Part shown: positions 1 to 64,000 of the stretch, in pieces
How the letters are laid out: every line of letters starts with the position of its first letter
How positions within the stretch are numbered: position 1 is the stretch's first letter
Assembly: GCA_937910695.1 (NCBI GenBank)
Contig: CALEMW010000148.1
Span: 1-64,000 of the forward strand
Reading direction: 5' to 3'
Length of the DNA: 64,000 nt
Origin: an uncultured bacterium
Lineage (GTDB): Bacteria; Krumholzibacteriota; Krumholzibacteriia; LZORAL124-64-63
Translations under genes and position numbers: made by a program
Notes under the pieces: generated by a model
What the model was told of the DNA's origin: nothing
Databases searched by the model: none
The model's input: the letters and a program-made list of their open reading frames with translations, nothing else

Positions 1-2657
1 ACTTTCTTGGTCGTCGCCTTCTTCGCAGTCTTCTTCTTGGTTGTCTTCTTCTTGGCGACCTTCTTGCGCGTCTTCTTCTTGCCCTTGCGGCCGGCGGCTT
101 CCGCGAGCAGCGGCAGGGCCTGCTCCATGGTCAGGGTCGTGGGGTCTTCGATGCCGCGGAGTGTCGCGTTGGCGACGCCGTCGGTGACGTAGGCACCGTA
201 GCGTCCTTTGATCACCTGGACATCGACGCCGGTCTCGGGATGAGGCCCCAGATCCTTCAGCACGGGTTTCTTATTCTTGGTGCGGATGCGTTCGAGAGCT
301 TCCTCGATCGTCACGGTGAACAGAACGTTCACGTCGTCGACGCCGGCGTAGACGCGGTTGCACTCAACGTAGGGACCGAAGCGTCCGAGGCCGGCCCGCA
401 CCTTCTTTCCCGATTCGGGATCCACGCCCAGCTCACGGGGCAGCGAGAGCAGTCGGAGGGCGAACTCCAGGTCCACCGTGGCCGTGTCGGTGCCCTTGCC
501 GATGCTCACGCGCTTGGGCTTGGGACCGTCGTCGGTCACCTCGCCGAGCTGGAGATAAGGGCCGAAAGGCCCGGTCATCACGTAGATGGATTCTCCCGAC
601 TCGGGGTCGGCGCCGATGGGTTCACGGGAACGTTCGCGCGTCAGCAGAATCTCCTGGGCCTTCTCGGGAGTCAGCTCGTCGATCAGCAGATCGACAGGCA
701 GGGTCGCGCGGCGGGCGTCGTCGCCGGAGCCGGACTGGATGTAGGCGTTGGTGCGACCGATGCGCACTGTCAGCGGAGCACCCGTCTCAAGATCAGCGCC
801 CACGGGAATGGCGGGGTAGTCGATGTCCGGCAGACGGGTGGCGATTTCCTTCAGCAGACCGATCTGCTCCCCCTCGCCGTGATAGAAGCCGTGGAGGAAT
901 TCCTTCCAGTTCACTTCACCCGAAGCGATCAGGTCGAGATCGTCCTCCATGTGGGCGGTGAATGCCACGTCGACGTAATGGGGGAAATGGTCGCGAAGCA
1001 GGCGCAGAACAGCCATGCCGACGAAGGTGGGCACGAGGCTGCCCTTCTTCTTCAGAACATACTCGCGGGCGATGATCGTGGAGATGGTCGGCGCATAGGT
1101 GGACGGTCTCCCGATGCCGGCCTCTTCGAGCTGTTTGATCAGCGAAGCCTCGCTGAATCGGGACGGCGGCGTCGTTTCGTGACCTTCGGGGGACAACGCC
1201 GCAAGGTAGGCAGGAGCCTTCGTCGAGGAACCGGCACTCGGCAGCGGATCGCCCTCGCTCATGGCGGGCAGCACCGACTCGTCGCGGTCGCCGCCGGTGA
1301 CCTTCAGGAAGCCGGCGAAGCGGACGACCGAGCCGTTGGCGCGGAACAGACAGGGCTCGCCGGTCTCGGGGACGGCCCGCAGATCCACCGCTGTGCGGTC
1401 GACCACCGCGTCGGTCATCTGTGAAGCGACGGTCCGTTCCCAGATCAATTTGTAAAGGGCCGCCTCTTCGCGCTCCAGGAACTTGGCGGCCTGCTCTGGG
1501 CGGCGGAAAACATCGGTGGGTCGGATGGCCTCGTGGGCCTCCTGGGCGGCCTTGGCCTTGGTGCGGTAGAAACGAGGTCCTTTGGAGTATGCGGGGCCCC
1601 AGGTATCCCGAATCAGACGTTCGGCGTCGCCGAGGGCTTCGCCGCTCAGAGTGACCGAGTCGGTCCTCATATACGTGATCAGACCGGTACGTTCTCCCCC
1701 GCCCAACTCCACGCCTTCATAGAGCCGTTGAGCGGCCTGCATGGTGCGGCGCGGCGTCAGGCCGAGGCGGGAGCTGGCGGCCTGCTGCAGCGTGGAGGTG
1801 ATGAACGGAGGCGAAGGCCGTTTGAGGGTTTCTTTGCATTCGACGCGCTCGACCGTCCAGGGCGTCGCGGCGCTCAGGCGATCGGCGAGGCCACGGGCCG
1901 TAGCGCCGTCGAGGTGCGCCAGCTTCGCTGCGTTCTTGAGTTCGCCGGTCTCTCCATCGAAGTCCTTACCCTGAGCCACGCGTTTCTCACCGACCTCGTG
2001 GAGACGGGCGGTGAATGGATGCTCGTCGGCCTGGAACTGCGCTTCGAGATCCCAGTATTCCGCCGTCTTGAAGGCCAGGCGCTCTTCCTCGCGCTCCACC
2101 ACCAGACGCAGGGCCACGCTCTGCACGCGGCCGGCGCTGAGCTTGGTGCGCACCTTTTTCCAAAGTACGGGTGAGAGCTGATAGCCGAACAACCTGTCGA
2201 GGATCCGACGGCTTTCCTGAGCACGCACCACGTTGTCGTCCACATCGCGGGGAGCCTCGAGGGCTTTCTGGATGGCTGTCTTGGTGATTTCGTGGAACGT
2301 GATCCGCCGTACGGGGATCTTGGGTTCGAGGACTTCGAGGATGTGCCAACTGATGGCCTCTCCCTCGCGGTCCTCATCCGTGGCGAGCAGCAGCTCGTCG
2401 GCGCCCTTCAGGAGCTTCTTCAGATTCGTGACGTGTTTCTTGCTGTCCGCGGAGATCACGTAGACCGGAGCGAAGTCGTCCTCGGGATTCACGCCGAGAC
2501 GGGCCCAGGGTTCCTTTTTGTAGGCTGCGGGGACTTCGGCGGCGGAGCTGGGGAGATCGCGGATGTGTCCGTAACTGGCGGCGACGGTATAGCCCGGTCC
2601 GAGGAACTTCTCGATTGTACGAGACTTGGCCGGCGACTCGACGATGATCAGCTTCAC
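1..2657 (-). CDS. topA: DNA topoisomerase I (3' end outside window)
   Basis: Type IA topoisomerase that relaxes negative supercoils by cutting one strand. The GTG start at 2657 follows a GAGGAG ribosome site and gives an N-terminus beginning KLIIVESPAKSRTIEKFLG, the standard Toprim start. An acidic TDEDREGEA Toprim motif lies near residues 90-100, and the catalytic tyrosine sits in GLITYMRTDS near residue 329. The C-terminal half carries several DPESG...GPY repeats of the TopA C-terminal type. I did not see Cys4 zinc fingers. The last visible ~30 residues are an almost pure Lys/Thr/Ala/Arg tail resembling histone H1, and the stop codon lies beyond base 1. It is the last visible gene of the purC-topA run, 22 bases after the DUF494 gene. 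Identity is certain; only the end is unknown. Confidence 0.96.
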   Translation of the reverse strand, partial: MKLIIVESPAKSRTIEKFLGPGYTVAASYGHIRDLPSSAAEVPAAYKKEPWARLGVNPEDDFAPVYVISADSKKHVTNLKKLLKGADELLLATDEDREGEAISWHILEVLEPKIPVRRITFHEITKTAIQKALEAPRDVDDNVVRAQESRRILDRLFGYQLSPVLWKKVRTKLSAGRVQSVALRLVVEREEERLAFKTAEYWDLEAQFQADEHPFTARLHEVGEKRVAQGKDFDGETGELKNAAKLAHLDGATARGLADRLSAATPWTVERVECKETLKRPSPPFITSTLQQAASSRLGLTPRRTMQAAQRLYEGVELGGGERTGLITYMRTDSVTLSGEALGDAERLIRDTWGPAYSKGPRFYRTKAKAAQEAHEAIRPTDVFRRPEQAAKFLEREEAALYKLIWERTVASQMTDAVVDRTAVDLRAVPETGEPCLFRANGSVVRFAGFLKVTGGDRDESVLPAMSEGDPLPSAGSSTKAPAYLAALSPEGHETTPPSRFSEASLIKQLEEAGIGRPSTYAPTISTIIAREYVLKKKGSLVPTFVGMAVLRLLRDHFPHYVDVAFTAHMEDDLDLIASGEVNWKEFLHGFYHGEGEQIGLLKEIATRLPDIDYPAIPVGADLETGAPLTVRIGRTNAYIQSGSGDDARRATLPVDLLIDELTPEKAQEILLTRERSREPIGADPESGESIYVMTGPFGPYLQLGEVTDDGPKPKRVSIGKGTDTATVDLEFALRLLSLPRELGVDPESGKKVRAGLGRFGPYVECNRVYAGVDDVNVLFTVTIEEALERIRTKNKKPVLKDLGPHPETGVDVQVIKGRYGAYVTDGVANATLRGIEDPTTLTMEQALPLLAEAAGRKGKKKTRKKVAKKKTTKKKTAKKATTKK

Positions 2658-2679
2658 GGATCTCCTCGGGGTCGTGCGT

Positions 2680-3039
2680 TCAGTGGAGACTGGGCCCGGA
2701 CCATGGGTCCGGCTGGTCTGGATCTGCAGGCTCCATGCCGAAAACCACCTGGTCGAGCAGATCCTCCAGGTCGTGGAGGCCTACCGGTGCGCTCCAGAAG
2801 AACGTCACATAGTTCACGATGAGCTCCATCTGGAGCCTGCTGAGTTGTTCAGCCGCGACAAGGGACAGCAGGTAGCCGCGGGCGTCCCTGTCGAGCAGCA
2901 CCACTTCGCCATCCGAGAACAGACGCTCGATGGGGCGGCGGGCCTGACGGGGTGTTCCCTGTCGCGGACGGACATCGTCAAAGGAGTCCTGGAGCATTTC
3001 TGCCAGAGCTTCCCTCAGTTTTTCTCGAGATCGTTCCAA
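2680..3039 (-). CDS. smg: Smg/DUF494 family protein
   Basis: Small protein (119 aa) of the DUF494/Smg family, of unknown biochemical function; the family is commonly encoded beside topA, as here. The C-terminal half shows the family pattern: RLFSDGEVVLLDRDARGYLL, then a helical stretch with LQMELIVNYV, then LHDLEDLLDQVVFG. A longer open frame reaches 3291, but that would overlap the end of secA by 176 bases. I chose the TTG at 3039 because GGAGG lies five bases upstream and the protein then starts with helix ERSREKLREALAEML. Family assignment rests on motif memory rather than a profile search. Confidence 0.72.
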   Translation of the reverse strand: MERSREKLREALAEMLQDSFDDVRPRQGTPRQARRPIERLFSDGEVVLLDRDARGYLLSLVAAEQLSRLQMELIVNYVTFFWSAPVGLHDLEDLLDQVVFGMEPADPDQPDPWSGPSLH

Positions 3040-3115
3040 GCTTTCCTCCGGTGTCGGGCAGGGCACGTTAGCACAGGGGCGCCCCTGGAGCAAGATAGGG
3101 AGGTTCCGGCCCGGG

Positions 3116-6100
3116 TCAACGTCCGCAGCACTTCTTGTACTTCTGGCCGCTGCCGCACGGACAGGCATCGTTGCGTCCCACCTTGGGTTCTTCGCGTGTC
3201 TGAGGTCGGGCGGAGCCTGGATCCGGGACAGCCTGCTGGGGCGGTCCCACAGCTTCGCCCGCACCGCCGCCGAGGTAATCGACCTCGTCATGGCTGGCCT
3301 TCAAGGACTCAGGAGCCGGCGCCTGGGGTTGGAGCGGCTGCTGGACCATGATCTCGGCCCGGAAGAACAGACGTACGGACTCGCGCTCGATGTTCTCTAG
3401 CAGAGACTGGAACATGTTGAAACTCTCGCGCTTGTATTCGATCAGCGGGTCGCGCTGCCCGTAGGAACGCAGCCCGATGCCGCTGCGCAGCAGCACGAGT
3501 TCGTTGAGATGGTCCTTCCAGAATTCGTCGATCGTCTGCAGCAGGACATAGCGCTCGAGCTGGCGGCACAGCTCGGCGCCAAGGCGGCTTTCTTTGGCGT
3601 CATAGCGATCTAAGGCAGCTTCATGGAGCTGCTGGCGCACGTATTCGCGCCCCACGGTGAGATATTCTTCTGGCGCCACGGGCAGAGGCGTGAGAATGAG
3701 GGTCTGGAAGTCTCGGGCCAGACTCTCGAAATCCCAGAAATCGTTGGCCTGGTCGTCGCTCGTGAATTCGTCGACCAGGCCGTCCACGAGTCCGATCACG
3801 TGATCCTTCATGGTCGCGGATTGGTCCTCTCCCATGAGGATGTCGCGCCGCTGGGAATAGATCACCTCGCGCTGCTTGTTGACCACATCGTCGTACTCGA
3901 TCAAATGCTTGCGGGTGCTGAAGTTGTGGCCTTCCACGCGCTGGGCGGCCCGCTCGATGGCGTTGGTCACCATGGAGTGTACGATGGGTTCGCCCTCCTC
4001 CACGCCGAGCCGGTCCATGATCTTGATGAGTTGCTCCGAGTTGAACAGCCGCATCAGATCGTCTTCCAGAGAAAGGAAGAACACGGACGCACCAGGGTCG
4101 CCCTGACGGCCGGCGCGACCGCGCAGCTGGCGATCGATGCGTCTGCTTTCGTGCCGTTCGGTGCCGATGATGTGGAGGCCGGCGGGTTCGCCGTCCACTT
4201 CCGCCACAGCCTTGTCGAACGATGCTTCGGCCGGCAGGCCCAGCAGGGAGCGCATGTCGATTTTGATGTCGGTGCCACGGCCGGCCATGTTGGTGGCGAT
4301 GGTCACTGCACCTTTGCGTCCCGCCTCCTCGACGATTTCCGCCTCGCTTTTGTGGTGTTTGGCGTTCAGCACGTTGTGACTGATGCCGCTGCTCTTGAGC
4401 ATACGGCTGATCAGTTCGCTGACTTCGACGGTCGTAGTGCCCACCAGCACGGGCAGCCCCTTCGCGTGCAGGCGCCCCACCTCGGCCACGATGGCCTTGA
4501 ACTTCTCCTTCTTGCTCTTGTAGACGAGGTCCTCGTCGTCGTTGCGCCGGATAGGTTCGTTGGTCGGAATCTCCACCACGTCGAGCTTGTAGATCTCGCC
4601 GAATTCAGCCTCTTCGGTCACCGCGGTGCCGGTCATGCCCGAAAGCTTGTCGTACATGCGGAAAAAGTTCTGCAGGGTGACGGTGGCGAGAGTCTGGGTC
4701 TCCTTCTCGACCTTCACCCCTTCCTTCGCCTCGAGGGCCTGGTGCAGTCCCTCGCTGAAGCGTCGGCCGGGCATGAGGCGTCCGGTGAACTCGTCGACGA
4801 TCTGGATCTTGCCGTCCATCACGACATACTCATCGTCCTTGGCGAACAGGGTATAGGCCTTCAGCAATTGGTCGACGTTGCTGATCTGCTCGTTCTTCAA
4901 GGCGTAAAGACGCTCCACCTCGGAGATGGCTTCGGCCTTGGCGTCCGCCTCGAGCGTCTCGTCTTCCTGAATCCTGCCGACTTCCACCGCGAGGTCGGGC
5001 AACACGAAGAAGTCCGGCTCGTCCGATGCGAGAAGCTCGCGCCCTTTTTCCGTGAAATCACAGGAGTTATGCCTCTCTTCGACCACGTAATACAGAGGCT
5101 CGTCGGCCTCCCACATGGCTTTGTCGCGCATGAAGGCTTCCTCGGTCTTCGAGATCTTCTCGAGCACACCGGGAAGCTGGACGAGTTTGCGGAAACGCGT
5201 ACTCTTGGGCGCGCCATGGGAGATGCGCAGCAGGGCGACTGCGGTTTCGTCGTCGATGTCCGGGCTGTCACCACTCTCCTCGACGTTGCGTAAAGCGCGT
5301 TCCACGTCGGCCAGCCAGTCGTTCACCAGTCGGGTCTGCTGCCGGACGATGCGCTCGACCCGGGGCTGGAGCTCCTCGAAGCGGTGGGTGGATTTGTCGA
5401 CGGCACCGGAGATGATCAACGGGGTCCGCGCCTCGTCGATCAGCACGGAATCGACTTCGTCGACGATGGCGAAATGGAAGTCGCGCTGAACGAGCTGTTC
5501 GCGGCGTACAGCCATGTTGTCGCGCAGGTAGTCGAAGCCGAATTCGTTGTTGGTGCCGTAGGTGATGTCGCAATTGTAGGCGACCCGGCGTTCGTCCGGG
5601 GTCATGTTGCCGATGATGAAGCCGACGCTCAGGCCCAGGAAACGGTACACCCCGCCCATCCACTCGGCATCGCGACGGGCCAGATAATCGTTCACTGTCA
5701 CCAGATGTGCGCCCCGTCCCGACAAGGCGTTCAGATACAGGGGCAGGACGGCCACAAGGGTTTTGCCCTCGCCAGTGGCCATCTCGGCGATCTTGCCCTG
5801 GTGCATCACGATGCCGCCGATGATCTGTACATCGTAGGGCACCATGTTCCAGACCGTCTCGCGATCCCAGACGGACCATACGGCACCGCGTTCGGCGAGA
5901 CGACGACAGGCCTCCCAGGCCACCCCGAACGCTTCGATCATGATTTCGTCGAGAGTCTCGCCTGCGGTCACGCGAGCGCGGAACTCGTCGGTCTTGGCGC
6001 GCAGGGCGTCGTCGTCGAGGGCGGCATAGGCGCCGCGGACCTCTTTGACCTTCTCCATGATCGGGTAAAGGTTCTTAAGATCCCGCTGGGATTTCTTGCC

Positions 6101-6130
6101 GAAAATCTTGCCCAAAATCGAATGGAACAC
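3116..6130 (-). CDS. secA: Preprotein translocase ATPase SecA
   Basis: Motor ATPase of the Sec export pathway, working at the inner-membrane SecYEG channel. At 1004 aa it is about 100 residues longer than E. coli SecA. Walker A MATGEGKT is at residues 117-124, the DEVD box at 224-227, and the C-terminus is a zinc-binding motif (CPCGSG then KKCC) that contacts SecB and ribosomes. The extra length lies in and around the preprotein-crosslinking region (roughly residues 245-420), including a stretch with KISKTEEAFMRDK and LYYVVEERHNSCDFTEKG, which resembles the expanded region of Bacteroidetes-type SecA. The GTG start is preceded by AGAGG seven bases upstream. Confidence 0.97.
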   Translation of the reverse strand: MFHSILGKIFGKKSQRDLKNLYPIMEKVKEVRGAYAALDDDALRAKTDEFRARVTAGETLDEIMIEAFGVAWEACRRLAERGAVWSVWDRETVWNMVPYDVQIIGGIVMHQGKIAEMATGEGKTLVAVLPLYLNALSGRGAHLVTVNDYLARRDAEWMGGVYRFLGLSVGFIIGNMTPDERRVAYNCDITYGTNNEFGFDYLRDNMAVRREQLVQRDFHFAIVDEVDSVLIDEARTPLIISGAVDKSTHRFEELQPRVERIVRQQTRLVNDWLADVERALRNVEESGDSPDIDDETAVALLRISHGAPKSTRFRKLVQLPGVLEKISKTEEAFMRDKAMWEADEPLYYVVEERHNSCDFTEKGRELLASDEPDFFVLPDLAVEVGRIQEDETLEADAKAEAISEVERLYALKNEQISNVDQLLKAYTLFAKDDEYVVMDGKIQIVDEFTGRLMPGRRFSEGLHQALEAKEGVKVEKETQTLATVTLQNFFRMYDKLSGMTGTAVTEEAEFGEIYKLDVVEIPTNEPIRRNDDEDLVYKSKKEKFKAIVAEVGRLHAKGLPVLVGTTTVEVSELISRMLKSSGISHNVLNAKHHKSEAEIVEEAGRKGAVTIATNMAGRGTDIKIDMRSLLGLPAEASFDKAVAEVDGEPAGLHIIGTERHESRRIDRQLRGRAGRQGDPGASVFFLSLEDDLMRLFNSEQLIKIMDRLGVEEGEPIVHSMVTNAIERAAQRVEGHNFSTRKHLIEYDDVVNKQREVIYSQRRDILMGEDQSATMKDHVIGLVDGLVDEFTSDDQANDFWDFESLARDFQTLILTPLPVAPEEYLTVGREYVRQQLHEAALDRYDAKESRLGAELCRQLERYVLLQTIDEFWKDHLNELVLLRSGIGLRSYGQRDPLIEYKRESFNMFQSLLENIERESVRLFFRAEIMVQQPLQPQAPAPESLKASHDEVDYLGGGAGEAVGPPQQAVPDPGSARPQTREEPKVGRNDACPCGSGQKYKKCCGR

Positions 6131-6176
6131 AGCGAACCTCTCATCGGGTCTTGGCTAGCGGATTGACCTGGACGGA

Positions 6177-6869
6177 TCAGCCCAGGATCCAGGTCAGGCA
6201 GATCTGTACGACGCCCGCAGTGACCAGCGGTATGGAAAGATTATCCCAGCGGCCGGGCGTCCAGCGCTCCATGGCTGCTGCGGCGACCGCGCCGAGGGCC
6301 ATCGAAACGGGATTCCAATGCAGGACCAGACCGATCATCAACGCCGATGCGACGAAGCAGGCGAAGGTGCCGGTCCATGTCTTCTCGCCCCTCTTGGCCA
6401 CCACCGGCGCATGGGTGCTGGCGGCGGCCTCCAGGCCCAGCTTCTGCCGCTGGAACGAAACGGCCTGTCCCACCACTGCCGCAGCCGAGTCGCCCCAGGC
6501 CAAGCAGAGAATGCCGGCAGCCGCCGGGCCCGCCGGAAAGAGATAAGACGTCATCGTCGCTCCCGCCATCATCACCGAGGCGCCGCTGAGGGTCTGGCGC
6601 TCGTCACGGCGGAAGATCAACGGGAAGGTGCGGTACATCCACAGAGCCCAGCGCTTGGCGCGGAGCCGGGCCAGATCCACGGCGAGTATGAATACCGTCG
6701 CGGCTGCGAGACCGAAGGTCGCGCTGGGTTCGTCCATCAGCAGAACCCAGACAGCCAGGACGGTCGAGCAGACATGGATGGCCTTACGACCCCACTCCAC
6801 ACTCTCACGCCAAGTTCGGGCCGGACGCCCTGCTGGCGATCGCTTCACGTGATCGAGTTCGGCTTTCAT
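6177..6869 (-). CDS. Polyprenol/diacylglycerol kinase (CTP-dependent dolichol-kinase-like) family membrane protein
   Basis: Integral membrane protein of 230 aa with about six hydrophobic segments. It carries the family's ordered motifs: RKAIHV near residue 29, a DLARL acidic site, GDSAAAVVGQ in the middle, KTWTGT, and DNLSIPL close to the end. Members of this SEC59/DGK1-like group phosphorylate lipid alcohols (phytol, dolichol, diacylglycerol), usually with CTP; the actual substrate cannot be read from sequence. Start and stop both sit in a tight operon: its ATG overlaps the stop of the upstream SLT gene as ATGA. It lies directly before secA. Confidence 0.72.
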   Translation of the reverse strand: MKAELDHVKRSPAGRPARTWRESVEWGRKAIHVCSTVLAVWVLLMDEPSATFGLAAATVFILAVDLARLRAKRWALWMYRTFPLIFRRDERQTLSGASVMMAGATMTSYLFPAGPAAAGILCLAWGDSAAAVVGQAVSFQRQKLGLEAAASTHAPVVAKRGEKTWTGTFACFVASALMIGLVLHWNPVSMALGAVAAAAMERWTPGRWDNLSIPLVTAGVVQICLTWILG

Positions 6870-8959
6870 GGTTCGGTGGTCCCCTCCCCGGCGAACTCTC
6901 TAAGTACCTGTGCGTAGATCTGCCGGTCAATTAAAACCTGCTCGACGTAGCGGCGAGTTTCAGGATAACCGATCCAGGCGAGAAAGTCGGCACGAGATGG
7001 CGAACCGCCCATCTGACGATCCCAACGGGTCACAGCGCCGGGCCCGGCATTGTAGGCAGCGAGGATTCGGTAGGGGTCGCCGTTGTAGCGCCGGCGGTTT
7101 TCCTCGAGCAGATTCAGTCCCTTTCGGACCGAATTGGCAGGAATCCGCCATGTGGCGACACCGGCCTCCACACCGTTGCCGACGAAATGGAAGGGCATGA
7201 CCTGCATCCAGCCCAGGGCCCCGGCCCGAGACCGTACACCGGGATCGAAGAGGGATTCGTTGCGCGCTACAGCGAGGACCAGGGCGGGATCGGGTGAGGC
7301 CTGGATTGCCTCGACAATGGAAGAGCGCGCAGGCAGGGGATAGAGGATCAGCAAGTTCTCCGCAGCCGAAAGTCCCGGCCGCGGCAGGGACACGGCACAT
7401 GCCAAACGTCCACGCGTATCGCCGGTCAGCATGCACACGCCGAACAGAGCGTGGCGAACCAGCTGCTCCCCCGGCCCAGCACCGAGTCGGGACGACCAGG
7501 CCGGAACGGGGCTTTCATCCACGGGGGCGTTTTCGCCCTGGGACTGCTCGCGATCGAGGCGATACGCCCAGCCGAGCACGTCGTCACGGAGATCATGAGT
7601 TCCCAAGATCACCGCCACGGCGTGAGCAGGATCGTCCTGTGCCAGCGCCGCAGCATAGACGCTCCCGATCTCACCTGCACCCGGCTGGCTGGCTAGGCGC
7701 AAGCCCAAGCCGCGCCAGAGTTCCCAGACCCGCATCTGCGCATTCGCGACGATGGTCTCGAAGTCGATGCCATGGGACTCCAGTGCAGCGGGGGCCTCTC
7801 CTGCTCTGACGGTCGAGATGATGTCCACAACCGTTGCATCGGGTTGCCTCACCGGGTCGAGCTCCAGGGCCCAGGCAGAGAAGACCGTCGCGAGAGAGTT
7901 GCGGCCTTGATGCCGGGCCAGAGCCGCGGCCCGACCGCACTCCTCCCCGACTCGGCGCAGAGTGCTTCGCTGGCCGGAGCGGCGCGCCAACGTCACGGCC
8001 TCGGCAAGGGCCGCTTCCCCCTCAACCCAGCGCCCGGACGACACGTGCTTGTCGCCTGCACGCCGCCAGAAATCGGCCCGCACGGTCCAGGGCAACGCCC
8101 CGAGAGAACCCAGGTGTTCCGCTGCGGTGACAGTATGGGAAGACCGGCGCCAGGCCCCGCGCGCCCAGGCCGCCGCCAGCGAAGCATCGCCAGGAGGTTC
8201 AGGATACAGGCCGAAGTGACGGACGAGGGATGGGGTGTCCAGACAGGCGGCACCGAGGGCGGCGCGCTGCGGCGAGGTGATCCGCGCGCGATCGATGTCG
8301 CGTGCCGACAGATAGCTCTTCCGCAGACGCATCAACCAGCCGACTTCATCGTCGGAGAGAAAGGTGTCAGGCAGAATCGGGAGCCCGAGGATCCGTCGCT
8401 GAGCCGTCCAGAGATCCCATCCCGTCTGGAGATCAAACGAATCCAGTTCCAGCAGCTCGGGCCAGAGACCCGACAGCGTGGTCACGGCGTGTCCGTCGGG
8501 ATCCTCTGCGGCTCGCAGACGCAGGGACCAGACGAAGGTCGATTCGGGATCGAGGTCGGGCTCGGCCAGAACGGCTCGGCAATCCTCGGCGCAATCGGCA
8601 AAACGTCCCTCGCGCCAGGCTGTCCCTGAACCGATGCGGCGCCTCATACGGGTGTCGTTTTCGCTCCTGAAGCGCTGAACCCAGGCTTCCCTCGCCTGGC
8701 CGCTGCTCAAGATCTGATCGGCCAGGGTGACGAAAATGCCGGCTGCGGCCGGTTCCGCCGTGTCGGATCGAGCGTCTGTTACCGCCGTCAAGGAGGTAAA
8801 GAGATCGCGTGGCCAGGGGCCTTCCATGGCGATGGTGTCGGGATCGCGGATCAAGCCGACACGCAGCTCCTCCAAAAAAGCATCCAACGTTCCGGCCTCT
8901 ACGGCAGGAACGGCGAGCAGCGCGATCAGCAGAGTCGTGAGGATCCGTCCTCGAGTCAT
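6866..8959 (-). CDS. Secreted soluble lytic murein transglycosylase (SLT domain)
   Basis: Exported peptidoglycan-cleaving enzyme of about 697 aa. The first ~22 residues (MTRGRILTTLLIALLAVPA) form a signal peptide. A long helical region, expected to be a superhelical repeat as in Slt70, fills most of the protein. The catalytic SLT domain is at the C-terminus: the glutamate in AVARNESLFDP, then AGALGWMQVMP, and ILAAYNAGPGAVTRW. An open frame runs further upstream, but the ATG at 8959 overlaps the protease stop as ATGA and starts exactly at the signal peptide. Role inferred: cell-wall turnover or making gaps for envelope machines. Substrate specificity is not visible. Confidence 0.82.
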   Translation of the reverse strand: MTRGRILTTLLIALLAVPAVEAGTLDAFLEELRVGLIRDPDTIAMEGPWPRDLFTSLTAVTDARSDTAEPAAAGIFVTLADQILSSGQAREAWVQRFRSENDTRMRRRIGSGTAWREGRFADCAEDCRAVLAEPDLDPESTFVWSLRLRAAEDPDGHAVTTLSGLWPELLELDSFDLQTGWDLWTAQRRILGLPILPDTFLSDDEVGWLMRLRKSYLSARDIDRARITSPQRAALGAACLDTPSLVRHFGLYPEPPGDASLAAAWARGAWRRSSHTVTAAEHLGSLGALPWTVRADFWRRAGDKHVSSGRWVEGEAALAEAVTLARRSGQRSTLRRVGEECGRAAALARHQGRNSLATVFSAWALELDPVRQPDATVVDIISTVRAGEAPAALESHGIDFETIVANAQMRVWELWRGLGLRLASQPGAGEIGSVYAAALAQDDPAHAVAVILGTHDLRDDVLGWAYRLDREQSQGENAPVDESPVPAWSSRLGAGPGEQLVRHALFGVCMLTGDTRGRLACAVSLPRPGLSAAENLLILYPLPARSSIVEAIQASPDPALVLAVARNESLFDPGVRSRAGALGWMQVMPFHFVGNGVEAGVATWRIPANSVRKGLNLLEENRRRYNGDPYRILAAYNAGPGAVTRWDRQMGGSPSRADFLAWIGYPETRRYVEQVLIDRQIYAQVLREFAGEGTTEP

Positions 8960-11757
8960 GGTATGAGGGTCAAGCTCCTGGTGAAGGTCATGCCGTTCGC
9001 GGCGAGTCTGACAATGTAACGGCCGGCGGACAACCGGCGGCCCTGTTCGTCGCTGCCGTCCCAATGGATGATGCGCAGGCCCGGCCCCAGCTTCCAGCTG
9101 CGAAGACGCCGGCCGCGGAGATCGAAAAGGGCCAAGGCGCCTTCCCCGACGTCCGTCTGAAGTCGGAGTTGCACCGAAGCGCCGGAGCGGATTGGATTGG
9201 GCCAGATGGTGACGACGGGGTCGGCTGTCGCCACAGCTCCTCGTGCGGCGATACCGGCGCTGCGCGACCGCAGGATCAACCCAGGAGAATCATGGACCAG
9301 GCGCACATCCCAGAAGTCAACTCCGTCGGTGTCCAACACGGCTATCAGGTCATCATGTGCGATGGCCGTTGCCAGCGGGTTCAGATTCACTGTGGTCCAG
9401 GTGGAGCCGCCTCCGGCACGGACCTCGAAGCGACGGTACGCCATGGCGGAGCCCGGCCAATGAGGTTGCCACACACCGTCTGGGCCGTCGATCTGTTCCA
9501 GGCGGAACGCGTCCGGATCAGCGACCGGCGTGATCGAACGCAGAAACCAGCCGCGTCCCCGCCACAAGGAGTCGCTCGCGAAGCGGAATCGGAGACGCAC
9601 GTCGCCGGGCGGCAGATCCGAAGTCTCGAAGGTGGCGACATCCCAGTAGGGCCGGTTGTCCGGGTCGAGTTCGCCCTCACCGACGAAGGCCTCGCGAGTA
9701 CGGAGAGCCCCCGAGCTCCAACCGGCGATGCGGTCCGGATAGCCGAGCACCGGCACGAGGGGAATGGCGCTGCCGTCGGCGAGAATCGCTTCGACGACGG
9801 CGCCGTCGGGATCGGCGCCCCCCGTCGTCTCGGCCGTGTCGAGGTGATGGACCAGAACAAAGCCCGCGCCGGGTTGGAAGGGCGGGCTGAGCAGCGAGGC
9901 GTCGGCACCGTTGTCGTAGCCGACGTCGGGCCAGTCGGCCGGTACGACGGTTGTTGATGTCAGAGCTAAGACGTGGACGTCTTGCGGAGCGATTCCGCCT
10001 TCGCAGAGCCACCGCTTCCAGGCCGTAGTGGCCGTGCCTTGGGTATCCGAGGACCAGAGACGCCAGATCTCATCATTCTGAAAGTTCAGAAGCGAAACGG
10101 CGCCGGGGAGGGTCTGGGACCAGCGTGCATCGTAGATGACATCGCCGTCGGCGGTCATGCACACATCCGCCGCCCAGGTGGTACCGGGCTCCGTGCTTTC
10201 GGGGATCCAGGCAATGGGTGACGGCGGCGACCAGAGATGCACCGCCGCCGTCAGTTCGGTTTCGTAGACCTCACCGCCGATGAAAGAACCCCCTTCGGGA
10301 TTGTCCAACCGAAGCATCAGTACAGCGGGGGGCGTTCCTTGAAGTTCTGCCTGAACTCGCATCTGGAACTGATCCGGAAGATCGGTGGCCGTAACAATTT
10401 CGGCACTCAGACTCGCAAGCAGACCGGGTGCTTGCCACGTGCAGGCGATACCGTCGTTGATCGACGTGATCTCGGCAACGGTCGCTCCGGTGTCGGCCGC
10501 GTAGCCATCGGAGGAAGGCGTCGTGATCGGTGACCAGAGTCCCGTACTGCCGTCCGAGGGAAACATGTCCTCGGCGACGCCCAGATCGAGCGCTTGCGCC
10601 ACGCTCTGGTTCCCGTCGGCTTCGACCAGTCGCACTCGCAGATGCCGAGCAGAGGGATTCGAAGAGGACTGGCCGTCTTCGGGTACATCCTCGTCGACAT
10701 GGTAGATCAGCAGGCGGTTCGCTGGTACGGCGGCATCGAAAGGTGCAGCGCCGCCCCGCGACTCGAGCAGGAAGTACTCCCGTCCCTCGCTGCCGGTGAT
10801 GTCGATACGCCAGGCTGTCGCTGCATCGGGGTTGGCACCCAGATGAGCCGTTCCGTTGGCGGCGCCGTGGAGCGTCTGGGTGTCGACCCAGCCAAGCTGT
10901 ACAGAGCTGTAGGCGTCAAGCAGCGCCGCGCCGGAGCCGTCGCCGATCCCCCGGTGTCCCGCCGCCATCAGGCTGAACACGCCGAGACCGCCCCAGCCGA
11001 CTTCTGCCAACGCCTCGTCGGGAGCGCTGAGGTAGAGATCGTATCGGTCCTCGAGGCCGAGCAGATGCGCCGTCTCGTGGAGCCAGATTCCGAGTCCGCT
11101 GCGCAGGCTCGCCACCGCATAGCTTCGGGCCACGATGCCGCGATGAACAACCGGCTCGGCAAGCCAATACTGAAGGGGAATGATGAGCCCGTTCAACACG
11201 TCGTTCTCCAGGCCCGGCGCGGCATGGAGGATCAGCACGCCGTCCACCTCGCCGTCGTCGTCGCCCGAGTTGGCGAGGCCGTCGGGGCCGTCGCCGTCGA
11301 CACGGGTGAAGGGCACCCAGGAACGGGTCACTGACAGTGCTTCGGTGGCCATGGCGCGAGATCGTACCGCATCGCCGCCGAGGTCGCGGTCGGAATAATC
11401 AAGTCGGCGGCCATTGAGATGCACCGGCGGTGCAAGCAGCGTCGTCAGGTGAAGACGGCCTGCCGATGCAGAGGAGAAGAAGGTTTCCAAGGATTCGCCG
11501 TCACCGGACAGCCGACGGCTGACACCAGTCCAGTCCGTCGTCGTGTCGAAGCGTTGGTCAGCGAAGTCAACGGGGATGACAAGCAAACGGAACTGCTGCA
11601 CGACACCGGCGTCGGCCGCGGACCTGAGCGCCAAGCGCTTGGCTTCGCGCAGACCACCGAGGTCAGAGGCGGCAATCCCCGAAGCCCACAGCAAGACGGC
11701 CGTCCCCAGAAGGACGGCCGCGCTGAGTCGGTGAGGGATTCCGCATAAGCGGTTCAT
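8956..11757 (-). CDS. Secreted M6-like zinc metalloprotease with C-terminal FlgD-Ig/sorting domain
   Basis: Large exported protease of about 933 aa. It has a signal peptide (hydrophobic core AAVLLGTAVLLWASG), a catalytic domain with the zinc motif HETAHLLGLEDRYD near residue 228 (HExxH plus downstream Gly and Asp, the immune-inhibitor-A/M6 pattern), and beta-rich middle domains. The C-terminus reads WPNPIRSG ... LFDLRGRR ... WDGSDEQGRRLSAGRYIVRL, the FlgD-type Ig or secretion-sorting module common on secreted proteins of FCB-group bacteria. A GTG start at 11775 would overlap guaA; I prefer the ATG at 11757. Substrate unknown; its place in a purine/secretion operon gives no clear hint. Confidence 0.78.
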   Translation of the reverse strand: MNRLCGIPHRLSAAVLLGTAVLLWASGIAASDLGGLREAKRLALRSAADAGVVQQFRLLVIPVDFADQRFDTTTDWTGVSRRLSGDGESLETFFSSASAGRLHLTTLLAPPVHLNGRRLDYSDRDLGGDAVRSRAMATEALSVTRSWVPFTRVDGDGPDGLANSGDDDGEVDGVLILHAAPGLENDVLNGLIIPLQYWLAEPVVHRGIVARSYAVASLRSGLGIWLHETAHLLGLEDRYDLYLSAPDEALAEVGWGGLGVFSLMAAGHRGIGDGSGAALLDAYSSVQLGWVDTQTLHGAANGTAHLGANPDAATAWRIDITGSEGREYFLLESRGGAAPFDAAVPANRLLIYHVDEDVPEDGQSSSNPSARHLRVRLVEADGNQSVAQALDLGVAEDMFPSDGSTGLWSPITTPSSDGYAADTGATVAEITSINDGIACTWQAPGLLASLSAEIVTATDLPDQFQMRVQAELQGTPPAVLMLRLDNPEGGSFIGGEVYETELTAAVHLWSPPSPIAWIPESTEPGTTWAADVCMTADGDVIYDARWSQTLPGAVSLLNFQNDEIWRLWSSDTQGTATTAWKRWLCEGGIAPQDVHVLALTSTTVVPADWPDVGYDNGADASLLSPPFQPGAGFVLVHHLDTAETTGGADPDGAVVEAILADGSAIPLVPVLGYPDRIAGWSSGALRTREAFVGEGELDPDNRPYWDVATFETSDLPPGDVRLRFRFASDSLWRGRGWFLRSITPVADPDAFRLEQIDGPDGVWQPHWPGSAMAYRRFEVRAGGGSTWTTVNLNPLATAIAHDDLIAVLDTDGVDFWDVRLVHDSPGLILRSRSAGIAARGAVATADPVVTIWPNPIRSGASVQLRLQTDVGEGALALFDLRGRRLRSWKLGPGLRIIHWDGSDEQGRRLSAGRYIVRLAANGMTFTRSLTLIP

Positions 11758-11765
11758 CTTTTTGA

Positions 11766-13325
11766 TCACTCCCACTCGATGGTGCTCGGCGGCTTGCTGC
11801 TGATGTCGTACACCACGCGGTTGATGCCCGGGACCTCGTTAATGATACGGTTGCTGATCCGCGCGAGCACGTCGTTGGGGATGCGGGCCCAATCCGCGGT
11901 CATGCCGTCCATACTCGTGACCGCCCGCAGGGCGACGGCGTATTCGTAGGTGCGCTGGTCGCCCATCACGCCGACGGTCTGGACCGGCAGCAGAACTGCG
12001 CCAGCCTGCCAGATCTTTGTGTACTGGCCGCTGGCGTGCAACTCCTCGATGTAGATGTGATCGGCCTCCTGGAGCAGCCGCACCTTGTCGCGGTCCACGG
12101 CGCCGAGGATCCGTACGCCGAGGCCGGGGCCCGGGAACGGGTGGCGCATGAGCAGCGCGTCGGGAATGTCGAGGCTGCGCCCCACGCGGCGGACTTCGTC
12201 TTTGAAGAGATCCTTCAGCGGCTCGATGAGCTCGAAGCCCAACTCCGCCGGCAATCCGCCCACGTTGTGATGGGTCTTGATGACGTGGCTCGGACCGTTC
12301 ACCGACACCGATTCGATGCGGTCGGGGTACAGGGTCCCCTGGGCCAGGAAATCGAAGTCGCCGAGGTCGCGGGTTGCCGACTTGAAGACCTCGATGAAGG
12401 TGTTGCCGATGATCTTGCGCTTGCGCTCGGGCTCGGCCACGCCCTCGAGACGGTTGAGGAACTGGTTGCGGGCGTCGACGCGCAGGATGGGACGGTGCAG
12501 GAAGCCGTTGAGCGAATGCTCTACCTGGCTGGCCTCGCCCAGACGCAGCAGGCCGTTGTCGACGAACACCGTATGGAGCTGCTCGCCGATGGCCTTGTCC
12601 AGGATGGCGGCCACGACGGTGGAGTCTACTCCCCCCGAAACGCCGCACAGCACCTTGCGGTCGCCGACCTGCTCGCGGATCTCGGAAATAGCTTCGTCCA
12701 CGAACATGCTGGCCGACCATTCCTCGGACACTCCGCACAAGTCGCGGACGAAGTTCTTCAAGAGTGTCATACCGTGCTGGGTGTGGACGACCTCGGGATG
12801 GAACTGCACACACCAGAATTTCCGATCGGGATCGGCGGCGGCGGCGTAGGGTATCGACTCGCTGCTGGCGATCACCCGGAAGCCCGTCGGCAGAGCGCCG
12901 ACGCGGTCGCCGTGACTCATCCACACGCCTTGACTCGCCGGGGTGCCGTGAAAGAATCCCGCTTCGTCCTCTACGTGGATGGTGGCCGGGCCATACTCGC
13001 GTTTGTCGGAGGCCTCGATGCGTCCGCCGAGTTTCTTGGCCAACAGCTGCATCCCGTAGCAGATGCCCAGGATCGGCACGCCCGCGGTGAGCACGTCGTC
13101 GCCCACGTCCGGCGCACCAGCATCGGAGACCGAAGACGGCCCGCCCGACAACACGATGCCCTTCACTTCCGGCCGACCCAGCACGTCCTGATAACGATGG
13201 TACGGATAGATCTGGCTGAACACGCCGACTTCGCGCAGACGGCGCGCGATGAGCTGGGTGTACTGCGAGCCGAAGTCCAGCACGGCGATCTCATCGTGGA
13301 CGTGATGGGCGGCGTTGGCGTTCAT
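11766..13325 (-). CDS. guaA: GMP synthase (glutamine-hydrolysing)
   Basis: Converts XMP, ATP and glutamine to GMP, the last step of guanine nucleotide synthesis, in the cytosol. At 519 aa it is full length. The N-terminal class I amidotransferase has its nucleophile at Cys89 (LGICYGMQL) and the QFHPEV histidine/glutamate pair. The synthase half has the PP-loop GVSGGVDSTV near residue 230, and the C-terminal dimerisation domain ends in KPPSTIEWE, the typical terminus. It starts 12 bases after the purH stop with GGAG upstream, so it is co-transcribed with the purine genes. Confidence 0.97.
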   Translation of the reverse strand: MNANAAHHVHDEIAVLDFGSQYTQLIARRLREVGVFSQIYPYHRYQDVLGRPEVKGIVLSGGPSSVSDAGAPDVGDDVLTAGVPILGICYGMQLLAKKLGGRIEASDKREYGPATIHVEDEAGFFHGTPASQGVWMSHGDRVGALPTGFRVIASSESIPYAAAADPDRKFWCVQFHPEVVHTQHGMTLLKNFVRDLCGVSEEWSASMFVDEAISEIREQVGDRKVLCGVSGGVDSTVVAAILDKAIGEQLHTVFVDNGLLRLGEASQVEHSLNGFLHRPILRVDARNQFLNRLEGVAEPERKRKIIGNTFIEVFKSATRDLGDFDFLAQGTLYPDRIESVSVNGPSHVIKTHHNVGGLPAELGFELIEPLKDLFKDEVRRVGRSLDIPDALLMRHPFPGPGLGVRILGAVDRDKVRLLQEADHIYIEELHASGQYTKIWQAGAVLLPVQTVGVMGDQRTYEYAVALRAVTSMDGMTADWARIPNDVLARISNRIINEVPGINRVVYDISSKPPSTIEWE

Positions 13326-13337
13326 CGAGCCTCCGGA

Positions 13338-14882
13338 TCAGTGGCGGAAATGCCGCCGGCTTGTGTGGATCAGGGTCATGCCCAGTTCTTCGGCCTTGGC
13401 GACAACCTCGTCGTCGCGGATCGATCCCGAAGGAGCGATGGCCGCCCGGATCCCCGCGGCATGGAGCTGCTCGAGGCTGTCGGGGAAAGGGAAGAATGCA
13501 TCGGAGGCACACACGGCGCCGCCGAGAGCCAGTCCCTGCTCCCCCGCCTTGCGCACGGCGATCTTCGTGGAGTCGACCCGGCTCATCTGCCCGGCGCCGA
13601 TGCCCAGCGTACCGGTCGCATCGCCCAGGACGATGGCGTTGCTCTTGACGTGCTTGCAGACCTTCCAGTTCAACACGAGGGCGTCGTGCACATCCGGCGT
13701 CGGCGCGGGGCCCGCGGCGAGGGTCCAGTCGTCCAGTTCGGGGAAATCGAGGTCCTCGTCCTGAAACAAGGCCACTTCGCCGAAGGAGACGCTGCGGCCT
13801 GCGGTCGTTGCGCCGAAGACGTCGAGGTCGACGCTCAGGACCCGCAGGTTCTTCTTCTTGCACAGAACAGCCATGGCCTCGTCGCTGTACGAAGGCGCGA
13901 CGATCACCTCGCAGAACCTCTTGCTCAGCACTTCGACAACGGCGGCGTCCACCTCGGTTGTGAAGGCGAAGATGCCGCCGAAGGCCGATTCCGGATCGCA
14001 GAGCAGGGCCCGTTCGAGGGCTGCGGCCGCCGTCGCGCCGACGCCGACGCCGCAGGGATTGGTGTGCTTGATCGCAGCGCAAGCAATGCCGCCGAAATCG
14101 TCCACCATCTTCACCGCGGCGATCAGATCGATCAGGTTGTTGTAGGACAGCTCTTTGCCGTTCCACTGCTTCAGACCGATGCCGCTGAGCGGCCCGTCGT
14201 CGCCGATCGGTACGATGGCTTCGGCCTTCTGGTGGGGGTTCTCGCCGTAGCGCAATTCGAGCAGGTTCTGCTCGGCGGCGGCGTCCTCACCCATGAACCA
14301 GTCCGAGATGGCGGCGTCGTAGTCGAGGACCATCTCGAAAGTCTGCACAGCCATGCGCCGACGGAAAGAGAGGTCGGGCAGACCGCCTCCGTCACGACAC
14401 TCGTCCGCGAAGTCCTCGTAGTAGTCGGGGCTCGGCAGAACGCACACGCGCTGGTAGTTCTTGGCCGCCGCCCGCAGCAGCGAGGGGCCGCCGATGTCGA
14501 TCTTCTCGATCACGCCGGCTTCATCGTCGCCGGATTCGACCGCCGCCTGGAACTGGTACAAGTTCACCACCACCACGTCGACCGGAGTGAGTCCGTGCTC
14601 CGCGACAGCCGGGAACTCAGTTACGCTCTTGCCGAGGATGCCGCCGAAGATCAGTGGGTGAAGCGTTTTGACGCGTCCGCCGAAGACTTCCGGGAAGCCC
14701 GTTACTTCGCTGACGTCGATCACATCGTAACCGTGTTCGCGCAACCAGGTCGCGGTGCCGCCGCTGGCGACCATTTCGTAATCGTACTCGCGCAGGGCGT
14801 CGGCCACGATATCGAGATCCGTCTTGTCGGTGACGCTCAACACGGCGCGGCGCCGACGGTTCAACTCAGGACCGACTGCCAT
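13338..14882 (-). CDS. purH: Bifunctional AICAR transformylase / IMP cyclohydrolase
   Basis: Catalyses the last two steps of IMP synthesis. At 514 aa it is the usual length. The N-terminal MGS-like cyclohydrolase domain has VSVTDK-like RAVLSVTDKTDL and the SGGTATWLREHG loop; the C-terminal transformylase has AIKHTNPCGVG and the ASDAFFPFPD motif. A much longer open frame extends upstream but is only the shadow of purC; the ATG at 14882 has GGAGG eight bases upstream. The start overlaps the end of purC by 22 bases, indicating coupled translation. Confidence 0.96.
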   Translation of the reverse strand: MAVGPELNRRRRAVLSVTDKTDLDIVADALREYDYEMVASGGTATWLREHGYDVIDVSEVTGFPEVFGGRVKTLHPLIFGGILGKSVTEFPAVAEHGLTPVDVVVVNLYQFQAAVESGDDEAGVIEKIDIGGPSLLRAAAKNYQRVCVLPSPDYYEDFADECRDGGGLPDLSFRRRMAVQTFEMVLDYDAAISDWFMGEDAAAEQNLLELRYGENPHQKAEAIVPIGDDGPLSGIGLKQWNGKELSYNNLIDLIAAVKMVDDFGGIACAAIKHTNPCGVGVGATAAAALERALLCDPESAFGGIFAFTTEVDAAVVEVLSKRFCEVIVAPSYSDEAMAVLCKKKNLRVLSVDLDVFGATTAGRSVSFGEVALFQDEDLDFPELDDWTLAAGPAPTPDVHDALVLNWKVCKHVKSNAIVLGDATGTLGIGAGQMSRVDSTKIAVRKAGEQGLALGGAVCASDAFFPFPDSLEQLHAAGIRAAIAPSGSIRDDEVVAKAEELGMTLIHTSRRHFRH

Positions 14883-15766
14883 CGGGCTACCTCCTCGGGA
14901 AACAGGATGTCGAGGACCTCGCGATAACGGCGGGCCGTGTGCTCGAGCACCTCGTCCGGCAAGTGCGGGGGTGGATAGGTCTTGTCCCAATCCAGGGTGT
15001 CGAGATGATTGCGGAGAATCTGTTTGTCCCAGCTCGGCGGCTCTTCTCCGGGGACATGATCGGCAGCCGGCCAGAAACGGCTCGAGTCCGGCGTGAGGAC
15101 TTCGTCGATCAACACGATGCGTCCGTCGATTTTGCCGAACTCGAACTTCGTGTCGGCGATGAGCACACCACGGTCGGCGGCGTAGTCGGCGCCGGTGCCG
15201 TAGATCTTCAGGGTGAGGTCGCGGAGTGTCGAGGCGTCGGCTTCGCCGATCGTCACACAGGCTTCCTCGAAGGAGATGTTCTCGTCGTGGCCCTGCTCCG
15301 CCTTCGTCGAAGGCGTGAAGAGGATTTCGGGAAGCAGCTGGCTCTTGAGCAGCCCCTGGGGCAGAACGTGATCGCAGATGTGACCCTCGGCCTGGTAAGA
15401 GCGCCAGCCCGACCCGGTGATGTAACCGCGTGCGATGCACTCCACTGGGAAGGCTGCGGCCTTGCGGACCAGCATGCTGCGGCCGGCCAGGGCGTCGCGA
15501 TGATCCGCAAACGGTGCTGGGAATTGCTCAGGATCAGCCGTGACGAGATGATTGGGTACGTCCGGAAACAGCTTGAGCCAGGCCAAGGTCATGATCGTCA
15601 GCATGCAGCCGCGGCCGGGCACGAGCTGGTCCATGACGACGTCGTAAGCGGAAATCCGGTCGGTGGCGACGATGAAGAGCTGGTCGCCGAGATCGAAGAT
15701 CTCGCGTACCTTGCCGGTCCGGTCCGGCGAAAGGCCGAGATCGACCGTGCTGCGCAGCGCGTTCAT
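14861..15766 (-). CDS. purC: Phosphoribosylaminoimidazole-succinocarboxamide synthase
   Basis: SAICAR synthetase of purine biosynthesis; joins CAIR and aspartate using ATP. At 301 aa it is of the longer, eukaryote-like class. Visible signatures are TGKVREIFDLGDQLFIVATD at the N-terminus, ARGYITGSGWRSYQ in the centre, and DTKFEFG with the following DEVLTPDSSRFW. It is the first gene of the purC-purH-guaA run, with a sigma70-like promoter about 50 bases upstream. Confidence 0.96.
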   Translation of the reverse strand: MNALRSTVDLGLSPDRTGKVREIFDLGDQLFIVATDRISAYDVVMDQLVPGRGCMLTIMTLAWLKLFPDVPNHLVTADPEQFPAPFADHRDALAGRSMLVRKAAAFPVECIARGYITGSGWRSYQAEGHICDHVLPQGLLKSQLLPEILFTPSTKAEQGHDENISFEEACVTIGEADASTLRDLTLKIYGTGADYAADRGVLIADTKFEFGKIDGRIVLIDEVLTPDSSRFWPAADHVPGEEPPSWDKQILRNHLDTLDWDKTYPPPHLPDEVLEHTARRYREVLDILFPEEVARWQSVLS

Positions 15767-15813
15767 GGGGCTCCCGTTTCGCTGGAAGGTCGTGGAGGTC
15801 CGTCGGAGCGGGC

Positions 15814-15842
15814 ATGGTACGAACCGTGTCCGTAGGTGTCAA
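15814..15842 (-). promoter_or_regulatory. Sigma70-type promoter of the purC operon
   Basis: On the minus strand TTGACA (15842-15837) and TACCAT (15819-15814) are separated by exactly 17 bases: a perfect -35 and a good -10. Transcription would begin near 15807, about 40 bases before the purC ATG. The -35 overlaps the stop codon of comEC, so the promoter is embedded at the end of that gene. No purine riboswitch or PurR-like operator was recognised in the short leader. Confidence 0.7.
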
Positions 15843-18295
15843 GGCGGGGCTGCTGCAGTGTCGCTGTTGCGAGCCGCCCGCACCACAGGCGGGCCTGATT
15901 CCGGCCATAGAACCATGAGGCTGCCGAGCAGATCCGTACGCAGCGACGGGATGGGCTCTCCCCCGGCCAGGAATGGGCCGTGGCTGGGGTGTCCATGCCG
16001 ACTGGCGAGTCCGCAGCTGATGAGAATCAGTCGTGGACGCACGCGATCGAGGAGTTCCTGTCCACTCGACGTCCGGCTCCCATGGTGGCCTGCCTTGAAG
16101 ATCGCACCGGGCTCCGGAAACCCTTCCGGCAGGGCTGCCAGCAGTCTCTGTTCACCTTCATGCTCCAGATCTCCAGTCCAGAGACCGGCCAAGCGGCCGT
16201 TTCTGAACAAGCCGAGGGCCAGAGAACGGTCGTTCTCATGTTCTGCGACCTCAGAATCGCCGTTGTCGAGACAGACCAGGGCCCAAGTTCCCACGGCGTG
16301 AAGAGTGTCCCCAGTACTCGGCCGTGCGATGAAGGTGTCCGGCGTGCCCGCAGGAGCACGGCAACTCCCTCCCAGCCACCAGCGGGCGACTGGAATCGCG
16401 GCGGCGATGCGTGAGGCCGCCCCGTCGTGATCGGAGTGAGCATGGGTCAGGACGATACCGGCCAAGCCGCGTACTCCGCGGCGCCGCAGCCACGGCAGCA
16501 GATCGCGAACGGCGGGCGCACCACCACCTTCCCAGCACTCGCCCGTGTCTACCAACAGGGCCGAACCGTCGGGAAAGAGGAACGCCGCCGCGTCTCCCTG
16601 CCCGACGTCGGCCTGCAGCACCATCATGGACCCGTCGCCGGAATTGGGCAGGAAGGGCCAGAGGGTCAAGAGGACGGCCAGCCCGATTCGACGGGGCCCG
16701 CGGTTCAGACACCAGCCCGAAAGCACCACGAGCCAACCGAGCCAACGCAGAGCACCCCAGGGCATCAATCCCGGTGGGGCGGCGAGAGTATGGGCCAACG
16801 CCGAGGCTGCTGCTTCCATACTGCGCAGCAGTAGCCAAGACCATGAACACAGCCCGTCCCCGACCCATGGGACCCAAGACAAGGCTACACCCCCGACGGC
16901 GCACCACACACCCAGCCCGAACAGTGGTACCGCCACCAGATTGACCAGCGGGGCCCATGGCGAGAGCCAGCCGAACGAGCGGGCGACTTCGGGCGCCGTC
17001 AGGCACTGGGCACCCAGACTGACAGAAAGACCGGCCACGAGCCAGCGTGCCCAGGCCCGAGGAGGTTTCCACGGCCGGATTCCCGCGAGCATGATGCCGG
17101 CCACAGCCAGGAACGAGAGACGCAACCCCGTATCAGACACCGAGGCCGGCGACCATACCTGGGTGCCCCAGAATATCAGCGCCAGCAGGCGCGGCAATGC
17201 ATGACGACGTCCCCACACCGGCGCCGCCAACGCCCCCGATGCCATACAGGCTGCACGAACCGTAGAAGCGGCGGCACCGGTCAGCAGCACGTACACTCCG
17301 AGTCCGAGCGAGACCAAGACCCAACGACCCACAGGTCCGAGGCCGACGGGTTTGAGGGCGAGCAGGAAGATCCCCGCCACGATCCCTACATGGAGCCCGG
17401 ACACAGCAAAGAGATGCGAGAGCCCCAACGCCCCGAACTCCGCCCGCGGTACGCCGTCGTCACGCAAGCGGCTACCCAGCAAGACGCTCTCGAACAGCGA
17501 CGCCTCACGCGCCGGGAATCCTGCCTGCAGGCGCCCTGAACAGACCCGCCGCAAGGGAGAGAGGAACTTCGATCCGCAGGAGGAGATCGGATCGTCCGCG
17601 GCAACCACGACGAGCGTGTCTGTAGCCACGGCCCGCCAGCGGATGCCGCGGCCAGCGAGGAAGGCGGCTTGATCGAACCCGTCCTCGTAACCGGCGCGGG
17701 GCACCGCCGAAATACGCAAGGGACCGGCGAGGAGATCTCCCAAACCGGGAGCGAGTCCCTCGCCAGAGAGGATCACGCCGTCGCCAGACCTGGGATCCGG
17801 CAACACATTCTGCTGGCCTGGGCTTCGCCAGTTAGCGACGACTGCAGGCACGCGCCATCTCTGCCCCGCCTGTCTGGGCCAGCCCGTCACTCTCACGACG
17901 GCGACGCCGTTGATTTCGACGCGCTCGCTCGGGGAGTGGGGATCTTGAGCCCGAACTGCGGGACAACGCTCCAGATCAGCCTCGATCAGCGCGCCCTGGA
18001 GGGAACCTCCGGCCCAACCCAACCCTGCCGCCAGGACCATTCCACCCCAGCCCGGCACGAGAACACCAGCCACCGGCCCCAGCTGTGAGAATCGTACGGC
18101 GCCGACCCCTGTCGACGACAACGGCCAAGACACGCCGCCGGCCACGTTGCCCAAAAACCACGCGGCGCACCATGCAATCAGAACCGCCGTGCCGTGGCGG
18201 GCGGGCGACTGGGGAGCATGGCGGAGGAACGTCAGGAGGATTCGTAATGGGGCAGGGTCAGCAGAGGATCGCCGTCGGCGCGCCAGAAGTGGCAA
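15839..18295 (-). CDS. comEC: ComEC/Rec2 family DNA-uptake channel protein
   Basis: Inner-membrane protein that forms the channel for single-stranded DNA import in natural transformation. At up to 818 aa it is full length. It has an N-terminal hydrophobic/OB-like part, the multi-TM competence domain in the middle (LGLSHLFAVSGLHVGIVAG is the family hallmark), and a C-terminal metallo-beta-lactamase-like domain with IVLTHAHSDHDG and later KAGHHGSRTS. The start is uncertain: the first possible codon (TTG, 18295) overlaps the preceding GGDEF gene by 64 bases, and no good ribosome site is seen; an internal start nearer 18232 is possible. Other competence genes are not in the window. Confidence 0.9.
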   Translation of the reverse strand: MPLLARRRRSSADPAPLRILLTFLRHAPQSPARHGTAVLIAWCAAWFLGNVAGGVSWPLSSTGVGAVRFSQLGPVAGVLVPGWGGMVLAAGLGWAGGSLQGALIEADLERCPAVRAQDPHSPSERVEINGVAVVRVTGWPRQAGQRWRVPAVVANWRSPGQQNVLPDPRSGDGVILSGEGLAPGLGDLLAGPLRISAVPRAGYEDGFDQAAFLAGRGIRWRAVATDTLVVVAADDPISSCGSKFLSPLRRVCSGRLQAGFPAREASLFESVLLGSRLRDDGVPRAEFGALGLSHLFAVSGLHVGIVAGIFLLALKPVGLGPVGRWVLVSLGLGVYVLLTGAAASTVRAACMASGALAAPVWGRRHALPRLLALIFWGTQVWSPASVSDTGLRLSFLAVAGIMLAGIRPWKPPRAWARWLVAGLSVSLGAQCLTAPEVARSFGWLSPWAPLVNLVAVPLFGLGVWCAVGGVALSWVPWVGDGLCSWSWLLLRSMEAAASALAHTLAAPPGLMPWGALRWLGWLVVLSGWCLNRGPRRIGLAVLLTLWPFLPNSGDGSMMVLQADVGQGDAAAFLFPDGSALLVDTGECWEGGGAPAVRDLLPWLRRRGVRGLAGIVLTHAHSDHDGAASRIAAAIPVARWWLGGSCRAPAGTPDTFIARPSTGDTLHAVGTWALVCLDNGDSEVAEHENDRSLALGLFRNGRLAGLWTGDLEHEGEQRLLAALPEGFPEPGAIFKAGHHGSRTSSGQELLDRVRPRLILISCGLASRHGHPSHGPFLAGGEPIPSLRTDLLGSLMVLWPESGPPVVRAARNSDTAAAPP

Positions 18296-19659
18296 CGGTT
18301 CCTCCCCCGCTGTTTCGAGAGGTAGAGCATTTGGTCGGCGACGCGGTACAGGGTCTGATGATCTTCACCGCCCTCGGGGAAGGAGACGCCGCCGAAGGAA
18401 ATCGTCGTGCGGATCGGCTCGGGATGGTTCGGGTCGGTGAGCCTGAGGTTGGCGATCCGAACCTGGATTCGGGTCACGACGTCGCGGGCCGCTTCCATGG
18501 TCGTGTCGGGCAGCACAAGGGCGAACTCTTCGCCGCCGACCCGGCAGACGATGTCGATGCGTCGCAGCCCCTGCAGCAACTCGCGAGCCACGGTCTTGAG
18601 GACCCGGTCCCCCATCTGATGACCGTAGGAATCGTTGACGTGCTTGAAGTGATCAATGTCCCCGAGCAGCAGCACCAAACTCGAATCCTGCCGCTTGCAG
18701 CGCTCCAGCTCCAGGGAGAACTGGGTGTCGAAGTAACCTCGGTTGCGCACTCCGGTGAGCTGGTCCGTGTGAACGAGACGGTTCATCAGCAGTCGCTGAT
18801 GCCAGCTGTGGGTGACGAACCGCGAAAGCCTGAGACCCAGGGTTCTGAGTTGGTCGCCCGGCATGGCATGCCGGCTCAGGATGTAGAGCAGCCCGATTTC
18901 TTCCTGTTCCGATCCTGCAATGTGCTGCTCGTCGCTCGTGGGCGGGAAGACGGGCACCGCCACGGCGGCGGTGAACTTCGCCTCCGCATCTTCGGTGGTC
19001 AGAGCGGCGAGTTCCTGCAGGGGAGCCGGCAGCTCGGACATCTCCGTGATGGTCACGATCTCGCCGCGGACTCGTGTCGCGGCCCAGAATGGCCGGGCCA
19101 TATCGCTGACCGAAAACAATCTGTCAGCCCGTTCCGGGGGTAGGTTTGGGTGATGGAGCTCGACGAAGATCTCGAGATCGCTCAGATAGCCGGCGAGCAT
19201 GTCGAGAACGGGCCCGAGCCATGCTCCGGCGCCGGATCCGCCGCCGGGAGATACCTGCAGGGCCTGAGCGGTCTCCATGGCATGCAGAAGGCGTTCCTGA
19301 GCCTCGAAATCCATATCGGACATCGGGAGGGGGATCTCACCGCGGACCCCGGCAGGAGCTTCCCGAGATTTGGACTCGGCAGGTGACGTCTCTGCAGTCA
19401 TCGTTCCGGGATCGAACAGCGGCGTGAGATCGAGCAGCCCTGTATGACCGCGCAGGGCATGGTATGCCTTATCGGATCCATTGCCGCTCTTGGTCGTCAC
19501 CTTCACGAGATCCCCGCGCCGCATCAACGCCTGCACGGTGCTGCGTCCGCTGCGGAGCATCGTGCCCCTGTCACGCGAAGCCAGCGCGCGTTGGATCGAT
19601 GCTCGTTGCATCGGTCCGAGGCGGGCGTGAGCGAGGAACTGCTTGAGCAGAGATTCCAA
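18232..19659 (-). CDS. Diguanylate cyclase (GGDEF) with unusual N-terminal regulatory region
   Basis: Makes cyclic-di-GMP. The C-terminal ~165 residues are an intact GGDEF domain: HTDQLTGVRNRGYFD, LLLGDIDHFKHVND, then the active-site RVGGEEFALVLP. There is no clear EAL domain and no membrane segment, so it is probably cytosolic. The N-terminal ~80 residues are basic and helical with a strand-turn-strand end, somewhat like a winged-helix fold; a GAF-like middle precedes GGDEF. I chose the TTG at 19659 because AGGGAG lies six bases upstream; the open frame continues to 19746. The upstream region holds a promoter overlapping a long palindrome. Confidence 0.85.
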   Translation of the reverse strand: MESLLKQFLAHARLGPMQRASIQRALASRDRGTMLRSGRSTVQALMRRGDLVKVTTKSGNGSDKAYHALRGHTGLLDLTPLFDPGTMTAETSPAESKSREAPAGVRGEIPLPMSDMDFEAQERLLHAMETAQALQVSPGGGSGAGAWLGPVLDMLAGYLSDLEIFVELHHPNLPPERADRLFSVSDMARPFWAATRVRGEIVTITEMSELPAPLQELAALTTEDAEAKFTAAVAVPVFPPTSDEQHIAGSEQEEIGLLYILSRHAMPGDQLRTLGLRLSRFVTHSWHQRLLMNRLVHTDQLTGVRNRGYFDTQFSLELERCKRQDSSLVLLLGDIDHFKHVNDSYGHQMGDRVLKTVARELLQGLRRIDIVCRVGGEEFALVLPDTTMEAARDVVTRIQVRIANLRLTDPNHPEPIRTTISFGGVSFPEGGEDHQTLYRVADQMLYLSKQRGRNRCHFWRADGDPLLTLPHYESS

Positions 19660-19740
19660 AACGGGCTCCCTAAAGGTACGGAGGTTCCCAAGACCGTGCT
19701 GATCGCCTATATTATGGATCGCCGACCCGGACCATCCTAG

Positions 19741-19771
19741 CAACAATTATGACATATTGTTATTATTGTTG
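19741..19771. repeat. 31-bp imperfect palindrome, operator candidate
   Basis: Two 14-base arms flank a 3-base centre (TAT): left arm CAACAATTATGACA, right arm its complement with two mismatches. The element is very AT-rich against a GC-rich background and lies between two divergent genes. It covers the -10 and spacer of the predicted promoter of the diguanylate cyclase gene, as expected for a repressor operator. It also lies about 60 bases upstream of the transglycosylase start on the other strand. Confidence 0.55.
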
Positions 19772-19774
19772 CAA
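19746..19774 (-). promoter_or_regulatory. Sigma70-type promoter of the diguanylate cyclase gene
   Basis: On the minus strand TTGCAA (19774-19769) and CATAAT (19751-19746) are spaced by 17 bases. The predicted start near 19738 leaves a leader of about 80 bases before the TTG start codon of the GGDEF protein. Confidence 0.5.
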
Positions 19775-19832
19775 ACAGAACAGTCCTGTACGCGTCCGGG
19801 TTCCCGCCTTTCTGGCAAGGAGGCCAGTGTCG

Positions 19833-21554
19833 ATGCATTCCGCTTCGTCTCGCACATCAATGCTTATCGTCATGCTGCTCATCATGATGGGTTGCTCCAG
19901 AATCCATCGTACAGAGTCTCCAGACGGGGCGATGCTGCCCGTAGCGACCCTTCCGACGGCGGTGGTCGCTGCGGACACCGTGGTCGCCGACATCGAACCT
20001 CTACCGCTGGTGTCGATACCCCCGGAGAGCGTAGAAAGCACCTTGGCCTCCGTCCTTCACGACCGTCCGGACCTCGAAGAACTCGATCATCTCTATCGCC
20101 AGGCCCTCGAACTCCTCGCCCGGCGCCAGTTCGAGCCGGCGGAAGACGTGCTCTATCTGCTCCGCGATGAAGCAGTGGCCACCGTCCCCGCCGATCACGA
20201 CAGCATCGCCGCCGCCTACCTCTCCAGCCTGGAGCGTCGCGTGTCGCTGTTGGCCGGAGTCGTTGCCGAAGAGCGCGTGCTGGACATGGCAGTCGTCGCT
20301 GACGACTCCCTGCTCGGGGCCGCCTATGCCGGTGTCCGCGGTCTGGCCTTTCCCGACTCCCTGATCCCCGTATCGGGAGCCGCCCGACGGGCCATCGAAA
20401 CGGATCTTCTCGCGGTGGACAACGAAGCGGTCCAGCGGTGGATCGACTACTTCAGCGGCGACGGCAAGCGTCACTTCGAAATCTGGCTCTCCCGCAAGAG
20501 CGAAGTCGATTCCCTGGTCTACGCCGAACTCGATGCCGCGGGACTCCCCCGTGAACTCATCTACCTCGCCGCCATCGAGAGCGGGTTCAATCCCCGAGCT
20601 CGTTCCGGCGCCAACGCCGTCGGGCCCTGGCAGTTCATGGCCGGTACGGCCCGTCACTTCAAGCTGCGGTGCGACTGGTGGGTGGATGAACGCCAAGACA
20701 TGCTGCTGGCGACGCAGGCCGCCGCCAAGTACCTCAGCCAGCTCTACAATCACTTCGGAGATTGGGCCCTCGTGCTGGCCGCCTACAATGCCGGCGAAGG
20801 ACGCGTCGATCGGGCGATGACACGCAGCGCACACGACAATTTCTGGGAGCTGCACCTGCCGCCGCAGACTCGCAACCACATCCCGAAATTCATCGCCGTG
20901 GCCCGTTTGGGTGAGAACCCCGATGCCTATGGGCTCACAGTGGAGTCGCGTCCCGACATGGGCTTCGACATCGTGGACGTGACCGACGCCACCGACCTCG
21001 ACCTCATCGCCCGCTGCGCCGGCGTTCCCGCCGAGGAAGTGCATGCCTTGAACACCGGGCTCATCCGCGGGGCCACTCCCCCCGGCAAGACGGACTATCC
21101 GGTCAAAGTCCCGCGCGGCACCGGTCAGATATGCCTGCAGAAGTTGCTCAGAATCCCCCTGGAGGAGCGCCTGACCTGGCGGCGTCACACCGTTCAGAAT
21201 GGCGAAACTCTCGGCGCCATCGCGGGGCACTACGGCACCTCGGTGCAGGACGTGGCCCGGCTCAACAAGATCATCGACGTGAAGCTCATCCACCCCGGCG
21301 ACAAACTGCTCATCCCCATGCCCGGCTCGCTGGCCGAACGTGTGGCGGGCAGGGCCAAGGAAGCCGGTTACTACGTTCCGCCCACGGGACACGAACGCGT
21401 TGCCTACAACGTGAAAACGGGCGACACCCTCAGCGGTATCGCCCGAAAACTCGGTGTGACTTTGGCCCATCTGCGCCGGGTCAACAACATGCACGGATCG
21501 AGCTTCATCAAGCCCGGTCAGCGGCTCTTCGCCTACCGACCCCCGCGCTCCTAG
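19833..21554 (+). CDS. mltD: MltD-type lipoprotein lytic transglycosylase with two LysM domains
   Basis: Membrane-anchored murein-cleaving enzyme (573 aa from this start). A short signal sequence ends in the lipobox MMGCSR, so it is predicted to be a lipoprotein. A helical region follows, then the SLT core: catalytic Glu in IYLAAIESGFNPRA, GANAVGPWQFM, and LVLAAYNAGEGRVDRAM. The C-terminus has two LysM peptidoglycan-binding modules (HTVQNGETLGAIAGHYGTS and YNVKTGDTLSGIARKLGVT). The ATG at 19833 has AAGGAGG nine bases upstream and starts right at the signal peptide; the frame is open further upstream without support. Its stop overlaps that of the convergent PorV-like gene by four bases. Confidence 0.9.
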   Translation: MHSASSRTSMLIVMLLIMMGCSRIHRTESPDGAMLPVATLPTAVVAADTVVADIEPLPLVSIPPESVESTLASVLHDRPDLEELDHLYRQALELLARRQFEPAEDVLYLLRDEAVATVPADHDSIAAAYLSSLERRVSLLAGVVAEERVLDMAVVADDSLLGAAYAGVRGLAFPDSLIPVSGAARRAIETDLLAVDNEAVQRWIDYFSGDGKRHFEIWLSRKSEVDSLVYAELDAAGLPRELIYLAAIESGFNPRARSGANAVGPWQFMAGTARHFKLRCDWWVDERQDMLLATQAAAKYLSQLYNHFGDWALVLAAYNAGEGRVDRAMTRSAHDNFWELHLPPQTRNHIPKFIAVARLGENPDAYGLTVESRPDMGFDIVDVTDATDLDLIARCAGVPAEEVHALNTGLIRGATPPGKTDYPVKVPRGTGQICLQKLLRIPLEERLTWRRHTVQNGETLGAIAGHYGTSVQDVARLNKIIDVKLIHPGDKLLIPMPGSLAERVAGRAKEAGYYVPPTGHERVAYNVKTGDTLSGIARKLGVTLAHLRRVNNMHGSSFIKPGQRLFAYRPPRS

Positions 21555-22618
21555 AAGCCGACGGTCAGGCTGACGCGGTGCGTGGATTCCTGGATCCCCA
21601 GGGTGTCCCCCGCGTAGGCGTAGTCCACCACCAGCCGCGACAGCATGAAGCCGGCGCCGGCCGTGACATCTTCCGATCCCCAGCCGCTGTCGAAGCCACC
21701 GCGGACAAAGACCTTGCCGCCGACTCCCACTTCCATGCCCGAGTGCATGTTCGTGCTCATCGAACCGCTCGCGTACTGGTCGGCAAGGTTGCCGCGGTTC
21801 TCGAACCGTGTCTCGAAGCTGGTGGCGATCAGGACCGTAGCGTCCCACTGAGGCAGGTCGACACGGTAGGCCAGGCCTGGGATGACGGCCGGTGCGATGA
21901 TCTCATGTTTGCCTGTGTCCCAGGACAGATATGTGGTGGTGATGTCCTGGAGCTTCAACCCCACGTCAAGATTGCGCCAGATGCCCTGCCGCAACAGACC
22001 GATGTCCATGCCGATGCCGAAGCTCGAATAGATGCCCACGTTCTGCGAGATCAGCTTCAAGGATCCGCCCAGCCGCCATGAACCCATCAGTTCAGCATAG
22101 GACACGAACAATCCGTACTCGGAATCACTGACCCATTCGATGTCATCACGGTACTCGAAGAGTCCGAGCAGTTCGTCATCGTCGACCTCGCCGTCACCGT
22201 TGACGTCGAGGGCGTCCTCGAGGTGGCTCGTCAACGGGATATCGTCCACGCCGAGACGGATCAGAGAAATGCCGAATCCCGACTCCTCGCCGCCGAAAAG
22301 GGACCAGCCCACAGGCTGTACATACGAAACATAATCGCGGTCGACCAATCCGCCGAAGCGCTCTGCGTGCATCAACAGCAACGAGCGCTCGGTCGTCAGA
22401 CTCAGACCGGCAGGGTTCCAGTACGCGGCGGAAGGGTCGTCGGACACCGCCGTAAAGGCGCCGCCCAGAGCGAGGGCACGAGCGCCGCCGCCGTCATCCA
22501 TGAAGGCGCCCGCATACTTGTCGGCGGCCGCGGTCCCGCATAAGGCGATGATCAGCAGCAAGGCCGCCATCGCCTTCGTCATGTACCTACCAGGATGATC
22601 CGTCCGGAATCTCCGCAT
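21551..22618 (-). CDS. PorV/PorQ-like outer-membrane beta-barrel protein
   Basis: Exported protein of 355 aa: basic n-region, hydrophobic core MAALLLIIALCGTAAA, then a mature start DKYAGAFMDDGGGARALALGGAF. The phrase GGAF.AVSDDPSAAYWNPAGL is the hallmark of the PorV/PorQ (UPF0164) barrel family, and the C-terminus ends in the alternating aromatic pattern RVSLTVGF typical of the last outer-membrane strand. An acidic DVNGDGEVDDDELLG stretch in the middle looks like a calcium-binding dockerin/EF-hand-type loop. PorV takes part in type IX secretion in Bacteroidetes; many members in other phyla have no assigned role. The ATG at 22618 has AGAGGA upstream; a second ATG at 22582 is possible. Confidence 0.75.
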   Translation of the reverse strand: MRRFRTDHPGRYMTKAMAALLLIIALCGTAAADKYAGAFMDDGGGARALALGGAFTAVSDDPSAAYWNPAGLSLTTERSLLLMHAERFGGLVDRDYVSYVQPVGWSLFGGEESGFGISLIRLGVDDIPLTSHLEDALDVNGDGEVDDDELLGLFEYRDDIEWVSDSEYGLFVSYAELMGSWRLGGSLKLISQNVGIYSSFGIGMDIGLLRQGIWRNLDVGLKLQDITTTYLSWDTGKHEIIAPAVIPGLAYRVDLPQWDATVLIATSFETRFENRGNLADQYASGSMSTNMHSGMEVGVGGKVFVRGGFDSGWGSEDVTAGAGFMLSRLVVDYAYAGDTLGIQESTHRVSLTVGF

Positions 22619-22716
22619 ATCGTCCTCTCATTCCCAGGGGAGGGAAGAATGGGGGTGGCGGCACAGGCCGCTTGATCCTCCATCATGATAGACCGTTCCG
22701 GGACCGGAAGCCAGCC

Positions 22717-24225
22717 TCAGACCAGTCCATACCTGCGAATCTTACGGTACAGGGTCCGTTCCGAAATGCCCAGACGTTCCGCAGCTTGACGCCTGCGGCC
22801 ACCGGTCGCCCTCAAGGCAGCCTCGATCAGGGCCCGTTCAGCGCTTTGAAGGTCCCCGCCCTCGTGGATGGGTTCGGTGGAATAGCCGCTATCGCCTGCA
22901 TAGGTATCAACGACCGAGCCGGACAACGTATCGCGCCAACCCTCGGCCCGCGGTTCTCCCAGAAGACGAGCCTTGATCTCTTTAACATCGTTGCGGAGCT
23001 CCCACAATGTCCTGGTGAGGATCTCCATGTCGAGACCGTCGCGCAGCACCGTCCCCATCGGAACCGGAACATTGGGAGAGCTGCCCGTGTGGGCGACCGC
23101 TTCAATGATGTCGAGAGGCAGGTCGTCCACTTCGATCATACCGCTCTGCTTCAAGACAACCAGCGAACTGATAACGTTGCGGAGTTCTCGAATGTTCCCC
23201 GGCCAGCGGTACTGTTCGAGCACACGGAGCGCCGGTTTGGAAAGTCCCCGTAGTTTCAGGCCGTGCCGTTTGTTCTCCTGGTCGAGGAACGTCTGGGACA
23301 GAACCAGCACATCCTCGATGCGGTCCCGCAGCGGCGGTGTGGGGATCACGACCACGCGCAGGCGGTAGTAGAGATCCTGGCGGAAGCGTCCGGAGTCAAC
23401 GTCGGCGGCCAGATCGCGATGCGTGGCGGCCACGAGTCTGATATCGCTGTGCAGAGTCTCGGAGCCCCCGACGGGTGTGAACTCGCCCGTTTCCAGCGCC
23501 CTGAGAAAGCGGGTCTGCATGCCGAGGGGCATTTCGGCGACCTCATCGAGAAAAAGGGTGCCGCCGTCCGCACGCTGGAACACGCCTTCATGGCGTTGCA
23601 CCGCCCCGGTGAATGCGCCCTTGGCATGGCCGAACAGTTCACTCTCGAGCACCCCCTCGCTCAGGGCGCCGCAGTTCACGCTGAGGAACGGACGGTCAGC
23701 ACGAGAGGAGTGCTCATGGATCGCCTGGGCGACGAGCTCCTTCCCCGTGCCGCTTTCACCCAGGATCAAGACGTTGACGTCGAGAGGGGCCGCCTGGGCG
23801 ATCAGGGCGATCATCTGCTGCACGGCCGACGAGCGGCCGGCGATGCCGCTGCGGGTGCGCACGCTGCGCAGACGAAGGAGGCGTTCCATGACGTTGCGCA
23901 GCTCTTCAGGGGACGCCGTCAGGTCCAGGCGGCGGATGCGCCCGCGCCGCGGAATCTCGTTGCGGTCCGAAAGCACAGCCGGATCGCCGAGAACGATGAG
24001 GTCGGCGTCGCCCTTCATGGCTTGGAACGTGTCGATGATATGACCGGTGTTCTGATAGCCGCTGGTATCGAACAGGAACAAAGCCCCGAGGCCGTCGGCA
24101 AATGCGGCCAGAGCTTCCGATGGCGACTCGTGGATATAGAGATCCACGGCTGGCAGCTGCCAGTCGGCGAGAATTTTGTAGAGAGCGGGGTTACGGCCCA
24201 GAAGTACAACGAGATTCGAGTCCAC
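22717..24225 (-). CDS. Sigma54-dependent activator with degenerate receiver (FleQ/FlrA-like)
   Basis: Enhancer-binding protein of 502 aa that would open sigma54 promoters. Residues ~1-125 look like a receiver fold, but the acidic pair is replaced (VVLLGRNPA), so it is probably not a normal phosphorylated receiver, as in FleQ/FlrA. The AAA+ core has GESGTGKE (Walker A), the sigma54-contact loop GAFTGA, and GTLFLDEVAEMP (Walker B). The C-terminus is a Fis-type helix-turn-helix (RRRQAAERLGISERTLYRKI). It lies immediately beyond the terminator of the large flagellar operon, and several sigma54-like promoters occur in that operon, so a role as a flagellar master regulator is a reasonable inference, not proof. 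Confidence 0.85.
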   Translation of the reverse strand: MDSNLVVLLGRNPALYKILADWQLPAVDLYIHESPSEALAAFADGLGALFLFDTSGYQNTGHIIDTFQAMKGDADLIVLGDPAVLSDRNEIPRRGRIRRLDLTASPEELRNVMERLLRLRSVRTRSGIAGRSSAVQQMIALIAQAAPLDVNVLILGESGTGKELVAQAIHEHSSRADRPFLSVNCGALSEGVLESELFGHAKGAFTGAVQRHEGVFQRADGGTLFLDEVAEMPLGMQTRFLRALETGEFTPVGGSETLHSDIRLVAATHRDLAADVDSGRFRQDLYYRLRVVVIPTPPLRDRIEDVLVLSQTFLDQENKRHGLKLRGLSKPALRVLEQYRWPGNIRELRNVISSLVVLKQSGMIEVDDLPLDIIEAVAHTGSSPNVPVPMGTVLRDGLDMEILTRTLWELRNDVKEIKARLLGEPRAEGWRDTLSGSVVDTYAGDSGYSTEPIHEGGDLQSAERALIEAALRATGGRRRQAAERLGISERTLYRKIRRYGLV

Positions 24226-24273
24226 GGCCCCTCCTGCACATTTGTCATGTCAACTCGTCCCCATCATAACAAA

Positions 24274-24301
24274 GAGGCCCGGGTTTTCAAGCCCGGGCCT
24301 C
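24274..24301 (-). terminator. Intrinsic terminator of the fli operon
   Basis: Perfect 10-base arms (gaggcccggg / cccgggcctc) with an 8-base loop, followed on the minus strand by TTTG. It lies just after the stop of the last small gene of the flagellar operon and before the sigma54 activator gene, so it closes the operon. Confidence 0.75.
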
Positions 24302-24311
24302 CAAATGGATG

Positions 24312-24785
24312 TCAGTGGGTTGCGAGCAGGGAGTCTTCGGCGTGGGATTCGGACATGGGCGCTTCCTGACGAGCGACCTCTTCGAGTGTATCGGCGGCCC
24401 GCCGCAGACGAGTGAGGTAGACTGTCAGCTGGCGTTCGCTCAATACGGTACGGTTCCCGGCGCTGGGCGAGATGTTCGTCACGTCGGTCTGGCTCGATTC
24501 CGGCTCCGTAGGCCTCCGCGCCGCTTCCGCTTTGTAGGCATCGATGCCCTGGGGAACAGGTTTCGACTTTTGGGGCGATTCGGAAACCGGAGAGATCGTC
24601 GGCGCGGGGCCGCGGGCTTTACGCCGAAACCCGAGGGCAACCTTCAGCACGGTGATCGCCGGAATGCCTCGCCGCATCTGGGCCCAGAACGCCACCACCA
24701 CGGCGGTCCCTCCCAGTGCCAGCAATACGGCCGTCAGCCAGGCCAAAGCTCCGTTTCCGTCCTGCAACATGCCGATGATATCCAT
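24312..24785 (-). CDS. Uncharacterised single-TM protein at end of fli operon
   Basis: Protein of 157 aa, not recognised. One transmembrane helix lies near the N-terminus (ALAWLTAVLLALGGTAVVVAFW), followed by a basic patch (RRKARG), a low-complexity Pro/Ser-rich linker, and a helical C-terminal part (LSERQLTVYLTRLRRAADTLEEV). The topology suggests a short outside N-terminus and a cytoplasmic tail. The ATG at 24785 follows GGAGG directly. It is the last gene before the operon terminator, downstream of fliA, so a flagellar accessory role is likely but unproven. Confidence 0.6.
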   Translation of the reverse strand: MDIIGMLQDGNGALAWLTAVLLALGGTAVVVAFWAQMRRGIPAITVLKVALGFRRKARGPAPTISPVSESPQKSKPVPQGIDAYKAEAARRPTEPESSQTDVTNISPSAGNRTVLSERQLTVYLTRLRRAADTLEEVARQEAPMSESHAEDSLLATH

Positions 24786-24805
24786 GATTCCTCCAGCCGC
24801 TTCGT

Positions 24806-25129
24806 TCACGCCTTGATGTCGAGCCGCAGTCCGATTTCTTCGCCGGATTCACTGCGTTGGTCCAGGTCGTTCCTCAACGCGGATTCGGCGTCCTCCGCTT
24901 CATGATGACTTGGGTGCCGTCGTCCGTCGTCCTTGTTCTTCTCCGGATCCACCTTGCTCTTCTGCGCTTCCTCGGTCTCGCGCACCTTCTCGACGCGGCT
25001 CTCCTTCTCCCCGGGCTTCTTGGCGTGCTCGGGGCCGGTGTTGTGCACCTGCTGGGCTTTGAGCTGCGTCCTGGCCACGCTTCCCATCTGCGCGATGGTC
25101 GTCTTGACCGCGAATCCGTCGCCGTTCAT
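24806..25129 (-). CDS. Small highly charged protein next to fliA
   Basis: Protein of 107 aa, extremely rich in Lys, Glu, Asp and Arg and apparently disordered through most of its length. It ends in RSESGEEIGLRLDIKA; short charged proteins with a G..LDIKA-like ending are, as far as I recall, found near fliA in other flagellar loci, but I cannot name a function. It lies 10 bases after fliA, so it is translated from the same message. Confidence 0.55.
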   Translation of the reverse strand: MNGDGFAVKTTIAQMGSVARTQLKAQQVHNTGPEHAKKPGEKESRVEKVRETEEAQKSKVDPEKNKDDGRRHPSHHEAEDAESALRNDLDQRSESGEEIGLRLDIKA

Positions 25130-25139
25130 GCCTCGCCTC

Positions 25140-26099
25140 CTATCCCAACCAGCGGACCGCCTCGAGCCAGGGTACCCTGAGATCGACGAGCACCTCGGCC
25201 AGAGGGATCAGCGACACGACGGCGAAACCCGCCATGAGATTGAGAGACTTGATGTCCAGTTCGTCCCGATTCGAAGCCTGCTTCTTGCGGGAGTCGCTCA
25301 GATCCTTCGAGAGGCGGCCGATGGTCTTCTTGCCGGCCGGCTGAAGCAATTTGCTCTTGAGCCGCATGACAGCCTTGGTGTGGATCTGGCAGACGCGGGA
25401 TTCGGTCACGTCGAGGATGGCGCCGATCTCCTTGAGGGTCAGATCCTCATAGTAATAAAGGATCAGCACCAACTGCTCCTTCTCAGGCAGTTCCTCGAGT
25501 CCGCTCGCGATCAGCTGGATCATCTCCTGTGAGGAGACCTTTTCCTCGATGTCTTCGGCTTTCGGATCAGGCAGGTAATCGCCGAGGGACGAGGAGTCGT
25601 CACCGTCTCCGGAGCTGTCCGCGTCGAGGGAGATGATCGTGGCCACGGACACCTCATCGATCATCGTGCTGAGCTCGTTGCGGCTCAGTCCGAGCTCGGC
25701 GGCGAGTTCCTCGTCGGTGGCCGGACGACCGAAGCGGGCCTCGAGGTTCGTGTACGCCTCTTCGAGCTGGCGCGCCTTGCGGCGCAAAGAACGCGGGAAC
25801 CAATCCTGCGATCGCAGCTCGTCGAGAATCGCACCCCTGATGCGCGGGATGGCGTAGGTTTCGAACTTGATGCCGCGGTCGGCGTCGAAGTTGTCGATGG
25901 CCTGGATCAACCCCAACAGACCGGCCGACACCAGGTCGCTTTGGTCCACGTAATGCGGAAGCCCGATGGCCATGCGGCCAGCCACGTATTTGACCACGCG
26001 CGCATAGATCTCCACCAGCTTCTGGCGGGCGTCCCAATCGGCGTCGGCAGCGACGCGATCCCATAGTTCTCGGTGTGCGAGTGTATCCGTCTTCAGCAT
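25140..26099 (-). CDS. fliA: Flagellar sigma factor FliA (sigma28) with hydrophobic C-terminal extension
   Basis: Sigma factor that directs RNA polymerase to late flagellar promoters. All regions are present: region 2 (GLPHYVDQSDLVSAGLLGL, FDADRGIKFETYA, RIRGAILDELRSQDWFPRS), region 3 (RPATDEELAAELGLS) and region 4 (LKEIGAILDVTESRVCQIH, near residues 222-240). FliA normally ends soon after; here about 65 residues follow, basic at first and ending in a hydrophobic stretch (LNLMAGFAVVSLIPLAEVLV, residues 287-306). The ATG at 26099 has AGGAAAGG upstream and is ~25 bases downstream of the predicted start of a sigma54 promoter; the earlier ATG at 26150 lies inside that promoter. Targets visible here: promoters of flgM and fliC. 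Confidence 0.93.
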   Translation of the reverse strand: MLKTDTLAHRELWDRVAADADWDARQKLVEIYARVVKYVAGRMAIGLPHYVDQSDLVSAGLLGLIQAIDNFDADRGIKFETYAIPRIRGAILDELRSQDWFPRSLRRKARQLEEAYTNLEARFGRPATDEELAAELGLSRNELSTMIDEVSVATIISLDADSSGDGDDSSSLGDYLPDPKAEDIEEKVSSQEMIQLIASGLEELPEKEQLVLILYYYEDLTLKEIGAILDVTESRVCQIHTKAVMRLKSKLLQPAGKKTIGRLSKDLSDSRKKQASNRDELDIKSLNLMAGFAVVSLIPLAEVLVDLRVPWLEAVRWLG

Positions 26100-26133
26100 T
26101 GGTCGCCTTTCCTGTTGGATGTTCGTCTGGTTC

Positions 26134-26149
26134 TGCATGTTTCGTGCCA
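26134..26149 (-). promoter_or_regulatory. Sigma54 (-24/-12) promoter of fliA
   Basis: Minus strand reads TGGCACGAAACATGCA. Against the consensus TGGCACG-N4-TTGC with following A/T, the whole -24 half matches, the -12 half has one change (ATGC) and keeps the essential GC at the right spacing. Transcription would start about 12 bases after the GC, giving a leader of roughly 25 bases before the fliA ATG at 26099. Confidence 0.65.
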
Positions 26150-26164
26150 TGGTCGGCTGCTGAA

Positions 26165-26470
26165 TCAGACGGACGACTCCGCTTCTTCATCTTCCTTGTG
26201 CATCTTTGCGTACTGCAGCTCGTCAGCGGCTTTCTGTTGGGCTTTCTTCAAAGCCAGATCACGGCTCCTTTTCAGGCTCGCCTCGCGGATCCATTCCTCT
26301 TCGATGCCAGCCTTGAACACGAACGCCAGCAGGGAACCCACGATGAAGAAGGCGAAATAGGCGATCGCCGCCCGCTTGAAAGTCACGAGCACACCGTAAT
26401 CCCGCCACAGAGCCATGCCGGCCGCCACAAGGGCTGCGGTCATGGCGATTGTATTGACGAGACGTTGCAT
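26165..26470 (-). CDS. Uncharacterised two-TM protein between flhF and fliA
   Basis: Protein of 101 aa, not recognised. Two hydrophobic segments (residues ~6-22 and ~33-52, the second YFAFFIVGSLLAFVF) are followed by a long charged helix rich in Lys, Ala and Glu that should lie in the cytoplasm. It starts three bases after the flhF stop. In many flagellar loci this position between flhF and fliA is held by flhG, which is absent here; the protein shows no nucleotide-binding motif and is not an FlhG homologue. Confidence 0.6.
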   Translation of the reverse strand: MQRLVNTIAMTAALVAAGMALWRDYGVLVTFKRAAIAYFAFFIVGSLLAFVFKAGIEEEWIREASLKRSRDLALKKAQQKAADELQYAKMHKEDEEAESSV

Positions 26471-26473
26471 GGA

Positions 26474-27589
26474 TCAGACCTCCCTGGCCTTGGCCGACAG
26501 GCCCAGATGCCGTTCGGTCGTCTTCGCTTGACGCACCAGAACCGATTCGACCAGCTGCGCCGATGAAGGGACGACGGGGCTCGGTCCCGGCCAGGGGCCG
26601 CGTCCAAGCAGAGAGACGGGGCACGGTGCGGCCATCAGCACATCGATGAGCTTGCCTTTGTGAGCAATCAGATCGAGACGTGTCGGGGCGATCCAGTCGC
26701 AGTTCCACTCCTTTGCCTGGAGCCAGCCCTGCCCGATGACGCTCTGATCCGAGTCCAGGGGGACCGCGAGATGCCTGTGCATGTTTTCGTCCCCGGCGAG
26801 AATGACCTGTACGGCCGGGTCGGACATGAACGCCGTGCCGAGGGCGGGCGTGTCGATGATCACGGCGTCGTAGGATTTGAAGTGTTCGGCGGCGCGTACG
26901 ATCTGATCGCCGCGGCGCAAAATCGCCGCATCGTAGCCATGCAGCCGCGACTCTTCCTGGAGCTGACGGACGTCTCCCTTGTGCCGTGGTCCAAGGGCCA
27001 GGATCAACACCCGTTGCCCGCGGGACCGCAGGGTCGCGGCTGTGCCCAAGACGAGGGTGGTCTTGCCTGATCCCGGACGTCCTAGCACGAGGTGGCGGCC
27101 CCCGATGGTTTCCCATGTGCCCCCGCTGGTGGGAAGAAGGCTCGCCAGATGCTGACGGGGCTCGGCCGCTCCGCCTTCGGCCCGCCATGTTCTGGCGATC
27201 TGTCGGACAGCGGGTCGAGAGACACCGGACAGCAGGAGTTCCCTGGTCAAGGGAAACGAATCCAGCAGCTCCGCGTCGGCGTCGACGTCGCGTCGGCGCC
27301 CACGGGTGATATCCTGGACGAGGGACTCGATGCGCGCGACCTCGACGGCGAGAGCCTCGGGCATGCCGGCCGGGCCGGAGTCATCAGCGGCGAAGCCGCT
27401 GTTCAGAGCGACCACGATTTCCACCAACCGCGTTTCGCCCAACCCTTCGATACTGCGCTCCTTCACCTCGCGGCTCTCGACGATCTGGGCGTTCGGTCCG
27501 TAACGCTTCTTCACGTTGGCCAAAGCCTCGTTGAGAGTGCGGCCGCGGATCGTCACGGTAGGCAGATCAACCGGTTGCTTGCTGAGCAT
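26474..27589 (-). CDS. flhF: FlhF-like SRP-family GTPase
   Basis: Relative of Ffh/FtsY that places the flagellum and recruits early basal-body parts. The N-terminus (ALANVKKRYGPNAQIVESREV) is the usual FlhF start. The G domain has P-loop LGRPGSGKTT at 169-178, a modified G3 (IDTPALG, 245-251, in place of DTAG) and a modified G4 (APTRLDL with KGKLIDVL, in place of TKLDE). It is 371 aa, a normal length. The first 23 bases overlap flhA, so translation is coupled. Divergence in G3/G4 could mean weaker GTPase activity. No flhG follows. Confidence 0.82.
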   Translation of the reverse strand: MLSKQPVDLPTVTIRGRTLNEALANVKKRYGPNAQIVESREVKERSIEGLGETRLVEIVVALNSGFAADDSGPAGMPEALAVEVARIESLVQDITRGRRRDVDADAELLDSFPLTRELLLSGVSRPAVRQIARTWRAEGGAAEPRQHLASLLPTSGGTWETIGGRHLVLGRPGSGKTTLVLGTAATLRSRGQRVLILALGPRHKGDVRQLQEESRLHGYDAAILRRGDQIVRAAEHFKSYDAVIIDTPALGTAFMSDPAVQVILAGDENMHRHLAVPLDSDQSVIGQGWLQAKEWNCDWIAPTRLDLIAHKGKLIDVLMAAPCPVSLLGRGPWPGPSPVVPSSAQLVESVLVRQAKTTERHLGLSAKAREV

Positions 27590-29672
27590 GGCTCACGTCC
27601 TTCGTCGAGACCGTGCCGGCGGACTTGATCTGCGTCTGGGACGTGATCTCCGTGTAACCGACGACGGCCAGGCTGGAGAAGCTGGGCTCGACGAGCCGCT
27701 TCATGAACATCCTGATGGGTGTGGGAACGAGCAGCACCGGCGGGGTGCCGCGGCGATAGGCGGCCTGAAGAGAGCGCTCAAGACGCTCGAGGAACGACTG
27801 GGCGAAGGCCGGATCCAGAACAACAGAACCGATATTTTCGGAGTCGTGGGCCGCGCGGGCGATCACACGCTCCGTATCTGGGTGAATTGATACGACGTGC
27901 ATGAAACCGTCGGGCTCGGTGTACAGAGAACTGATGATCCGACGCAGGCTTTCGCGCACCTTTTCCACGAGGGAGTCGACGGGCGCCGACGCTGCATTGT
28001 GATTGGCCAGGGTCTCGAGGATCGTGACGATGTCCTTGACCGGCACGCGCTCGTGCAGCAGGGAGCGCAGGACGTTGTGCAGGGTGTTGATCGGCACCCG
28101 ATCCGGAATGAGGTCTTCGATGAGCGAAGGGGCGAAGTCACGCACCGTCTCGCACAGGTCCTTCACATCCTGCCGCGATAGCAGTTCATCGGCGTGAGCA
28201 CGTACGATTTCAGAGAGATGCGTCGTCAGCACTGCCGAGGGCTCTACAACGGTGAACCCCTCCATCTCCGCAGCGGTCTTCATCCCGGGTTCGATCCACA
28301 CGGCGGGCAGTCGGAACGCAGGTTCGACCGTGGGCATGCCGCCGAATTCAGCATCCGAGCCCAGGGCGTTCATGGCCAGCAGCCGTTCGGGCAGCAGTGT
28401 CGAACGCGCGATCTCTACGCCCTTGAGCTTCAGCACGTACTGATTGGGCTCGAGCTGGAGATTGTCGCGGACCCGCACCGGATGCACCACGATGCCGAGT
28501 TCGAGACCGATCTGATTGCGGACCTTGCTGATGCGCTGGAGCAGGTCTCCGCCGCGGCGCTCGTCCACCAGGGGCAGCAGGCCGTACCCCAGTTCCAGCT
28601 CCAGGGTATCTGTGATGAAGCGGCCGTCCTTCTCGTGGACTTCTGGGGCCGACTCGGCGTCGATGGCGTCCTGCTCTTCCTTTTCTTCCGCGTCGGTGGC
28701 CGCCTGCACCTTCTTGTTCAGGATGCGTCCCACCACGGCGAAGGTGGAGCCGAGCAGTACGAAGGGAAGTGTCGGCAGTCCGGGAATCAAGCCGAAGACG
28801 ATGAGGGCACCGCTGGCCAGATCCACGGCTTTGGACTGACGGAAGATCTGCATCGTCAGGGCCTGCCCCAGGTTCAGGGAGCTGCTCTGGCGTGTGACGA
28901 CCATGCCCGCGGCGGTGGAGATCAACAAGGCGGGGAGCTGGCTGACGAGGCCGTCGCCCACCGTCAGAGTGGTGAACCGACGCATGGAATCGCCGGCCGA
29001 GAGATCCAGCTGCGTCATTCCGATCACGAAACCTGCCAGGATATTGATCAGGGTGATCACGATTCCGGCAATGGCGTCGCCCCGCACGAACTTGCTGGCG
29101 CCGTCCATGGCGCCGAAGAACTCGGCCTCGCTGGCGATGTCCTGGCGGCGCTTGCGGGCCTGTTTCTCGGTGATCATGCCGGCGCCCAGATCGGCATCGA
29201 TGGCCATCTGCTTGCCCGGCATGGCGTCCAGGGTGAAGCGGGCCGCCACCTCGGCGATCCGGCCGGATCCCTTGGTAATGACCACGAATTGGACGATCAT
29301 CAAGATGGCAAAGACGATCACGCCGATGACGTAGTTGCCGCCCACGACGAAGTCGCCGAAGCTCTGGATCACCTTACCGGCTTCGGCCTCCCCCAAAATC
29401 AAGCGCGTCGAGGCCACGTTCAGGCTGAGTCGGAACAGGGTCACCATCAGCAGAAGTGACGGGAAACTGGAGAATTGCAGGGGTTCCTTCAGGTAGAGCG
29501 CGACCAGCAGGATGACCACCGCGAAGGCGATGTTGAAGGTGATCAGCAGGTCGAGGGCCAACGGGGCCACCGGCATGATCATCAGACCGATCACGGCCAC
29601 GACAGCCAACGCGCTCAGCACGTTGCTGTTGGCCAGGATCATGTCCCTGTCGATGCTCGACTGGTGCTCCAA
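27567..29672 (-). CDS. flhA: Flagellar export gate protein FlhA
   Basis: Largest membrane subunit of the flagellar type III export gate, coupling proton flow to export. At 701 aa it is full length. The N-terminal half has about eight membrane helices beginning LSALAVVAVIGLMIMPVAP, with the conserved cytoplasmic loop RFTLDAMPGKQMAIDADLGA followed by RRQDIASEAEFFGAMDGA. The C-terminal cytoplasmic domain binds chaperone-substrate complexes. It begins 10 bases after flhB. Confidence 0.97.
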   Translation of the reverse strand: MEHQSSIDRDMILANSNVLSALAVVAVIGLMIMPVAPLALDLLITFNIAFAVVILLVALYLKEPLQFSSFPSLLLMVTLFRLSLNVASTRLILGEAEAGKVIQSFGDFVVGGNYVIGVIVFAILMIVQFVVITKGSGRIAEVAARFTLDAMPGKQMAIDADLGAGMITEKQARKRRQDIASEAEFFGAMDGASKFVRGDAIAGIVITLINILAGFVIGMTQLDLSAGDSMRRFTTLTVGDGLVSQLPALLISTAAGMVVTRQSSSLNLGQALTMQIFRQSKAVDLASGALIVFGLIPGLPTLPFVLLGSTFAVVGRILNKKVQAATDAEEKEEQDAIDAESAPEVHEKDGRFITDTLELELGYGLLPLVDERRGGDLLQRISKVRNQIGLELGIVVHPVRVRDNLQLEPNQYVLKLKGVEIARSTLLPERLLAMNALGSDAEFGGMPTVEPAFRLPAVWIEPGMKTAAEMEGFTVVEPSAVLTTHLSEIVRAHADELLSRQDVKDLCETVRDFAPSLIEDLIPDRVPINTLHNVLRSLLHERVPVKDIVTILETLANHNAASAPVDSLVEKVRESLRRIISSLYTEPDGFMHVVSIHPDTERVIARAAHDSENIGSVVLDPAFAQSFLERLERSLQAAYRRGTPPVLLVPTPIRMFMKRLVEPSFSSLAVVGYTEITSQTQIKSAGTVSTKDVSHAQQATG

Positions 29673-29681
29673 ATGGCTCTC

Positions 29682-30743
29682 CTAGGACTTCTTCAAGCGG
29701 TAGACGTAGGCCAGGATCTCCGCCACGGCCTTGTAGAGTTCGTCCGGGATGTAATGCCCGATCTCGACGACCTTATGCAGGGCACGTGCCAGCGGTTTGT
29801 TCTCGATGACGGGAACCCGGTTTTCCCGGGCGATTTCCTTGATCCGACGCGCGACATGATCGGCGCCCTTGGCCACGACCTTCGGCGCCGGCTCACCCGG
29901 CACATACTTCAAAGCCACCGCGAAGTGGGTCGGGTTGGTGATCACGACATCGGCCGTGGGTACGTCGGCCATCATGCGACGACGCAGGTTCTCGAGCTGC
30001 ATCGAGCGGATACGGGCCTTGATCTGGGGATCACCGTCGAGATCCTTGGCCTCCTCCTTGACCTCCTGCTTGGTCATCTTGAGGTCTTCCTCGTGCTGCC
30101 ATTTCTGGAACGTCCAGTCCGCCACGGCCAGCAGGGCGAGCAAAGCCAGCATGCGGTAAACGAGCTTCATCATCATTGTCTTGCCGACAGCCGCTGCACC
30201 GTCGAGGGTCAGCAGCGACGTGCCGACGACTTCACCGATCACGCCGTTGATGGTCAGCCAGCCCATGGTTGAAATGATGGTGATTTTCAGCACGTTCTTG
30301 AACAGCTCGAAGGCGGACTTCTTCGAGACGATTTGCTTGAGCCCCGAAACGGGATTGAGCTTGCTCCAACGGAACGCCATCGCCGAGATGTTCACGTGCC
30401 AGCCCACCTGCAACACGTTGGCTGCGACACCGGCGACCATCACCGTGAGCATGATCGGAGCGAGGGTCTTGAGGATCAGGGCGAAGTTGGCCGACGCGAT
30501 CTCCACCAGGGCGTAGGGATTGTCCAGAAGGAAGATGTGCGCCTGGCCGAAGAGGTAGCGGGAGTTCTCCCCCAGGAGTCGCGACATGAACCCGCCCACG
30601 ACGAACAGCAGCGAAAAGGCGAGCAGCAGCACGATGAGGCTGTTGACCTCCTGACTGACGGCCACCTGTCCTTCTTCGAGGGCCTTCTCGCGACGTTTAC
30701 CTGTCGCCGCTTCAGTCTTCTCTCCGCTCGATCCTTCCGCCAT
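29682..30743 (-). CDS. flhB: Flagellar export switch protein FlhB
   Basis: Export-gate protein that switches the apparatus from rod/hook to filament substrates. Four membrane helices are followed by a basic cytoplasmic linker and the autocleavage motif NPTH (in VVITNPTHFAVALKY, near residue 270). The N-terminus carries the usual EKTEAATGKRREKALEEGQV. I took the ATG at 30743; a GTG two codons earlier is also possible, both behind GAGGAGGTGA. In E. coli the cleaved tail interacts with FliK; a FliK is encoded upstream here. Confidence 0.95.
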   Translation of the reverse strand: MAEGSSGEKTEAATGKRREKALEEGQVAVSQEVNSLIVLLLAFSLLFVVGGFMSRLLGENSRYLFGQAHIFLLDNPYALVEIASANFALILKTLAPIMLTVMVAGVAANVLQVGWHVNISAMAFRWSKLNPVSGLKQIVSKKSAFELFKNVLKITIISTMGWLTINGVIGEVVGTSLLTLDGAAAVGKTMMMKLVYRMLALLALLAVADWTFQKWQHEEDLKMTKQEVKEEAKDLDGDPQIKARIRSMQLENLRRRMMADVPTADVVITNPTHFAVALKYVPGEPAPKVVAKGADHVARRIKEIARENRVPVIENKPLARALHKVVEIGHYIPDELYKAVAEILAYVYRLKKS

Positions 30744-30790
30744 GTCCACTCACCTCCTCGGTGGGAAAAGGGCCTCCTCGGCCCCGTCGT

Positions 30791-31576
30791 TCAGGCGCGC
30801 AGCGCCGAAAGCAGCTCGTAGAGCTGCGTTTCCATACCGGTCATCAGATCCGTGACGATGCGGCCGAAGAACACGAGCGATGCGCCCATAACGGCCAAGC
30901 CCACGGCGATCTTGATGGGGAAGCCCACCACCAGGATGTTGATCTGGGGCACGGTCTTGACGACGAACCCCATGGCCGCACTGATCAGCAGCAGCACGAT
31001 CACCACCGGCGTCGCGATCACAAATCCGATCTTGAAGAATTCCCCAAAACCGCCGACGAGATACCAGGCGCCGGACCGCACGGCCACATCGCCGAACAGG
31101 GGCGCCACATAGCAGGTCTCGACGAGCACCCGGATCAGCATGTGGTGGAGGTCCAGAGCGAAGAAGATCATCACCGCGAGCAGGTAGTAGAACTGGGCCA
31201 GCACCGACGCCTGCATGTTGCTCTGGGGATCGATGGTGTTGACCATGGAGAAACCGATCTGCACGCCGATGATCTGGCCGGCGAAGCGGACGGCTGCAAA
31301 CGGGATGCCCACCACGAAGGCGACCATCATGCCCACCAGGGTGCTGTTGCCGGCTTCGGCCAGCAGCGTCTCCCAGGTCAGGATCAGGGTTCCTGGTGGC
31401 AGGGTCGCAACGATCACGGGCGCTGCTGCCGCGGCCACGACGCCGGCCAGGGTCAAGCGCCAGGCGACCGGAACTGTCCGTCCGGAGATCAACGGCAGCA
31501 ACGCTGCGACGATGGACAGACGCAGCGTCAGCAGCACCGTCACTACCAGGAAGGTCGCGTCGAAGGTGACGGGCAC
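30791..31576 (-). CDS. fliR: Flagellar export gate protein FliR
   Basis: Membrane subunit that forms the export channel with FliP and FliQ. At 261 aa with about six hydrophobic helices it matches the family. Conserved features include the region AGQIIGVQIGFSMVNTIDPQSN and the plug-containing helix PQINILVVGFPIKIAVGL. It follows fliQ by eight bases. A short GC hairpin with four T's lies after it (30766-30782) but is too weak to call a terminator. Confidence 0.96.
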   Translation of the reverse strand: MPVTFDATFLVVTVLLTLRLSIVAALLPLISGRTVPVAWRLTLAGVVAAAAAPVIVATLPPGTLILTWETLLAEAGNSTLVGMMVAFVVGIPFAAVRFAGQIIGVQIGFSMVNTIDPQSNMQASVLAQFYYLLAVMIFFALDLHHMLIRVLVETCYVAPLFGDVAVRSGAWYLVGGFGEFFKIGFVIATPVVIVLLLISAAMGFVVKTVPQINILVVGFPIKIAVGLAVMGASLVFFGRIVTDLMTGMETQLYELLSALRA

Positions 31577-31584
31577 GGACCCTC

Positions 31585-31848
31585 CTACATGGCGCCGATG
31601 CGCTCGAAGATGCCTTCGGTATAGCGCGTCAGCTGGGAGATGGCCCAGGGCAGCGAAAGGACCAGGGTGACGAAGACGGCGACGATCTTCGGTACGAAGG
31701 TCATGGTCATCTCGTTGATGTGGGTGGCGGCCTGGAAGATGGAGATCACCAGACCCACGAGCATGCCTGCGGCGAGCATCGGGCCGGCCACCAGCAGGGT
31801 CGTCTTCATGGCCGTCTGGCCCAGTTCGATCACGGTTTCAGGCGTCAT
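31585..31848 (-). CDS. fliQ: Flagellar export gate protein FliQ
   Basis: Small two-helix membrane protein of 87 aa in the FliPQR export channel. The N-terminal segment VIELGQTAMKTTLLVAGPML and the central LVGLVISIFQAATHINEMTMTF are typical of FliQ/SctS. It lies between fliP and fliR with spacings of 15 and 8 bases, the usual order. Confidence 0.97.
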   Translation of the reverse strand: MTPETVIELGQTAMKTTLLVAGPMLAAGMLVGLVISIFQAATHINEMTMTFVPKIVAVFVTLVLSLPWAISQLTRYTEGIFERIGAM

Positions 31849-31863
31849 GGGACCCTCCCGGGG

Positions 31864-32631
31864 TCATTCGAAGGCGCTCACCAATGAGCGCACGACCAGG
31901 TACCAGCCGTCGACGAGGACGAAGAGCAAAATCTTGAACGGAAGACTGATCAACACGGGCGGGAGCATCATCATACCCATGGACATCAGCACCGAGGCGA
32001 CGACCATGTCGATGATCAAAAACGGCAAAAACAGCACGAAGCCGATCTGGAAGGCCATCTTCAGCTCGCCGAGCACGAAGCTCGGCACGACCACCAGCAT
32101 GGGCAGTTCCTGAGGTGTTTCGGGAGCCTCCCGATCGGTCAGTTCCAAAAACAGAGCCACGTCCTTTTCCCGCACCTGGCCCAGCATGAATTCCTTGAGC
32201 GGAGCCTGGGCCAGGGAGAAGGCCTCCTGCTGAGTGATCTGCTCGGCCAGGTAAGGCTGCACCGCATCGGTGTTGATCTGCTGGATCACCGGGCCCATGA
32301 CCACGAAGGTCAAGAAGAGCGCCAGGCCGATGACGATCTGGTTCGAAGGCATCTGGTTGGTGCCCATGGCCTGACGCAGGAAGCCCAGCACGATGACGAT
32401 GCGCGTAAAACTGGTGAGCATGACCAGCAAGGCTGGCGCGAGGGTCAACAGGGTCATCAGCAGAACGATTTCCACCGCTACGTCCATCCGGGCGGCACCG
32501 TCGGCATCGCCCAGAGACAAGCTGATGGAAGTGGGAACCTGCCCCGCAGGCGCTGTGATTTGGGCCGATGCAGACGCTGCAACAACGCCGATCAACAGCA
32601 CGGCCAACATGATGATTCGAAAAGCGCGCAA
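31864..32631 (-). CDS. fliP: Flagellar export gate protein FliP
   Basis: Core subunit of the FliPQR export channel, with a cleavable signal peptide and four further membrane helices. Conserved parts are LTSFTRIVIVLGFLRQAMGTNQ and DMVVASVLMSMGMMMLPPV. I chose the TTG at 32631: CGGAGG lies six bases upstream, the resulting N-terminus (MRAFRIIMLAVLLIGVV...ASA) is an ideal signal peptide, and the codon sits ~30 bases after the predicted start of a sigma54 promoter. ATG at 32658 or GTG at 32694 are in frame but lie on or before that start point. The length of 255 aa is standard. Confidence 0.94.
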   Translation of the reverse strand: MRAFRIIMLAVLLIGVVAASASAQITAPAGQVPTSISLSLGDADGAARMDVAVEIVLLMTLLTLAPALLVMLTSFTRIVIVLGFLRQAMGTNQMPSNQIVIGLALFLTFVVMGPVIQQINTDAVQPYLAEQITQQEAFSLAQAPLKEFMLGQVREKDVALFLELTDREAPETPQELPMLVVVPSFVLGELKMAFQIGFVLFLPFLIIDMVVASVLMSMGMMMLPPVLISLPFKILLFVLVDGWYLVVRSLVSAFE

Positions 32632-32672
32632 GGAGGGCCTCCGGTTCGGGTCGGTCATCACGTCGTGCTCTC

Positions 32673-32687
32673 GCAACACGCGTGCCA
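32673..32687 (-). promoter_or_regulatory. Sigma54 (-24/-12) promoter of fliP
   Basis: Minus strand TGGCACGCGTGTTGC matches TGGCACG-N4-TTGC at every defined position. It lies inside the only large gap of the fli operon, just downstream of a terminator-like hairpin. Transcription should start near 32661, about 30 bases before the TTG start of fliP. Confidence 0.72.
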
Positions 32688-32757
32688 TCCTCACCTTCAG
32701 GGGCGCCGTCTTCTCCCAGGCATCTTGTGATGCGGCTTCAGCTTGGCTTGGGGTTTG

Positions 32758-32791
32758 AAAAAGGACCGTCCGGTAGGGATCCGGGCCGGTC
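32758..32791 (-). terminator. Intrinsic terminator or attenuator between fliO and fliP
   Basis: On the minus strand GACCGGCCCGG (32791-32781) and CCGGACGGTCC (32773-32763) pair over nine bases with a small internal loop; the 7-base loop is ATCCCTA and a run of five T's follows (32762-32758). It lies 35 bases after the fliO stop. It would end transcripts from flgB-fliO and separate them from the sigma54 promoter ahead of fliP. Confidence 0.6.
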
Positions 32792-32825
32792 GAGGGATGT
32801 CCAGGAGCGGTCGGTTTCAGATCGG

Positions 32826-33149
32826 TCAGCGGCGGCCGAGCACCCGTTTCAGGCTGCGGGCCAGGGTGGCGGGGCCCTCGTCGGAGGGAGCGGATCCAGC
32901 GGGTTTCGCCGGCTGTCTGTCGACCAGCAACATGGCGCCTTCGCTGCGGTAGATGATCAGTTCTTCGTCACGGTACTGCAAACGCTCCACGGAGCGTCGG
33001 GGTCCGAGGGGCGAGACGTCAAGCAGACGGAACTCGCCGGGCAGGCGCCGCCCTTGCCACTGGCCGAGCAACTTGAGGGTCAGTACGAGGACGCCGGCCA
33101 CCAGCAGGAACGAGCCGATCAACCGCCACCACGGAGCGCCGAATTCCAT
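32826..33149 (-). CDS. fliO: Flagellar biosynthesis protein FliO
   Basis: Short membrane protein (107 aa) that helps assemble the FliP ring. One N-terminal transmembrane helix (LIGSFLLVAGVLVLTLKLLG) precedes a small cytoplasmic domain (FRLLDVSPLGPRRSVERLQYRDEELII), which is the recognised FliO pattern. It starts one base after fliN. FliO is poorly conserved, so position counts as much as sequence. Confidence 0.85.
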   Translation of the reverse strand: MEFGAPWWRLIGSFLLVAGVLVLTLKLLGQWQGRRLPGEFRLLDVSPLGPRRSVERLQYRDEELIIYRSEGAMLLVDRQPAKPAGSAPSDEGPATLARSLKRVLGRR

Positions 33150-33150
33150 C

Positions 33151-33543
33151 TCAGACCAGCTTCTGGATGTGCTCGCCGCGTCGCAGCAGCTTGGTGATGC
33201 GGATCGCGAAGTGATCGTCCACGACCACTACTTCACCGCGGGCGGTCAACACGCCGTTGACCATCAGGTCCACCGGCTCGCTGGGCGATTTGCCGAGCTC
33301 CACGACCGTCCCGGGAGCCAGGTCCAGGATCTCGCGCACCTTCATGCGTGTCCGTCCCAGTTCCACGTTCACCTTCATGTCGATGTCGAGCAGAACACCC
33401 AGGTTTTCGGCGCCGGAACCGATGTTCTCCAGATCTTCGTGCAACGGAGTCTCCATGGGATTGGGCGTGGTGTTCTTCTGGACCGCCTCATCCTTGACGA
33501 GTTCCTGGTTGGCGATTTCGGGGCTCATGGTGTCGTTGGTCAT
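33151..33543 (-). CDS. fliN: Flagellar switch protein FliN
   Basis: C-ring protein (130 aa) that with FliM and FliG sets rotation direction and docks export cargo. The acidic/polar N-terminal half is variable; the C-terminal SpoA domain is clear: LLDIDMKVNVELGRTRMKVREI, LDLAPGTVVELGK, and VLTARGEVVVVDDHFAIRI. The ATG at 33543 follows GGAGG, right behind the fliM stop; a longer frame exists inside fliM without a ribosome site. Confidence 0.96.
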   Translation of the reverse strand: MTNDTMSPEIANQELVKDEAVQKNTTPNPMETPLHEDLENIGSGAENLGVLLDIDMKVNVELGRTRMKVREILDLAPGTVVELGKSPSEPVDLMVNGVLTARGEVVVVDDHFAIRITKLLRRGEHIQKLV

Positions 33544-33544
33544 C

Positions 33545-34606
33545 TCAGTCCTCCGGGTCGAGGCGCTCGGTGATCCGCAGCGCACGACTGTTGTGGAGCT
33601 TGCCAGGCGTTCCCTTGAACAGGGGCTTGCCCTGAACCTCGACGGTCAGGGGGGAATTCACGGACTTGTGGAGAGGAATCACGTCCCCTTCCTTAATCTG
33701 CAGAACCTTGCTCAGAGGCATCTGGATTTCACCCAGATTTACAATCACATCCGATGACGTGATCTGAAGCATGTCGAACACCAGGGTGCGGTCACGGCGT
33801 ACTTCATCAAGGGTCCGGTACTCGGCGCTCTCATCCGGTGAGAACTGTTCCCATACGGGCTCGAAGGCCGTCAGCGGAATGCAGAGCACGATCTCGCCGG
33901 TGACTCCGTCCAGGTCGAGCTGGAACTCCAGCAGGATCACCGTCTCGCCGTTGCTCATGGTACCGAGGTAGGCGGGACTGTTCTCCATGCCGTTGAGTTC
34001 GGGCTGAATAGGTACGGTTCGCTCCGTAGCTGCGCTGAAAGCGTCGAGGATCTTGGTGACGATGATCCGCGCCACGCCGAATTCGATGTCCGTGAACTTG
34101 CGGGGGTTCGTTTCCTCTTCGATCAGACCGCCGAGCAGACGCTTCATGATGATGAAGCTCATGCCGATGTCCATCAGCAGCAGGGAGGGGCCGGCCAGGG
34201 GCGGCAGCGAGAGGGTCGCAACGCTCGACAGGGCGGGCAGGGTACGCACGTAGTCGCCGAAGGTGGAGAGCTTGAGACTCTTGTGCTCCATGCTGACATT
34301 CGCCCGCAGCATGCTGGTAAACGAGAGGGAGACTGTTTTGGCGAACGATTCGCAGATCGTCAGCATGTTCTTCTCGAAAGACTTCGAGATGTTGTACGGA
34401 CGCCGAAAATCGAAGGGCAGGATCGGGTGGCCCCGGTGACGCCCCAAGGTGTGCTCGATACTCTGACCCGCCAGGCCGTCGCGAACAGGCGCCGCGTTCT
34501 CCTCTTCAGGCTCGCGGGAGGGCGCCGGATCGCCGGCGAATCCCTCGGGCTCCTGATCGAGCAGATCGTCGATATCGACGTTGGTGTTCGTAGTCTCGGT
34601 GCTCAT
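33545..34606 (-). CDS. fliM: Flagellar switch protein FliM
   Basis: C-ring protein binding CheY-P. Near the N-terminus VDIDDLLD resembles the CheY-binding LSQxEIDALL helix, which suggests chemotactic control although no che genes are in the window. The central CheC-like domain (FDFRRPYNISKSFEKNM, SMLRANVSMEHKSL, LLLMDIGMSFIIMKRLLGG) and the C-terminal SpoA domain (VNLGEIQMPLSKVLQIKEGDVI) are intact. The ATG at 34606 gives 353 aa; the open frame runs back into fliL but that part is a shadow. Confidence 0.96.
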   Translation of the reverse strand: MSTETTNTNVDIDDLLDQEPEGFAGDPAPSREPEEENAAPVRDGLAGQSIEHTLGRHRGHPILPFDFRRPYNISKSFEKNMLTICESFAKTVSLSFTSMLRANVSMEHKSLKLSTFGDYVRTLPALSSVATLSLPPLAGPSLLLMDIGMSFIIMKRLLGGLIEEETNPRKFTDIEFGVARIIVTKILDAFSAATERTVPIQPELNGMENSPAYLGTMSNGETVILLEFQLDLDGVTGEIVLCIPLTAFEPVWEQFSPDESAEYRTLDEVRRDRTLVFDMLQITSSDVIVNLGEIQMPLSKVLQIKEGDVIPLHKSVNSPLTVEVQGKPLFKGTPGKLHNSRALRITERLDPED

Positions 34607-34628
34607 CGTTTCCGTCCCGCGGCGGTCC

Positions 34629-35135
34629 CTACTGGACAACCATGTCGGAGAAATAGACGCTCGTGAGCTTGCCCTCGGGCAGCACATCACCGAGCTTGCG
34701 GTGCAGTTCGGCCTTGAGGGCCGCTTTGCCGTCGCCGGTGCCGAGATCGTCGGAGGACTTGTTGGACAGGGCCAGGATTGCGATGTCACGCAGCTGGGGC
34801 ATCCGCGCCGTAACGAGATCGGCTGTGACCTGGTCGCTGACCTCGAGATCGATGGTGATCTTCAGATAGTTCTGACGGCGACTGCCGTCATTGAGGGTCA
34901 CGACCATCTCGTTCAGTCCCACGATGACGCCTTCACCTTCAACGGCCGCAACCACGACCGTATCGGTCGTCGACTCCCCCAAGGCCGTCAGCTTCGGAGC
35001 GATCACGAACTGGACGATCCCGACAGCCATCACGGCCTGCAGGACCACGATGATGCCCAAAAGGACGATCTTGTTGTCCAGGAATCCCGCTTTGGGTTCC
35101 GGAGGCGTCTCGGTCTTCGTCTTTTCTTCGGCCAT
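34629..35135 (-). CDS. fliL: Flagellar basal-body-associated protein FliL
   Basis: Single-pass inner-membrane protein (168 aa) that surrounds and supports stator units. It has a short charged N-terminus, one helix (IVLLGIIVVLQAVMAVGIVQF), and a periplasmic domain with LNEMVVTLNDGSRRQNYLKITIDL-type strands and a C-terminal VYFSDMVVQ. It sits between motB and fliM, its usual neighbours, only 3 bases after motB. Confidence 0.93.
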   Translation of the reverse strand: MAEEKTKTETPPEPKAGFLDNKIVLLGIIVVLQAVMAVGIVQFVIAPKLTALGESTTDTVVVAAVEGEGVIVGLNEMVVTLNDGSRRQNYLKITIDLEVSDQVTADLVTARMPQLRDIAILALSNKSSDDLGTGDGKAALKAELHRKLGDVLPEGKLTSVYFSDMVVQ

Positions 35136-35138
35136 TGC

Positions 35139-35882
35139 TTAGCCCTCGCTTTCCTGAGTCGTTGTCGCGGCGTTTTCCGCGGCGGTTTTCTCTTCGTACT
35201 TCATGAAGATCTCGACGCGTCGATTCTTCGATCGCCCATCCGGCGTGCCGTTGTCGGCGATGGGCCTAAACTCTCCGTATCCCGTGGCCCGCAGCCGCGC
35301 GGGCTGGATTCCCGTTCCTTGGAGGCTCCTGGCCACGGCGATGGCCCTGGCCGCCGAGAGCTCCCAGTTCGACGGGAACTGAGGCGTGTTGATCGGCAGC
35401 GAATCCGTGTGCCCGCTGACTTCGATCGTGGTGGCCTTGCCGTCCAGGAAGTCCGAGATCTTGGCGAGGACCGCTCCCGCCGTGCCTTGCAGCACGGCCT
35501 TGCCGGAGGAGAAAAGGAACTCGTCTTCGATCTTGATCTGGATCCCCTGATCGGTCATGGACACTTCGACCTGATCGTCGAGTCCCTCATCGAGCAAGTA
35601 CTGTTCCAATTGCCGGAACTCGTAGAGCATCTCCTCGTCGGCCGCTCCTTCGTCCTTAGGAACGACGACATTTTCGAATTCGATGATGGTGTCGGAATTG
35701 TGGAATACGCCCAGGGCCGTCTGCAGAGACTCCATGGCCTGCTTGAATTTCGTCTCCTGGATCGACGAGAAACTGAGCAGCAGGATGAAGAACGTCAGCA
35801 ACAGGGACATCATGTCCCCATAGGTCACCACCCACCCCGGGATTCCGGGCTCTTCGGGGGGGCATTTACACTTCTTCGCCAT
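35139..35882 (-). CDS. motB: Flagellar stator protein MotB
   Basis: Stator subunit that anchors the motor to peptidoglycan. The N-terminus has one membrane helix with the proton-binding aspartate in VTYGDMMSLLLTFFILLLSF (Asp near residue 23). The C-terminal OmpA-like domain contains VSGHTDSLPI, NWELSAARA and RATGYGEFRP. At 247 aa it is typical. The residues around the ion site fit a proton rather than a sodium motor only weakly, so I leave the ion open. Confidence 0.96.
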   Translation of the reverse strand: MAKKCKCPPEEPGIPGWVVTYGDMMSLLLTFFILLLSFSSIQETKFKQAMESLQTALGVFHNSDTIIEFENVVVPKDEGAADEEMLYEFRQLEQYLLDEGLDDQVEVSMTDQGIQIKIEDEFLFSSGKAVLQGTAGAVLAKISDFLDGKATTIEVSGHTDSLPINTPQFPSNWELSAARAIAVARSLQGTGIQPARLRATGYGEFRPIADNGTPDGRSKNRRVEIFMKYEEKTAAENAATTTQESEG

Positions 35883-35900
35883 CGTGGCCCTCCGCGGGGA

Positions 35901-36674
35901 TCAGTCGATGTCCTTTTCCATGGCCCGCTGGGCGCTGGGAGTCAGGAAGGACTTGAGCTTCTCTTCGACGATGCGCGGGGAGTCGCCGCCCTGGATCCCC
36001 ATGACGCCTTCGATGATCATTTCACGGACGAGGATTTCTTCTCCCGACCTCGTCTGGAGCTTGCCGGCCATGGGAATGAAGAAGGCGTTGGCCATCACGG
36101 CGCCGTAGAAGGTCGTGAGCAGAGCCACCGCCATGCCTGTGCCGATGGAGCTGGGGTCTTCCATGTTCGCCAGCATGTTCACCAGTCCCACCAGGGTTCC
36201 GATCATGCCGAAAGCCGGAGCGTAGACGCCGCCGGCGTCGAGGATCTTCTTACCCTCGAGATGACGCTTCTGCTGCTGCTCGATGTCCGTTTCCAGAATG
36301 CGCTGCAGGAGCGAGGGATCGGTGCCGTCTACGGCCAGGCGGAGACCCTTACGGAGGAAGTCGTTCTCCTCATTTTCGGAATGCTCTTCGAGGGCCAGCA
36401 TGCCCTCCTTGCGCGCCTGTTCGGCATACTTGACGATGCGCTGGATGACCTCTTCCGGTGCATTGGCTTCGGTCAGGACCGTCTTTTTGATGATGCCGAT
36501 CATGCCGATAACCCGCGTCAGCGGGTAGTTCGTCAAAATCGCCATCACCGTGCCGCCGAAGACCATGATCATGGACGGAACGTTGACGAACAGGATCAGG
36601 GATCCCCCCATCAGGATCGCCCATACGATCAGACCCAGGGCGCCGAAGATTCCGATGATCGTCGCGATATCCAC
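35901..36674 (-). CDS. motA: Flagellar stator protein MotA
   Basis: Four-helix membrane protein (257 aa) that conducts ions with MotB. Helix 1 is ATIIGIFGALGLIVWAILMGG. The long cytoplasmic loop contains RKEGMLALEEHSENEENDF..GLRLAVDGTDP, and helices 3 and 4 follow from ILDAGGVYAPAFGMIGTLVGL and GMAVALLTTFYGAVMANAFFIP, all typical of the PomA/MotA group. Upstream, inside the end of flbD, lies a TGGCACG hairpin that could be a weak sigma54 promoter. Confidence 0.96.
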   Translation of the reverse strand: MDIATIIGIFGALGLIVWAILMGGSLILFVNVPSMIMVFGGTVMAILTNYPLTRVIGMIGIIKKTVLTEANAPEEVIQRIVKYAEQARKEGMLALEEHSENEENDFLRKGLRLAVDGTDPSLLQRILETDIEQQQKRHLEGKKILDAGGVYAPAFGMIGTLVGLVNMLANMEDPSSIGTGMAVALLTTFYGAVMANAFFIPMAGKLQTRSGEEILVREMIIEGVMGIQGGDSPRIVEEKLKSFLTPSAQRAMEKDID

Positions 36675-36698
36675 AGTTCGACCTCGCTGCAGTGAGTC

Positions 36699-36935
36699 CT
36701 AGTGCTGATCAATGCCTTCGTACACAGAGCCCGTGCCACCGGTGGGCACGGGGTGGCTGCGCGATTTCTGACGAAACTCGATGGACAGACGGATCACGTC
36801 GTCCAACGTCTCCTTGACCATGATCTTGCGCCCCGTCGTGAGGCTGATCAGGGTATCGGGAGTGATCTCAACCGTTTCGATGAGATCGGTGTTGAGCACC
36901 ATCTGGCTCCCGTTCAATTTCGTGACGTTGATCAT
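36699..36935 (-). CDS. flbD: FlbD/SwrD family protein
   Basis: Small protein of 78 aa beginning MINVTKLNGSQMVLNTDLIE and continuing VEITPDTLISLTTGRKIMVKET, the classic FlbD/SwrD pattern. Family members lie between flgE and motA and promote stator function or torque in Bacillus; the mechanism is not well known. The tail past residue 60 is variable. It starts 24 bases after flgE. Confidence 0.92.
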   Translation of the reverse strand: MINVTKLNGSQMVLNTDLIETVEITPDTLISLTTGRKIMVKETLDDVIRLSIEFRQKSRSHPVPTGGTGSVYEGIDQH

Positions 36936-36959
36936 GGTCCTTTAGCTCCTTTAGGCGCG

Positions 36960-39074
36960 TTAACGCAGCATCGAGACGATCTCTTGCAAGATCTGGTCCC
37001 CCGTCGTCACAACGCGTGCATTGGCCTGGAAGGCGCGTTGGGCTACCACCAGATTCGTCAGTTCCGCCGTGATATCCACGTTGGATCCTTCAAGAGCCCC
37101 GGAAACCACCAGGGTCCCCTCGCCGTCGCCGGCGAACATGGTCATCGCCGCTCCGGAGTTGCTGCTGACCTTGTAGCTGTTCCCGTCGGCCTGCAGCAGT
37201 CCTTCGTTGTTGGCGAAACGCGCGATGCCGACGCGGGCCAGGGTCTGCATGGTGTCGTTGGAGAAACGGCCGATGACGGTGCCGCTGGTATCGATTTCGA
37301 AATCGAGCAGCTCGCCCGCCGCATAGCCGTCGGACATGCCCTGCAGGGTGTCGGTGCCGGCATGCTGGGTCATGCCGTCGAGGGTGCCGAGCTGACCGGC
37401 GTCGATCTCGATGATCACGATATCCGCGCCCTGGTCGTCGGCACTCTGGGGACGGAACGACAGATGGCCGGAATCGTCTGCGTAGCGGAAGGCGACGATG
37501 TCACCATTGCTGTCGAAGGTGACCGTGCCGGATCCGCCTTCGATGAGCTCTTCGGTCCCCTCCATCTCGGCGGTCCACGTCCATTCGTTCAAGCCGACCC
37601 GCTTGGTGAAGGTCAGCTGTACGTTGTGGGTATTCCCGAGGGAGTCGTAGACCATCGACGACATGGTGAAGGTGTCGGAATCGGCGGCCTCCTGGACTTC
37701 GGTGAAGGAGAACGAGGTTTCGAGGGTCGGGTTCACTTCGCCGACTTCACGGATCTCGACCTGGCCCAGGGCGTTCTCCGTGCCCAGTTCGCCGAGCAGG
37801 AGCACCTCGCCCTGTTCGTTGATGGTGACCGGATCGGTGCTGATGCCGAAGGCGATCTGCAGACCCGTGAGCAGGTCCTGGACCGTCGAGGCGGCGTCGG
37901 CCACCAGGTTGTAGCCGGGAGCTTCGCTCGTGCCGATGGAACCGCTCAACGAAAGGGTCGTCTGGGGGTTGAGCGCATCGATGTTCAAGCCCAGGCTTTC
38001 ACCGCGGCTGTTGAACACGTCGGTCAAGAGATCGTCGGAAGTCGCTGCGGCCCGCAACCGCCCTTGACTCGCGGCCGGATCGTCCGTCGTACCGGTGCCG
38101 CCTGGGGCCACGGCATTCGTGAAGCGGAAACTGCTGTTGAAGTCGGAGTTGCCGGCCACAGAAAGCTGCAGGTTCAGCAGAGTCGCAGCTCCGCTGCCGT
38201 TGTCGATGGACACCGAGCCGTCGGCTCCGAGTGTAAGCGTGACTTCACCAGGGTTGAACTCGGGGAGCGCTTCTAGCTGAGCCGTGACCCAGCCCAGGAG
38301 CTCGATCAGGGTGTCGCCACCCTCCCCGACCACGTCGCTGCCGACAAGGAACGGCGAGGCGTCGATGGTCGCGGCCGTACCGCCTGTTTCCACCATGCCG
38401 GTCAAGGCGATGCGGTCGCCGTCCTGCAGGCCCATGAGATCGCCGTTCTGGGCATAAAGGCCGGTCAGGGCGTCGGAACCGGCGGCGGCTGCCATCAGAT
38501 GCTGTGACTCGAGGATGCTGTTCTGGGCGTCGGAATCGGCATCGAGGTTGCCGAAGATCTGCAGACTGGTCGAAGCCGCAGCGGGAACGCTCATGCTAGG
38601 ATCGATGATGATGTCGCTCCAGGCACCGGCGGTGATCGTCCCGTCGGGACCGGCCATGACTCCCTGCAGGCGCAGACCGCTGCCGGGATCCACCAGGTGG
38701 TGATCTGCGTCGAGACCGAAGGCCCCGGCGCGCGTGTAGACCGAATCGCGGCCGTCGCTGAGCATGAAGAAGCCGTCGCCCTGCAGGGCGAGGTCGGTGA
38801 TCATGCCTGTCGACTGCAGCGACCCCTGCTGGAAGCGCGTGTCGATGGTCGAGACCGCGGTTCCCAGACCGATCTGCATGGCATTGATACCGCCGCGCTG
38901 ACCCGAGACGGGACGGCTTGCCCCGTGGAGCGTCTGGGAGAACATTTCCCTGAACGTGACCCGCGATCCCTTGTAACCCACCGTGTTGGCGTTGGCGATG
39001 TTGTTGCCGATGACGTCCATCTCGATGGAGTTGGCGCCAAGACCGGAAATTCCTGCGTAAAGTGAACGAAGCAT
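36960..39074 (-). CDS. flgE: Flagellar hook protein FlgE
   Basis: Main hook subunit. The N-terminus MLRSLYAGISGLGANSIEMD and IGNNIANANTVGYKGSR, and the C-terminus with EGSNVDITAELTNLVVAQRAFQANARV, are the rod/hook-family signatures. At 704 aa it is much longer than enteric FlgE (~400), with large variable surface domains in the middle. The ATG at 39074 has AAGGAGG upstream; the longer open frame is not supported. Confidence 0.96.
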   Translation of the reverse strand: MLRSLYAGISGLGANSIEMDVIGNNIANANTVGYKGSRVTFREMFSQTLHGASRPVSGQRGGINAMQIGLGTAVSTIDTRFQQGSLQSTGMITDLALQGDGFFMLSDGRDSVYTRAGAFGLDADHHLVDPGSGLRLQGVMAGPDGTITAGAWSDIIIDPSMSVPAAASTSLQIFGNLDADSDAQNSILESQHLMAAAAGSDALTGLYAQNGDLMGLQDGDRIALTGMVETGGTAATIDASPFLVGSDVVGEGGDTLIELLGWVTAQLEALPEFNPGEVTLTLGADGSVSIDNGSGAATLLNLQLSVAGNSDFNSSFRFTNAVAPGGTGTTDDPAASQGRLRAAATSDDLLTDVFNSRGESLGLNIDALNPQTTLSLSGSIGTSEAPGYNLVADAASTVQDLLTGLQIAFGISTDPVTINEQGEVLLLGELGTENALGQVEIREVGEVNPTLETSFSFTEVQEAADSDTFTMSSMVYDSLGNTHNVQLTFTKRVGLNEWTWTAEMEGTEELIEGGSGTVTFDSNGDIVAFRYADDSGHLSFRPQSADDQGADIVIIEIDAGQLGTLDGMTQHAGTDTLQGMSDGYAAGELLDFEIDTSGTVIGRFSNDTMQTLARVGIARFANNEGLLQADGNSYKVSSNSGAAMTMFAGDGEGTLVVSGALEGSNVDITAELTNLVVAQRAFQANARVVTTGDQILQEIVSMLR

Positions 39075-39093
39075 GGTTCCTCCTTGGAACGGT

Positions 39094-39741
39094 CTACAGA
39101 CCGACTTCCGCGATCTCGGACGCGAAGTATTCGTCGCCGGCCACCGAGAGGATGGCCAGGTTGTTCTCGAAACGGATGCTGTCGACATGACCCTGGCGGT
39201 AGACTTCGTGGCCGATGTCGTTGCCGGCCCGGTCGACGACCGTGACGCTCAGGGTGTACGTACCATCGGGAGCCGCCTCACCATTGTCGGTCAGACCGTT
39301 CCAATCGATGTCGTTCCAACCCAACTCCACATCGGCCAGATATGTGGCGACAACTTCGCCGGCGCTGTTGTGTACCTCGACAGTGGCAGTTCCGTCGCCG
39401 GACGACTGCAACCGGCTGCCGGTCGCCGTCTCGTCGGCCACATCCACGCCGTCGCCAAGAACCGTGGCCGTGCGGCCGACGATGTCGAGCATCATGGTAT
39501 TGTTCAGAGACTGGGAAATGCCCATGTCGGCCGCGAAGTTGCTGTTCATCTGCTCGAGCTGCTCCAGCATGGAGAACTGGGTCAGCTGAGACGTGAACTC
39601 CTCGTTGGACATGGGGTCGAGGGGATTCTGGTTCTGGATCTGGGTCACCAGGAGCTGCAGGAACTGGTCCTGGCTCTCCTGAGTGCTGGACGTCGTATAG
39701 GACGACGTCGCGGTCGTCGAGTTTACGCCGCTGACGTTCAT
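39094..39741 (-). CDS. flgD: Hook-capping protein FlgD
   Basis: Scaffold at the tip of the growing hook, discarded later. The N-terminal export/cap region contains SQDQFLQLLVTQIQNQNPLDPMSNEEFTS, typical of FlgD, and the C-terminal half is a FlgD Ig-like fold (WNDIDWNGLTDNGEAAPDGTYTLSV). At 215 aa it is of normal length. It overlaps fliK by four bases. Confidence 0.95.
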   Translation of the reverse strand: MNVSGVNSTTATSSYTTSSTQESQDQFLQLLVTQIQNQNPLDPMSNEEFTSQLTQFSMLEQLEQMNSNFAADMGISQSLNNTMMLDIVGRTATVLGDGVDVADETATGSRLQSSGDGTATVEVHNSAGEVVATYLADVELGWNDIDWNGLTDNGEAAPDGTYTLSVTVVDRAGNDIGHEVYRQGHVDSIRFENNLAILSVAGDEYFASEIAEVGL

Positions 39742-40754
39742 CGTTCACCCTCCTGGTCGTCGCCGTGGTCGGCCCGCTGATCGCCGTCGTCAGGCGTGCC
39801 GTGTTCGGGTCGGTCCTGCGGTTCGCCGGCTCCCTCGTCGTCTTCCTTCTCGGTCGCTAGGATGTGGATTTTGACCTCGTTCCACGAGGTGCTGCGTCCC
39901 AGCAGCAGTTGGCCCAACTCATCTGCGCCCTCGCGCAATGCGGACTCGGCCATGGCGGACTCGACACGGATGTGGATCTCGAGACGTTCCCCGACCCGCG
40001 TGAGCTGGATGTCCAACTTACCCAGATGGGCCGGCTCCAGATGAAGTCGGATGTCTCCTTTGCCATTGTTCAAACCCATGTGCTTCAACAGGGAATTGAT
40101 CACCTGCTGCTTGACTTGTCCCGGATCGGGAGCGGGTGCTGCTTCCGGGGCCTGTTGCCCTTGCACACCGACGGCGCGCCAGATGCCGTCCAACTTGACG
40201 ACGCCGACTCCGGGCGTCAGAGCTGCTGCGGCCGGAGTCGCCACGTTCTGGACCGTTGCGACTGGGCGTGAATCGACCGGGGCGGAACTCTCGCTGCTGA
40301 GCGTCGGCTTCATGTCCTGGGGAAGCCCATCGGGTTCCGACGCCGCTGCATCATCGCCCGGGGTTTGACGGAGCTCCTTCTCGGTTCCGTGCGCCTTATC
40401 TGCGGGCAGTTCCTTTGCCGCATGGTCGGACCGATCATTGCGCCGTTCGACGGACGCGGTATCACGGTTTCCGGAGGCACGGTCGGAGCGGAAACGCGGT
40501 TCCCGCCGTTCGTCTGCACCTGAGCGGGACGAACGTTTGCTGGGGTCGTTATCATCACTGCGTGTCGAAGTCGTCTCGTCCATGTGCGACCGCTTCTGGG
40601 CGGGCGGCATGGTTTCCTGCAGCAAACGTGAGAAATCGGGTGCCGCGACACCTGCGAAACCGACCAGCAGCTCGTTGCTGCGTCGATCTTGCTGCTGTGT
40701 GGTGCGCTCGACGGCGGTACGACTGCTTCCGGTCGTGGTCTGGACGCTGTTCAA
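39738..40754 (-). CDS. fliK: Flagellar hook-length control protein FliK
   Basis: Secreted ruler that measures hook length and tells FlhB to switch substrate. The N-terminal ~200 residues are polar, charged and low in complexity, as expected for an exported ruler. The C-terminal Flg_hook domain is recognisable: IRLHLEPAHLGKLDIQLTRVGERLEIHIRVES followed by LREGADELGQLL (residues ~230-300). An acidic tail ends the 338-aa protein. It lies between the MotE-like gene and flgD with 4-base overlaps on both sides. Confidence 0.88.
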   Translation of the reverse strand: MNSVQTTTGSSRTAVERTTQQQDRRSNELLVGFAGVAAPDFSRLLQETMPPAQKRSHMDETTSTRSDDNDPSKRSSRSGADERREPRFRSDRASGNRDTASVERRNDRSDHAAKELPADKAHGTEKELRQTPGDDAAASEPDGLPQDMKPTLSSESSAPVDSRPVATVQNVATPAAAALTPGVGVVKLDGIWRAVGVQGQQAPEAAPAPDPGQVKQQVINSLLKHMGLNNGKGDIRLHLEPAHLGKLDIQLTRVGERLEIHIRVESAMAESALREGADELGQLLLGRSTSWNEVKIHILATEKEDDEGAGEPQDRPEHGTPDDGDQRADHGDDQEGER

Positions 40755-41284
40755 ATGTCCTCCCCCTTCCGGCTCATCCGGCTGCTGATTTCCGAAGCCA
40801 AAGCACGGTCCATGAACGAAAGTACCTTGGCGGCCTGTCGGTCCTTCATGCGCGAAACGATTTCGAGCACGATGTCGGGATGGAGGGTTTCGAGAATGGG
40901 CGCGGCCTTGTCGGGCTTCATGGCCCCGTAGACCTTAGCCAGGCGGGCCACGGAAACTTCCCGCTCCTCGGTGAAGTCTGCCTGGACGGTCCGCAGCTCC
41001 GTGATCATCTGCTGGATCTTCTGCTGCTGGATGAGCAGGACGGCTTCCTCCACATCGAATGTCGTCTTGAGCGTCAGCAGGCGTTCCGAAGAGATCTGGA
41101 TATGGTCGCGCTCGGAGTCGAGAGTCGCCTTGATGCGTTCGGCCGCGAGCTGCTCGTCGGATTTCACACCGGGAGTCCTCGGCATGGCGAGGTGAACGGC
41201 GCTCTCAAGCAGTCCGGTTGTCACCAGGATGATCCCGAAGATCAGGGTGAAGGTGATGGCAGAGACGACGATCAACGATTTCAT
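40751..41284 (-). CDS. MotE/MgtE-N-like flagellar membrane protein
   Basis: Protein of 177 aa with one N-terminal transmembrane helix (IVVSAITFTLIFGIILVTTG), a long coiled coil (residues ~45-105), and a C-terminal MgtE N-terminal-like domain: LAKVYGAMKPDKAAPILETLHPDIVLEIVSRMKDRQAAKVL. This is the layout of MotE and FlbB, periplasmic chaperone-like proteins for MotC or for stator placement. The position between fliJ and fliK is standard. The exact partner here is unknown. Confidence 0.78.
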   Translation of the reverse strand: MKSLIVVSAITFTLIFGIILVTTGLLESAVHLAMPRTPGVKSDEQLAAERIKATLDSERDHIQISSERLLTLKTTFDVEEAVLLIQQQKIQQMITELRTVQADFTEEREVSVARLAKVYGAMKPDKAAPILETLHPDIVLEIVSRMKDRQAAKVLSFMDRALASEISSRMSRKGEDI

Positions 41285-41303
41285 GCAATTCCTCCGGGAC
41301 GGC

Positions 41304-41747
41304 TCATGCCGACCATCGAGTGTCGTGGCGGCGGGCGGCGACTTCGTCGAGTTGTTTCTGTTCCCGTCGTCTCATAGTCTGCTCCCAATCGGCGCGCTGC
41401 CTCTCTTCCAGACGTTCGAGCACCGAAACTTCATGCTGTGCCGTCACAAGGACTCGGCGCTGTCGCTCCACGACGATCCGCTGTTCGCCGGCCTGGACAT
41501 CAAGCAATTCGATCTGCTTGCGCCGGCCCTCGACGAAGGCCGCAGCGGCCCTCTCGAAACCGAGATCGACGGTGTCGCGGCGAGAACGATGGGCCGCAAG
41601 TGCCGCTTCCTCGACATCCGCCGCAAAGGCGTGGCGGCTGGCCAGTAGCTGATTCAGAGCCAGCGCCAGTTCCTGTAGTCGCCGGGCTTCGTTCTCGACG
41701 ATGCGGCGCCGATGCTTCATCACCTTCGCAAGTCGGAAATGAAACAC
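41304..41747 (-). CDS. fliJ: Flagellar export protein FliJ
   Basis: Coiled-coil stalk of the export ATPase (147 aa), comparable to the gamma subunit of F1. It starts MFHFRLAKVMKHRRRIVENE, close to the usual F.F.L..VL..R......, and is helical throughout with many Arg, Glu and Ala. It follows fliI by one base. Sequence alone is weak; the position is decisive. Confidence 0.85.
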   Translation of the reverse strand: MFHFRLAKVMKHRRRIVENEARRLQELALALNQLLASRHAFAADVEEAALAAHRSRRDTVDLGFERAAAAFVEGRRKQIELLDVQAGEQRIVVERQRRVLVTAQHEVSVLERLEERQRADWEQTMRRREQKQLDEVAARRHDTRWSA

Positions 41748-41748
41748 G

Positions 41749-43065
41749 TCAGACCTCCGCGGTGAGCTTTAGCAAGCCGCGGGCCGTATCTGAGAAGGGA
41801 GCGGGTTCGTCGATCTCCTGGCAGAGGAAGCCGCGGATGGCTTCGCGTCGAGAGAGGGCGGCGTCGACGAGCGGATCGGATCCAGCCACGTATGCACCGA
41901 TATTGATCAGATCTCGATTCTCCTCCACCGCCTTGAGCCAGCGGGCGAGACGCACGCCGGCGGCGAGCACCTCTGGCTCGGCGACGTCCTGGCGAAGGCG
42001 GCTGATGCTGCCCAGGACATCGACGGCAGGGTAATGGCCCTCGCGAGCCAGATCCCTGCTGAGCATGATGTGTCCGTCGAGGATGGACCGGACGGCATCG
42101 CCGATGGGGTCGTGGATGTCGTCGCCTTCGATCAGGACGGTGAAGAAAGCAGTAATGGAGCTGCCTGTAGAACAGCCGGCACGCTCGCACAGTCGAGGCA
42201 GAGCGGCGAAGACAGAAGGCGTGTAACCCTTCGTGGTGGGGGGCTCCCCCGCAGCCAGACCGATCTCTCGCAGAGCCATGGCGTAGCGTGTCAGCGAATC
42301 CATCATGAGCATGACGTTGCGCCCGGCGTCGCGGAAGCTTTCGGCGATGGCCATGGCGGTTTCGGCGCCTTTGGCCCGCATGACGGCGCTCTCGTCCGAG
42401 GTGACGACCACCACGACGGTGCGGGCCATGCCCTCGACCCCCAGATCGCGCTCCAGGAATTCCCGTACCTCGCGGCCCCGTTCACCGATCAGCGCTACGA
42501 CGTTCACATCGACTTCGGCGTTGCGGGCGAGCATGCCCAGCAAAACGCTTTTGCCCACACCACTCCCGGCGAAGATGCCCATACGCTGACCCTGGGCCAC
42601 CGTGATCATCGAATCGATGGACCGCACGCCTGTGGCCAGGTGCTGGGTGATCCGACGCCGCGTCATGGCCGAGGGCGGCGGGCCGGCGACACGTTGTTCG
42701 TGCATGCCTCGGAAATCGGCGCCGCCGTCAACAGGCCGGCCGAGACCATCCACGACACGGCCGAGGAGTTCGGGGCCTACCGGTACGCTCAAAGAGTCTC
42801 CTACCAGAGCCACCCGCTGACCCCTCGCGACGCCATCGAGGTTGCCGTAGGGCATGAGCAAAGCAGTGCTCCCACGGAAGCCTACGACCTCGCAGTCGAT
42901 GGACTGGCGACCGCCCCCCAGGTCGATGCTGCACTGGGAACCAACAGAGACGGTCAGGCCCACGACTTCGATGACGAGGCCCACGAGTTTTTCCACGCGG
43001 CCGGTCACGCGGATCGGATCCCCAGCGGTCACCTGGGCTGCGCAGTGGCTCCAGGGCAGAGTCAT
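41749..43065 (-). CDS. fliI: Flagellum-specific ATPase FliI
   Basis: ATPase that unfolds and feeds export substrates. It has the F1-beta-like core: Walker A GIFAGSGVGKS (residues 163-173), GERGREVREFLERDLG, LMMDSLTRYAMALREIGLAAGEPP, and YPAVDVLGSISRL. At 438 aa it is standard. The ATG at 43065 overlaps the fliH stop as ATGA; the open frame further upstream is antisense-like filler. Confidence 0.97.
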   Translation of the reverse strand: MTLPWSHCAAQVTAGDPIRVTGRVEKLVGLVIEVVGLTVSVGSQCSIDLGGGRQSIDCEVVGFRGSTALLMPYGNLDGVARGQRVALVGDSLSVPVGPELLGRVVDGLGRPVDGGADFRGMHEQRVAGPPPSAMTRRRITQHLATGVRSIDSMITVAQGQRMGIFAGSGVGKSVLLGMLARNAEVDVNVVALIGERGREVREFLERDLGVEGMARTVVVVVTSDESAVMRAKGAETAMAIAESFRDAGRNVMLMMDSLTRYAMALREIGLAAGEPPTTKGYTPSVFAALPRLCERAGCSTGSSITAFFTVLIEGDDIHDPIGDAVRSILDGHIMLSRDLAREGHYPAVDVLGSISRLRQDVAEPEVLAAGVRLARWLKAVEENRDLINIGAYVAGSDPLVDAALSRREAIRGFLCQEIDEPAPFSDTARGLLKLTAEV

Positions 43066-43781
43066 GTGCCGACCTCGCAGGGCTCCACTATGTCGAGTTC
43101 CTGGTTTCTCGGCGATCTCACAGCATCCTTGCCGTAGATCATCGCATCGCGGGCGATTGTGGCGAGCGCCTCGCTCTGGCCGCGAAACGTGAGGTCCCAT
43201 TCCTGGCCACCCGATTTGACGATGCAGCCGCCCGGAGGCAACGCAAGCTCGGGAGTCATGGCAACGACGTTCAGATCTCGCAGTTGGTCGGCGTATTGTT
43301 CCAGCTTGGCGACTTCAGACGGATGGGCAATGACGGTCAGTTCGGCGCCGATCTGCTTGCGGTCGATGAGGTCCTCGAGGCAGCGCACCAGATAAGTGTC
43401 GTCCACGGCAATCGCACTGCGGGCCAGGCGCTCACCGATGGCCACCGCCAGTTCAACTGCGCCCAGGGCCATGGAATGCAGGTCGTCATCGATGGCCTTG
43501 TTGATCTGATCCTTCAGGGGGATCAGCATGCCGCGAATGAGTTCCATCTCGCTGCCGATGTTCCCATGAAGCTCCTGCCGGATCTCCTCGCTCACTTCCT
43601 CACGGACCATGGCGTAGAGAGCTTCGCGCTCTTCCTGTTCGAGCCGCTTCATAAATGCGCCGGCCCTGTCGGCAGGCCGATCCTCGACGAAGTCCGGATT
43701 CTCGCACCATGAATTACTAACAGCGTCGGAGTTTCCGTCCTGATCGGACAAGAGGATTTCATCAGGTGACCATCTGTGCAC
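43062..43781 (-). CDS. fliH: Flagellar export regulator FliH
   Basis: Binds and restrains FliI and links it to the C-ring. Around residues 40-110 it is a charged helix (MKRLEQEEREALYAMVREEVSEEIR), and the C-terminal domain has the FliH/YscL strand pattern ELTVIAHPSEVAKLEQYAD and PPGGCIVKSGGQEWDLTFRGQ. The GTG at 43781 overlaps the end of fliG by 20 bases; a later TTG is possible, so the first ~40 residues are uncertain. Confidence 0.88.
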   Translation of the reverse strand: MHRWSPDEILLSDQDGNSDAVSNSWCENPDFVEDRPADRAGAFMKRLEQEEREALYAMVREEVSEEIRQELHGNIGSEMELIRGMLIPLKDQINKAIDDDLHSMALGAVELAVAIGERLARSAIAVDDTYLVRCLEDLIDRKQIGAELTVIAHPSEVAKLEQYADQLRDLNVVAMTPELALPPGGCIVKSGGQEWDLTFRGQSEALATIARDAMIYGKDAVRSPRNQELDIVEPCEVGT

Positions 43782-44772
43782 CGCCGCCTCCCTTCCCGAT
43801 CACGATCACGCCGGTGTCCATGAGCTTCCGCACGACCGAAACGACCTTGGACTGGGCGTCCTCCACCTCGCTCAACGGCAGCGGGCCCATGTACTCCATG
43901 TCCTCCTTGATGCCCGCCGCGGCGCGCTTCGAGAGGTTGTTGAAGATTTTTTCCTGAATCGTACCCGGCGTCCCCTTGAGTGCAGTCGCCAGATCCTTGC
44001 CCTTGATCTCCTTGAGGATCTCCTGGATGTAGAGATCGTCCAGGTTGGTCAGATCCTCGAAGACGAACATGAGGTTCTTGACCTCGGAAGCGCATTCGTC
44101 GTCGATGTCGCGCATGTCGTCGATGATCTCGAGCCAGGCTTCCTGCTCGATCTCGTTGAGGATGTCGGCGACCTGCTTCTTGCCGCCGTACTTGCGGCGC
44201 TCTTCCTGGAATTCGCCCTGGACCATGGAACTCACCACGTTCTCAACGACTTGCAGCGCATCCTTGTTGGGCTTGTCGAGGGTCGCGATCTTGTGGGCCA
44301 CGTCGCCCTGGATCGAGGGGGGCAGCAGGGCCATGATCGGACCGCTGAAGCGCGGATCGACGTGCGCCAGCACCAGGGCAATGGTCTGGGGATGTTCGTT
44401 CTTCAGGTAGTTGACCACGGTGAGGTGGTCGACCTTCTTGAGGTTCTCGAACCCGCTCATGCTGCTGAAGCCGGTGGCCCGGTTGATGATCGAGTTCGCC
44501 TGGCGGCGGCCGAGAGCCTCTTCGAGGATCTCCTTGGCCGAATCCTCGCCGCCGAATTCGAAACCGGTGGCGCTCTTGCGCATCTGGACGAAGTCCATCA
44601 GCGCGCGGCGCTTCTCTTCCGCGGTGACCAGCTTGAGCTTGCTGATCTCGCCGGTGATCGCCTCGATGAGCTTCTCCGGCAGCGTCTTCATGATCTTGCC
44701 CGACACCTTGGGGCCGAGGGCGATCATCAACACGGCGATCTTGCGCAGCTTGATCCTGTTGATCTCTTCCAT
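43762..44772 (-). CDS. fliG: Flagellar motor switch protein FliG
   Basis: C-ring rotor protein that meets the stator. It begins INRIKLRKIAVLMIALGP, has the EHPQTIALVL motif in the middle domain (KNEHPQTIALVLAHVDP), and a C-terminal torque domain (MFVFEDLTNLDDLYIQEILK, SKRAAAGIKEDMEYMGPLPLSEVEDAQ). At 336 aa it is complete. It lies 12 bases after fliF. Confidence 0.97.
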   Translation of the reverse strand: MEEINRIKLRKIAVLMIALGPKVSGKIMKTLPEKLIEAITGEISKLKLVTAEEKRRALMDFVQMRKSATGFEFGGEDSAKEILEEALGRRQANSIINRATGFSSMSGFENLKKVDHLTVVNYLKNEHPQTIALVLAHVDPRFSGPIMALLPPSIQGDVAHKIATLDKPNKDALQVVENVVSSMVQGEFQEERRKYGGKKQVADILNEIEQEAWLEIIDDMRDIDDECASEVKNLMFVFEDLTNLDDLYIQEILKEIKGKDLATALKGTPGTIQEKIFNNLSKRAAAGIKEDMEYMGPLPLSEVEDAQSKVVSVVRKLMDTGVIVIGKGGGGAQMVT

Positions 44773-44784
44773 GGTGCTTCCCGT

Positions 44785-46332
44785 CTAGCTCGCGGCCACT
44801 TCGGAGTCGCTGATCCAGGCCTGGACCAGGTCGGACATGTCGTCGGTGTTTTCGTCGGCGAAGCCCTTGATCTCCTCGAGGATCTTCTCGGTCGTCGCCG
44901 CCGATTCGTCCAGGTCAAGCAGGCCCGAAGGACCCGTGTTCATGCTGCCTGTGACCGACCGTACGTCTCCGGCGACGATGCCGGCCGGCACGTAAGGAGA
45001 TTCCATCATCTCGCCGAGATTCTTGCGCATCCGCATCAGGATCAGACCGGCGACGACGAACAGGATGATGCGGCCGACGATCTGCATGATGGTGTCGGTG
45101 GATTGATTGCCCAGCTTGCCGACGACGCCGCCGCCGCCGGATCCGCCGACGCCATCGGTCGCGGTCATTCCGCCCAAATCCTGGAACTGCATGTTGGATA
45201 CCTCGACCCGATCACCGCGCTGGGCGTCGAAGCCCACGGCGGTCTGGACGATGCGCTGGATCTGATCGAGGTCTTCGGTCGTCAGGGGTGAGTAGGCGGG
45301 CTCGCCACCGTCGACGGGCTGATAACGGCCATCGACGAAGACGGCGACCGAAAGGCTCTTCACGCCGCCGACCTCGCCGACAACGGTTTCGATGGTCTTG
45401 TTCAGTTCGTAGTTGGAAACCGAGGTCTCCTCCCCGCCCTCGCCTTCGGCGCCGGTCACCTCGGTGCGTTCCTCGCTCAACAGGGTGCCGTCGGGGTCGT
45501 AGTGTTCGCGCTGCTGTTCGATACGGTCGAAGTTCAGGGTCGCGTCGACGCGTACGATGGAGCGTCCCATGCCCAGCACCGTGTTGAGCATGCTCTCGGC
45601 CTTTTCGGACAGGTAGCCGTCGACTTCCTTCTTCATGGCCAACTGGCTTTCGCTGCCGCCGAGCATGTCGTTGTCGTAACTCCGCGAGAGGACCACGCCG
45701 AACTGGTCGATGACGGATACGTTGGGCAGTTCCAGGCCTTCGACGCTGTTGGCGACCATGGACTGGATGCCGTTGATCTGATGATCGCTGAGCACCGAAC
45801 TGCGGTTGAGGTTCAGCACGACCGAGGCGGTGGCCGATTCCTGCATCGATTTGAAGATCGAAGGCTTGGGCAGCACCAGGTGGATCCTCGCGCTCTGAAT
45901 GCCCTGCAGACCTTCGATGGTTCGGGTCAGCTCACCTTCGAGGGCGCGCTTGAAGTTGACGTTCTGCACGAATTCGGTCATGCCGTACTGCTTGCCGTCG
46001 AAAATGCCCCAGCCCACGATCCCCTGGGACGGAATGCCCCGCGCCGACAGCTCCACGCGCATGCGGGAGACCGAGTCCTCGGAAACGAGGATGGTCGTGC
46101 CGCCGTTGCTGAGCTCGGCTTCGATGTCGAGCTTGGCCAGCTCGCTGAGGGCCGCCGATGCGTCTTCAGGGCTCAGATTGGTGAACAGGACCGCCATCTC
46201 CTCGCTTTGCAGCCAGAAGCTGAAGATCACGACGCTCAGGATCATGGTGACCCCGATGGCGCCCATCAGCACCTTCTGGTTGAAGGTGAAGCGGCGAGTC
46301 ATTTCGTTCATCTGCTGTAGCAAGTTCGTCAT
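44785..46332 (-). CDS. fliF: MS-ring protein FliF
   Basis: Forms the membrane ring that nucleates the basal body. It has an N-terminal helix (VLMGAIGVTMILSVVIFSFWL), ring-building motifs (NLSPEDASAALSELAKLDIEAEL, FVQNVNFKRALEGELTRTIEGL, ARIHLVLPKPSIF), and a C-terminal helix (MQIVGRIILFVVAGLILMRMR). The last ~30 residues (DDMSDLVQAWISD) match the FliG-binding tail. At 515 aa it is normal. Confidence 0.97.
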   Translation of the reverse strand: MTNLLQQMNEMTRRFTFNQKVLMGAIGVTMILSVVIFSFWLQSEEMAVLFTNLSPEDASAALSELAKLDIEAELSNGGTTILVSEDSVSRMRVELSARGIPSQGIVGWGIFDGKQYGMTEFVQNVNFKRALEGELTRTIEGLQGIQSARIHLVLPKPSIFKSMQESATASVVLNLNRSSVLSDHQINGIQSMVANSVEGLELPNVSVIDQFGVVLSRSYDNDMLGGSESQLAMKKEVDGYLSEKAESMLNTVLGMGRSIVRVDATLNFDRIEQQREHYDPDGTLLSEERTEVTGAEGEGGEETSVSNYELNKTIETVVGEVGGVKSLSVAVFVDGRYQPVDGGEPAYSPLTTEDLDQIQRIVQTAVGFDAQRGDRVEVSNMQFQDLGGMTATDGVGGSGGGGVVGKLGNQSTDTIMQIVGRIILFVVAGLILMRMRKNLGEMMESPYVPAGIVAGDVRSVTGSMNTGPSGLLDLDESAATTEKILEEIKGFADENTDDMSDLVQAWISDSEVAAS

Positions 46333-46351
46333 GGTGCTCCGTCAGCTTGTT

Positions 46352-46654
46352 CTAGACCTGCATCTGCATGATTTGCTGGTAGCTCTCCAGCAGCTTGTTT
46401 CTCACTTCAAGCATCAACTCGAACGACAGTTGGGCCTCTTCGGCCGCGATCATCACGTCGTGGACTTCGCCGATTTCACCGGTGACCATGGACTGCACCG
46501 CATCGTCGCGTCGCAGCTGCGACTGGTCCACATTCTCGACTGCATCCTTCAGGTGGTTCAAGAACGACGTGGCGCCGCCTTGGTCGGCTTTCTGCAAGCC
46601 GTAGGCCTGACGCGGGTCGGTGATCCCACCGAGTTTGATTTGTCCGATCGACAT
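46352..46654 (-). CDS. fliE: Hook-basal body adaptor FliE
   Basis: Joins the MS ring to the rod. This 100-aa protein shows the FliE pattern: SFLNHLKDAVENVDQSQ, VQSMVTGEIGEVHDVMIAAEEAQLSFELMLEVRNKLLESYQQIMQMQV at the C-terminus. It is the usual neighbour between flgC and fliF. Confidence 0.95.
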   Translation of the reverse strand: MSIGQIKLGGITDPRQAYGLQKADQGGATSFLNHLKDAVENVDQSQLRRDDAVQSMVTGEIGEVHDVMIAAEEAQLSFELMLEVRNKLLESYQQIMQMQV

Positions 46655-46669
46655 CCTTCATCCCCCCGC

Positions 46670-47179
46670 TTAGATGTCCAACGCCTTGGCGAACATCTGC
46701 TTGGCGCTCTGCACCGCGGCGATGTTGGCCTCGTAGGCGCGGCTGGCCGTGATCATGTCCACCATCTCGGTGATCACGTTCACGTTCGGCATCAGCACGT
46801 ATCCCTCTTCGTCGGCGTCCGGATGGCCCGGATCGTAGACGACCTTGAATTCCGAAGCGTCCTCGGCGATGTCCACTTCCGAATCCACACCGGTCGGAGT
46901 GGCGTAACGGCCGCTGGCCGGCCCGCCGGCGATATGGCGCGAACGACTCGTCAGCAGACCGTCGCGAGGCTGGGACTGCACCTTGGACAGCGCGGTGCTT
47001 TTCATTTTTTCGGCCAGTGACTGGGAAAACACCACACGTTCGCGGCGGTAGGGCGTGCCGTCGGCCGTGCGCGTGGTCTCGGCATTGGCTAGATTCTTGG
47101 CGATGGTGTCCATTTTCGTGCGCTGGCCCGAGAGGCCGCTGGCACTGAGTCGAATGGAACTGAAGAGGCCTTGGCTCAT
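46670..47179 (-). CDS. flgC: Proximal rod protein FlgC
   Basis: Rod subunit (169 aa, slightly longer than the ~135 of enterics). N-terminal LFSSIRLSASGLSGQRTKMD, then NLANAETTRTADGTPYRRERVVF, and the C-terminal MPNVNVITEMVDMITASRAYEANIAAVQSAKQMF are diagnostic. It begins 14 bases after flgB. Confidence 0.96.
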   Translation of the reverse strand: MSQGLFSSIRLSASGLSGQRTKMDTIAKNLANAETTRTADGTPYRRERVVFSQSLAEKMKSTALSKVQSQPRDGLLTSRSRHIAGGPASGRYATPTGVDSEVDIAEDASEFKVVYDPGHPDADEEGYVLMPNVNVITEMVDMITASRAYEANIAAVQSAKQMFAKALDI

Positions 47180-47193
47180 CGTTCACTCCCCTG

Positions 47194-47604
47194 CTAGCGG
47201 ACCCGGCCGCTGATCGCCTCGCGCATGACGTTGTACTTCATGCTCAAGACGCGTGTGGCAAGCCGGTAGGACAGCTCGGTGGTGGCGATTTCTGTCATTT
47301 CCTGGTCCACGTTCACGTCGTTCACGCCGTTGTCGAAGCCGGTGTCCTGGGCTGAAATCTTGCCGTTGGTGTTCAGGATGTCGTTGCGGCCCACGGGCAT
47401 GTGGCCTTCCCGCGTCGTCTTGCCCTGCAGCGTGTTGCCGCGGGCCTTCTGGAGCATTTCCTCGAACTTGTACTCCTGAGCCTTATAGCCCCCGGTCTCG
47501 ACGTTGGCGATATTCTCGGCCGTCACGCGCTGGCGACGTGCATAGACCGTCAACGCCTTCTTCAGGTGGTCTAGATGGGCTCGATCAAAGATCGTGCTTT
47601 CCAC
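47194..47604 (-). CDS. flgB: Proximal rod protein FlgB
   Basis: Rod subunit (136 aa) and first structural gene of the operon. NIANVETGGYKAQEYKFEEML and, near the C-terminus, VNVDQEMTEIATTELSYRLATRVLSMKY are typical. The start is GTG at 47604 with AGGAGCG just before it. A sigma54-like element lies ~50 bases upstream. Confidence 0.94.
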   Translation of the reverse strand: MESTIFDRAHLDHLKKALTVYARRQRVTAENIANVETGGYKAQEYKFEEMLQKARGNTLQGKTTREGHMPVGRNDILNTNGKISAQDTGFDNGVNDVNVDQEMTEIATTELSYRLATRVLSMKYNVMREAISGRVR

Positions 47605-47654
47605 GTCGCTCCTTTCCGTTTCGGTTCGCGGGCTACTCGAATCCGGTCTTCTCT

Positions 47655-47670
47655 ATCAAGGACCGTGCCT
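47655..47670 (-). promoter_or_regulatory. Sigma54-like element upstream of flgB
   Basis: Minus strand AGGCACGGTCCTTGAT matches TGGCACG-N4-TTGC except for the first base and the last C of the -12 GC. Spacing is correct and it sits in the 73-base gap between the FliT-like gene and flgB. The loss of the -12 C makes it weaker than the other three. Confidence 0.4.
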
Positions 47671-47677
47671 GCCGGGG

Positions 47678-48058
47678 TCAAACACCCGCAGCAGCGGCCA
47701 GGAAGAGACGGTCCGTTTCCGCCTCAAGGTTCAAGACGTCCTCGATCAGTTCCCCGAGCTGAGACAGGCATTCCTTGATCCGGACGCACAGCACATCGTC
47801 GGTGGCATAACGGAGGCGCTCCCAGACGGCCTTGGCGCCGTCGAAGCCCGATTCCATGTTGGCGATCATGTCCAGCATCGTACGCTTGCGCTCGAAGATC
47901 CCGCGGATGTCCTCGAGATCACCGCCGGTGCGTACTGCGGCGACCTGTCGCTTCGTCAGCGTGAGGATCTCGGCGTACATGCAGCGTTCGCGCTCGTAGA
48001 GCCCCAAGAGCCCGTTCAGAGCATCGCGCTCAGCGACTGTGAACGACATCGGTGCCAT
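47678..48058 (-). CDS. FliT/FlgN-like helical protein
   Basis: Protein of 126 aa, helical throughout, with regularly spaced Leu and charged residues (LLGLYERERCMYAEILTLTKRQVAAV, FERKRTMLDMIANMESG, KECLSQLGELIEDVLNLEAETDRLFL). It resembles the small flagellar chaperone/FlgN-FliT type, but I cannot place it in a named family; two other FlgN/FliT-like genes are present elsewhere. The ATG at 48058 has GGAAGG upstream and overlaps the preceding gene by 29 bases, so the two are translated together at the head of the operon. Confidence 0.6.
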   Translation of the reverse strand: MAPMSFTVAERDALNGLLGLYERERCMYAEILTLTKRQVAAVRTGGDLEDIRGIFERKRTMLDMIANMESGFDGAKAVWERLRYATDDVLCVRIKECLSQLGELIEDVLNLEAETDRLFLAAAAGV

Positions 48059-49109
48059 AGGGCTCACCTTCCTTCCTGATCTCGTCGAGCTGGCTGACGA
48101 GCGTTGCCATCTCGCAGGCCCTGCCGGCCCATGATGTGTGTTCCGAATCGGTGCAGAAGCTTGAGTAGATCGCCCCGGCCTGGGCGTATTCGCCCGCCAG
48201 CAGGTGTTGATTGGCCACCTGGTAGCGTCCCCAGTCGCCGTCCACGCCGTCCAGTTCGGCCAGCAGGATGTAGAGGCGCAGAGCATCGTCTTGAAATCCG
48301 GCGAGATAATGCAGATCTGCATACGTTCGCATCACCCATCCGCGCTGCTCACCGCTGAGTTGTTCGGGAGCCCCGGTGCGGGCCATCAGCCGTCTCAGGC
48401 TCGCCAGACAGCCGTCACGGTCGTCTCGAACTGCTTGAACGTAGGCGTACCAGAACCAGAGACGTGGACCGAGTCCTGACATCTGAACCTCGATCTTACG
48501 CATGAGATGATCCAGGTTCTGCTCGTCGCCGCTGACCACAAGCCAGCGGACAGCGGTTTCGACGGTGCTTTCGTAGCGGGCGAGGTCTTTGCGACCGACC
48601 AGGTTCAACAGTTCCCGCGTCACCTGAAGCGAATCTCCTGTCATCACCGCCACGGCGAAGATCTCCTGCCGCAGATCGGCGTCGTCTGCCGTCGCCCCGG
48701 GATTCGCTTCGGCGCGTCGATACCAGCGCAGCGCTTCGGCATATTCACCGACTTCGCGATAGCTACGGGCCGTCGTGATGTTCTGTTCAGGTGAGAAGGC
48801 TTCGGCGCGCTTCCATTCACGGACCAGAAAGTCTTCGAGAACCAGAAGAGAGCGCGTTGCGGTCAGCAGACGATCACTGGACATGGCCATGGTGTCACGT
48901 TGAACAGCCATCGACAGTCCGGGAAAGGACAGGACGGCTTCGACGTCGCCGGCGTGGTCTTGGTGAATCTTGACCCAGGTATGGTAGCGGTAGAAATCCG
49001 ACCGACTCAGCCGTGGGGCCGCCTGAAGATCACCCACGGCAATGAGTGACAGCAGGGCGATCGCCAGCCAAGCGGATGGGATGTTCGAGCACAAAAGGCG
49101 CAAAGACAT
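48030..49109 (-). CDS. Exported helical-repeat (TPR-like) protein of unknown function
   Basis: Protein of about 359 aa with a signal peptide (AWLAIALLSLIAVGDLQAAP) and a helical body with TPR-like pairs (ITTARSYREVGEYAEALRWYRRAEANPG; YADLHYLAGFQDDALRLYILLAELDG; GEYAQAGAIYSSFC). It should be periplasmic. I know no matching flagellar family; it could help envelope passage or regulate at the top of the locus, as it is the first gene behind a sigma54 promoter and is translationally coupled to the FliT-like gene. The ATG at 49109 has CAGGAG upstream. Confidence 0.65.
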   Translation of the reverse strand: MSLRLLCSNIPSAWLAIALLSLIAVGDLQAAPRLSRSDFYRYHTWVKIHQDHAGDVEAVLSFPGLSMAVQRDTMAMSSDRLLTATRSLLVLEDFLVREWKRAEAFSPEQNITTARSYREVGEYAEALRWYRRAEANPGATADDADLRQEIFAVAVMTGDSLQVTRELLNLVGRKDLARYESTVETAVRWLVVSGDEQNLDHLMRKIEVQMSGLGPRLWFWYAYVQAVRDDRDGCLASLRRLMARTGAPEQLSGEQRGWVMRTYADLHYLAGFQDDALRLYILLAELDGVDGDWGRYQVANQHLLAGEYAQAGAIYSSFCTDSEHTSWAGRACEMATLVSQLDEIRKEGEPYGTDVVHSR

Positions 49110-49153
49110 GGTGTTCCACTCCTGGATACGTGGTCGCAACTAGGAGTGGAAAC

Positions 49154-49168
49154 GCAAACCCCGTGCCT
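49154..49168 (-). promoter_or_regulatory. Sigma54 (-24/-12) promoter at head of the flagellar operon
   Basis: Minus strand AGGCACGGGGTTTGC matches TGGCACG-N4-TTGC at all positions except the first. It overlaps the 3' arm of the terminator that ends the upstream two-component operon. Transcription should start near 49142, leaving about 33 bases with CAGGAG before the ATG at 49109. Confidence 0.62.
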
Positions 49169-49182
49169 GCGGGCACGGGGTT
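49157..49182 (-). terminator. Intrinsic terminator of the sensor kinase-response regulator operon
   Basis: Perfect 11-base arms (aaccccgtgcc / ggcacggggtt) with a four-base loop; on the minus strand the stem is followed by TGCGTTTCC. It lies 35 bases after the stop of the response regulator gene. The 3' arm doubles as part of a sigma54 promoter. Confidence 0.72.
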
Positions 49183-49216
49183 GCTGAGGTGGGAATGTCG
49201 GTCTCTCGAGTCGGAG

Positions 49217-50662
49217 TCAGCAACCGGCCTGTTCTTCGTCCGCCTGTTCGTACTGGCGCAATTTCTCCCGGAGCGTCTGACGGGAGATCCCCAGGATCCG
49301 GGCCGCCTTCGACTTGTTGTTCTCCGTCTTCTCCAGAGTGTAGAGAATCTGATGCCTCTCCACGTCGGCCAGCGACACGAGACCCGCTCCGGGGCCCGTC
49401 GGTGCATCGGAGCCCAGACGCGGATCCCGGCCTTCGGCGATGTGACGTGGGAAGAGGGAACTCGAGAGTTCCGACGGCTCCTCGAGAATCATGATGCGCT
49501 TGAGCACATTGCGCATTTCACGGACGTTCCCCGGCCAGGGGTAGCGCTGAAGAGTCTCGATCAGCGCTTGATCCGGAGCAGCGCACTCCAGGCCCAGTTT
49601 CTGGTTGAACTCCTGGACGAAGGCTGTGAGCAGCACGCCGACGTCTTCGGGGCGCTCCCGAAGCGGCGGAATATTCACCTCGACCACCTGCAGTCGGTAA
49701 TAGAGATCGTTGCGGAACAACCCCTCGCTGATGGCCTCCTCCAGCTCGCGGTTCGTGGCCGCGACGATACGGGCGTCGACACTCAGCTCATCCTTGCCCC
49801 CCACGCGACGGAAGCGGCGGTTCTCGATGACCCGCAGCAGTCGACTCTGGAGCAGAATGCCCATTTCGCCGATCTCATCAAGGAAGATGGTGCCGGTCCC
49901 GGCGACTTCGAACAGGCCCTCCTTGCGGGACTTGGCGTCGGTGAAGGCGCCTTTCTCGTGTCCCATGAGTTCGCTTTCCAGCAGCGTTTCCGGTACGGCA
50001 GCGCAGTTGATCTCCATGAACGGAGCGTTGGGCACGCCGCTCACTTCGTGGATGGCTCGGGCCACGATCTCCTTGCCGCTGCCGCTTTCACCACGGATCA
50101 GCACGGAGGTGTCGTTGCCGGCCCGGCTGGCGCCGACCTTTTCCAGGAGATTGCGGATGGGCGTCAGGCCGGGGCAGGCGCGGATCATCTCCATGTAAGG
50201 CGTTGCGCTCGCGACGGCCGAGCGAACCGCACTGCGCTGTCGGGTGCGGGGACGTTCCGCCGGAGCTTCCTGTGCTGGCATGTCGATGTCGCCGGGACGC
50301 GTCGCCCGCAGCGCCGCACGGACCTGGCTGCGCATGGTGCCGAGCTTGAAGGGCTTTTGGATGAAGTCGTAGGCCCCGAGGCGCATGCTCTCCACGGCGG
50401 TGTCCACGTCACCGTAAGCCGTCATCATGATGATGGGAGTCTCCCTGCCCTGATTGCGCAGGGCCTGGAGGAGTTCGAGTCCTGAAACGCCTGGCATCTT
50501 CAGGTCGGTCACCACGAGATCGAAAGACTCGTTGTGGAGCATGGCGAGGGCGGCCTCCCCTGTCTCCGCCCCGGAGACTTCGTAGCCGTCTGTGCGCAGG
50601 GCTTCCTCCAGGGACTCCCTGATGGCAGCCTCGTCGTCGACGATCAGGATGCGTTCGCTCAT
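49217..50662 (-). CDS. NtrC-type sigma54 response regulator (FlrC/FleR-like)
   Basis: Activator of sigma54 promoters, 481 aa. The receiver is intact: ILIVDDEAAIRESLEEAL with the acidic pair, phospho-Asp in DLVVTDLKMPG, and the lysine in DFIQKPF. The AAA+ core has RGESGSGKE, the sigma54 loop in HEKGAFTDAKS (GAFTDA, a variant of GAFTGA), and GTIFLDEIGEM. The C-terminal Fis-type helix-turn-helix is KSKAARILGISRQTLREKL. The ATG at 50662 overlaps the kinase stop as ATGA. Place between flgM and the flagellar operon suggests control of class III flagellar genes. Confidence 0.9.
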   Translation of the reverse strand: MSERILIVDDEAAIRESLEEALRTDGYEVSGAETGEAALAMLHNESFDLVVTDLKMPGVSGLELLQALRNQGRETPIIMMTAYGDVDTAVESMRLGAYDFIQKPFKLGTMRSQVRAALRATRPGDIDMPAQEAPAERPRTRQRSAVRSAVASATPYMEMIRACPGLTPIRNLLEKVGASRAGNDTSVLIRGESGSGKEIVARAIHEVSGVPNAPFMEINCAAVPETLLESELMGHEKGAFTDAKSRKEGLFEVAGTGTIFLDEIGEMGILLQSRLLRVIENRRFRRVGGKDELSVDARIVAATNRELEEAISEGLFRNDLYYRLQVVEVNIPPLRERPEDVGVLLTAFVQEFNQKLGLECAAPDQALIETLQRYPWPGNVREMRNVLKRIMILEEPSELSSSLFPRHIAEGRDPRLGSDAPTGPGAGLVSLADVERHQILYTLEKTENNKSKAARILGISRQTLREKLRQYEQADEEQAGC

Positions 50663-52815
50663 GCTCTTTCCTCTTTCTCTCGATGGGTCCGGTCGCACGT
50701 TTCGGGCAGCAGGACGGAGAACACCGTCTCGGCTCCCTGACGTTCAGCCCGCAGATTCCCCCCGTGGGCCTCGACGATTTTCAAACAGATGGGCAGTCCG
50801 AGCCCGGTACCGGCGCTCTTGGTGGTGAAGAAGGGACGGAAGAGGGACTCCGGTGGCGTGGCGCCGAAACCGGCTCCCCGATCCGCCACGCGCAGATGAA
50901 GGCCCGGGCGGCGCTGACGCAGTCCGGTGGCGTCGTCCTCGAATTCCAGGGTCCGCTGACGTCGCACCGTGATCGCCACGGTGCCGCCGCTGGGCGACGC
51001 GTCGACGGCGTTGAACAGGAGGTTCAGGGCCACCTGCTTGAGCAGGGCCCCATCGCACTCCCACGATCGGGCGTCGGGATCCAGGTCGAGAGCGAACGAC
51101 AGACCTTTCTCCTGCGCCCGCGGCCGGGTCAGCTCCACGGAATCGCGCAGGAGTCGGTCCAGATCGCAATCGGACCGACGCGGTTCACAGGGCCTCACGA
51201 ACTGGAGCATGCGGGTGATCGTCTCGTTGATCCGATCCACTTCGCTGGTGATCACATCGATATAGCGACGTCGAGGGTCCTGCTGGTCGAGATGGTCGGC
51301 CAGGAGCTCGGCTTGGGCGCTCAGCCCCATCAGGGGATTGCGGATCTCGTGGGCCAGCGTGGCGGACATCTCCACCATGCTCTGCAGGCTGTCCGCCCGC
51401 AGGCGTTCGGCCGCCAGCTTCTTGGTTTCGCGCAGATCCTCGAGCACGACCACGAGCCAGCGTTCGTCCTGGCCGCGGCCCTGCATCTGCGACGACGTCA
51501 CCAGCACGGGTATCGCGATATCGCCCCGGTGGACCATCCCCTCCCCCTGAAAATGCCCTGCAGGTGCCGAGCCGAGGGTGACGAAGGGCAGAGCCTCGCC
51601 GTCGCCCAGCTTCAACAACCCGTCGAGAAAGAGTTCGGAGAGGTCTTCGGGAGCAAAGGACTCGCGTCGAAAGAATTCGGCGCCGGCACGGCTTTGGGCG
51701 GCGCTGCGACCGCGTCCCACACCGAGCCGCGGTTCGGTTTGGAGCGCCGGTTCATGGGCCCGGCCGGACAGCATCTCCCGCGCGATCCTGTTGCAGTAGA
51801 TGGTGCGCGCCTGCTCGTCCACGACCCAGATGCCGCTCTGAACGGTCTCGAGAACCCGGGCGTTGAAGATGCTCAGTTCGCGCATGCGATCGAGCATCTG
51901 GGCCGCAGCCACCTCTTCGGAGAGGATGACCTGAACGGCACGCAGGAATGCCTGGAGATCACCGGATGTCTCATCATCGTCGAGACCCAGCAACAGCAGA
52001 TACCCGAAACCGATGCCCATGTGTTCCAGGGGCATGGCCGTCACCCTGCGTGAGGCGTCGGACGAAAGCTGGAAGACTTCGGCGTCCTGGTCGCGACGAC
52101 GGGCGGCGTGCGCTTCCTCGAGATGGAGCAGAACTCGGTCCCAGGGCGAATCGTCCCACTGCCAGGTCTGCCGCGGCGCGAACGGGGCGTCCGGGGCTGG
52201 ACGCAGCACGAGGGCGGCACCGTCGGCGCCCACGAATCCCGAGAGGTTTTCGAGCAGTCGGGCCAGGGTGTCGTCCCAGTTGCGGGCCGTGCTCAGTTCT
52301 CGGCCGAACTGGTAGAGCAACGACAACTGCTGCGTGTGGCGCGTGAGTTCGCTGTGAGCGCGGGCGAGATCCTCGCCGGTGGCGTCCAGCTGCCTCTGAA
52401 GATCGAGGCGGTGACGGCGAAGCCGATCGGTGTTTGTCGCATGTTCACGGGCGAGGTCCTGCCTGGCGCGCAAGGCCTCGAAGCGTTCGGCCAACCGATC
52501 CCTCAGAGCGAGCCAGGCGGCATGGCTGGCGTCCATGGCGAGCAGGTCGGAGGCTCCAGCACGAACGGCGGCCACGAGCAGGTCCTCCGAAGTGCCGTCA
52601 TGGAGCAACACGACAATCTCGCCGCTGCGGCGAGCGTCGCGCATGACCATCAACGCCTCATCAGGATCGCCATCCACGATCACCAGCATGGCGCCGATCT
52701 CGACAGGCAGCGCAGCCTCGACGATCCCGGACATCGTTTGCAAACGTCCAGAACGCCAAAGCCGTGTCGGATGCGGCCATTCGAGATCATTGGGAAGAGA
52801 ATCACGGGTGGACAT
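50659..52815 (-). CDS. Soluble sensor histidine kinase with receiver-like, GAF and PAS regions (FlrB/FleS-like)
   Basis: Cytosolic kinase of 718 aa with no membrane helix. The N-terminal ~120 residues look like a receiver fold (MLVIVDGDPDEALMVMRD, ...RAGASDLLAMD). A coiled coil follows (120-170), then a GAF-like domain (~175-310) and a PAS-like domain (~325-450). The HisKA box is SATLAHEIRNPLMGLS and the ATPase domain has LLFNAVDASPSGG, RVADRGAGFG, and TKSAGTGLGLPICLKIV. It is overlapped by the response regulator gene. Lack of membrane segments fits kinases that sense the basal body, as proposed for FlrB/FleS, but the signal is unknown. Confidence 0.88.
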   Translation of the reverse strand: MSTRDSLPNDLEWPHPTRLWRSGRLQTMSGIVEAALPVEIGAMLVIVDGDPDEALMVMRDARRSGEIVVLLHDGTSEDLLVAAVRAGASDLLAMDASHAAWLALRDRLAERFEALRARQDLAREHATNTDRLRRHRLDLQRQLDATGEDLARAHSELTRHTQQLSLLYQFGRELSTARNWDDTLARLLENLSGFVGADGAALVLRPAPDAPFAPRQTWQWDDSPWDRVLLHLEEAHAARRRDQDAEVFQLSSDASRRVTAMPLEHMGIGFGYLLLLGLDDDETSGDLQAFLRAVQVILSEEVAAAQMLDRMRELSIFNARVLETVQSGIWVVDEQARTIYCNRIAREMLSGRAHEPALQTEPRLGVGRGRSAAQSRAGAEFFRRESFAPEDLSELFLDGLLKLGDGEALPFVTLGSAPAGHFQGEGMVHRGDIAIPVLVTSSQMQGRGQDERWLVVVLEDLRETKKLAAERLRADSLQSMVEMSATLAHEIRNPLMGLSAQAELLADHLDQQDPRRRYIDVITSEVDRINETITRMLQFVRPCEPRRSDCDLDRLLRDSVELTRPRAQEKGLSFALDLDPDARSWECDGALLKQVALNLLFNAVDASPSGGTVAITVRRQRTLEFEDDATGLRQRRPGLHLRVADRGAGFGATPPESLFRPFFTTKSAGTGLGLPICLKIVEAHGGNLRAERQGAETVFSVLLPETCDRTHREKEERA

Positions 52816-52864
52816 GAGAGTCCAACCCCCGAATGTTCAAGGAGTTGTGTTGATTCTTGGCCGG

Positions 52865-52893
52865 AGTGTAAAAATATTGGCCAGTAGAGGCAA
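52865..52893 (-). promoter_or_regulatory. Sigma70-type promoter of the kinase-regulator operon
   Basis: Minus strand TTGCCT (52893-52888), 17-base spacer, TACACT (52870-52865). It lies 50 bases ahead of the kinase ATG, just after the flgM terminator-like hairpin. Confidence 0.5.
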
Positions 52894-52929
52894 GCAAAAT
52901 ATCGCCGGACGACGCCGAACGGCGCCGTC
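52894..52929 (-). terminator. Probable terminator after flgM
   Basis: On the minus strand GACGGCGCCG (52929-52920) pairs with CGGCGTCGTC (52917-52908) with one mismatch, followed after six bases by ATATTTTGC. It lies 28 bases after the flgM stop. The very short loop and broken T-run make it a moderate candidate. Confidence 0.42.
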
Positions 52930-52956
52930 GCAGCTGAATGTCGTGCCGGCTCGGAG

Positions 52957-53331
52957 CTAGCTGACGAAGAGGTCGAGGATCTTCATCACCCGAGCGAGGC
53001 TCTCGGCAACCTGTTCGCGAACCATTGCTGTATCGTAATCCCCGTTCAACAGGCGTTCGCGGACTTCGTCAATGCGCTGTTGCCTCAGATCGGGTTCCTT
53101 GGCCACCGCGGCCTCTCCGGCCTTGAGCGTCTCGTTCAGGCGCTCATACCGCTCTGCGAGGTCGGAACGCTCGAAGCGTTCGCCCTGAACCTCGAGGTTC
53201 TGGGTCACGGTCTCCTGAGTGGGCGTCGTCCCGCTATCCTTGACCTGGCCTTTATCCTGGGACTGCTGAGTCCGCTGGAACTGAGCCAAGGCCTGCTGGC
53301 GTAACGAGAGATCGATTTTGTTGGTCGCCAT
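52957..53331 (-). CDS. flgM: FlgM-like anti-sigma28 factor
   Basis: Small exported inhibitor that holds FliA until the hook is complete. At 124 aa it has a disordered, Gln-rich N-terminal half and the recognisable C-terminal FlgM pattern: LRQQRIDEVRERLLNGDYDTAMVREQVAESLARVM. It starts at the ATG 53331 behind AAGGAG. A sigma28 promoter lies ~120 bases upstream, as in the late flgM transcripts of other bacteria. Assignment rests on this pattern and context. Confidence 0.75.
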   Translation of the reverse strand: MATNKIDLSLRQQALAQFQRTQQSQDKGQVKDSGTTPTQETVTQNLEVQGERFERSDLAERYERLNETLKAGEAAVAKEPDLRQQRIDEVRERLLNGDYDTAMVREQVAESLARVMKILDLFVS

Positions 53332-53447
53332 CCCTGTGTCTCCTTGCTGTCAGGCGATCGTGTCATCCTGGACGGTCTGACGGAGCGTGTGAAGCAATGT
53401 TGAGGCCAGATCCTCCGTCAGGATCACCTGAGCGTTCTTGAGTCATA

Positions 53448-53474
53448 TCATCGACCCATTCATCAATAACTTTA
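53448..53474 (-). promoter_or_regulatory. Sigma28 (FliA) promoter of flgM
   Basis: Minus strand TAAAGTTA, 11 bases, GTCGATGA. The FliA consensus is TAAAGTTT-N11-GCCGATAA: seven of eight and six of eight positions match with exact spacing. It drives leftwards into flgM. Confidence 0.68.
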
Positions 53475-53735
53475 GCATTATTTACGCTATGGTGCTGTGA
53501 TTGTCTTATTGTCCGCTTCGTATGCCGGAAGCATATCTGAGGACTGACTATATATACAGTCACAATCATCAAAGACGAATGGAACGGGTCTCATTCTGAA
53601 CATGCAGGACAAGCAGCATTCGGCAGCCTGGGTCAACGGTATCATGCCGACCGTGCTCGACTCCTTGGATGGAGCACGAGACGACTCTCCCAAGCCAAGC
53701 ATGAAACAGACTTCAAAATAAAAGGAATTAAAAGC
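53475..53735. other. AT-rich non-coding region between divergent flgM and fliC promoters
   Basis: About 260 bases without a gene I can support, noticeably AT-richer than its surroundings. It contains two small palindromic elements: TATGC-N5-GCATA (about 53521-53535) and GACT-ATATATAC-AGTC (53546-53561). Short open frames exist on both strands (up to 71 codons) but have no ribosome site and unusual composition. Likely binding ground for regulators of the two divergent sigma28 promoters. Confidence 0.4.
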
Positions 53736-53763
53736 TCAAGTTCGCGGCGCTGCAGTCCGATAA
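53736..53763 (+). promoter_or_regulatory. Sigma28 (FliA) promoter of fliC
   Basis: TCAAGTTC (53736-53743) and TCCGATAA (53756-53763) are spaced by 12 bases; against TAAAGTTT-N11-GCCGATAA six and seven of eight bases match, with a spacer one base longer. The leader to the flagellin ATG is about 100 bases. Confidence 0.65.
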
Positions 53764-53774
53764 CAAATCCAGTT

Positions 53775-53873
53775 GCGGATGGACCCAGGTTCAGCGGCGC
53801 TCTACGGACGGATCCAAGGACGCCACCTGGACATCACACATGACCCGTTCGTTCTTTCAAGGAGGAACACGAA
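53775..53873 (+). promoter_or_regulatory. Flagellin mRNA leader with clustered CsrA-type GGA motifs
   Basis: A-N-GGA motifs occur at 53779, 53804, 53808, 53816 and 53859, with further GGA triplets at 53777, 53829 and 53864; the one at 53859 is part of the AAGGAGG ribosome site. This is the arrangement expected for CsrA repression of translation, as known for hag mRNA of Bacillus. csrA and its antagonist fliW lie 3 kb downstream. Confidence 0.55.
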
Positions 53874-54695
53874 ATGGCCCTGAGGATCAACACCAACGTC
53901 GCGTCCCTGAACGCGCAGCGCAACCTGAACAAGAGCACGAGCATGCTGAACAAGTCGCTCGAACGCTTGAGTTCCGGTCTGCGCATCAACCGCGCCGCCG
54001 ACGACGCCGCCGGTCTGGCAATCTCCGAGTCCATGAAGGCCGACATCCGGGCTCTCGAGCAGTCCGGCCGGAACGCTGCCGACGGCGTATCCATGGTGCA
54101 GCTGGCGGAAGGCGCCCTCGATGAAGTGTCGGGGATCCTGATCCGCATGCGTGAACTGGCCCAACAGGCTGGTAACGGAACCATGGGTGCCACCGAGCGT
54201 GGATACATCGATGACGAGTTCGATGCTCTGTCTCTGGAGATCAACCGGATCAGCGACGCTGCCGAGTTCAACGGCATCAAGCTGCTCAATGGCGTTGGCG
54301 CTACCAGCGATATTCTCGTCGGTACCAGTGCCACCGACACGATCACGGTCAATCTCGCAAACGATGCTGATACGACCGGTCTCGGCATCAATGCGGTCGA
54401 TCTGACGACGGCTGCGACTGCACAGGCCGCCATGGCTACCATCGATACTGCGATCGGTACCCTCAGTGGCTGGCGCGCCGATTTCGGTGTGACCCAGAAC
54501 CGGCTCGAGTCGGCCATGCGCTCGATCGACAACTCGATCGAGAACATCTCGGCCGCGAACAGCCGTATCCGCGATGTGGACATCGCCGCCGAAACGAGCC
54601 GTATGACCAGCAGCCAGATCCTGCAGCAGGCTGGCGTGTCGGTGCTCGCACAGGCGAACATGTCGCCGCAGATGGCGTTGAACCTGCTCCAGTAG
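53874..54695 (+). CDS. fliC: Flagellin
   Basis: Filament subunit of 273 aa. The N-terminal D0/D1 (MALRINTNVASLNAQRNLNK, LERLSSGLRINRAADDAAGLAI) and the C-terminal D1/D0 (ENISAANSRIRDVDIAAETS, ILQQAGVSVLAQANMSPQMALNLLQ) are near-consensus. The middle (residues ~140-195) is very short, so there is essentially no D2/D3 surface domain. Strong AAGGAGG eight bases upstream. Transcribed from a sigma28 promoter and probably controlled post-transcriptionally through the GGA-rich leader. Only one flagellin gene is seen in the window. Confidence 0.97.
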   Translation: MALRINTNVASLNAQRNLNKSTSMLNKSLERLSSGLRINRAADDAAGLAISESMKADIRALEQSGRNAADGVSMVQLAEGALDEVSGILIRMRELAQQAGNGTMGATERGYIDDEFDALSLEINRISDAAEFNGIKLLNGVGATSDILVGTSATDTITVNLANDADTTGLGINAVDLTTAATAQAAMATIDTAIGTLSGWRADFGVTQNRLESAMRSIDNSIENISAANSRIRDVDIAAETSRMTSSQILQQAGVSVLAQANMSPQMALNLLQ

Positions 54696-54711
54696 CCGCA
54701 ACTCCGAGGCC

Positions 54712-54734
54712 GGGAGCCCGCGTCGCGGGCTCCC
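54712..54734 (+). terminator. Strong hairpin after fliC
   Basis: Perfect 10-base arms (gggagcccgc / gcgggctccc) with a 3-base loop, 17 bases after the flagellin stop. No T-run follows, so it may act as a partial terminator or protect the abundant fliC mRNA 3' end while allowing some read-through into fliD. Confidence 0.5.
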
Positions 54735-54769
54735 AGCCGAGGTCGTCATGACACGTTCGGGAGGACGTC

Positions 54770-56089
54770 ATGGGATCGATCACTTTCGGAGGACTCGCAT
54801 CGGGACTGGACACGAAGTACATCATCCAGTCGTTGGTGGCCCTGAGGCGCCGACCGATCGACAAGCTCGAAGCCAGGATTGACGATTACAACAAGACCAA
54901 GGGTGCCTACTCTGATCTTGAAGCGACGCTGAAGGGGCTGCTCACCGCTGTCCAGAATCTGGACACACCGAGCGAATTCGCCTCGTTGAGCGCAATCTCC
55001 GGCAACGAGGATCTGCTCACTGCCACGGCAGGAGCATTGGCTCAGCCCGGTTCCTACTCGGTTTCGGTCGAACAATTGGCTGCAGCCCAGAAGGACCGGT
55101 CACAAGGCTACGACGAAGCGAACTCGAGCGTGGGTACCGGAACCTTCTCCATCACGGTTGATGGAGTGACCACCGATATCGTGCTGGCTCCAGGTAGCGA
55201 TGGATTGGCGGATCTGAAGACCGCCATCAACGAATCGAACGTGGGTGTGACAGCCACGATCATCTACGACGGTTCTGAGACCGGTGGCTACCACCTGGTC
55301 ATGACAGCCGAAGAGACCGGCACCGACGCCGCGTTCTCCGTAGACGCCAGCGGCCTGAGCGGCGGTACGTCTCCGGTGTTCGTGAATGTGGATGCGGCCC
55401 TCAACGCCTCGTTGACCATCGACGGCCTGAACGTCACAAGCCAGAGCAACAGCATCGCCAACGCCATCGAAGGCGTGACCCTGGAACTCGAAGGTGAGGA
55501 CGCCCTGTCCACGTTCACTCTCGATGTTTCGGTGGATGCAACCGCATTGAAGGACAAGGTCCAGACATTTGTGGACGCCTACAATGAGGTGTTTACATAC
55601 GTCAACGCTCAGAAGTCTGAAGAAGCTTCTCTGCAGGGCGACCGTACTGTTCGCTCGGTGGTCAGCCGTATTCAGCGCATCATGACCACGGCCCTCGGCT
55701 CCGGCGACATCACCATGCTCTATCAGGCGGGTGTGAAGCAGGCTGAAGACGGGTTCTTGACCTTCGAGGAAGACACGTTTAACGAAGAAGTCGCCGCCGA
55801 CTACCAGGGCGTGCGCAATCTCTTCGTGAGCGACGGCAGCCATCAGGGTACAGTCTACCTGCTGGGCATCGCACTCGATGAGATGACAGACTCCGTCGAC
55901 GGTATGTTGCAAGTCAGCCGCGAAGCTATGGACTCGCGCATTGAGACTGCTGAAGATCGTATCGTTCGCATGGAACTCCTAGTGGACAGCTACGAAGCAC
56001 GGATCAGCGCTCAATTCACAGCCATGGAAAACATGATCTCCATGCTCCAGTCTCAGGGCAACGCCTTGGCCGGCATGTCCGTCTTCTAG
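54770..56089 (+). CDS. fliD: Filament cap protein FliD
   Basis: Forms the pentameric cap that folds flagellin at the filament tip. It begins MGSITFGGLASGLDTKYIIQ, followed by the FliD-N helix and the FliD-C pattern (ALKDKVQTFVDAYNEVFTYVN, RSVVSRIQRIMTTALG, GVRNLFVSDG). The last residues (RISAQFTAMENMISMLQSQGNALAGM) match the usual coiled C-terminus. At 439 aa it is normal. No separate strong promoter is visible; it is probably read through from fliC. Confidence 0.95.
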   Translation: MGSITFGGLASGLDTKYIIQSLVALRRRPIDKLEARIDDYNKTKGAYSDLEATLKGLLTAVQNLDTPSEFASLSAISGNEDLLTATAGALAQPGSYSVSVEQLAAAQKDRSQGYDEANSSVGTGTFSITVDGVTTDIVLAPGSDGLADLKTAINESNVGVTATIIYDGSETGGYHLVMTAEETGTDAAFSVDASGLSGGTSPVFVNVDAALNASLTIDGLNVTSQSNSIANAIEGVTLELEGEDALSTFTLDVSVDATALKDKVQTFVDAYNEVFTYVNAQKSEEASLQGDRTVRSVVSRIQRIMTTALGSGDITMLYQAGVKQAEDGFLTFEEDTFNEEVAADYQGVRNLFVSDGSHQGTVYLLGIALDEMTDSVDGMLQVSREAMDSRIETAEDRIVRMELLVDSYEARISAQFTAMENMISMLQSQGNALAGMSVF

Positions 56090-56113
56090 AAAGCGCGAAA
56101 GGTTTCCACGACC

Positions 56114-56629
56114 ATGCAGCAGATACGGGGAATCAACCAATACCAGCAGGTGACGATGCAGACCGTCTCCCCCGGTCGCATGATCGTGATGCTCTACGAA
56201 GGTGCTCTGCGGTTTCTCGAACGCGGCCGCGTGGCCCTGCAGGACAGGAACATCGAAACGCGGGCGATCAATCTGAACAAGGCGCAAGCCATCGTCTCGG
56301 AATTGAGGTTCGCCCTGGATCACGGCGCCGGCGCCACCTTCACCAGGGACCTGGAATCCCTCTACGATTTTGTAATCAGCGAGATCAACCAGGCGGTGCT
56401 CACCCAGGACGCCGTCCATGTGACCAACGCCATGGAAACCCTCGTTCCCCTGCTCGAAGCCTGGCGACAGATCCCCATGAACGGCACCAGCGGACCCACC
56501 GGAAACGGCACCGAGGTCGTGAATCTCTCCAACGGCGGAACGAAACCTGCTACGGAAGCATCGTCCGCTCCGGATTCCGCATCCAAGCAGGATTCCGGCA
56601 TGAAGAGCCACCTCTGCGTCGCGGTCTGA
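56114..56629 (+). CDS. fliS: Flagellin chaperone FliS
   Basis: Prevents premature flagellin polymerisation. The first ~125 residues are a four-helix FliS domain: YQQVTMQTVSPGRMIVMLYEGALRFLERG, NKAQAIVSELRFALD, LESLYDFVISEINQAVL. A further ~45 residues rich in Ser, Thr, Gly and Asn form a tail not usual for the family. In Bacillus FliS also takes part in the FliW-CsrA-flagellin balance. Confidence 0.93.
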   Translation: MQQIRGINQYQQVTMQTVSPGRMIVMLYEGALRFLERGRVALQDRNIETRAINLNKAQAIVSELRFALDHGAGATFTRDLESLYDFVISEINQAVLTQDAVHVTNAMETLVPLLEAWRQIPMNGTSGPTGNGTEVVNLSNGGTKPATEASSAPDSASKQDSGMKSHLCVAV

Positions 56630-56631
56630 TC

Positions 56632-56961
56632 ATGATCCCTACGTCCCAACGCATTCTGGAACTGACTCTGGCCGTGGCTGAAGCCGCCGTAGCCGGAGAT
56701 ATCCCGCGTTGTGACGCCCTGCTGACCGAACGCGGCGAAGCCGTCCGTCGACTGGGCGAACTTCATGCAGAATCCGGCTGTAGCCAGCCCTCGAACGAAG
56801 TCAGGGATAATCTGCGACACGTCCAGGAACTGGATAGGGAGCTCGAGCGGAGCTGGACTCAAGAGCGGGACCTGGCCGGTCGTGAACTGGACCGCATCGC
56901 AAGCCGCCCCAAACAAAAACACGGTACCGAAGCACCGTGTATTATCGACCGTCAAGCCTGA
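56632..56961 (+). CDS. fliT: FliT-like flagellar chaperone
   Basis: Protein of 109 aa directly after fliS (two bases), all helical: ILELTLAVAEAAVAGDIPRCDALLTERGEAVRRLGEL then RHVQELDRELERSWTQERDL. FliT proteins are chaperones for FliD and are poorly conserved; position after fliD-fliS is the main reason for the name. Its final codons overlap the terminator of the convergent csrA operon. Confidence 0.65.
   Translation: MIPTSQRILELTLAVAEAAVAGDIPRCDALLTERGEAVRRLGELHAESGCSQPSNEVRDNLRHVQELDRELERSWTQERDLAGRELDRIASRPKQKHGTEAPCIIDRQA
56911..56940 (-). terminator. Intrinsic terminator of the csrA operon
   Basis: Perfect 7-base arms (acacggt / accgtgt) with an 8-base loop; on the minus strand the stem is followed by TTTTTGTTT. 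It lies 31 bases after the csrA stop but inside the 3' coding end of the opposing fliT gene. Confidence 0.7.
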
Positions 56962-56970
56962 TCCTCACCC

Positions 56971-57225
56971 CTAATCCCCGTCCTTCTCCTCGGGATCCTT
57001 CTTCTTAAGATTCTCCCGAACCTTCTGTACGTCCTCTGGAGCCGAATCTGCGGCGCTCATCGTAACACTGCGGATCTCTTCATAGATCTCGTGCCGATGG
57101 ACGGGTATGGAACGTGGGGCATCGATCCCGACCTGGACCTGATCGCCGCGAATATCGACGATCATGATCGAGATGTTGTCTCCGATCATGATCTTCTCGT
57201 TGCGTTTGCGGCTGAGGATGAGCAC
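56971..57225 (-). CDS. csrA: Carbon storage/translational regulator CsrA
   Basis: RNA-binding dimer that blocks ribosome sites carrying GGA motifs. From the GTG at 57225 (GGAGG four bases upstream) the protein is 84 aa and starts [20 protein letters not shown], followed by [22 protein letters not shown], the full CsrA core. The ~25-residue tail is charged ([15 protein letters not shown]) and longer than in E. coli. It is the last gene of the flgH-fliW run; its likely target is the fliC leader. Confidence 0.95.
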
Positions 57226-57295
57226 GTGACCTCCATGTCCCGCTTGGCCCCCGTAGGGTCCGCCAACCCGACGCTGTTGCGCTGATGCGAACCGG

Positions 57296-57826
57296 TCAGG
57301 TCCTGACCAGGAACTGCTCCTTGTTCTCGACGCAGCAATCCTCCTGCGACGATGCATTCGGGGTCTCGGAATCGTCGTTAAGCTCCTCGAGGGCAACGAC
57401 GTCGGCCCCGAACCTGACATAATCGATCTCTTGGTGCAAGCAATAGTTTTGTTCGGTCAGGATGCACTGTAACCCACTGTGGTTTTTCACGTTGACCACG
57501 ACTGGCGCCGTCAGGTTACCTGTGATTCGCTCACCTCCCTGGTGGATCGTCGTGACGATCATCACCACCAGGTCTTCGGCCTTGGGACTGTCCAACAAAC
57601 GTTCCGCGCGGTCGTCCAGCTCGAAGGCGTAGTCCTGGTCGAAGTATCCTGGATCCGTCATCGGTACGCGAAAGCCCGGTCGATCGAGGGATTGGAGCCA
57701 CTTCAACGGCAGCGGCGGATCCATTTCCGTCAATACCCAGCGGCGCAGGGTGGGAAGTCCGACAAGACCCTCCGGCAGGCTGATCACGTCCTCCTCACAG
57801 TGTGTCGTTGCTGGCTTGCTGTTCAT
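57296..57826 (-). CDS. fliW: Flagellar assembly factor FliW
   Basis: Protein that binds flagellin or, when released, CsrA. It shows the FliW pattern: [75 protein letters not shown]. The core ends near residue 145; about 30 polar residues follow, including a Cys pair. Adjacent to csrA, as in most genomes that use this switch. Confidence 0.92.
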
Positions 57827-57859
57827 CGTATCTCCTCAGTTCAGGACACTGTCAAATGG

Positions 57860-59416
57860 TTACAGGAAATCGAACAGGTTCATCGACATGATCCTGCTCG
57901 AAACCAGAAGGCTGGCCTGATAGGCCGTCTCCGCATGGGTCAATTCCGAGGCCACCTCGATGATGTCCGCATCGCGGACGTTGCTCAAATTGGCGTTGAG
58001 GCGAGTGTCGCGATCGATGAGCAGGCCCTCGGTCCACTCCAGCATCGACTCCCGACCGCCGACTTCGATCTCCAGCTCCAGGACATGTTGCTGGATGGCA
58101 TCGAGCTCGCCGATGGCGGCCCGCATACCTTCGATGTCGTTGGCGCGCATCGCGTCGGCCAGGGCTTCGAGAGTTCCGAACAGTCGCGCTGGTTGGCCCG
58201 AACCGACAATGCCCAAAGCGTCTGCGGTGCTGTCTCCGGCCACCGAGGTGATCTGGAAGGTCTCCCCCGTCGTGCTCACGATATCCAGGGCAGCACCATC
58301 AAGGTCCATGGTCAGACCAGGCAGACCGGCGCCGATCACGGCGGTTTCGAACGCCGTACGGACATCGTCCAGACTGGCGGATCCGGACAGATCGATGATC
58401 ACGTCGGTACCGTTCATCGTGAGCTGGATCTGTCCGAGAGGCAGCGCTGTCGCCAGGGATTCCACAGCTGCGAGGTTCGTACTCCATTGCGGCGCGGTGC
58501 GGATGTCGGTGCCGGCGATCGTGCCGTCTTCGCTGCTGCCGACAATACCCAGGCTTGAGGCCGTTCCGGACTCATCGGCGTTGCGGATCGTCAAAGGACC
58601 ACCTGCGGGATCTGTGATCTCGAGGTTTCGTCCATCGCTCGAGATCACGGCGGTCAGCCCGGCATCGCCAAGCAGGGAGATCACATCGCCGATGGTCCCT
58701 GCCCCCGAGAGATCCACCGTCATGTCCACACCGGCATTTCCGGAATACACGATGCTTCCCATGCTCCAACCGTCGCCGCGCGCGATTTCGGAAAGGGCCG
58801 TGTTCACTCCGAGACGTGGTCCGAGATCGCCGAAGCCGCCGAGAATCGACGTGTCCGACCCTAGAAGTTCGCTACCGGGAACGTTGACCTGCATTTCCGT
58901 ATTCGGAGAAATCGCCACCATCATCCTGTTGACATCGCCCTGGTACTGGACTTCGCCGGTGGACGAACGGACGAAAGGCTGCAGATCGGTGCGGAAGCCG
59001 CCGAACAGGGAACTGCCCTCGACCGACTGGTTCAACAGGGTCATGGCTGCGCCGATCAGCCCCTCGACCTCTGCGGCGGCGACGGATCTGGTCTGCCAGC
59101 TTGAACTGGCGCCGGATACTTCCCGTCTCGCCACCTGCGAGGCGTCGCGGATGAGTTCCAGCAGGTCCTGCAGGGCCATATCCGTACTGTCGACCATCGT
59201 CCGGGAGCGGTTGATATTGCGGAGGTACTGGTCGTTCTGGGTCAGGAGCGATTCGTAGTGACGCACGAGCCCAACGCCCCTTGGGTCGTCGGCGTAGGCG
59301 TTGATGCGCAGTCCCGTGGAGGTCATCTCCTGCAGGCGCGCCATGTTGCCGAGGTTGTTCTGGGTGCCGTAATACACCATCCGCGAAATCTGTCCCTCTG
59401 TCACTCGCATGACCAT
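57860..59416 (-). CDS. flgL: Hook-filament junction protein FlgL
   Basis: Second junction protein between hook and filament. N-terminus MVMRVTEGQISRMVYYGTQN with GLRINAYADDPRGVGL, and C-terminus with LNANLSNVRDADIIEVASEL and AYQASLLVSSRIM, are typical. At 518 aa it is much longer than enteric FlgL (~320): two related modules of about 65 residues are inserted (about 228-293 and 337-405), each of the DLSG..(S/T)..DV...GL...LDG..L.I form and ending LGIVGS. ATG behind CTAGGAGGA. Confidence 0.92.
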   Translation of the reverse strand: MVMRVTEGQISRMVYYGTQNNLGNMARLQEMTSTGLRINAYADDPRGVGLVRHYESLLTQNDQYLRNINRSRTMVDSTDMALQDLLELIRDASQVARREVSGASSSWQTRSVAAAEVEGLIGAAMTLLNQSVEGSSLFGGFRTDLQPFVRSSTGEVQYQGDVNRMMVAISPNTEMQVNVPGSELLGSDTSILGGFGDLGPRLGVNTALSEIARGDGWSMGSIVYSGNAGVDMTVDLSGAGTIGDVISLLGDAGLTAVISSDGRNLEITDPAGGPLTIRNADESGTASSLGIVGSSEDGTIAGTDIRTAPQWSTNLAAVESLATALPLGQIQLTMNGTDVIIDLSGSASLDDVRTAFETAVIGAGLPGLTMDLDGAALDIVSTTGETFQITSVAGDSTADALGIVGSGQPARLFGTLEALADAMRANDIEGMRAAIGELDAIQQHVLELEIEVGGRESMLEWTEGLLIDRDTRLNANLSNVRDADIIEVASELTHAETAYQASLLVSSRIMSMNLFDFL

Positions 59417-59426
59417 CGGATTCCTC

Positions 59427-60788
59427 CTAGAAGATGCTCAGGATCGTGTCGAACATGTCCTGAGCCGTCGCGATCACTTTGGCCGATGCGGCGTAGGCAT
59501 TCTGGTAACGGGCCATGTTGGCCGCTTCCTCATCCAGACTCACTCCCCGCACGCTTTCTAGGCGCACGGTCAGGGCATCCAAGGTTTGTTGCTGACTCTC
59601 GAGCTTGAGCCGAGACGATGCGCCCGCCGCAGCCACGTCGGTGATCAAGGTTCCGAACAGCTCCGACAGGTTGTTCTGAATGGAGCTGTTGGCGGTTTCC
59701 GTGCCTAGGGCGGCGATCTCCCGGGCGATGTCGTTGTCACCGGAAAGACCGGTCCGCGAGGTTGCCAGCATATCGGGACGCGATTCGAGTTGCGGGTTCA
59801 CGCCGATGCTTGCCGCATCTGTGCCTGTGAAGAACATCAAGCCGCTGCCGCCCGCGGTACGACCCTGGACATGGACCTGGTTCACGCGATCGATGAGCTC
59901 CGCCGCGAAATCGTCGAGCATGGCCTGGGTGTTCACGACTTCTGCATGCAGCGAGCTGATCAGACCACCGATCTCGCCGCCTTGAATCCCGAGGGGATAA
60001 TTGCGGTTGCCCGCGGTGATCTGAACGACGCCGGTTTCGGCATCGTGGCTCACGTCGAGTTCGTCCACCTGGTCGCGCACCACCACAGTGCGGCCGGCGA
60101 TGATCACATCGACTGTCCCGTCGCCTCGCCCTACCGCTTCGACTTCGGTAAGTTGTGCGATCTCCTGCAGGAGGTAGTCTCGCCGATCACGCAGATCGTT
60201 GGCGAATTCCCCGGGGCCTTCGGCCAACTGGATCTGACCGTTGAGATCGGCAACGCCCCTGAGCAGATCGTTCAGGATCCCGACGCTGTCATTGACCCTC
60301 CGTTCCATCTGCACCGCGAGGTCCTGGAAGCCGGCGGCTGCACCTGAAATCTGACCGGCCAGCAGGGCTGCCTTGTCCAGAACGTCGCGCCGCAGCTCGT
60401 CGGTGATCGGAGGCGACGAGAGTTCGCTCCAGCTCGCGAAGAACGTATCGAGAGCCGTGCCGATGGGGTTGTCGCCGGCCGGCCCCAGCACGAGTTCGAT
60501 CTCCTGCAGGGTCAGATCGGTTTGCTGTTGGGCCTGCATGTGCGCTGTTTGTCCGCGCAGACGACCGATGAGGAATTCGTCGGTCAGACGACGGATCCCC
60601 GTGATGTCGGCACCGCCGCCCAGCAAGCCGTAGGAATTGCCCAACGGCATACGCGTGCCCGTTGTCACGGACTGGCGTGAAAACCCGCTGGTTCCCACGT
60701 TGGCCACGTTGTGGCTCGCGGTCTGCAGAGCCGCACTGGCCGCGTACAGGCCAGACATACCGATGTCGAGAATACGGTTCAGTCCCAT
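59427..60788 (-). CDS. flgK: Hook-filament junction protein FlgK
   Basis: First junction protein. N-terminus ILDIGMSGLYAASAALQTAS with SHNVANVGTSGFSRQSV, central VQMERRVNDSVGILNDLLRGVADLNGQIQ, and C-terminal VRLESVRGVSLDEEAANMARYQNAYAASAKVI are standard FlgK features. At 453 aa it lies in the usual range. It begins after GGAGGAATC and is 8 bases from the FlgN-like gene. Confidence 0.95.
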   Translation of the reverse strand: MGLNRILDIGMSGLYAASAALQTASHNVANVGTSGFSRQSVTTGTRMPLGNSYGLLGGGADITGIRRLTDEFLIGRLRGQTAHMQAQQQTDLTLQEIELVLGPAGDNPIGTALDTFFASWSELSSPPITDELRRDVLDKAALLAGQISGAAAGFQDLAVQMERRVNDSVGILNDLLRGVADLNGQIQLAEGPGEFANDLRDRRDYLLQEIAQLTEVEAVGRGDGTVDVIIAGRTVVVRDQVDELDVSHDAETGVVQITAGNRNYPLGIQGGEIGGLISSLHAEVVNTQAMLDDFAAELIDRVNQVHVQGRTAGGSGLMFFTGTDAASIGVNPQLESRPDMLATSRTGLSGDNDIAREIAALGTETANSSIQNNLSELFGTLITDVAAAGASSRLKLESQQQTLDALTVRLESVRGVSLDEEAANMARYQNAYAASAKVIATAQDMFDTILSIF

Positions 60789-60796
60789 GATTCCTC

Positions 60797-61324
60797 CTAG
60801 GCCCTGTGCGTCACGACACCGCCGGTGCCCGCGTCCGCGCGTTTACCGTTCTCGTCGTAGGATCCTCCGTCGCCTTCCTGGATTCCCCGGCGGAAGACTT
60901 CGGCCTCGTCCATCACCAGGTCGAGACAGAAACGGGCCAGGTTGCCGTTCAAAGCGTTCTGCCTGGCCAATTCTTCGGCGGCCGTCTTCCATTCGTCCCG
61001 GAGCAGCAACAACCGCTCGGCTTCAGGATGGCCGTTCCTTTGGGCCCAATCCTCGAGGGTCTCCACATCACGGGGCCAGCCCCGTCGCTCGGCAAGAGAA
61101 CGCTGGAGCTGCTCACGGTTGTGTCGAATGCTCTGGACTTCAGGCAAAGCACGCTCCCAATCCTTGGTGTTGGACGCAAGACGAGCGGTGTCCTGGTTGC
61201 GCATGTAGTGATTCTGGCGGACGGCGAGGCGCCACAGTCGGCGGTAGGCCTGGGTTTCATCCTCAAGCAGCCCGCACAGTGTGGTCAGATCGTCGGCGAT
61301 CGTTTTGGTCTCCATCCCGGTCAT
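60797..61324 (-). CDS. flgN: FlgN-like chaperone
   Basis: Helical protein of 175 aa upstream of flgK, the usual place of flgN, the export chaperone for FlgK and FlgL. Pattern TTLCGLLEDETQAYRRLWRLAVRQNHYM near the N-terminus and LLRDEWKTAAEELARQNALNGNLARF later resembles FlgN (conserved NGxL/NxxL near the end). A Gly/Asp-rich tail follows. The ATG overlaps the flgJ stop as ATGA. Confidence 0.75.
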   Translation of the reverse strand: MTGMETKTIADDLTTLCGLLEDETQAYRRLWRLAVRQNHYMRNQDTARLASNTKDWERALPEVQSIRHNREQLQRSLAERRGWPRDVETLEDWAQRNGHPEAERLLLLRDEWKTAAEELARQNALNGNLARFCLDLVMDEAEVFRRGIQEGDGGSYDENGKRADAGTGGVVTHRA

Positions 61325-62223
61325 GGTGTCTCCTCCGACAAGGTCCCGAAGGGACCATTCTTAAGGGCGTCGTACATGCCGCCCACGTTCATGACGTAAT
61401 GTTGCGTTTCAGCGATCTCGGGCACCCGGTGCCCGGCTCTCTCCACACGCCCCGGCCCGGCGTTGTATCCGGCCAGCACTAGCTCCAGATCATCTCCGAA
61501 CCGTTCTTTGAGTCGAGCAAGGTACCGTGCGCCGCCGCGGATGTTTTCGACAGGATCGAAAGGATCCTCTACGCCCAGCTCAGCGGCCGTTCCCGGCATC
61601 AACTGCATCAAACCCCTGGCGCCTGTTCGAGATTCGGCATCCGGGCGCCCTGACGACTCCTGCAAGATGACGGCCAATATCAGTTCCCGATCCAGTCCGG
61701 TCTCAGCAGCGGCCGCGGAGATCGTGTCGCCGTAGCGTTCCAACGTGTCCGCCGCCGCTACACCTAGATTGCGGGCTTTTTCGGTCAATCCCGAGTCGTT
61801 CCGCGGGACGACCCGACCTTCCGCACCGGCTCCGTACGCTGCGAGCGCCCTGCGCACCGACGGCCTGGGCACCGGCTGAAATTCAGGCGCCCGGTCCGCG
61901 GCCGGTCGCTCTGGGCGGTTGCCGTGGATGTCCGGCAGGAAGCGCTGGATGATCATGTCCGCGATCCCCATGCCGTTGGGGCCCGCCGCCACCGTCTTGC
62001 TCATCTCTTCGTCCAGCAGGGACCGGTAGGTCTCGATACCGCCGCCGTCGTCGATCAGATCCGATTTCATGACCGTGCTGCGCATGTTCTTCATGAGCAT
62101 GTTGACGAACAGCGACTCGAACTGCTCGGCGGCCTTGCGCAGTTGAGCCTCCTGCTTCGCCGCGCTGACCTTGGACGGGTCCGCTGCGGCGACGGGCGGG
62201 TTCTTAACTGTCGTCGTTTGCAA
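61321..62223 (-). CDS. flgJ: FlgJ-type rod-cap protein fused to an SLT lytic transglycosylase domain
   Basis: Two-domain protein of 300 aa. Residues ~20-100 are the rod-binding domain (KAAEQFESLFVNMLMKNMRST, YRSLLDEEMSKTVAAG). After a Pro/Arg linker, residues ~165-285 form an SLT domain: catalytic Glu in ILAVILQESSGRPDAES, TGARGLMQLMP, LVLAGYNAGPGRVERAG. E. coli FlgJ instead carries a glucosaminidase domain. Role: rod cap plus local opening of peptidoglycan for the growing rod. It is not seen to have a signal peptide, consistent with export through the flagellar channel. Confidence 0.9.
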   Translation of the reverse strand: MQTTTVKNPPVAAADPSKVSAAKQEAQLRKAAEQFESLFVNMLMKNMRSTVMKSDLIDDGGGIETYRSLLDEEMSKTVAAGPNGMGIADMIIQRFLPDIHGNRPERPAADRAPEFQPVPRPSVRRALAAYGAGAEGRVVPRNDSGLTEKARNLGVAAADTLERYGDTISAAAAETGLDRELILAVILQESSGRPDAESRTGARGLMQLMPGTAAELGVEDPFDPVENIRGGARYLARLKERFGDDLELVLAGYNAGPGRVERAGHRVPEIAETQHYVMNVGGMYDALKNGPFGTLSEETP

Positions 62224-62233
62224 TTCCGGTCTC

Positions 62234-63037
62234 CTACATGATCACGAGTTCAGCCTGCAGGGCCCCGGCCACCTTGAGGGCCTGGAGAATCGCCACGATG
62301 TCACGGGGACTCGCACCCACTTCGTTCAGCACGGCCACGACGTCGGAAACGGTGCCGGAGTCGGGTACATGAATGACCGAAGCTTCCTTCTCCTCCACGT
62401 CGGTGATCACCGAAGGCGTGACGATTGTGCGGCCGCTCTCGTTGAACGAATTCGGCTGCGATACGTCATAGCTGGTCTTGATGATGACTTTGAGATTGCC
62501 GTGAGCGACCGCGGCCTCATGCAGCCTGACCCCGGCACCCGCAATGATGGTGCCCGTGCGCTCGTTGATGATCACCTTGGCCGTCTGGTCCGCCTCAGCT
62601 GACAACTCGCCCATACGCGCGATGAAGTCGACGGGCTGGGAGAAGAACGCTTCCGGTACGTTCACTTCGATGCGTTGGGCGTCCATTGCCCGGGCTGTGC
62701 CGCCGCCGAAGACCATGTTGATGGCGTTGGTGACCCGCTGAGCGGTCGTAAAATCAGGGTTGTGCAGCAGCCAGGCCATGGTGCCGTCGCGGACCATGCT
62801 GCCCGGTCCACGGGTGGTCACCTTGCCGCCGTTGGGAATGCGGCCGACCGTTGAATGGTTCTTGCGGATCGAGTTGTTGGCCCCGCCGCTGATGTTGAAG
62901 CCCCCGATGGACACGGCCCCCTGAGCAACCACGTAGACGTTGCCGTCGGTGCCTTTCATGGGCGCCATGATCAGTTCGCCGCCCTCGAGACTCGAAGCGT
63001 CACCCAAGGACGACACCTTCACGTCCAGGCGGCTGCC
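62234..63037 (-). CDS. flgI: P-ring protein FlgI, C-terminal part of a frameshifted gene
   Basis: About 267 residues continuing FlgI from GSRLDVKVSSLGDASSLEGG through MAPMKGTDGNVYVVAQGAV, and ending KVAGALQAELVIM, the usual terminus. It is in a different frame from the N-terminal part: one extra base at 63038 (A on the minus strand) separates them. Removing that base joins the two into a normal 370-residue FlgI. As it stands, this part has no start codon of its own except GTG at 63022. Confidence 0.85.
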   Translation of the reverse strand, partial: GSRLDVKVSSLGDASSLEGGELIMAPMKGTDGNVYVVAQGAVSIGGFNISGGANNSIRKNHSTVGRIPNGGKVTTRGPGSMVRDGTMAWLLHNPDFTTAQRVTNAINMVFGGGTARAMDAQRIEVNVPEAFFSQPVDFIARMGELSAEADQTAKVIINERTGTIIAGAGVRLHEAAVAHGNLKVIIKTSYDVSQPNSFNESGRTIVTPSVITDVEEKEASVIHVPDSGTVSDVVAVLNEVGASPRDIVAILQALKVAGALQAELVIM

Positions 63038-63347
63038 TGGCGCCGAATGGGGACAGTTCCGAGGTGATCAGCACCGCGGCGACGTTCTTCAACTTGATCT
63101 GGGTCTGATCCACCGTCACACCGAGCCGCTCCAACATGGAGGTGAGCGAGGCCACGGTATAGGCGGAGCTCTGTCCGTCGCCGGTTCCGTTCAATCCCAC
63201 GACCAGGCCGTAGCCCAGCAGCGGTTCGGTGGACTGTCCGTCGAGCATGGCCAGGTCCTTGATGCGCGAGAACGATGCGTCGACACCCGACGCAGTCACG
63301 ACCACGAACATCAATCCGAGCAGCAGAATGCGTTTCCACATGGTCAT
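63000..63347 (-). CDS. flgI: P-ring protein FlgI, N-terminal part of a frameshifted gene
   Basis: 115-codon frame with a signal peptide (RILLLGLMFVVVTASGVDA) and the classic FlgI start: IKDLAMLDGQ, LLGYGLVVGLNGTGDGQSSAYT, IKLKNVAAVLITSELSPFG. After residue 103 the frame leaves the FlgI alignment (RQPPGREGVVLG) and stops at 63000. Start at 63347 or the second ATG at 63341, which is better spaced from AGGGGG. It follows flgH by six bases. Confidence 0.85.
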   Translation of the reverse strand: MTMWKRILLLGLMFVVVTASGVDASFSRIKDLAMLDGQSTEPLLGYGLVVGLNGTGDGQSSAYTVASLTSMLERLGVTVDQTQIKLKNVAAVLITSELSPFGARQPPGREGVVLG

Positions 63348-63353
63348 GTCCCC

Positions 63354-63947
63354 CTAGAACAGCCAGTTGATGAGTTTGGTCACGACGCCTGGTTCGCTCG
63401 CCGCATTCACTGGGCCGGTGCCGTTGTAGGCGATGCGGGCGTCGGCGATGTGGGTCGAGAGGATCGTATTGTCGGAGCCGATGTCCCGTCCCCGGCACAG
63501 TCCGGTGATCTCGATGAGTTGCCGCTCGCCGTTGATGTCGACCATGCGGGTTCCCGACAACCGGAAGTCGCCGTTGTGCATGACTTCGACGATGCGGGCA
63601 GTGATCTGGGCCTCCAACGAGCCCGAACGCTGGGTCCGACCGTCGCCGGTGTACTTGTTTTCGGTCTCGATGCCCCAGTTGGTCAGCACATCGAGAAACC
63701 CGAGGCCGGGTCCGCCCGAAACCTCTGATTTGTTGTTCGCGTCGGTCTTGGCCGAGGCGTTGGCCGTGGATTGTTCGACGATCAGGATGGTGACGATGTC
63801 TCCCACCACGTGCGCTTTGTAATTGCTGACCAAAGAGCGCCCGCTTTCGAGATCCACCAGCGGTTCGTTGGCCCGAGCCGCCGTTGTTGCGAGCACCAGC
63901 ACCGCCATGCCCAGAAAGCCGAGGCCCCGTTTCGCGTCGTTCATCAT
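63354..63947 (-). CDS. flgH: L-ring protein FlgH (no lipobox cysteine)
   Basis: Outer-membrane ring protein of 197 aa. It shows VVGDIVTILIVEQSTANASAKTDANN near the N-terminus and the C-terminal SGTRMVDINGERQLIEITG...DIGSDNTILSTHIADARIAYNGTGP, all FlgH signatures. The signal peptide (LGFLGMAVLVLATTAARAN) ends without a cysteine; the only Cys is in the body. Normal FlgH is a lipoprotein, so lipid anchoring seems absent here. ATG behind GGAGG. Confidence 0.92.
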   Translation of the reverse strand: MMNDAKRGLGFLGMAVLVLATTAARANEPLVDLESGRSLVSNYKAHVVGDIVTILIVEQSTANASAKTDANNKSEVSGGPGLGFLDVLTNWGIETENKYTGDGRTQRSGSLEAQITARIVEVMHNGDFRLSGTRMVDINGERQLIEITGLCRGRDIGSDNTILSTHIADARIAYNGTGPVNAASEPGVVTKLINWLF

Positions 63948-63948
63948 G

Positions 63949-64000
63949 TCATTTCCTCCAGGAGACCCGTCCGGGTCCTGTCACGCGGCCGGTGATCAGC
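63949..64000 (-). CDS. flgA: FlgA-like C-terminal end (partial, cut by window)
   Basis: Only the last 16 or so codons are visible: LITGRVTGPGRVSWRK then stop. The RVTGPGRV-like ending and the position directly before flgH fit FlgA, the P-ring chaperone. Too little sequence for certainty. Confidence 0.45.
   Translation of the reverse strand, partial: LITGRVTGPGRVSWRK

Follow-up and report, generated by a model that had tools for sequence, protein, structure and literature searches.

In the diderm bacterium Campylobacter jejuni, CsrA pulls down AAGGA sequences that are located in hairpin loops and represses the sigma-28-transcribed flagellin gene flaA via two such stem-loops in a leader of 45 nt; the second of these is on the ribosome site, compensatory changes are found in relatives, and FliW acts as the CsrA antagonist (PMC4894983). 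In Bacillus subtilis, the leader of the flagellin gene hag has two CsrA sites, one of which is on the Shine-Dalgarno sequence, and fliW is found directly before csrA, near the flagellar late genes (PMC6529632, PMC7652899). The FliW–CsrA ratio in Bacillus is partly set by the overlap and the translational coupling of fliW and csrA, and other systems restricting the FliW and CsrA levels have been predicted, not identified (PMC6529632). The Asn55 residue of CsrA is reported to be identical across all FliW-bearing species examined and, in Bacillus, Campylobacter, and Geobacter, to be required for the binding of FliW (PMC7829508, PMC13407953). In Escherichia coli, CsrA represses its own translation via a site over the csrA Shine-Dalgarno sequence (PMC7652899).

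By analogy, the flagellin locus described here, found in the window (the whole 64-kb stretch of DNA that was analyzed), resembles the flagellin control systems of Campylobacter and Bacillus. As for C. jejuni, it belongs to a diderm, its flagellin gene appears to be sigma-28-transcribed, ANGGA motifs occur on the ribosome site and upstream, with compensatory changes in relatives, and FliW would be the antagonist of CsrA, as judged by gene content and sequence. Unlike in C. jejuni, the leader is about 104 nt long and has five ANGGA motifs instead of two, the genes are all in one locus, residue 55 of CsrA is a threonine, and csrA has a candidate CsrA site of its own. The order of fliW and csrA is that of B. 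subtilis, but the genes overlap in the latter organism, whereas here the fliW stop codon is 70 nt before the csrA start. The Geobacter sulfurreducens system (PMC13407953) is also that of a diderm, in which FliW binds CsrA and Asn55 is present and needed. With E. coli (PMC7652899), the locus shares a CsrA site over the csrA Shine-Dalgarno sequence, both the site and the self-repression being predictions here; E. coli differs in having the CsrB/C decoy RNAs and, like other gammaproteobacteria, in being without fliW.

The initial annotation regarded such control as new for a diderm. The window contains the L-ring gene flgH and the P-ring gene flgI, which support the diderm state itself, but the novelty is wrongly claimed: Campylobacter is a diderm, with a published flaA leader that has the two stem-loops and compensatory changes (PMC4894983), and the FliW–CsrA interaction has been published for Geobacter (PMC13407953).

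Results

The flagellin locus of the window

The features of the locus are listed in Table 1. Both csrA and fliW are present and linked to flagellar genes. The neighboring position of these two genes about 3 kb from the leader, and the presence of fliD and fliS after fliC, both described by the initial annotation, are supported by Pfam, and the five A-N-GGA motifs and other GGA triplets that it had placed in a leader of about 100 bases, one on the ribosome site, were located and are above shuffles. One copy of csrA and one flagellin gene were found in the window genome (94%-complete assembly). The mRNA of fliC would start at about 53770, as placed from the position of the promoter. A related promoter element, TCAAG/TAAAG-N13–19-CCGA, is found 5' of 38 of 94 flagellin genes in relatives (shuffles: 0.8).

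Table 1. Features of the flagellin locus, numbered by position in the window
Feature	Position	Strand	Description
flgM-like anti-sigma-28 gene, divergent from fliC	52957–53331	minus	24 bits, just under the cut-off of 25
Sigma-28-type promoter, TCAAGTTC-N12-TCCGATAA	53736–53763	plus	predicted from sequence
fliC 5' leader	53770–53873	plus	about 104 nt; five A-N-GGA, eight GGA
ATGGA	53779–53783	plus	partly exposed; GGA mean unpaired probability 0.62
Imperfect hairpin arm, predicted	53785–53830	plus	CCAGGU...ACCUGG, tip GGA[CGGA]UCC
ACGGA	53804–53808	plus	mostly paired, 0.11; overlaps the ACGGA at 53808
ACGGA	53808–53812	plus	end loop of the imperfect arm; unpaired probability 0.96
AAGGA within CAAGGACG (CAAGGACG at 53815)	53816–53820	plus	unpaired probability 0.07
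Ribosome-site hairpin, UUUC[AAGGA]GGAA / C[AAGGAG]G	53855–53867	plus	full match to (A/U)CANGGANG(U/A)
fliC	53874–54695	plus	sole flagellin gene found in the genome; Pfam
fliD	54770–56089	plus	Pfam
fliS	56114–56629	plus	Pfam
fliT-like gene	56632–56961	plus	weak match, 24.9 bits, under the cut-off of 29.5
csrA	56971–57225	minus	GTG start, 84 amino acids; Pfam CsrA 86.3 bits, cut-off 27
Candidate CsrA site on the csrA ribosome site, GAC[AUGGAG]GUC	57228–57239	minus	from sequence
fliW	57296–57826	minus	Pfam FliW 103.7 bits, cut-off 25; 5dmb_A (solved FliW), E = 2.1e-12

Two side observations concern the gene content. An open frame of 39 codons (53602–53721, plus strand) is located between flgM and fliC and stops just 5' of the fliC promoter. 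The flgI gene (62234–63347, minus strand) is broken across two frames near 63010, giving the open frames 63000–63347 and 62234–63022, the second of which matches positions 85 to 343 of the FlgI profile; this is a frameshift, either real or from assembly.

Motifs and predicted fold of the fliC leader

The leader has an A-N-GGA on the Shine-Dalgarno site of fliC (the AAGGA at 53859) together with at least one upstream. Its five ANGGA motifs compare with a mean of 0.9 in 5000 dinucleotide shuffles of the 104 nt (P = 0.0008), and its eight GGA triplets, which include those at 53777, 53829, and 53864, with a mean of 3.6 (P = 0.0002). On removal of the last 20 nt, four ANGGA motifs are left (P = 0.0004, dinucleotide shuffles). 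When both strands of the window are scanned, at least five ANGGA per 104 nt are found in the fliC leader only.

The predicted fold is less distinctive. The initial annotation had proposed to look for GGA in loops, and the ACGGA at 53808 is indeed exposed, but three of the five ANGGA sites are predicted to be mostly paired, including the GGA of the Shine-Dalgarno site (0.28). A specially stable fold was considered and rejected, as the whole leader folds no more stably than its shuffles (z = 0.06), and no perfect hairpin of at least 4 bp was found upstream in the window's own leader. The CAAGGACG sequence is the loop core of the GGC[AAGGAC]GUC-type hairpins of relatives; its flanking stem has been lost in the window leader. 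By its motifs and its family, the leader therefore appears to be a convincing CsrA target, whereas by its own fold it would be only a fair one.

Conservation of the leader in the phylum

The phylum is small, being represented by one class and 80 genomes. Flagellin genes were detected in 41 of 58 relatives, and the comparison of their neighborhoods provided 94 fliC leaders. The sequence C[ANGGAN]G is found at the ribosome site of 87% of these leaders and of 81% of 27 csrA leaders, compared with 0% for flgK, flgL, flgM, and fliS and 11% for fliD of the same genomes. An upstream hairpin of at least 4 bp with an ANGGA loop is present in 56 of the 94 leaders, against a mean of 4.5 and a maximum of 15 in shuffles, which makes such hairpins about 12 times commoner than in shuffles, although the leaders share ancestry and are not independent samples, so that the shuffle statistics overstate the significance.

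The hairpin-loop sequences are conserved across the phylum, whereas the stems vary and yet remain complementary, as in TCAGGC[AAGGAC]GTCTGA, GCGGGC[AAGGAC]GCCCGC, GCAGCGA[AAGGAC]TCGCTGC, and GGGCGACC[AAGGAC]GGTCGCCC upstream, and in GTTTTC[AAGGAG]GAAAAC, CTTC[AAGGAG]GAAG, and ATATTC[AAGGAG]GAATAT at the ribosome site. The ribosome-site stem is at least 5 bp in 48% of the leaders, compared with 11% when the flanks are shuffled. Stems as diverse as these are expected where a hairpin is under selection. The combination of hairpin loops and compensatory changes is found over the relatives and is weak for the window leader alone.

The mean number of ANGGA motifs is 2.3 per 110 nt over the 94 leaders, the five of the window being at the high end. 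The conservation of GGA motifs in related leaders, on which the initial annotation had made its proposal depend, is strong for about two sites (the ribosome site and one upstream) and does not extend to the count of five; the other three are specific to the window genome, and the possibility that all five are functional was rejected.

The gene order flgK-flgL-fliW-csrA, converging on fliS-fliD-fliC, is kept among relatives; in more distant families of the phylum, the order is flgK-flgL-fliW-csrA-fliC, all in one direction. With its one flagellin gene, the window genome is unlike most of its family (G005, G007, G009, G012, G019, G021, and others), in whose genomes three to eight matches to flagellin genes are found. 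Many of these matches form tandem arrays, and each has a leader of its own type. A conserved element, GGGCAAGCTGCAA, located about 60 to 85 nt 5' of the start of one flagellin type, is found at the first flagellin of the arrays in L120, L131, L140, L148, L136, L119, and L127; it is not obviously a CsrA site. Upstream ANGGA hairpins are also found in 14 of 27 fliD leaders, and hairpins like GTCGA[CGGA]TCGAC occur about 40 nt 5' of fliD in relatives with several flagellins (L114, L122, L136, L140, L148, and others), such that fliD may be a further CsrA target.

Outside the phylum, 79 flagellin loci of other organisms were compared; these are mostly gammaproteobacterial, with no adjacent fliW and an ordinary AGGAG site, and most are without the motif. 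In Nitrospira (L109), which has csrA and fliW ahead of fliC, an upstream GGGC[ACGGAU]GCCC hairpin is found together with a UCAAGGAGGA ribosome site.

A CsrA-type signal at the csrA start site

In the clade that unites the family of the window with its sister family, a CsrA-type signal is found on the csrA ribosome site in all 34 genomes, mostly as GGAC[AGGGAG]GUCC, with the form CGAC...GUCG in the sister family. It is absent from the other families of the phylum, save for one chance-like match (G037), and the gap between fliW and csrA is 8 to 35 nt in those families. From these sequences, self-repression of csrA is predicted for the window's clade. That such sites are exclusive to this clade was rejected, as two other phyla also have C[ANGGAN]G at the csrA site: the Geothermobacter phylum in 14 of 27 loci (2 of 16 for fliW) and the Bacillota phylum in 8 of 30 (1 of 28 for fliW), the stem test not being significant there. 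A literature search, judged on titles and abstracts, found no report of csrA self-repression in FliW-type systems.

Residue 55 of CsrA and the FliW partner

The CsrA of the window has the RNA-binding Arg44 and, with 84 residues compared with 61 in the E. coli form, a C-terminal extension; its residues 2 to 75 align with 5dmb_D, the CsrA chain of the solved CsrA–FliW complex. At position 51, where Val or Ile is expected, it has Ile, which is kept in the clade. The extension is also kept, with clade CsrA lengths of 78 to 96 residues, except for one 60-residue reading at a contig end, and fliW adjoins csrA across the whole clade. The linkage and the extension agree with the CsrA/FliW partner switch of the initial annotation; the replacement of Asn55 by Thr does not.

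In the 34 clade genomes, residue 55 is Thr in 31, and Ile, Met, and Asn (G020) in one each. The Nitrospira sequence has Asn at this position, as do all 10 genomes of the phylum that are outside the clade. For the two other phyla sampled, it is Asn in all automatically numbered CsrA sequences, one Ser excepted, and, by eye, in those outside the automatic numbering, except for the fused protein L210. As the clade forms a single lineage (support 0.96), the loss of Asn55 represents one or two events, not many. Positions 49–55 and 131–139 of FliW are changed in the same clade. For FliW to antagonize CsrA there, either the surface by which the two proteins meet must be altered or Asn55 must be dispensable. 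A tie between the loss of Asn55 and the gain of the csrA site is possible, but with only one lineage concerned the two may have coincided once by chance; G020 combines the site with Asn55.

In two loci, L239 (G095:C64) and L210 (G083:C319), CsrA and FliW are in a single open frame (253 and 217 amino acids), being natural fusions by Pfam unless contig errors have joined them. The literature search turned up no report of CsrA–FliW fusions. In a fusion the two proteins are held at a 1:1 ratio, which may be relevant to the action of FliW upon CsrA.

Discussion

The account that we prefer, and consider probable as a whole, is that of a CsrA operator in the fliC leader combined with a FliW switch, with clade-specific changes. 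The leader would be a translational operator, in which a CsrA dimer on the ribosome-site A-N-GGA and an upstream A-N-GGA would block the entry of the ribosome. When flagellin is exported, FliW would be freed from flagellin and would bind CsrA, lifting the block, and on accumulation flagellin would capture FliW, such that the block returns. In the window's clade, free CsrA would also repress its own synthesis via the signal at the csrA ribosome site, and the FliW–CsrA contact would work without Asn55, probably via a remodelled surface. We infer the binding of CsrA, the repression, and the binding of FliW to flagellin and to CsrA. The motifs and their conservation make it very likely that CsrA represses fliC, and it is likely from the gene content that FliW antagonizes CsrA here. 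This last step may involve a changed interface, given the Thr at position 55 in the window and in almost all of its clade. As the Asn55 reported to be required is replaced, the system is classed as a variant and not as a standard member.

It is very improbable that the motifs are merely a strong Shine-Dalgarno site in a purine-rich leader, with no role for CsrA. A GGA belongs to any good Shine-Dalgarno site, and the window leader folds no better than chance, but the relatives' other flagellar genes are without the C[ANGGAN]G context, the excess of upstream hairpins is accompanied by changing stems, and four of the five ANGGA motifs are 5' of the Shine-Dalgarno site. It is likewise very improbable that decoy RNAs of the CsrB/RsmZ type, and not FliW, set the CsrA activity: the gammaproteobacterial CsrA works with such RNAs, but an anti-correlation exists between FliW and BarA-UvrY, the genes by which these RNAs are driven (PMC7652899).

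A less remote alternative, although still an unlikely one, is that CsrA represses fliC but that antagonism by FliW was lost in the clade together with Asn55, FliW being only a flagellin-binding protein, with self-repression and titration on the abundant fliC mRNA keeping CsrA in check. The absence of Asn55 in 33 of 34 clade genomes, compared with its near-constancy in the other lineages sampled, is in agreement with this, as is the csrA signal in every clade genome; the C. jejuni flaA mRNA itself titrates CsrA (PMC4894983). Against this loss of antagonism, fliW is still beside csrA throughout the clade, the C-terminal extension and Ile51 of CsrA are retained, and the clade member G020 retains Asn55.

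With FliW kept as the antagonist, it is possible, although we put this forward only tentatively, that the switch has been rewired in one clade, such that FliW inhibits CsrA through an interface without Asn55, while self-repression at the csrA start site, and not the fliW–csrA overlap, determines the dose of CsrA. The flagellin switch itself is already known. The csrA self-site is a candidate answer to the question, posed for Bacillus, of what further restricts FliW and CsrA levels, and the replacement of Asn55 across a clade that keeps all else is a natural experiment on what the binding of FliW needs.
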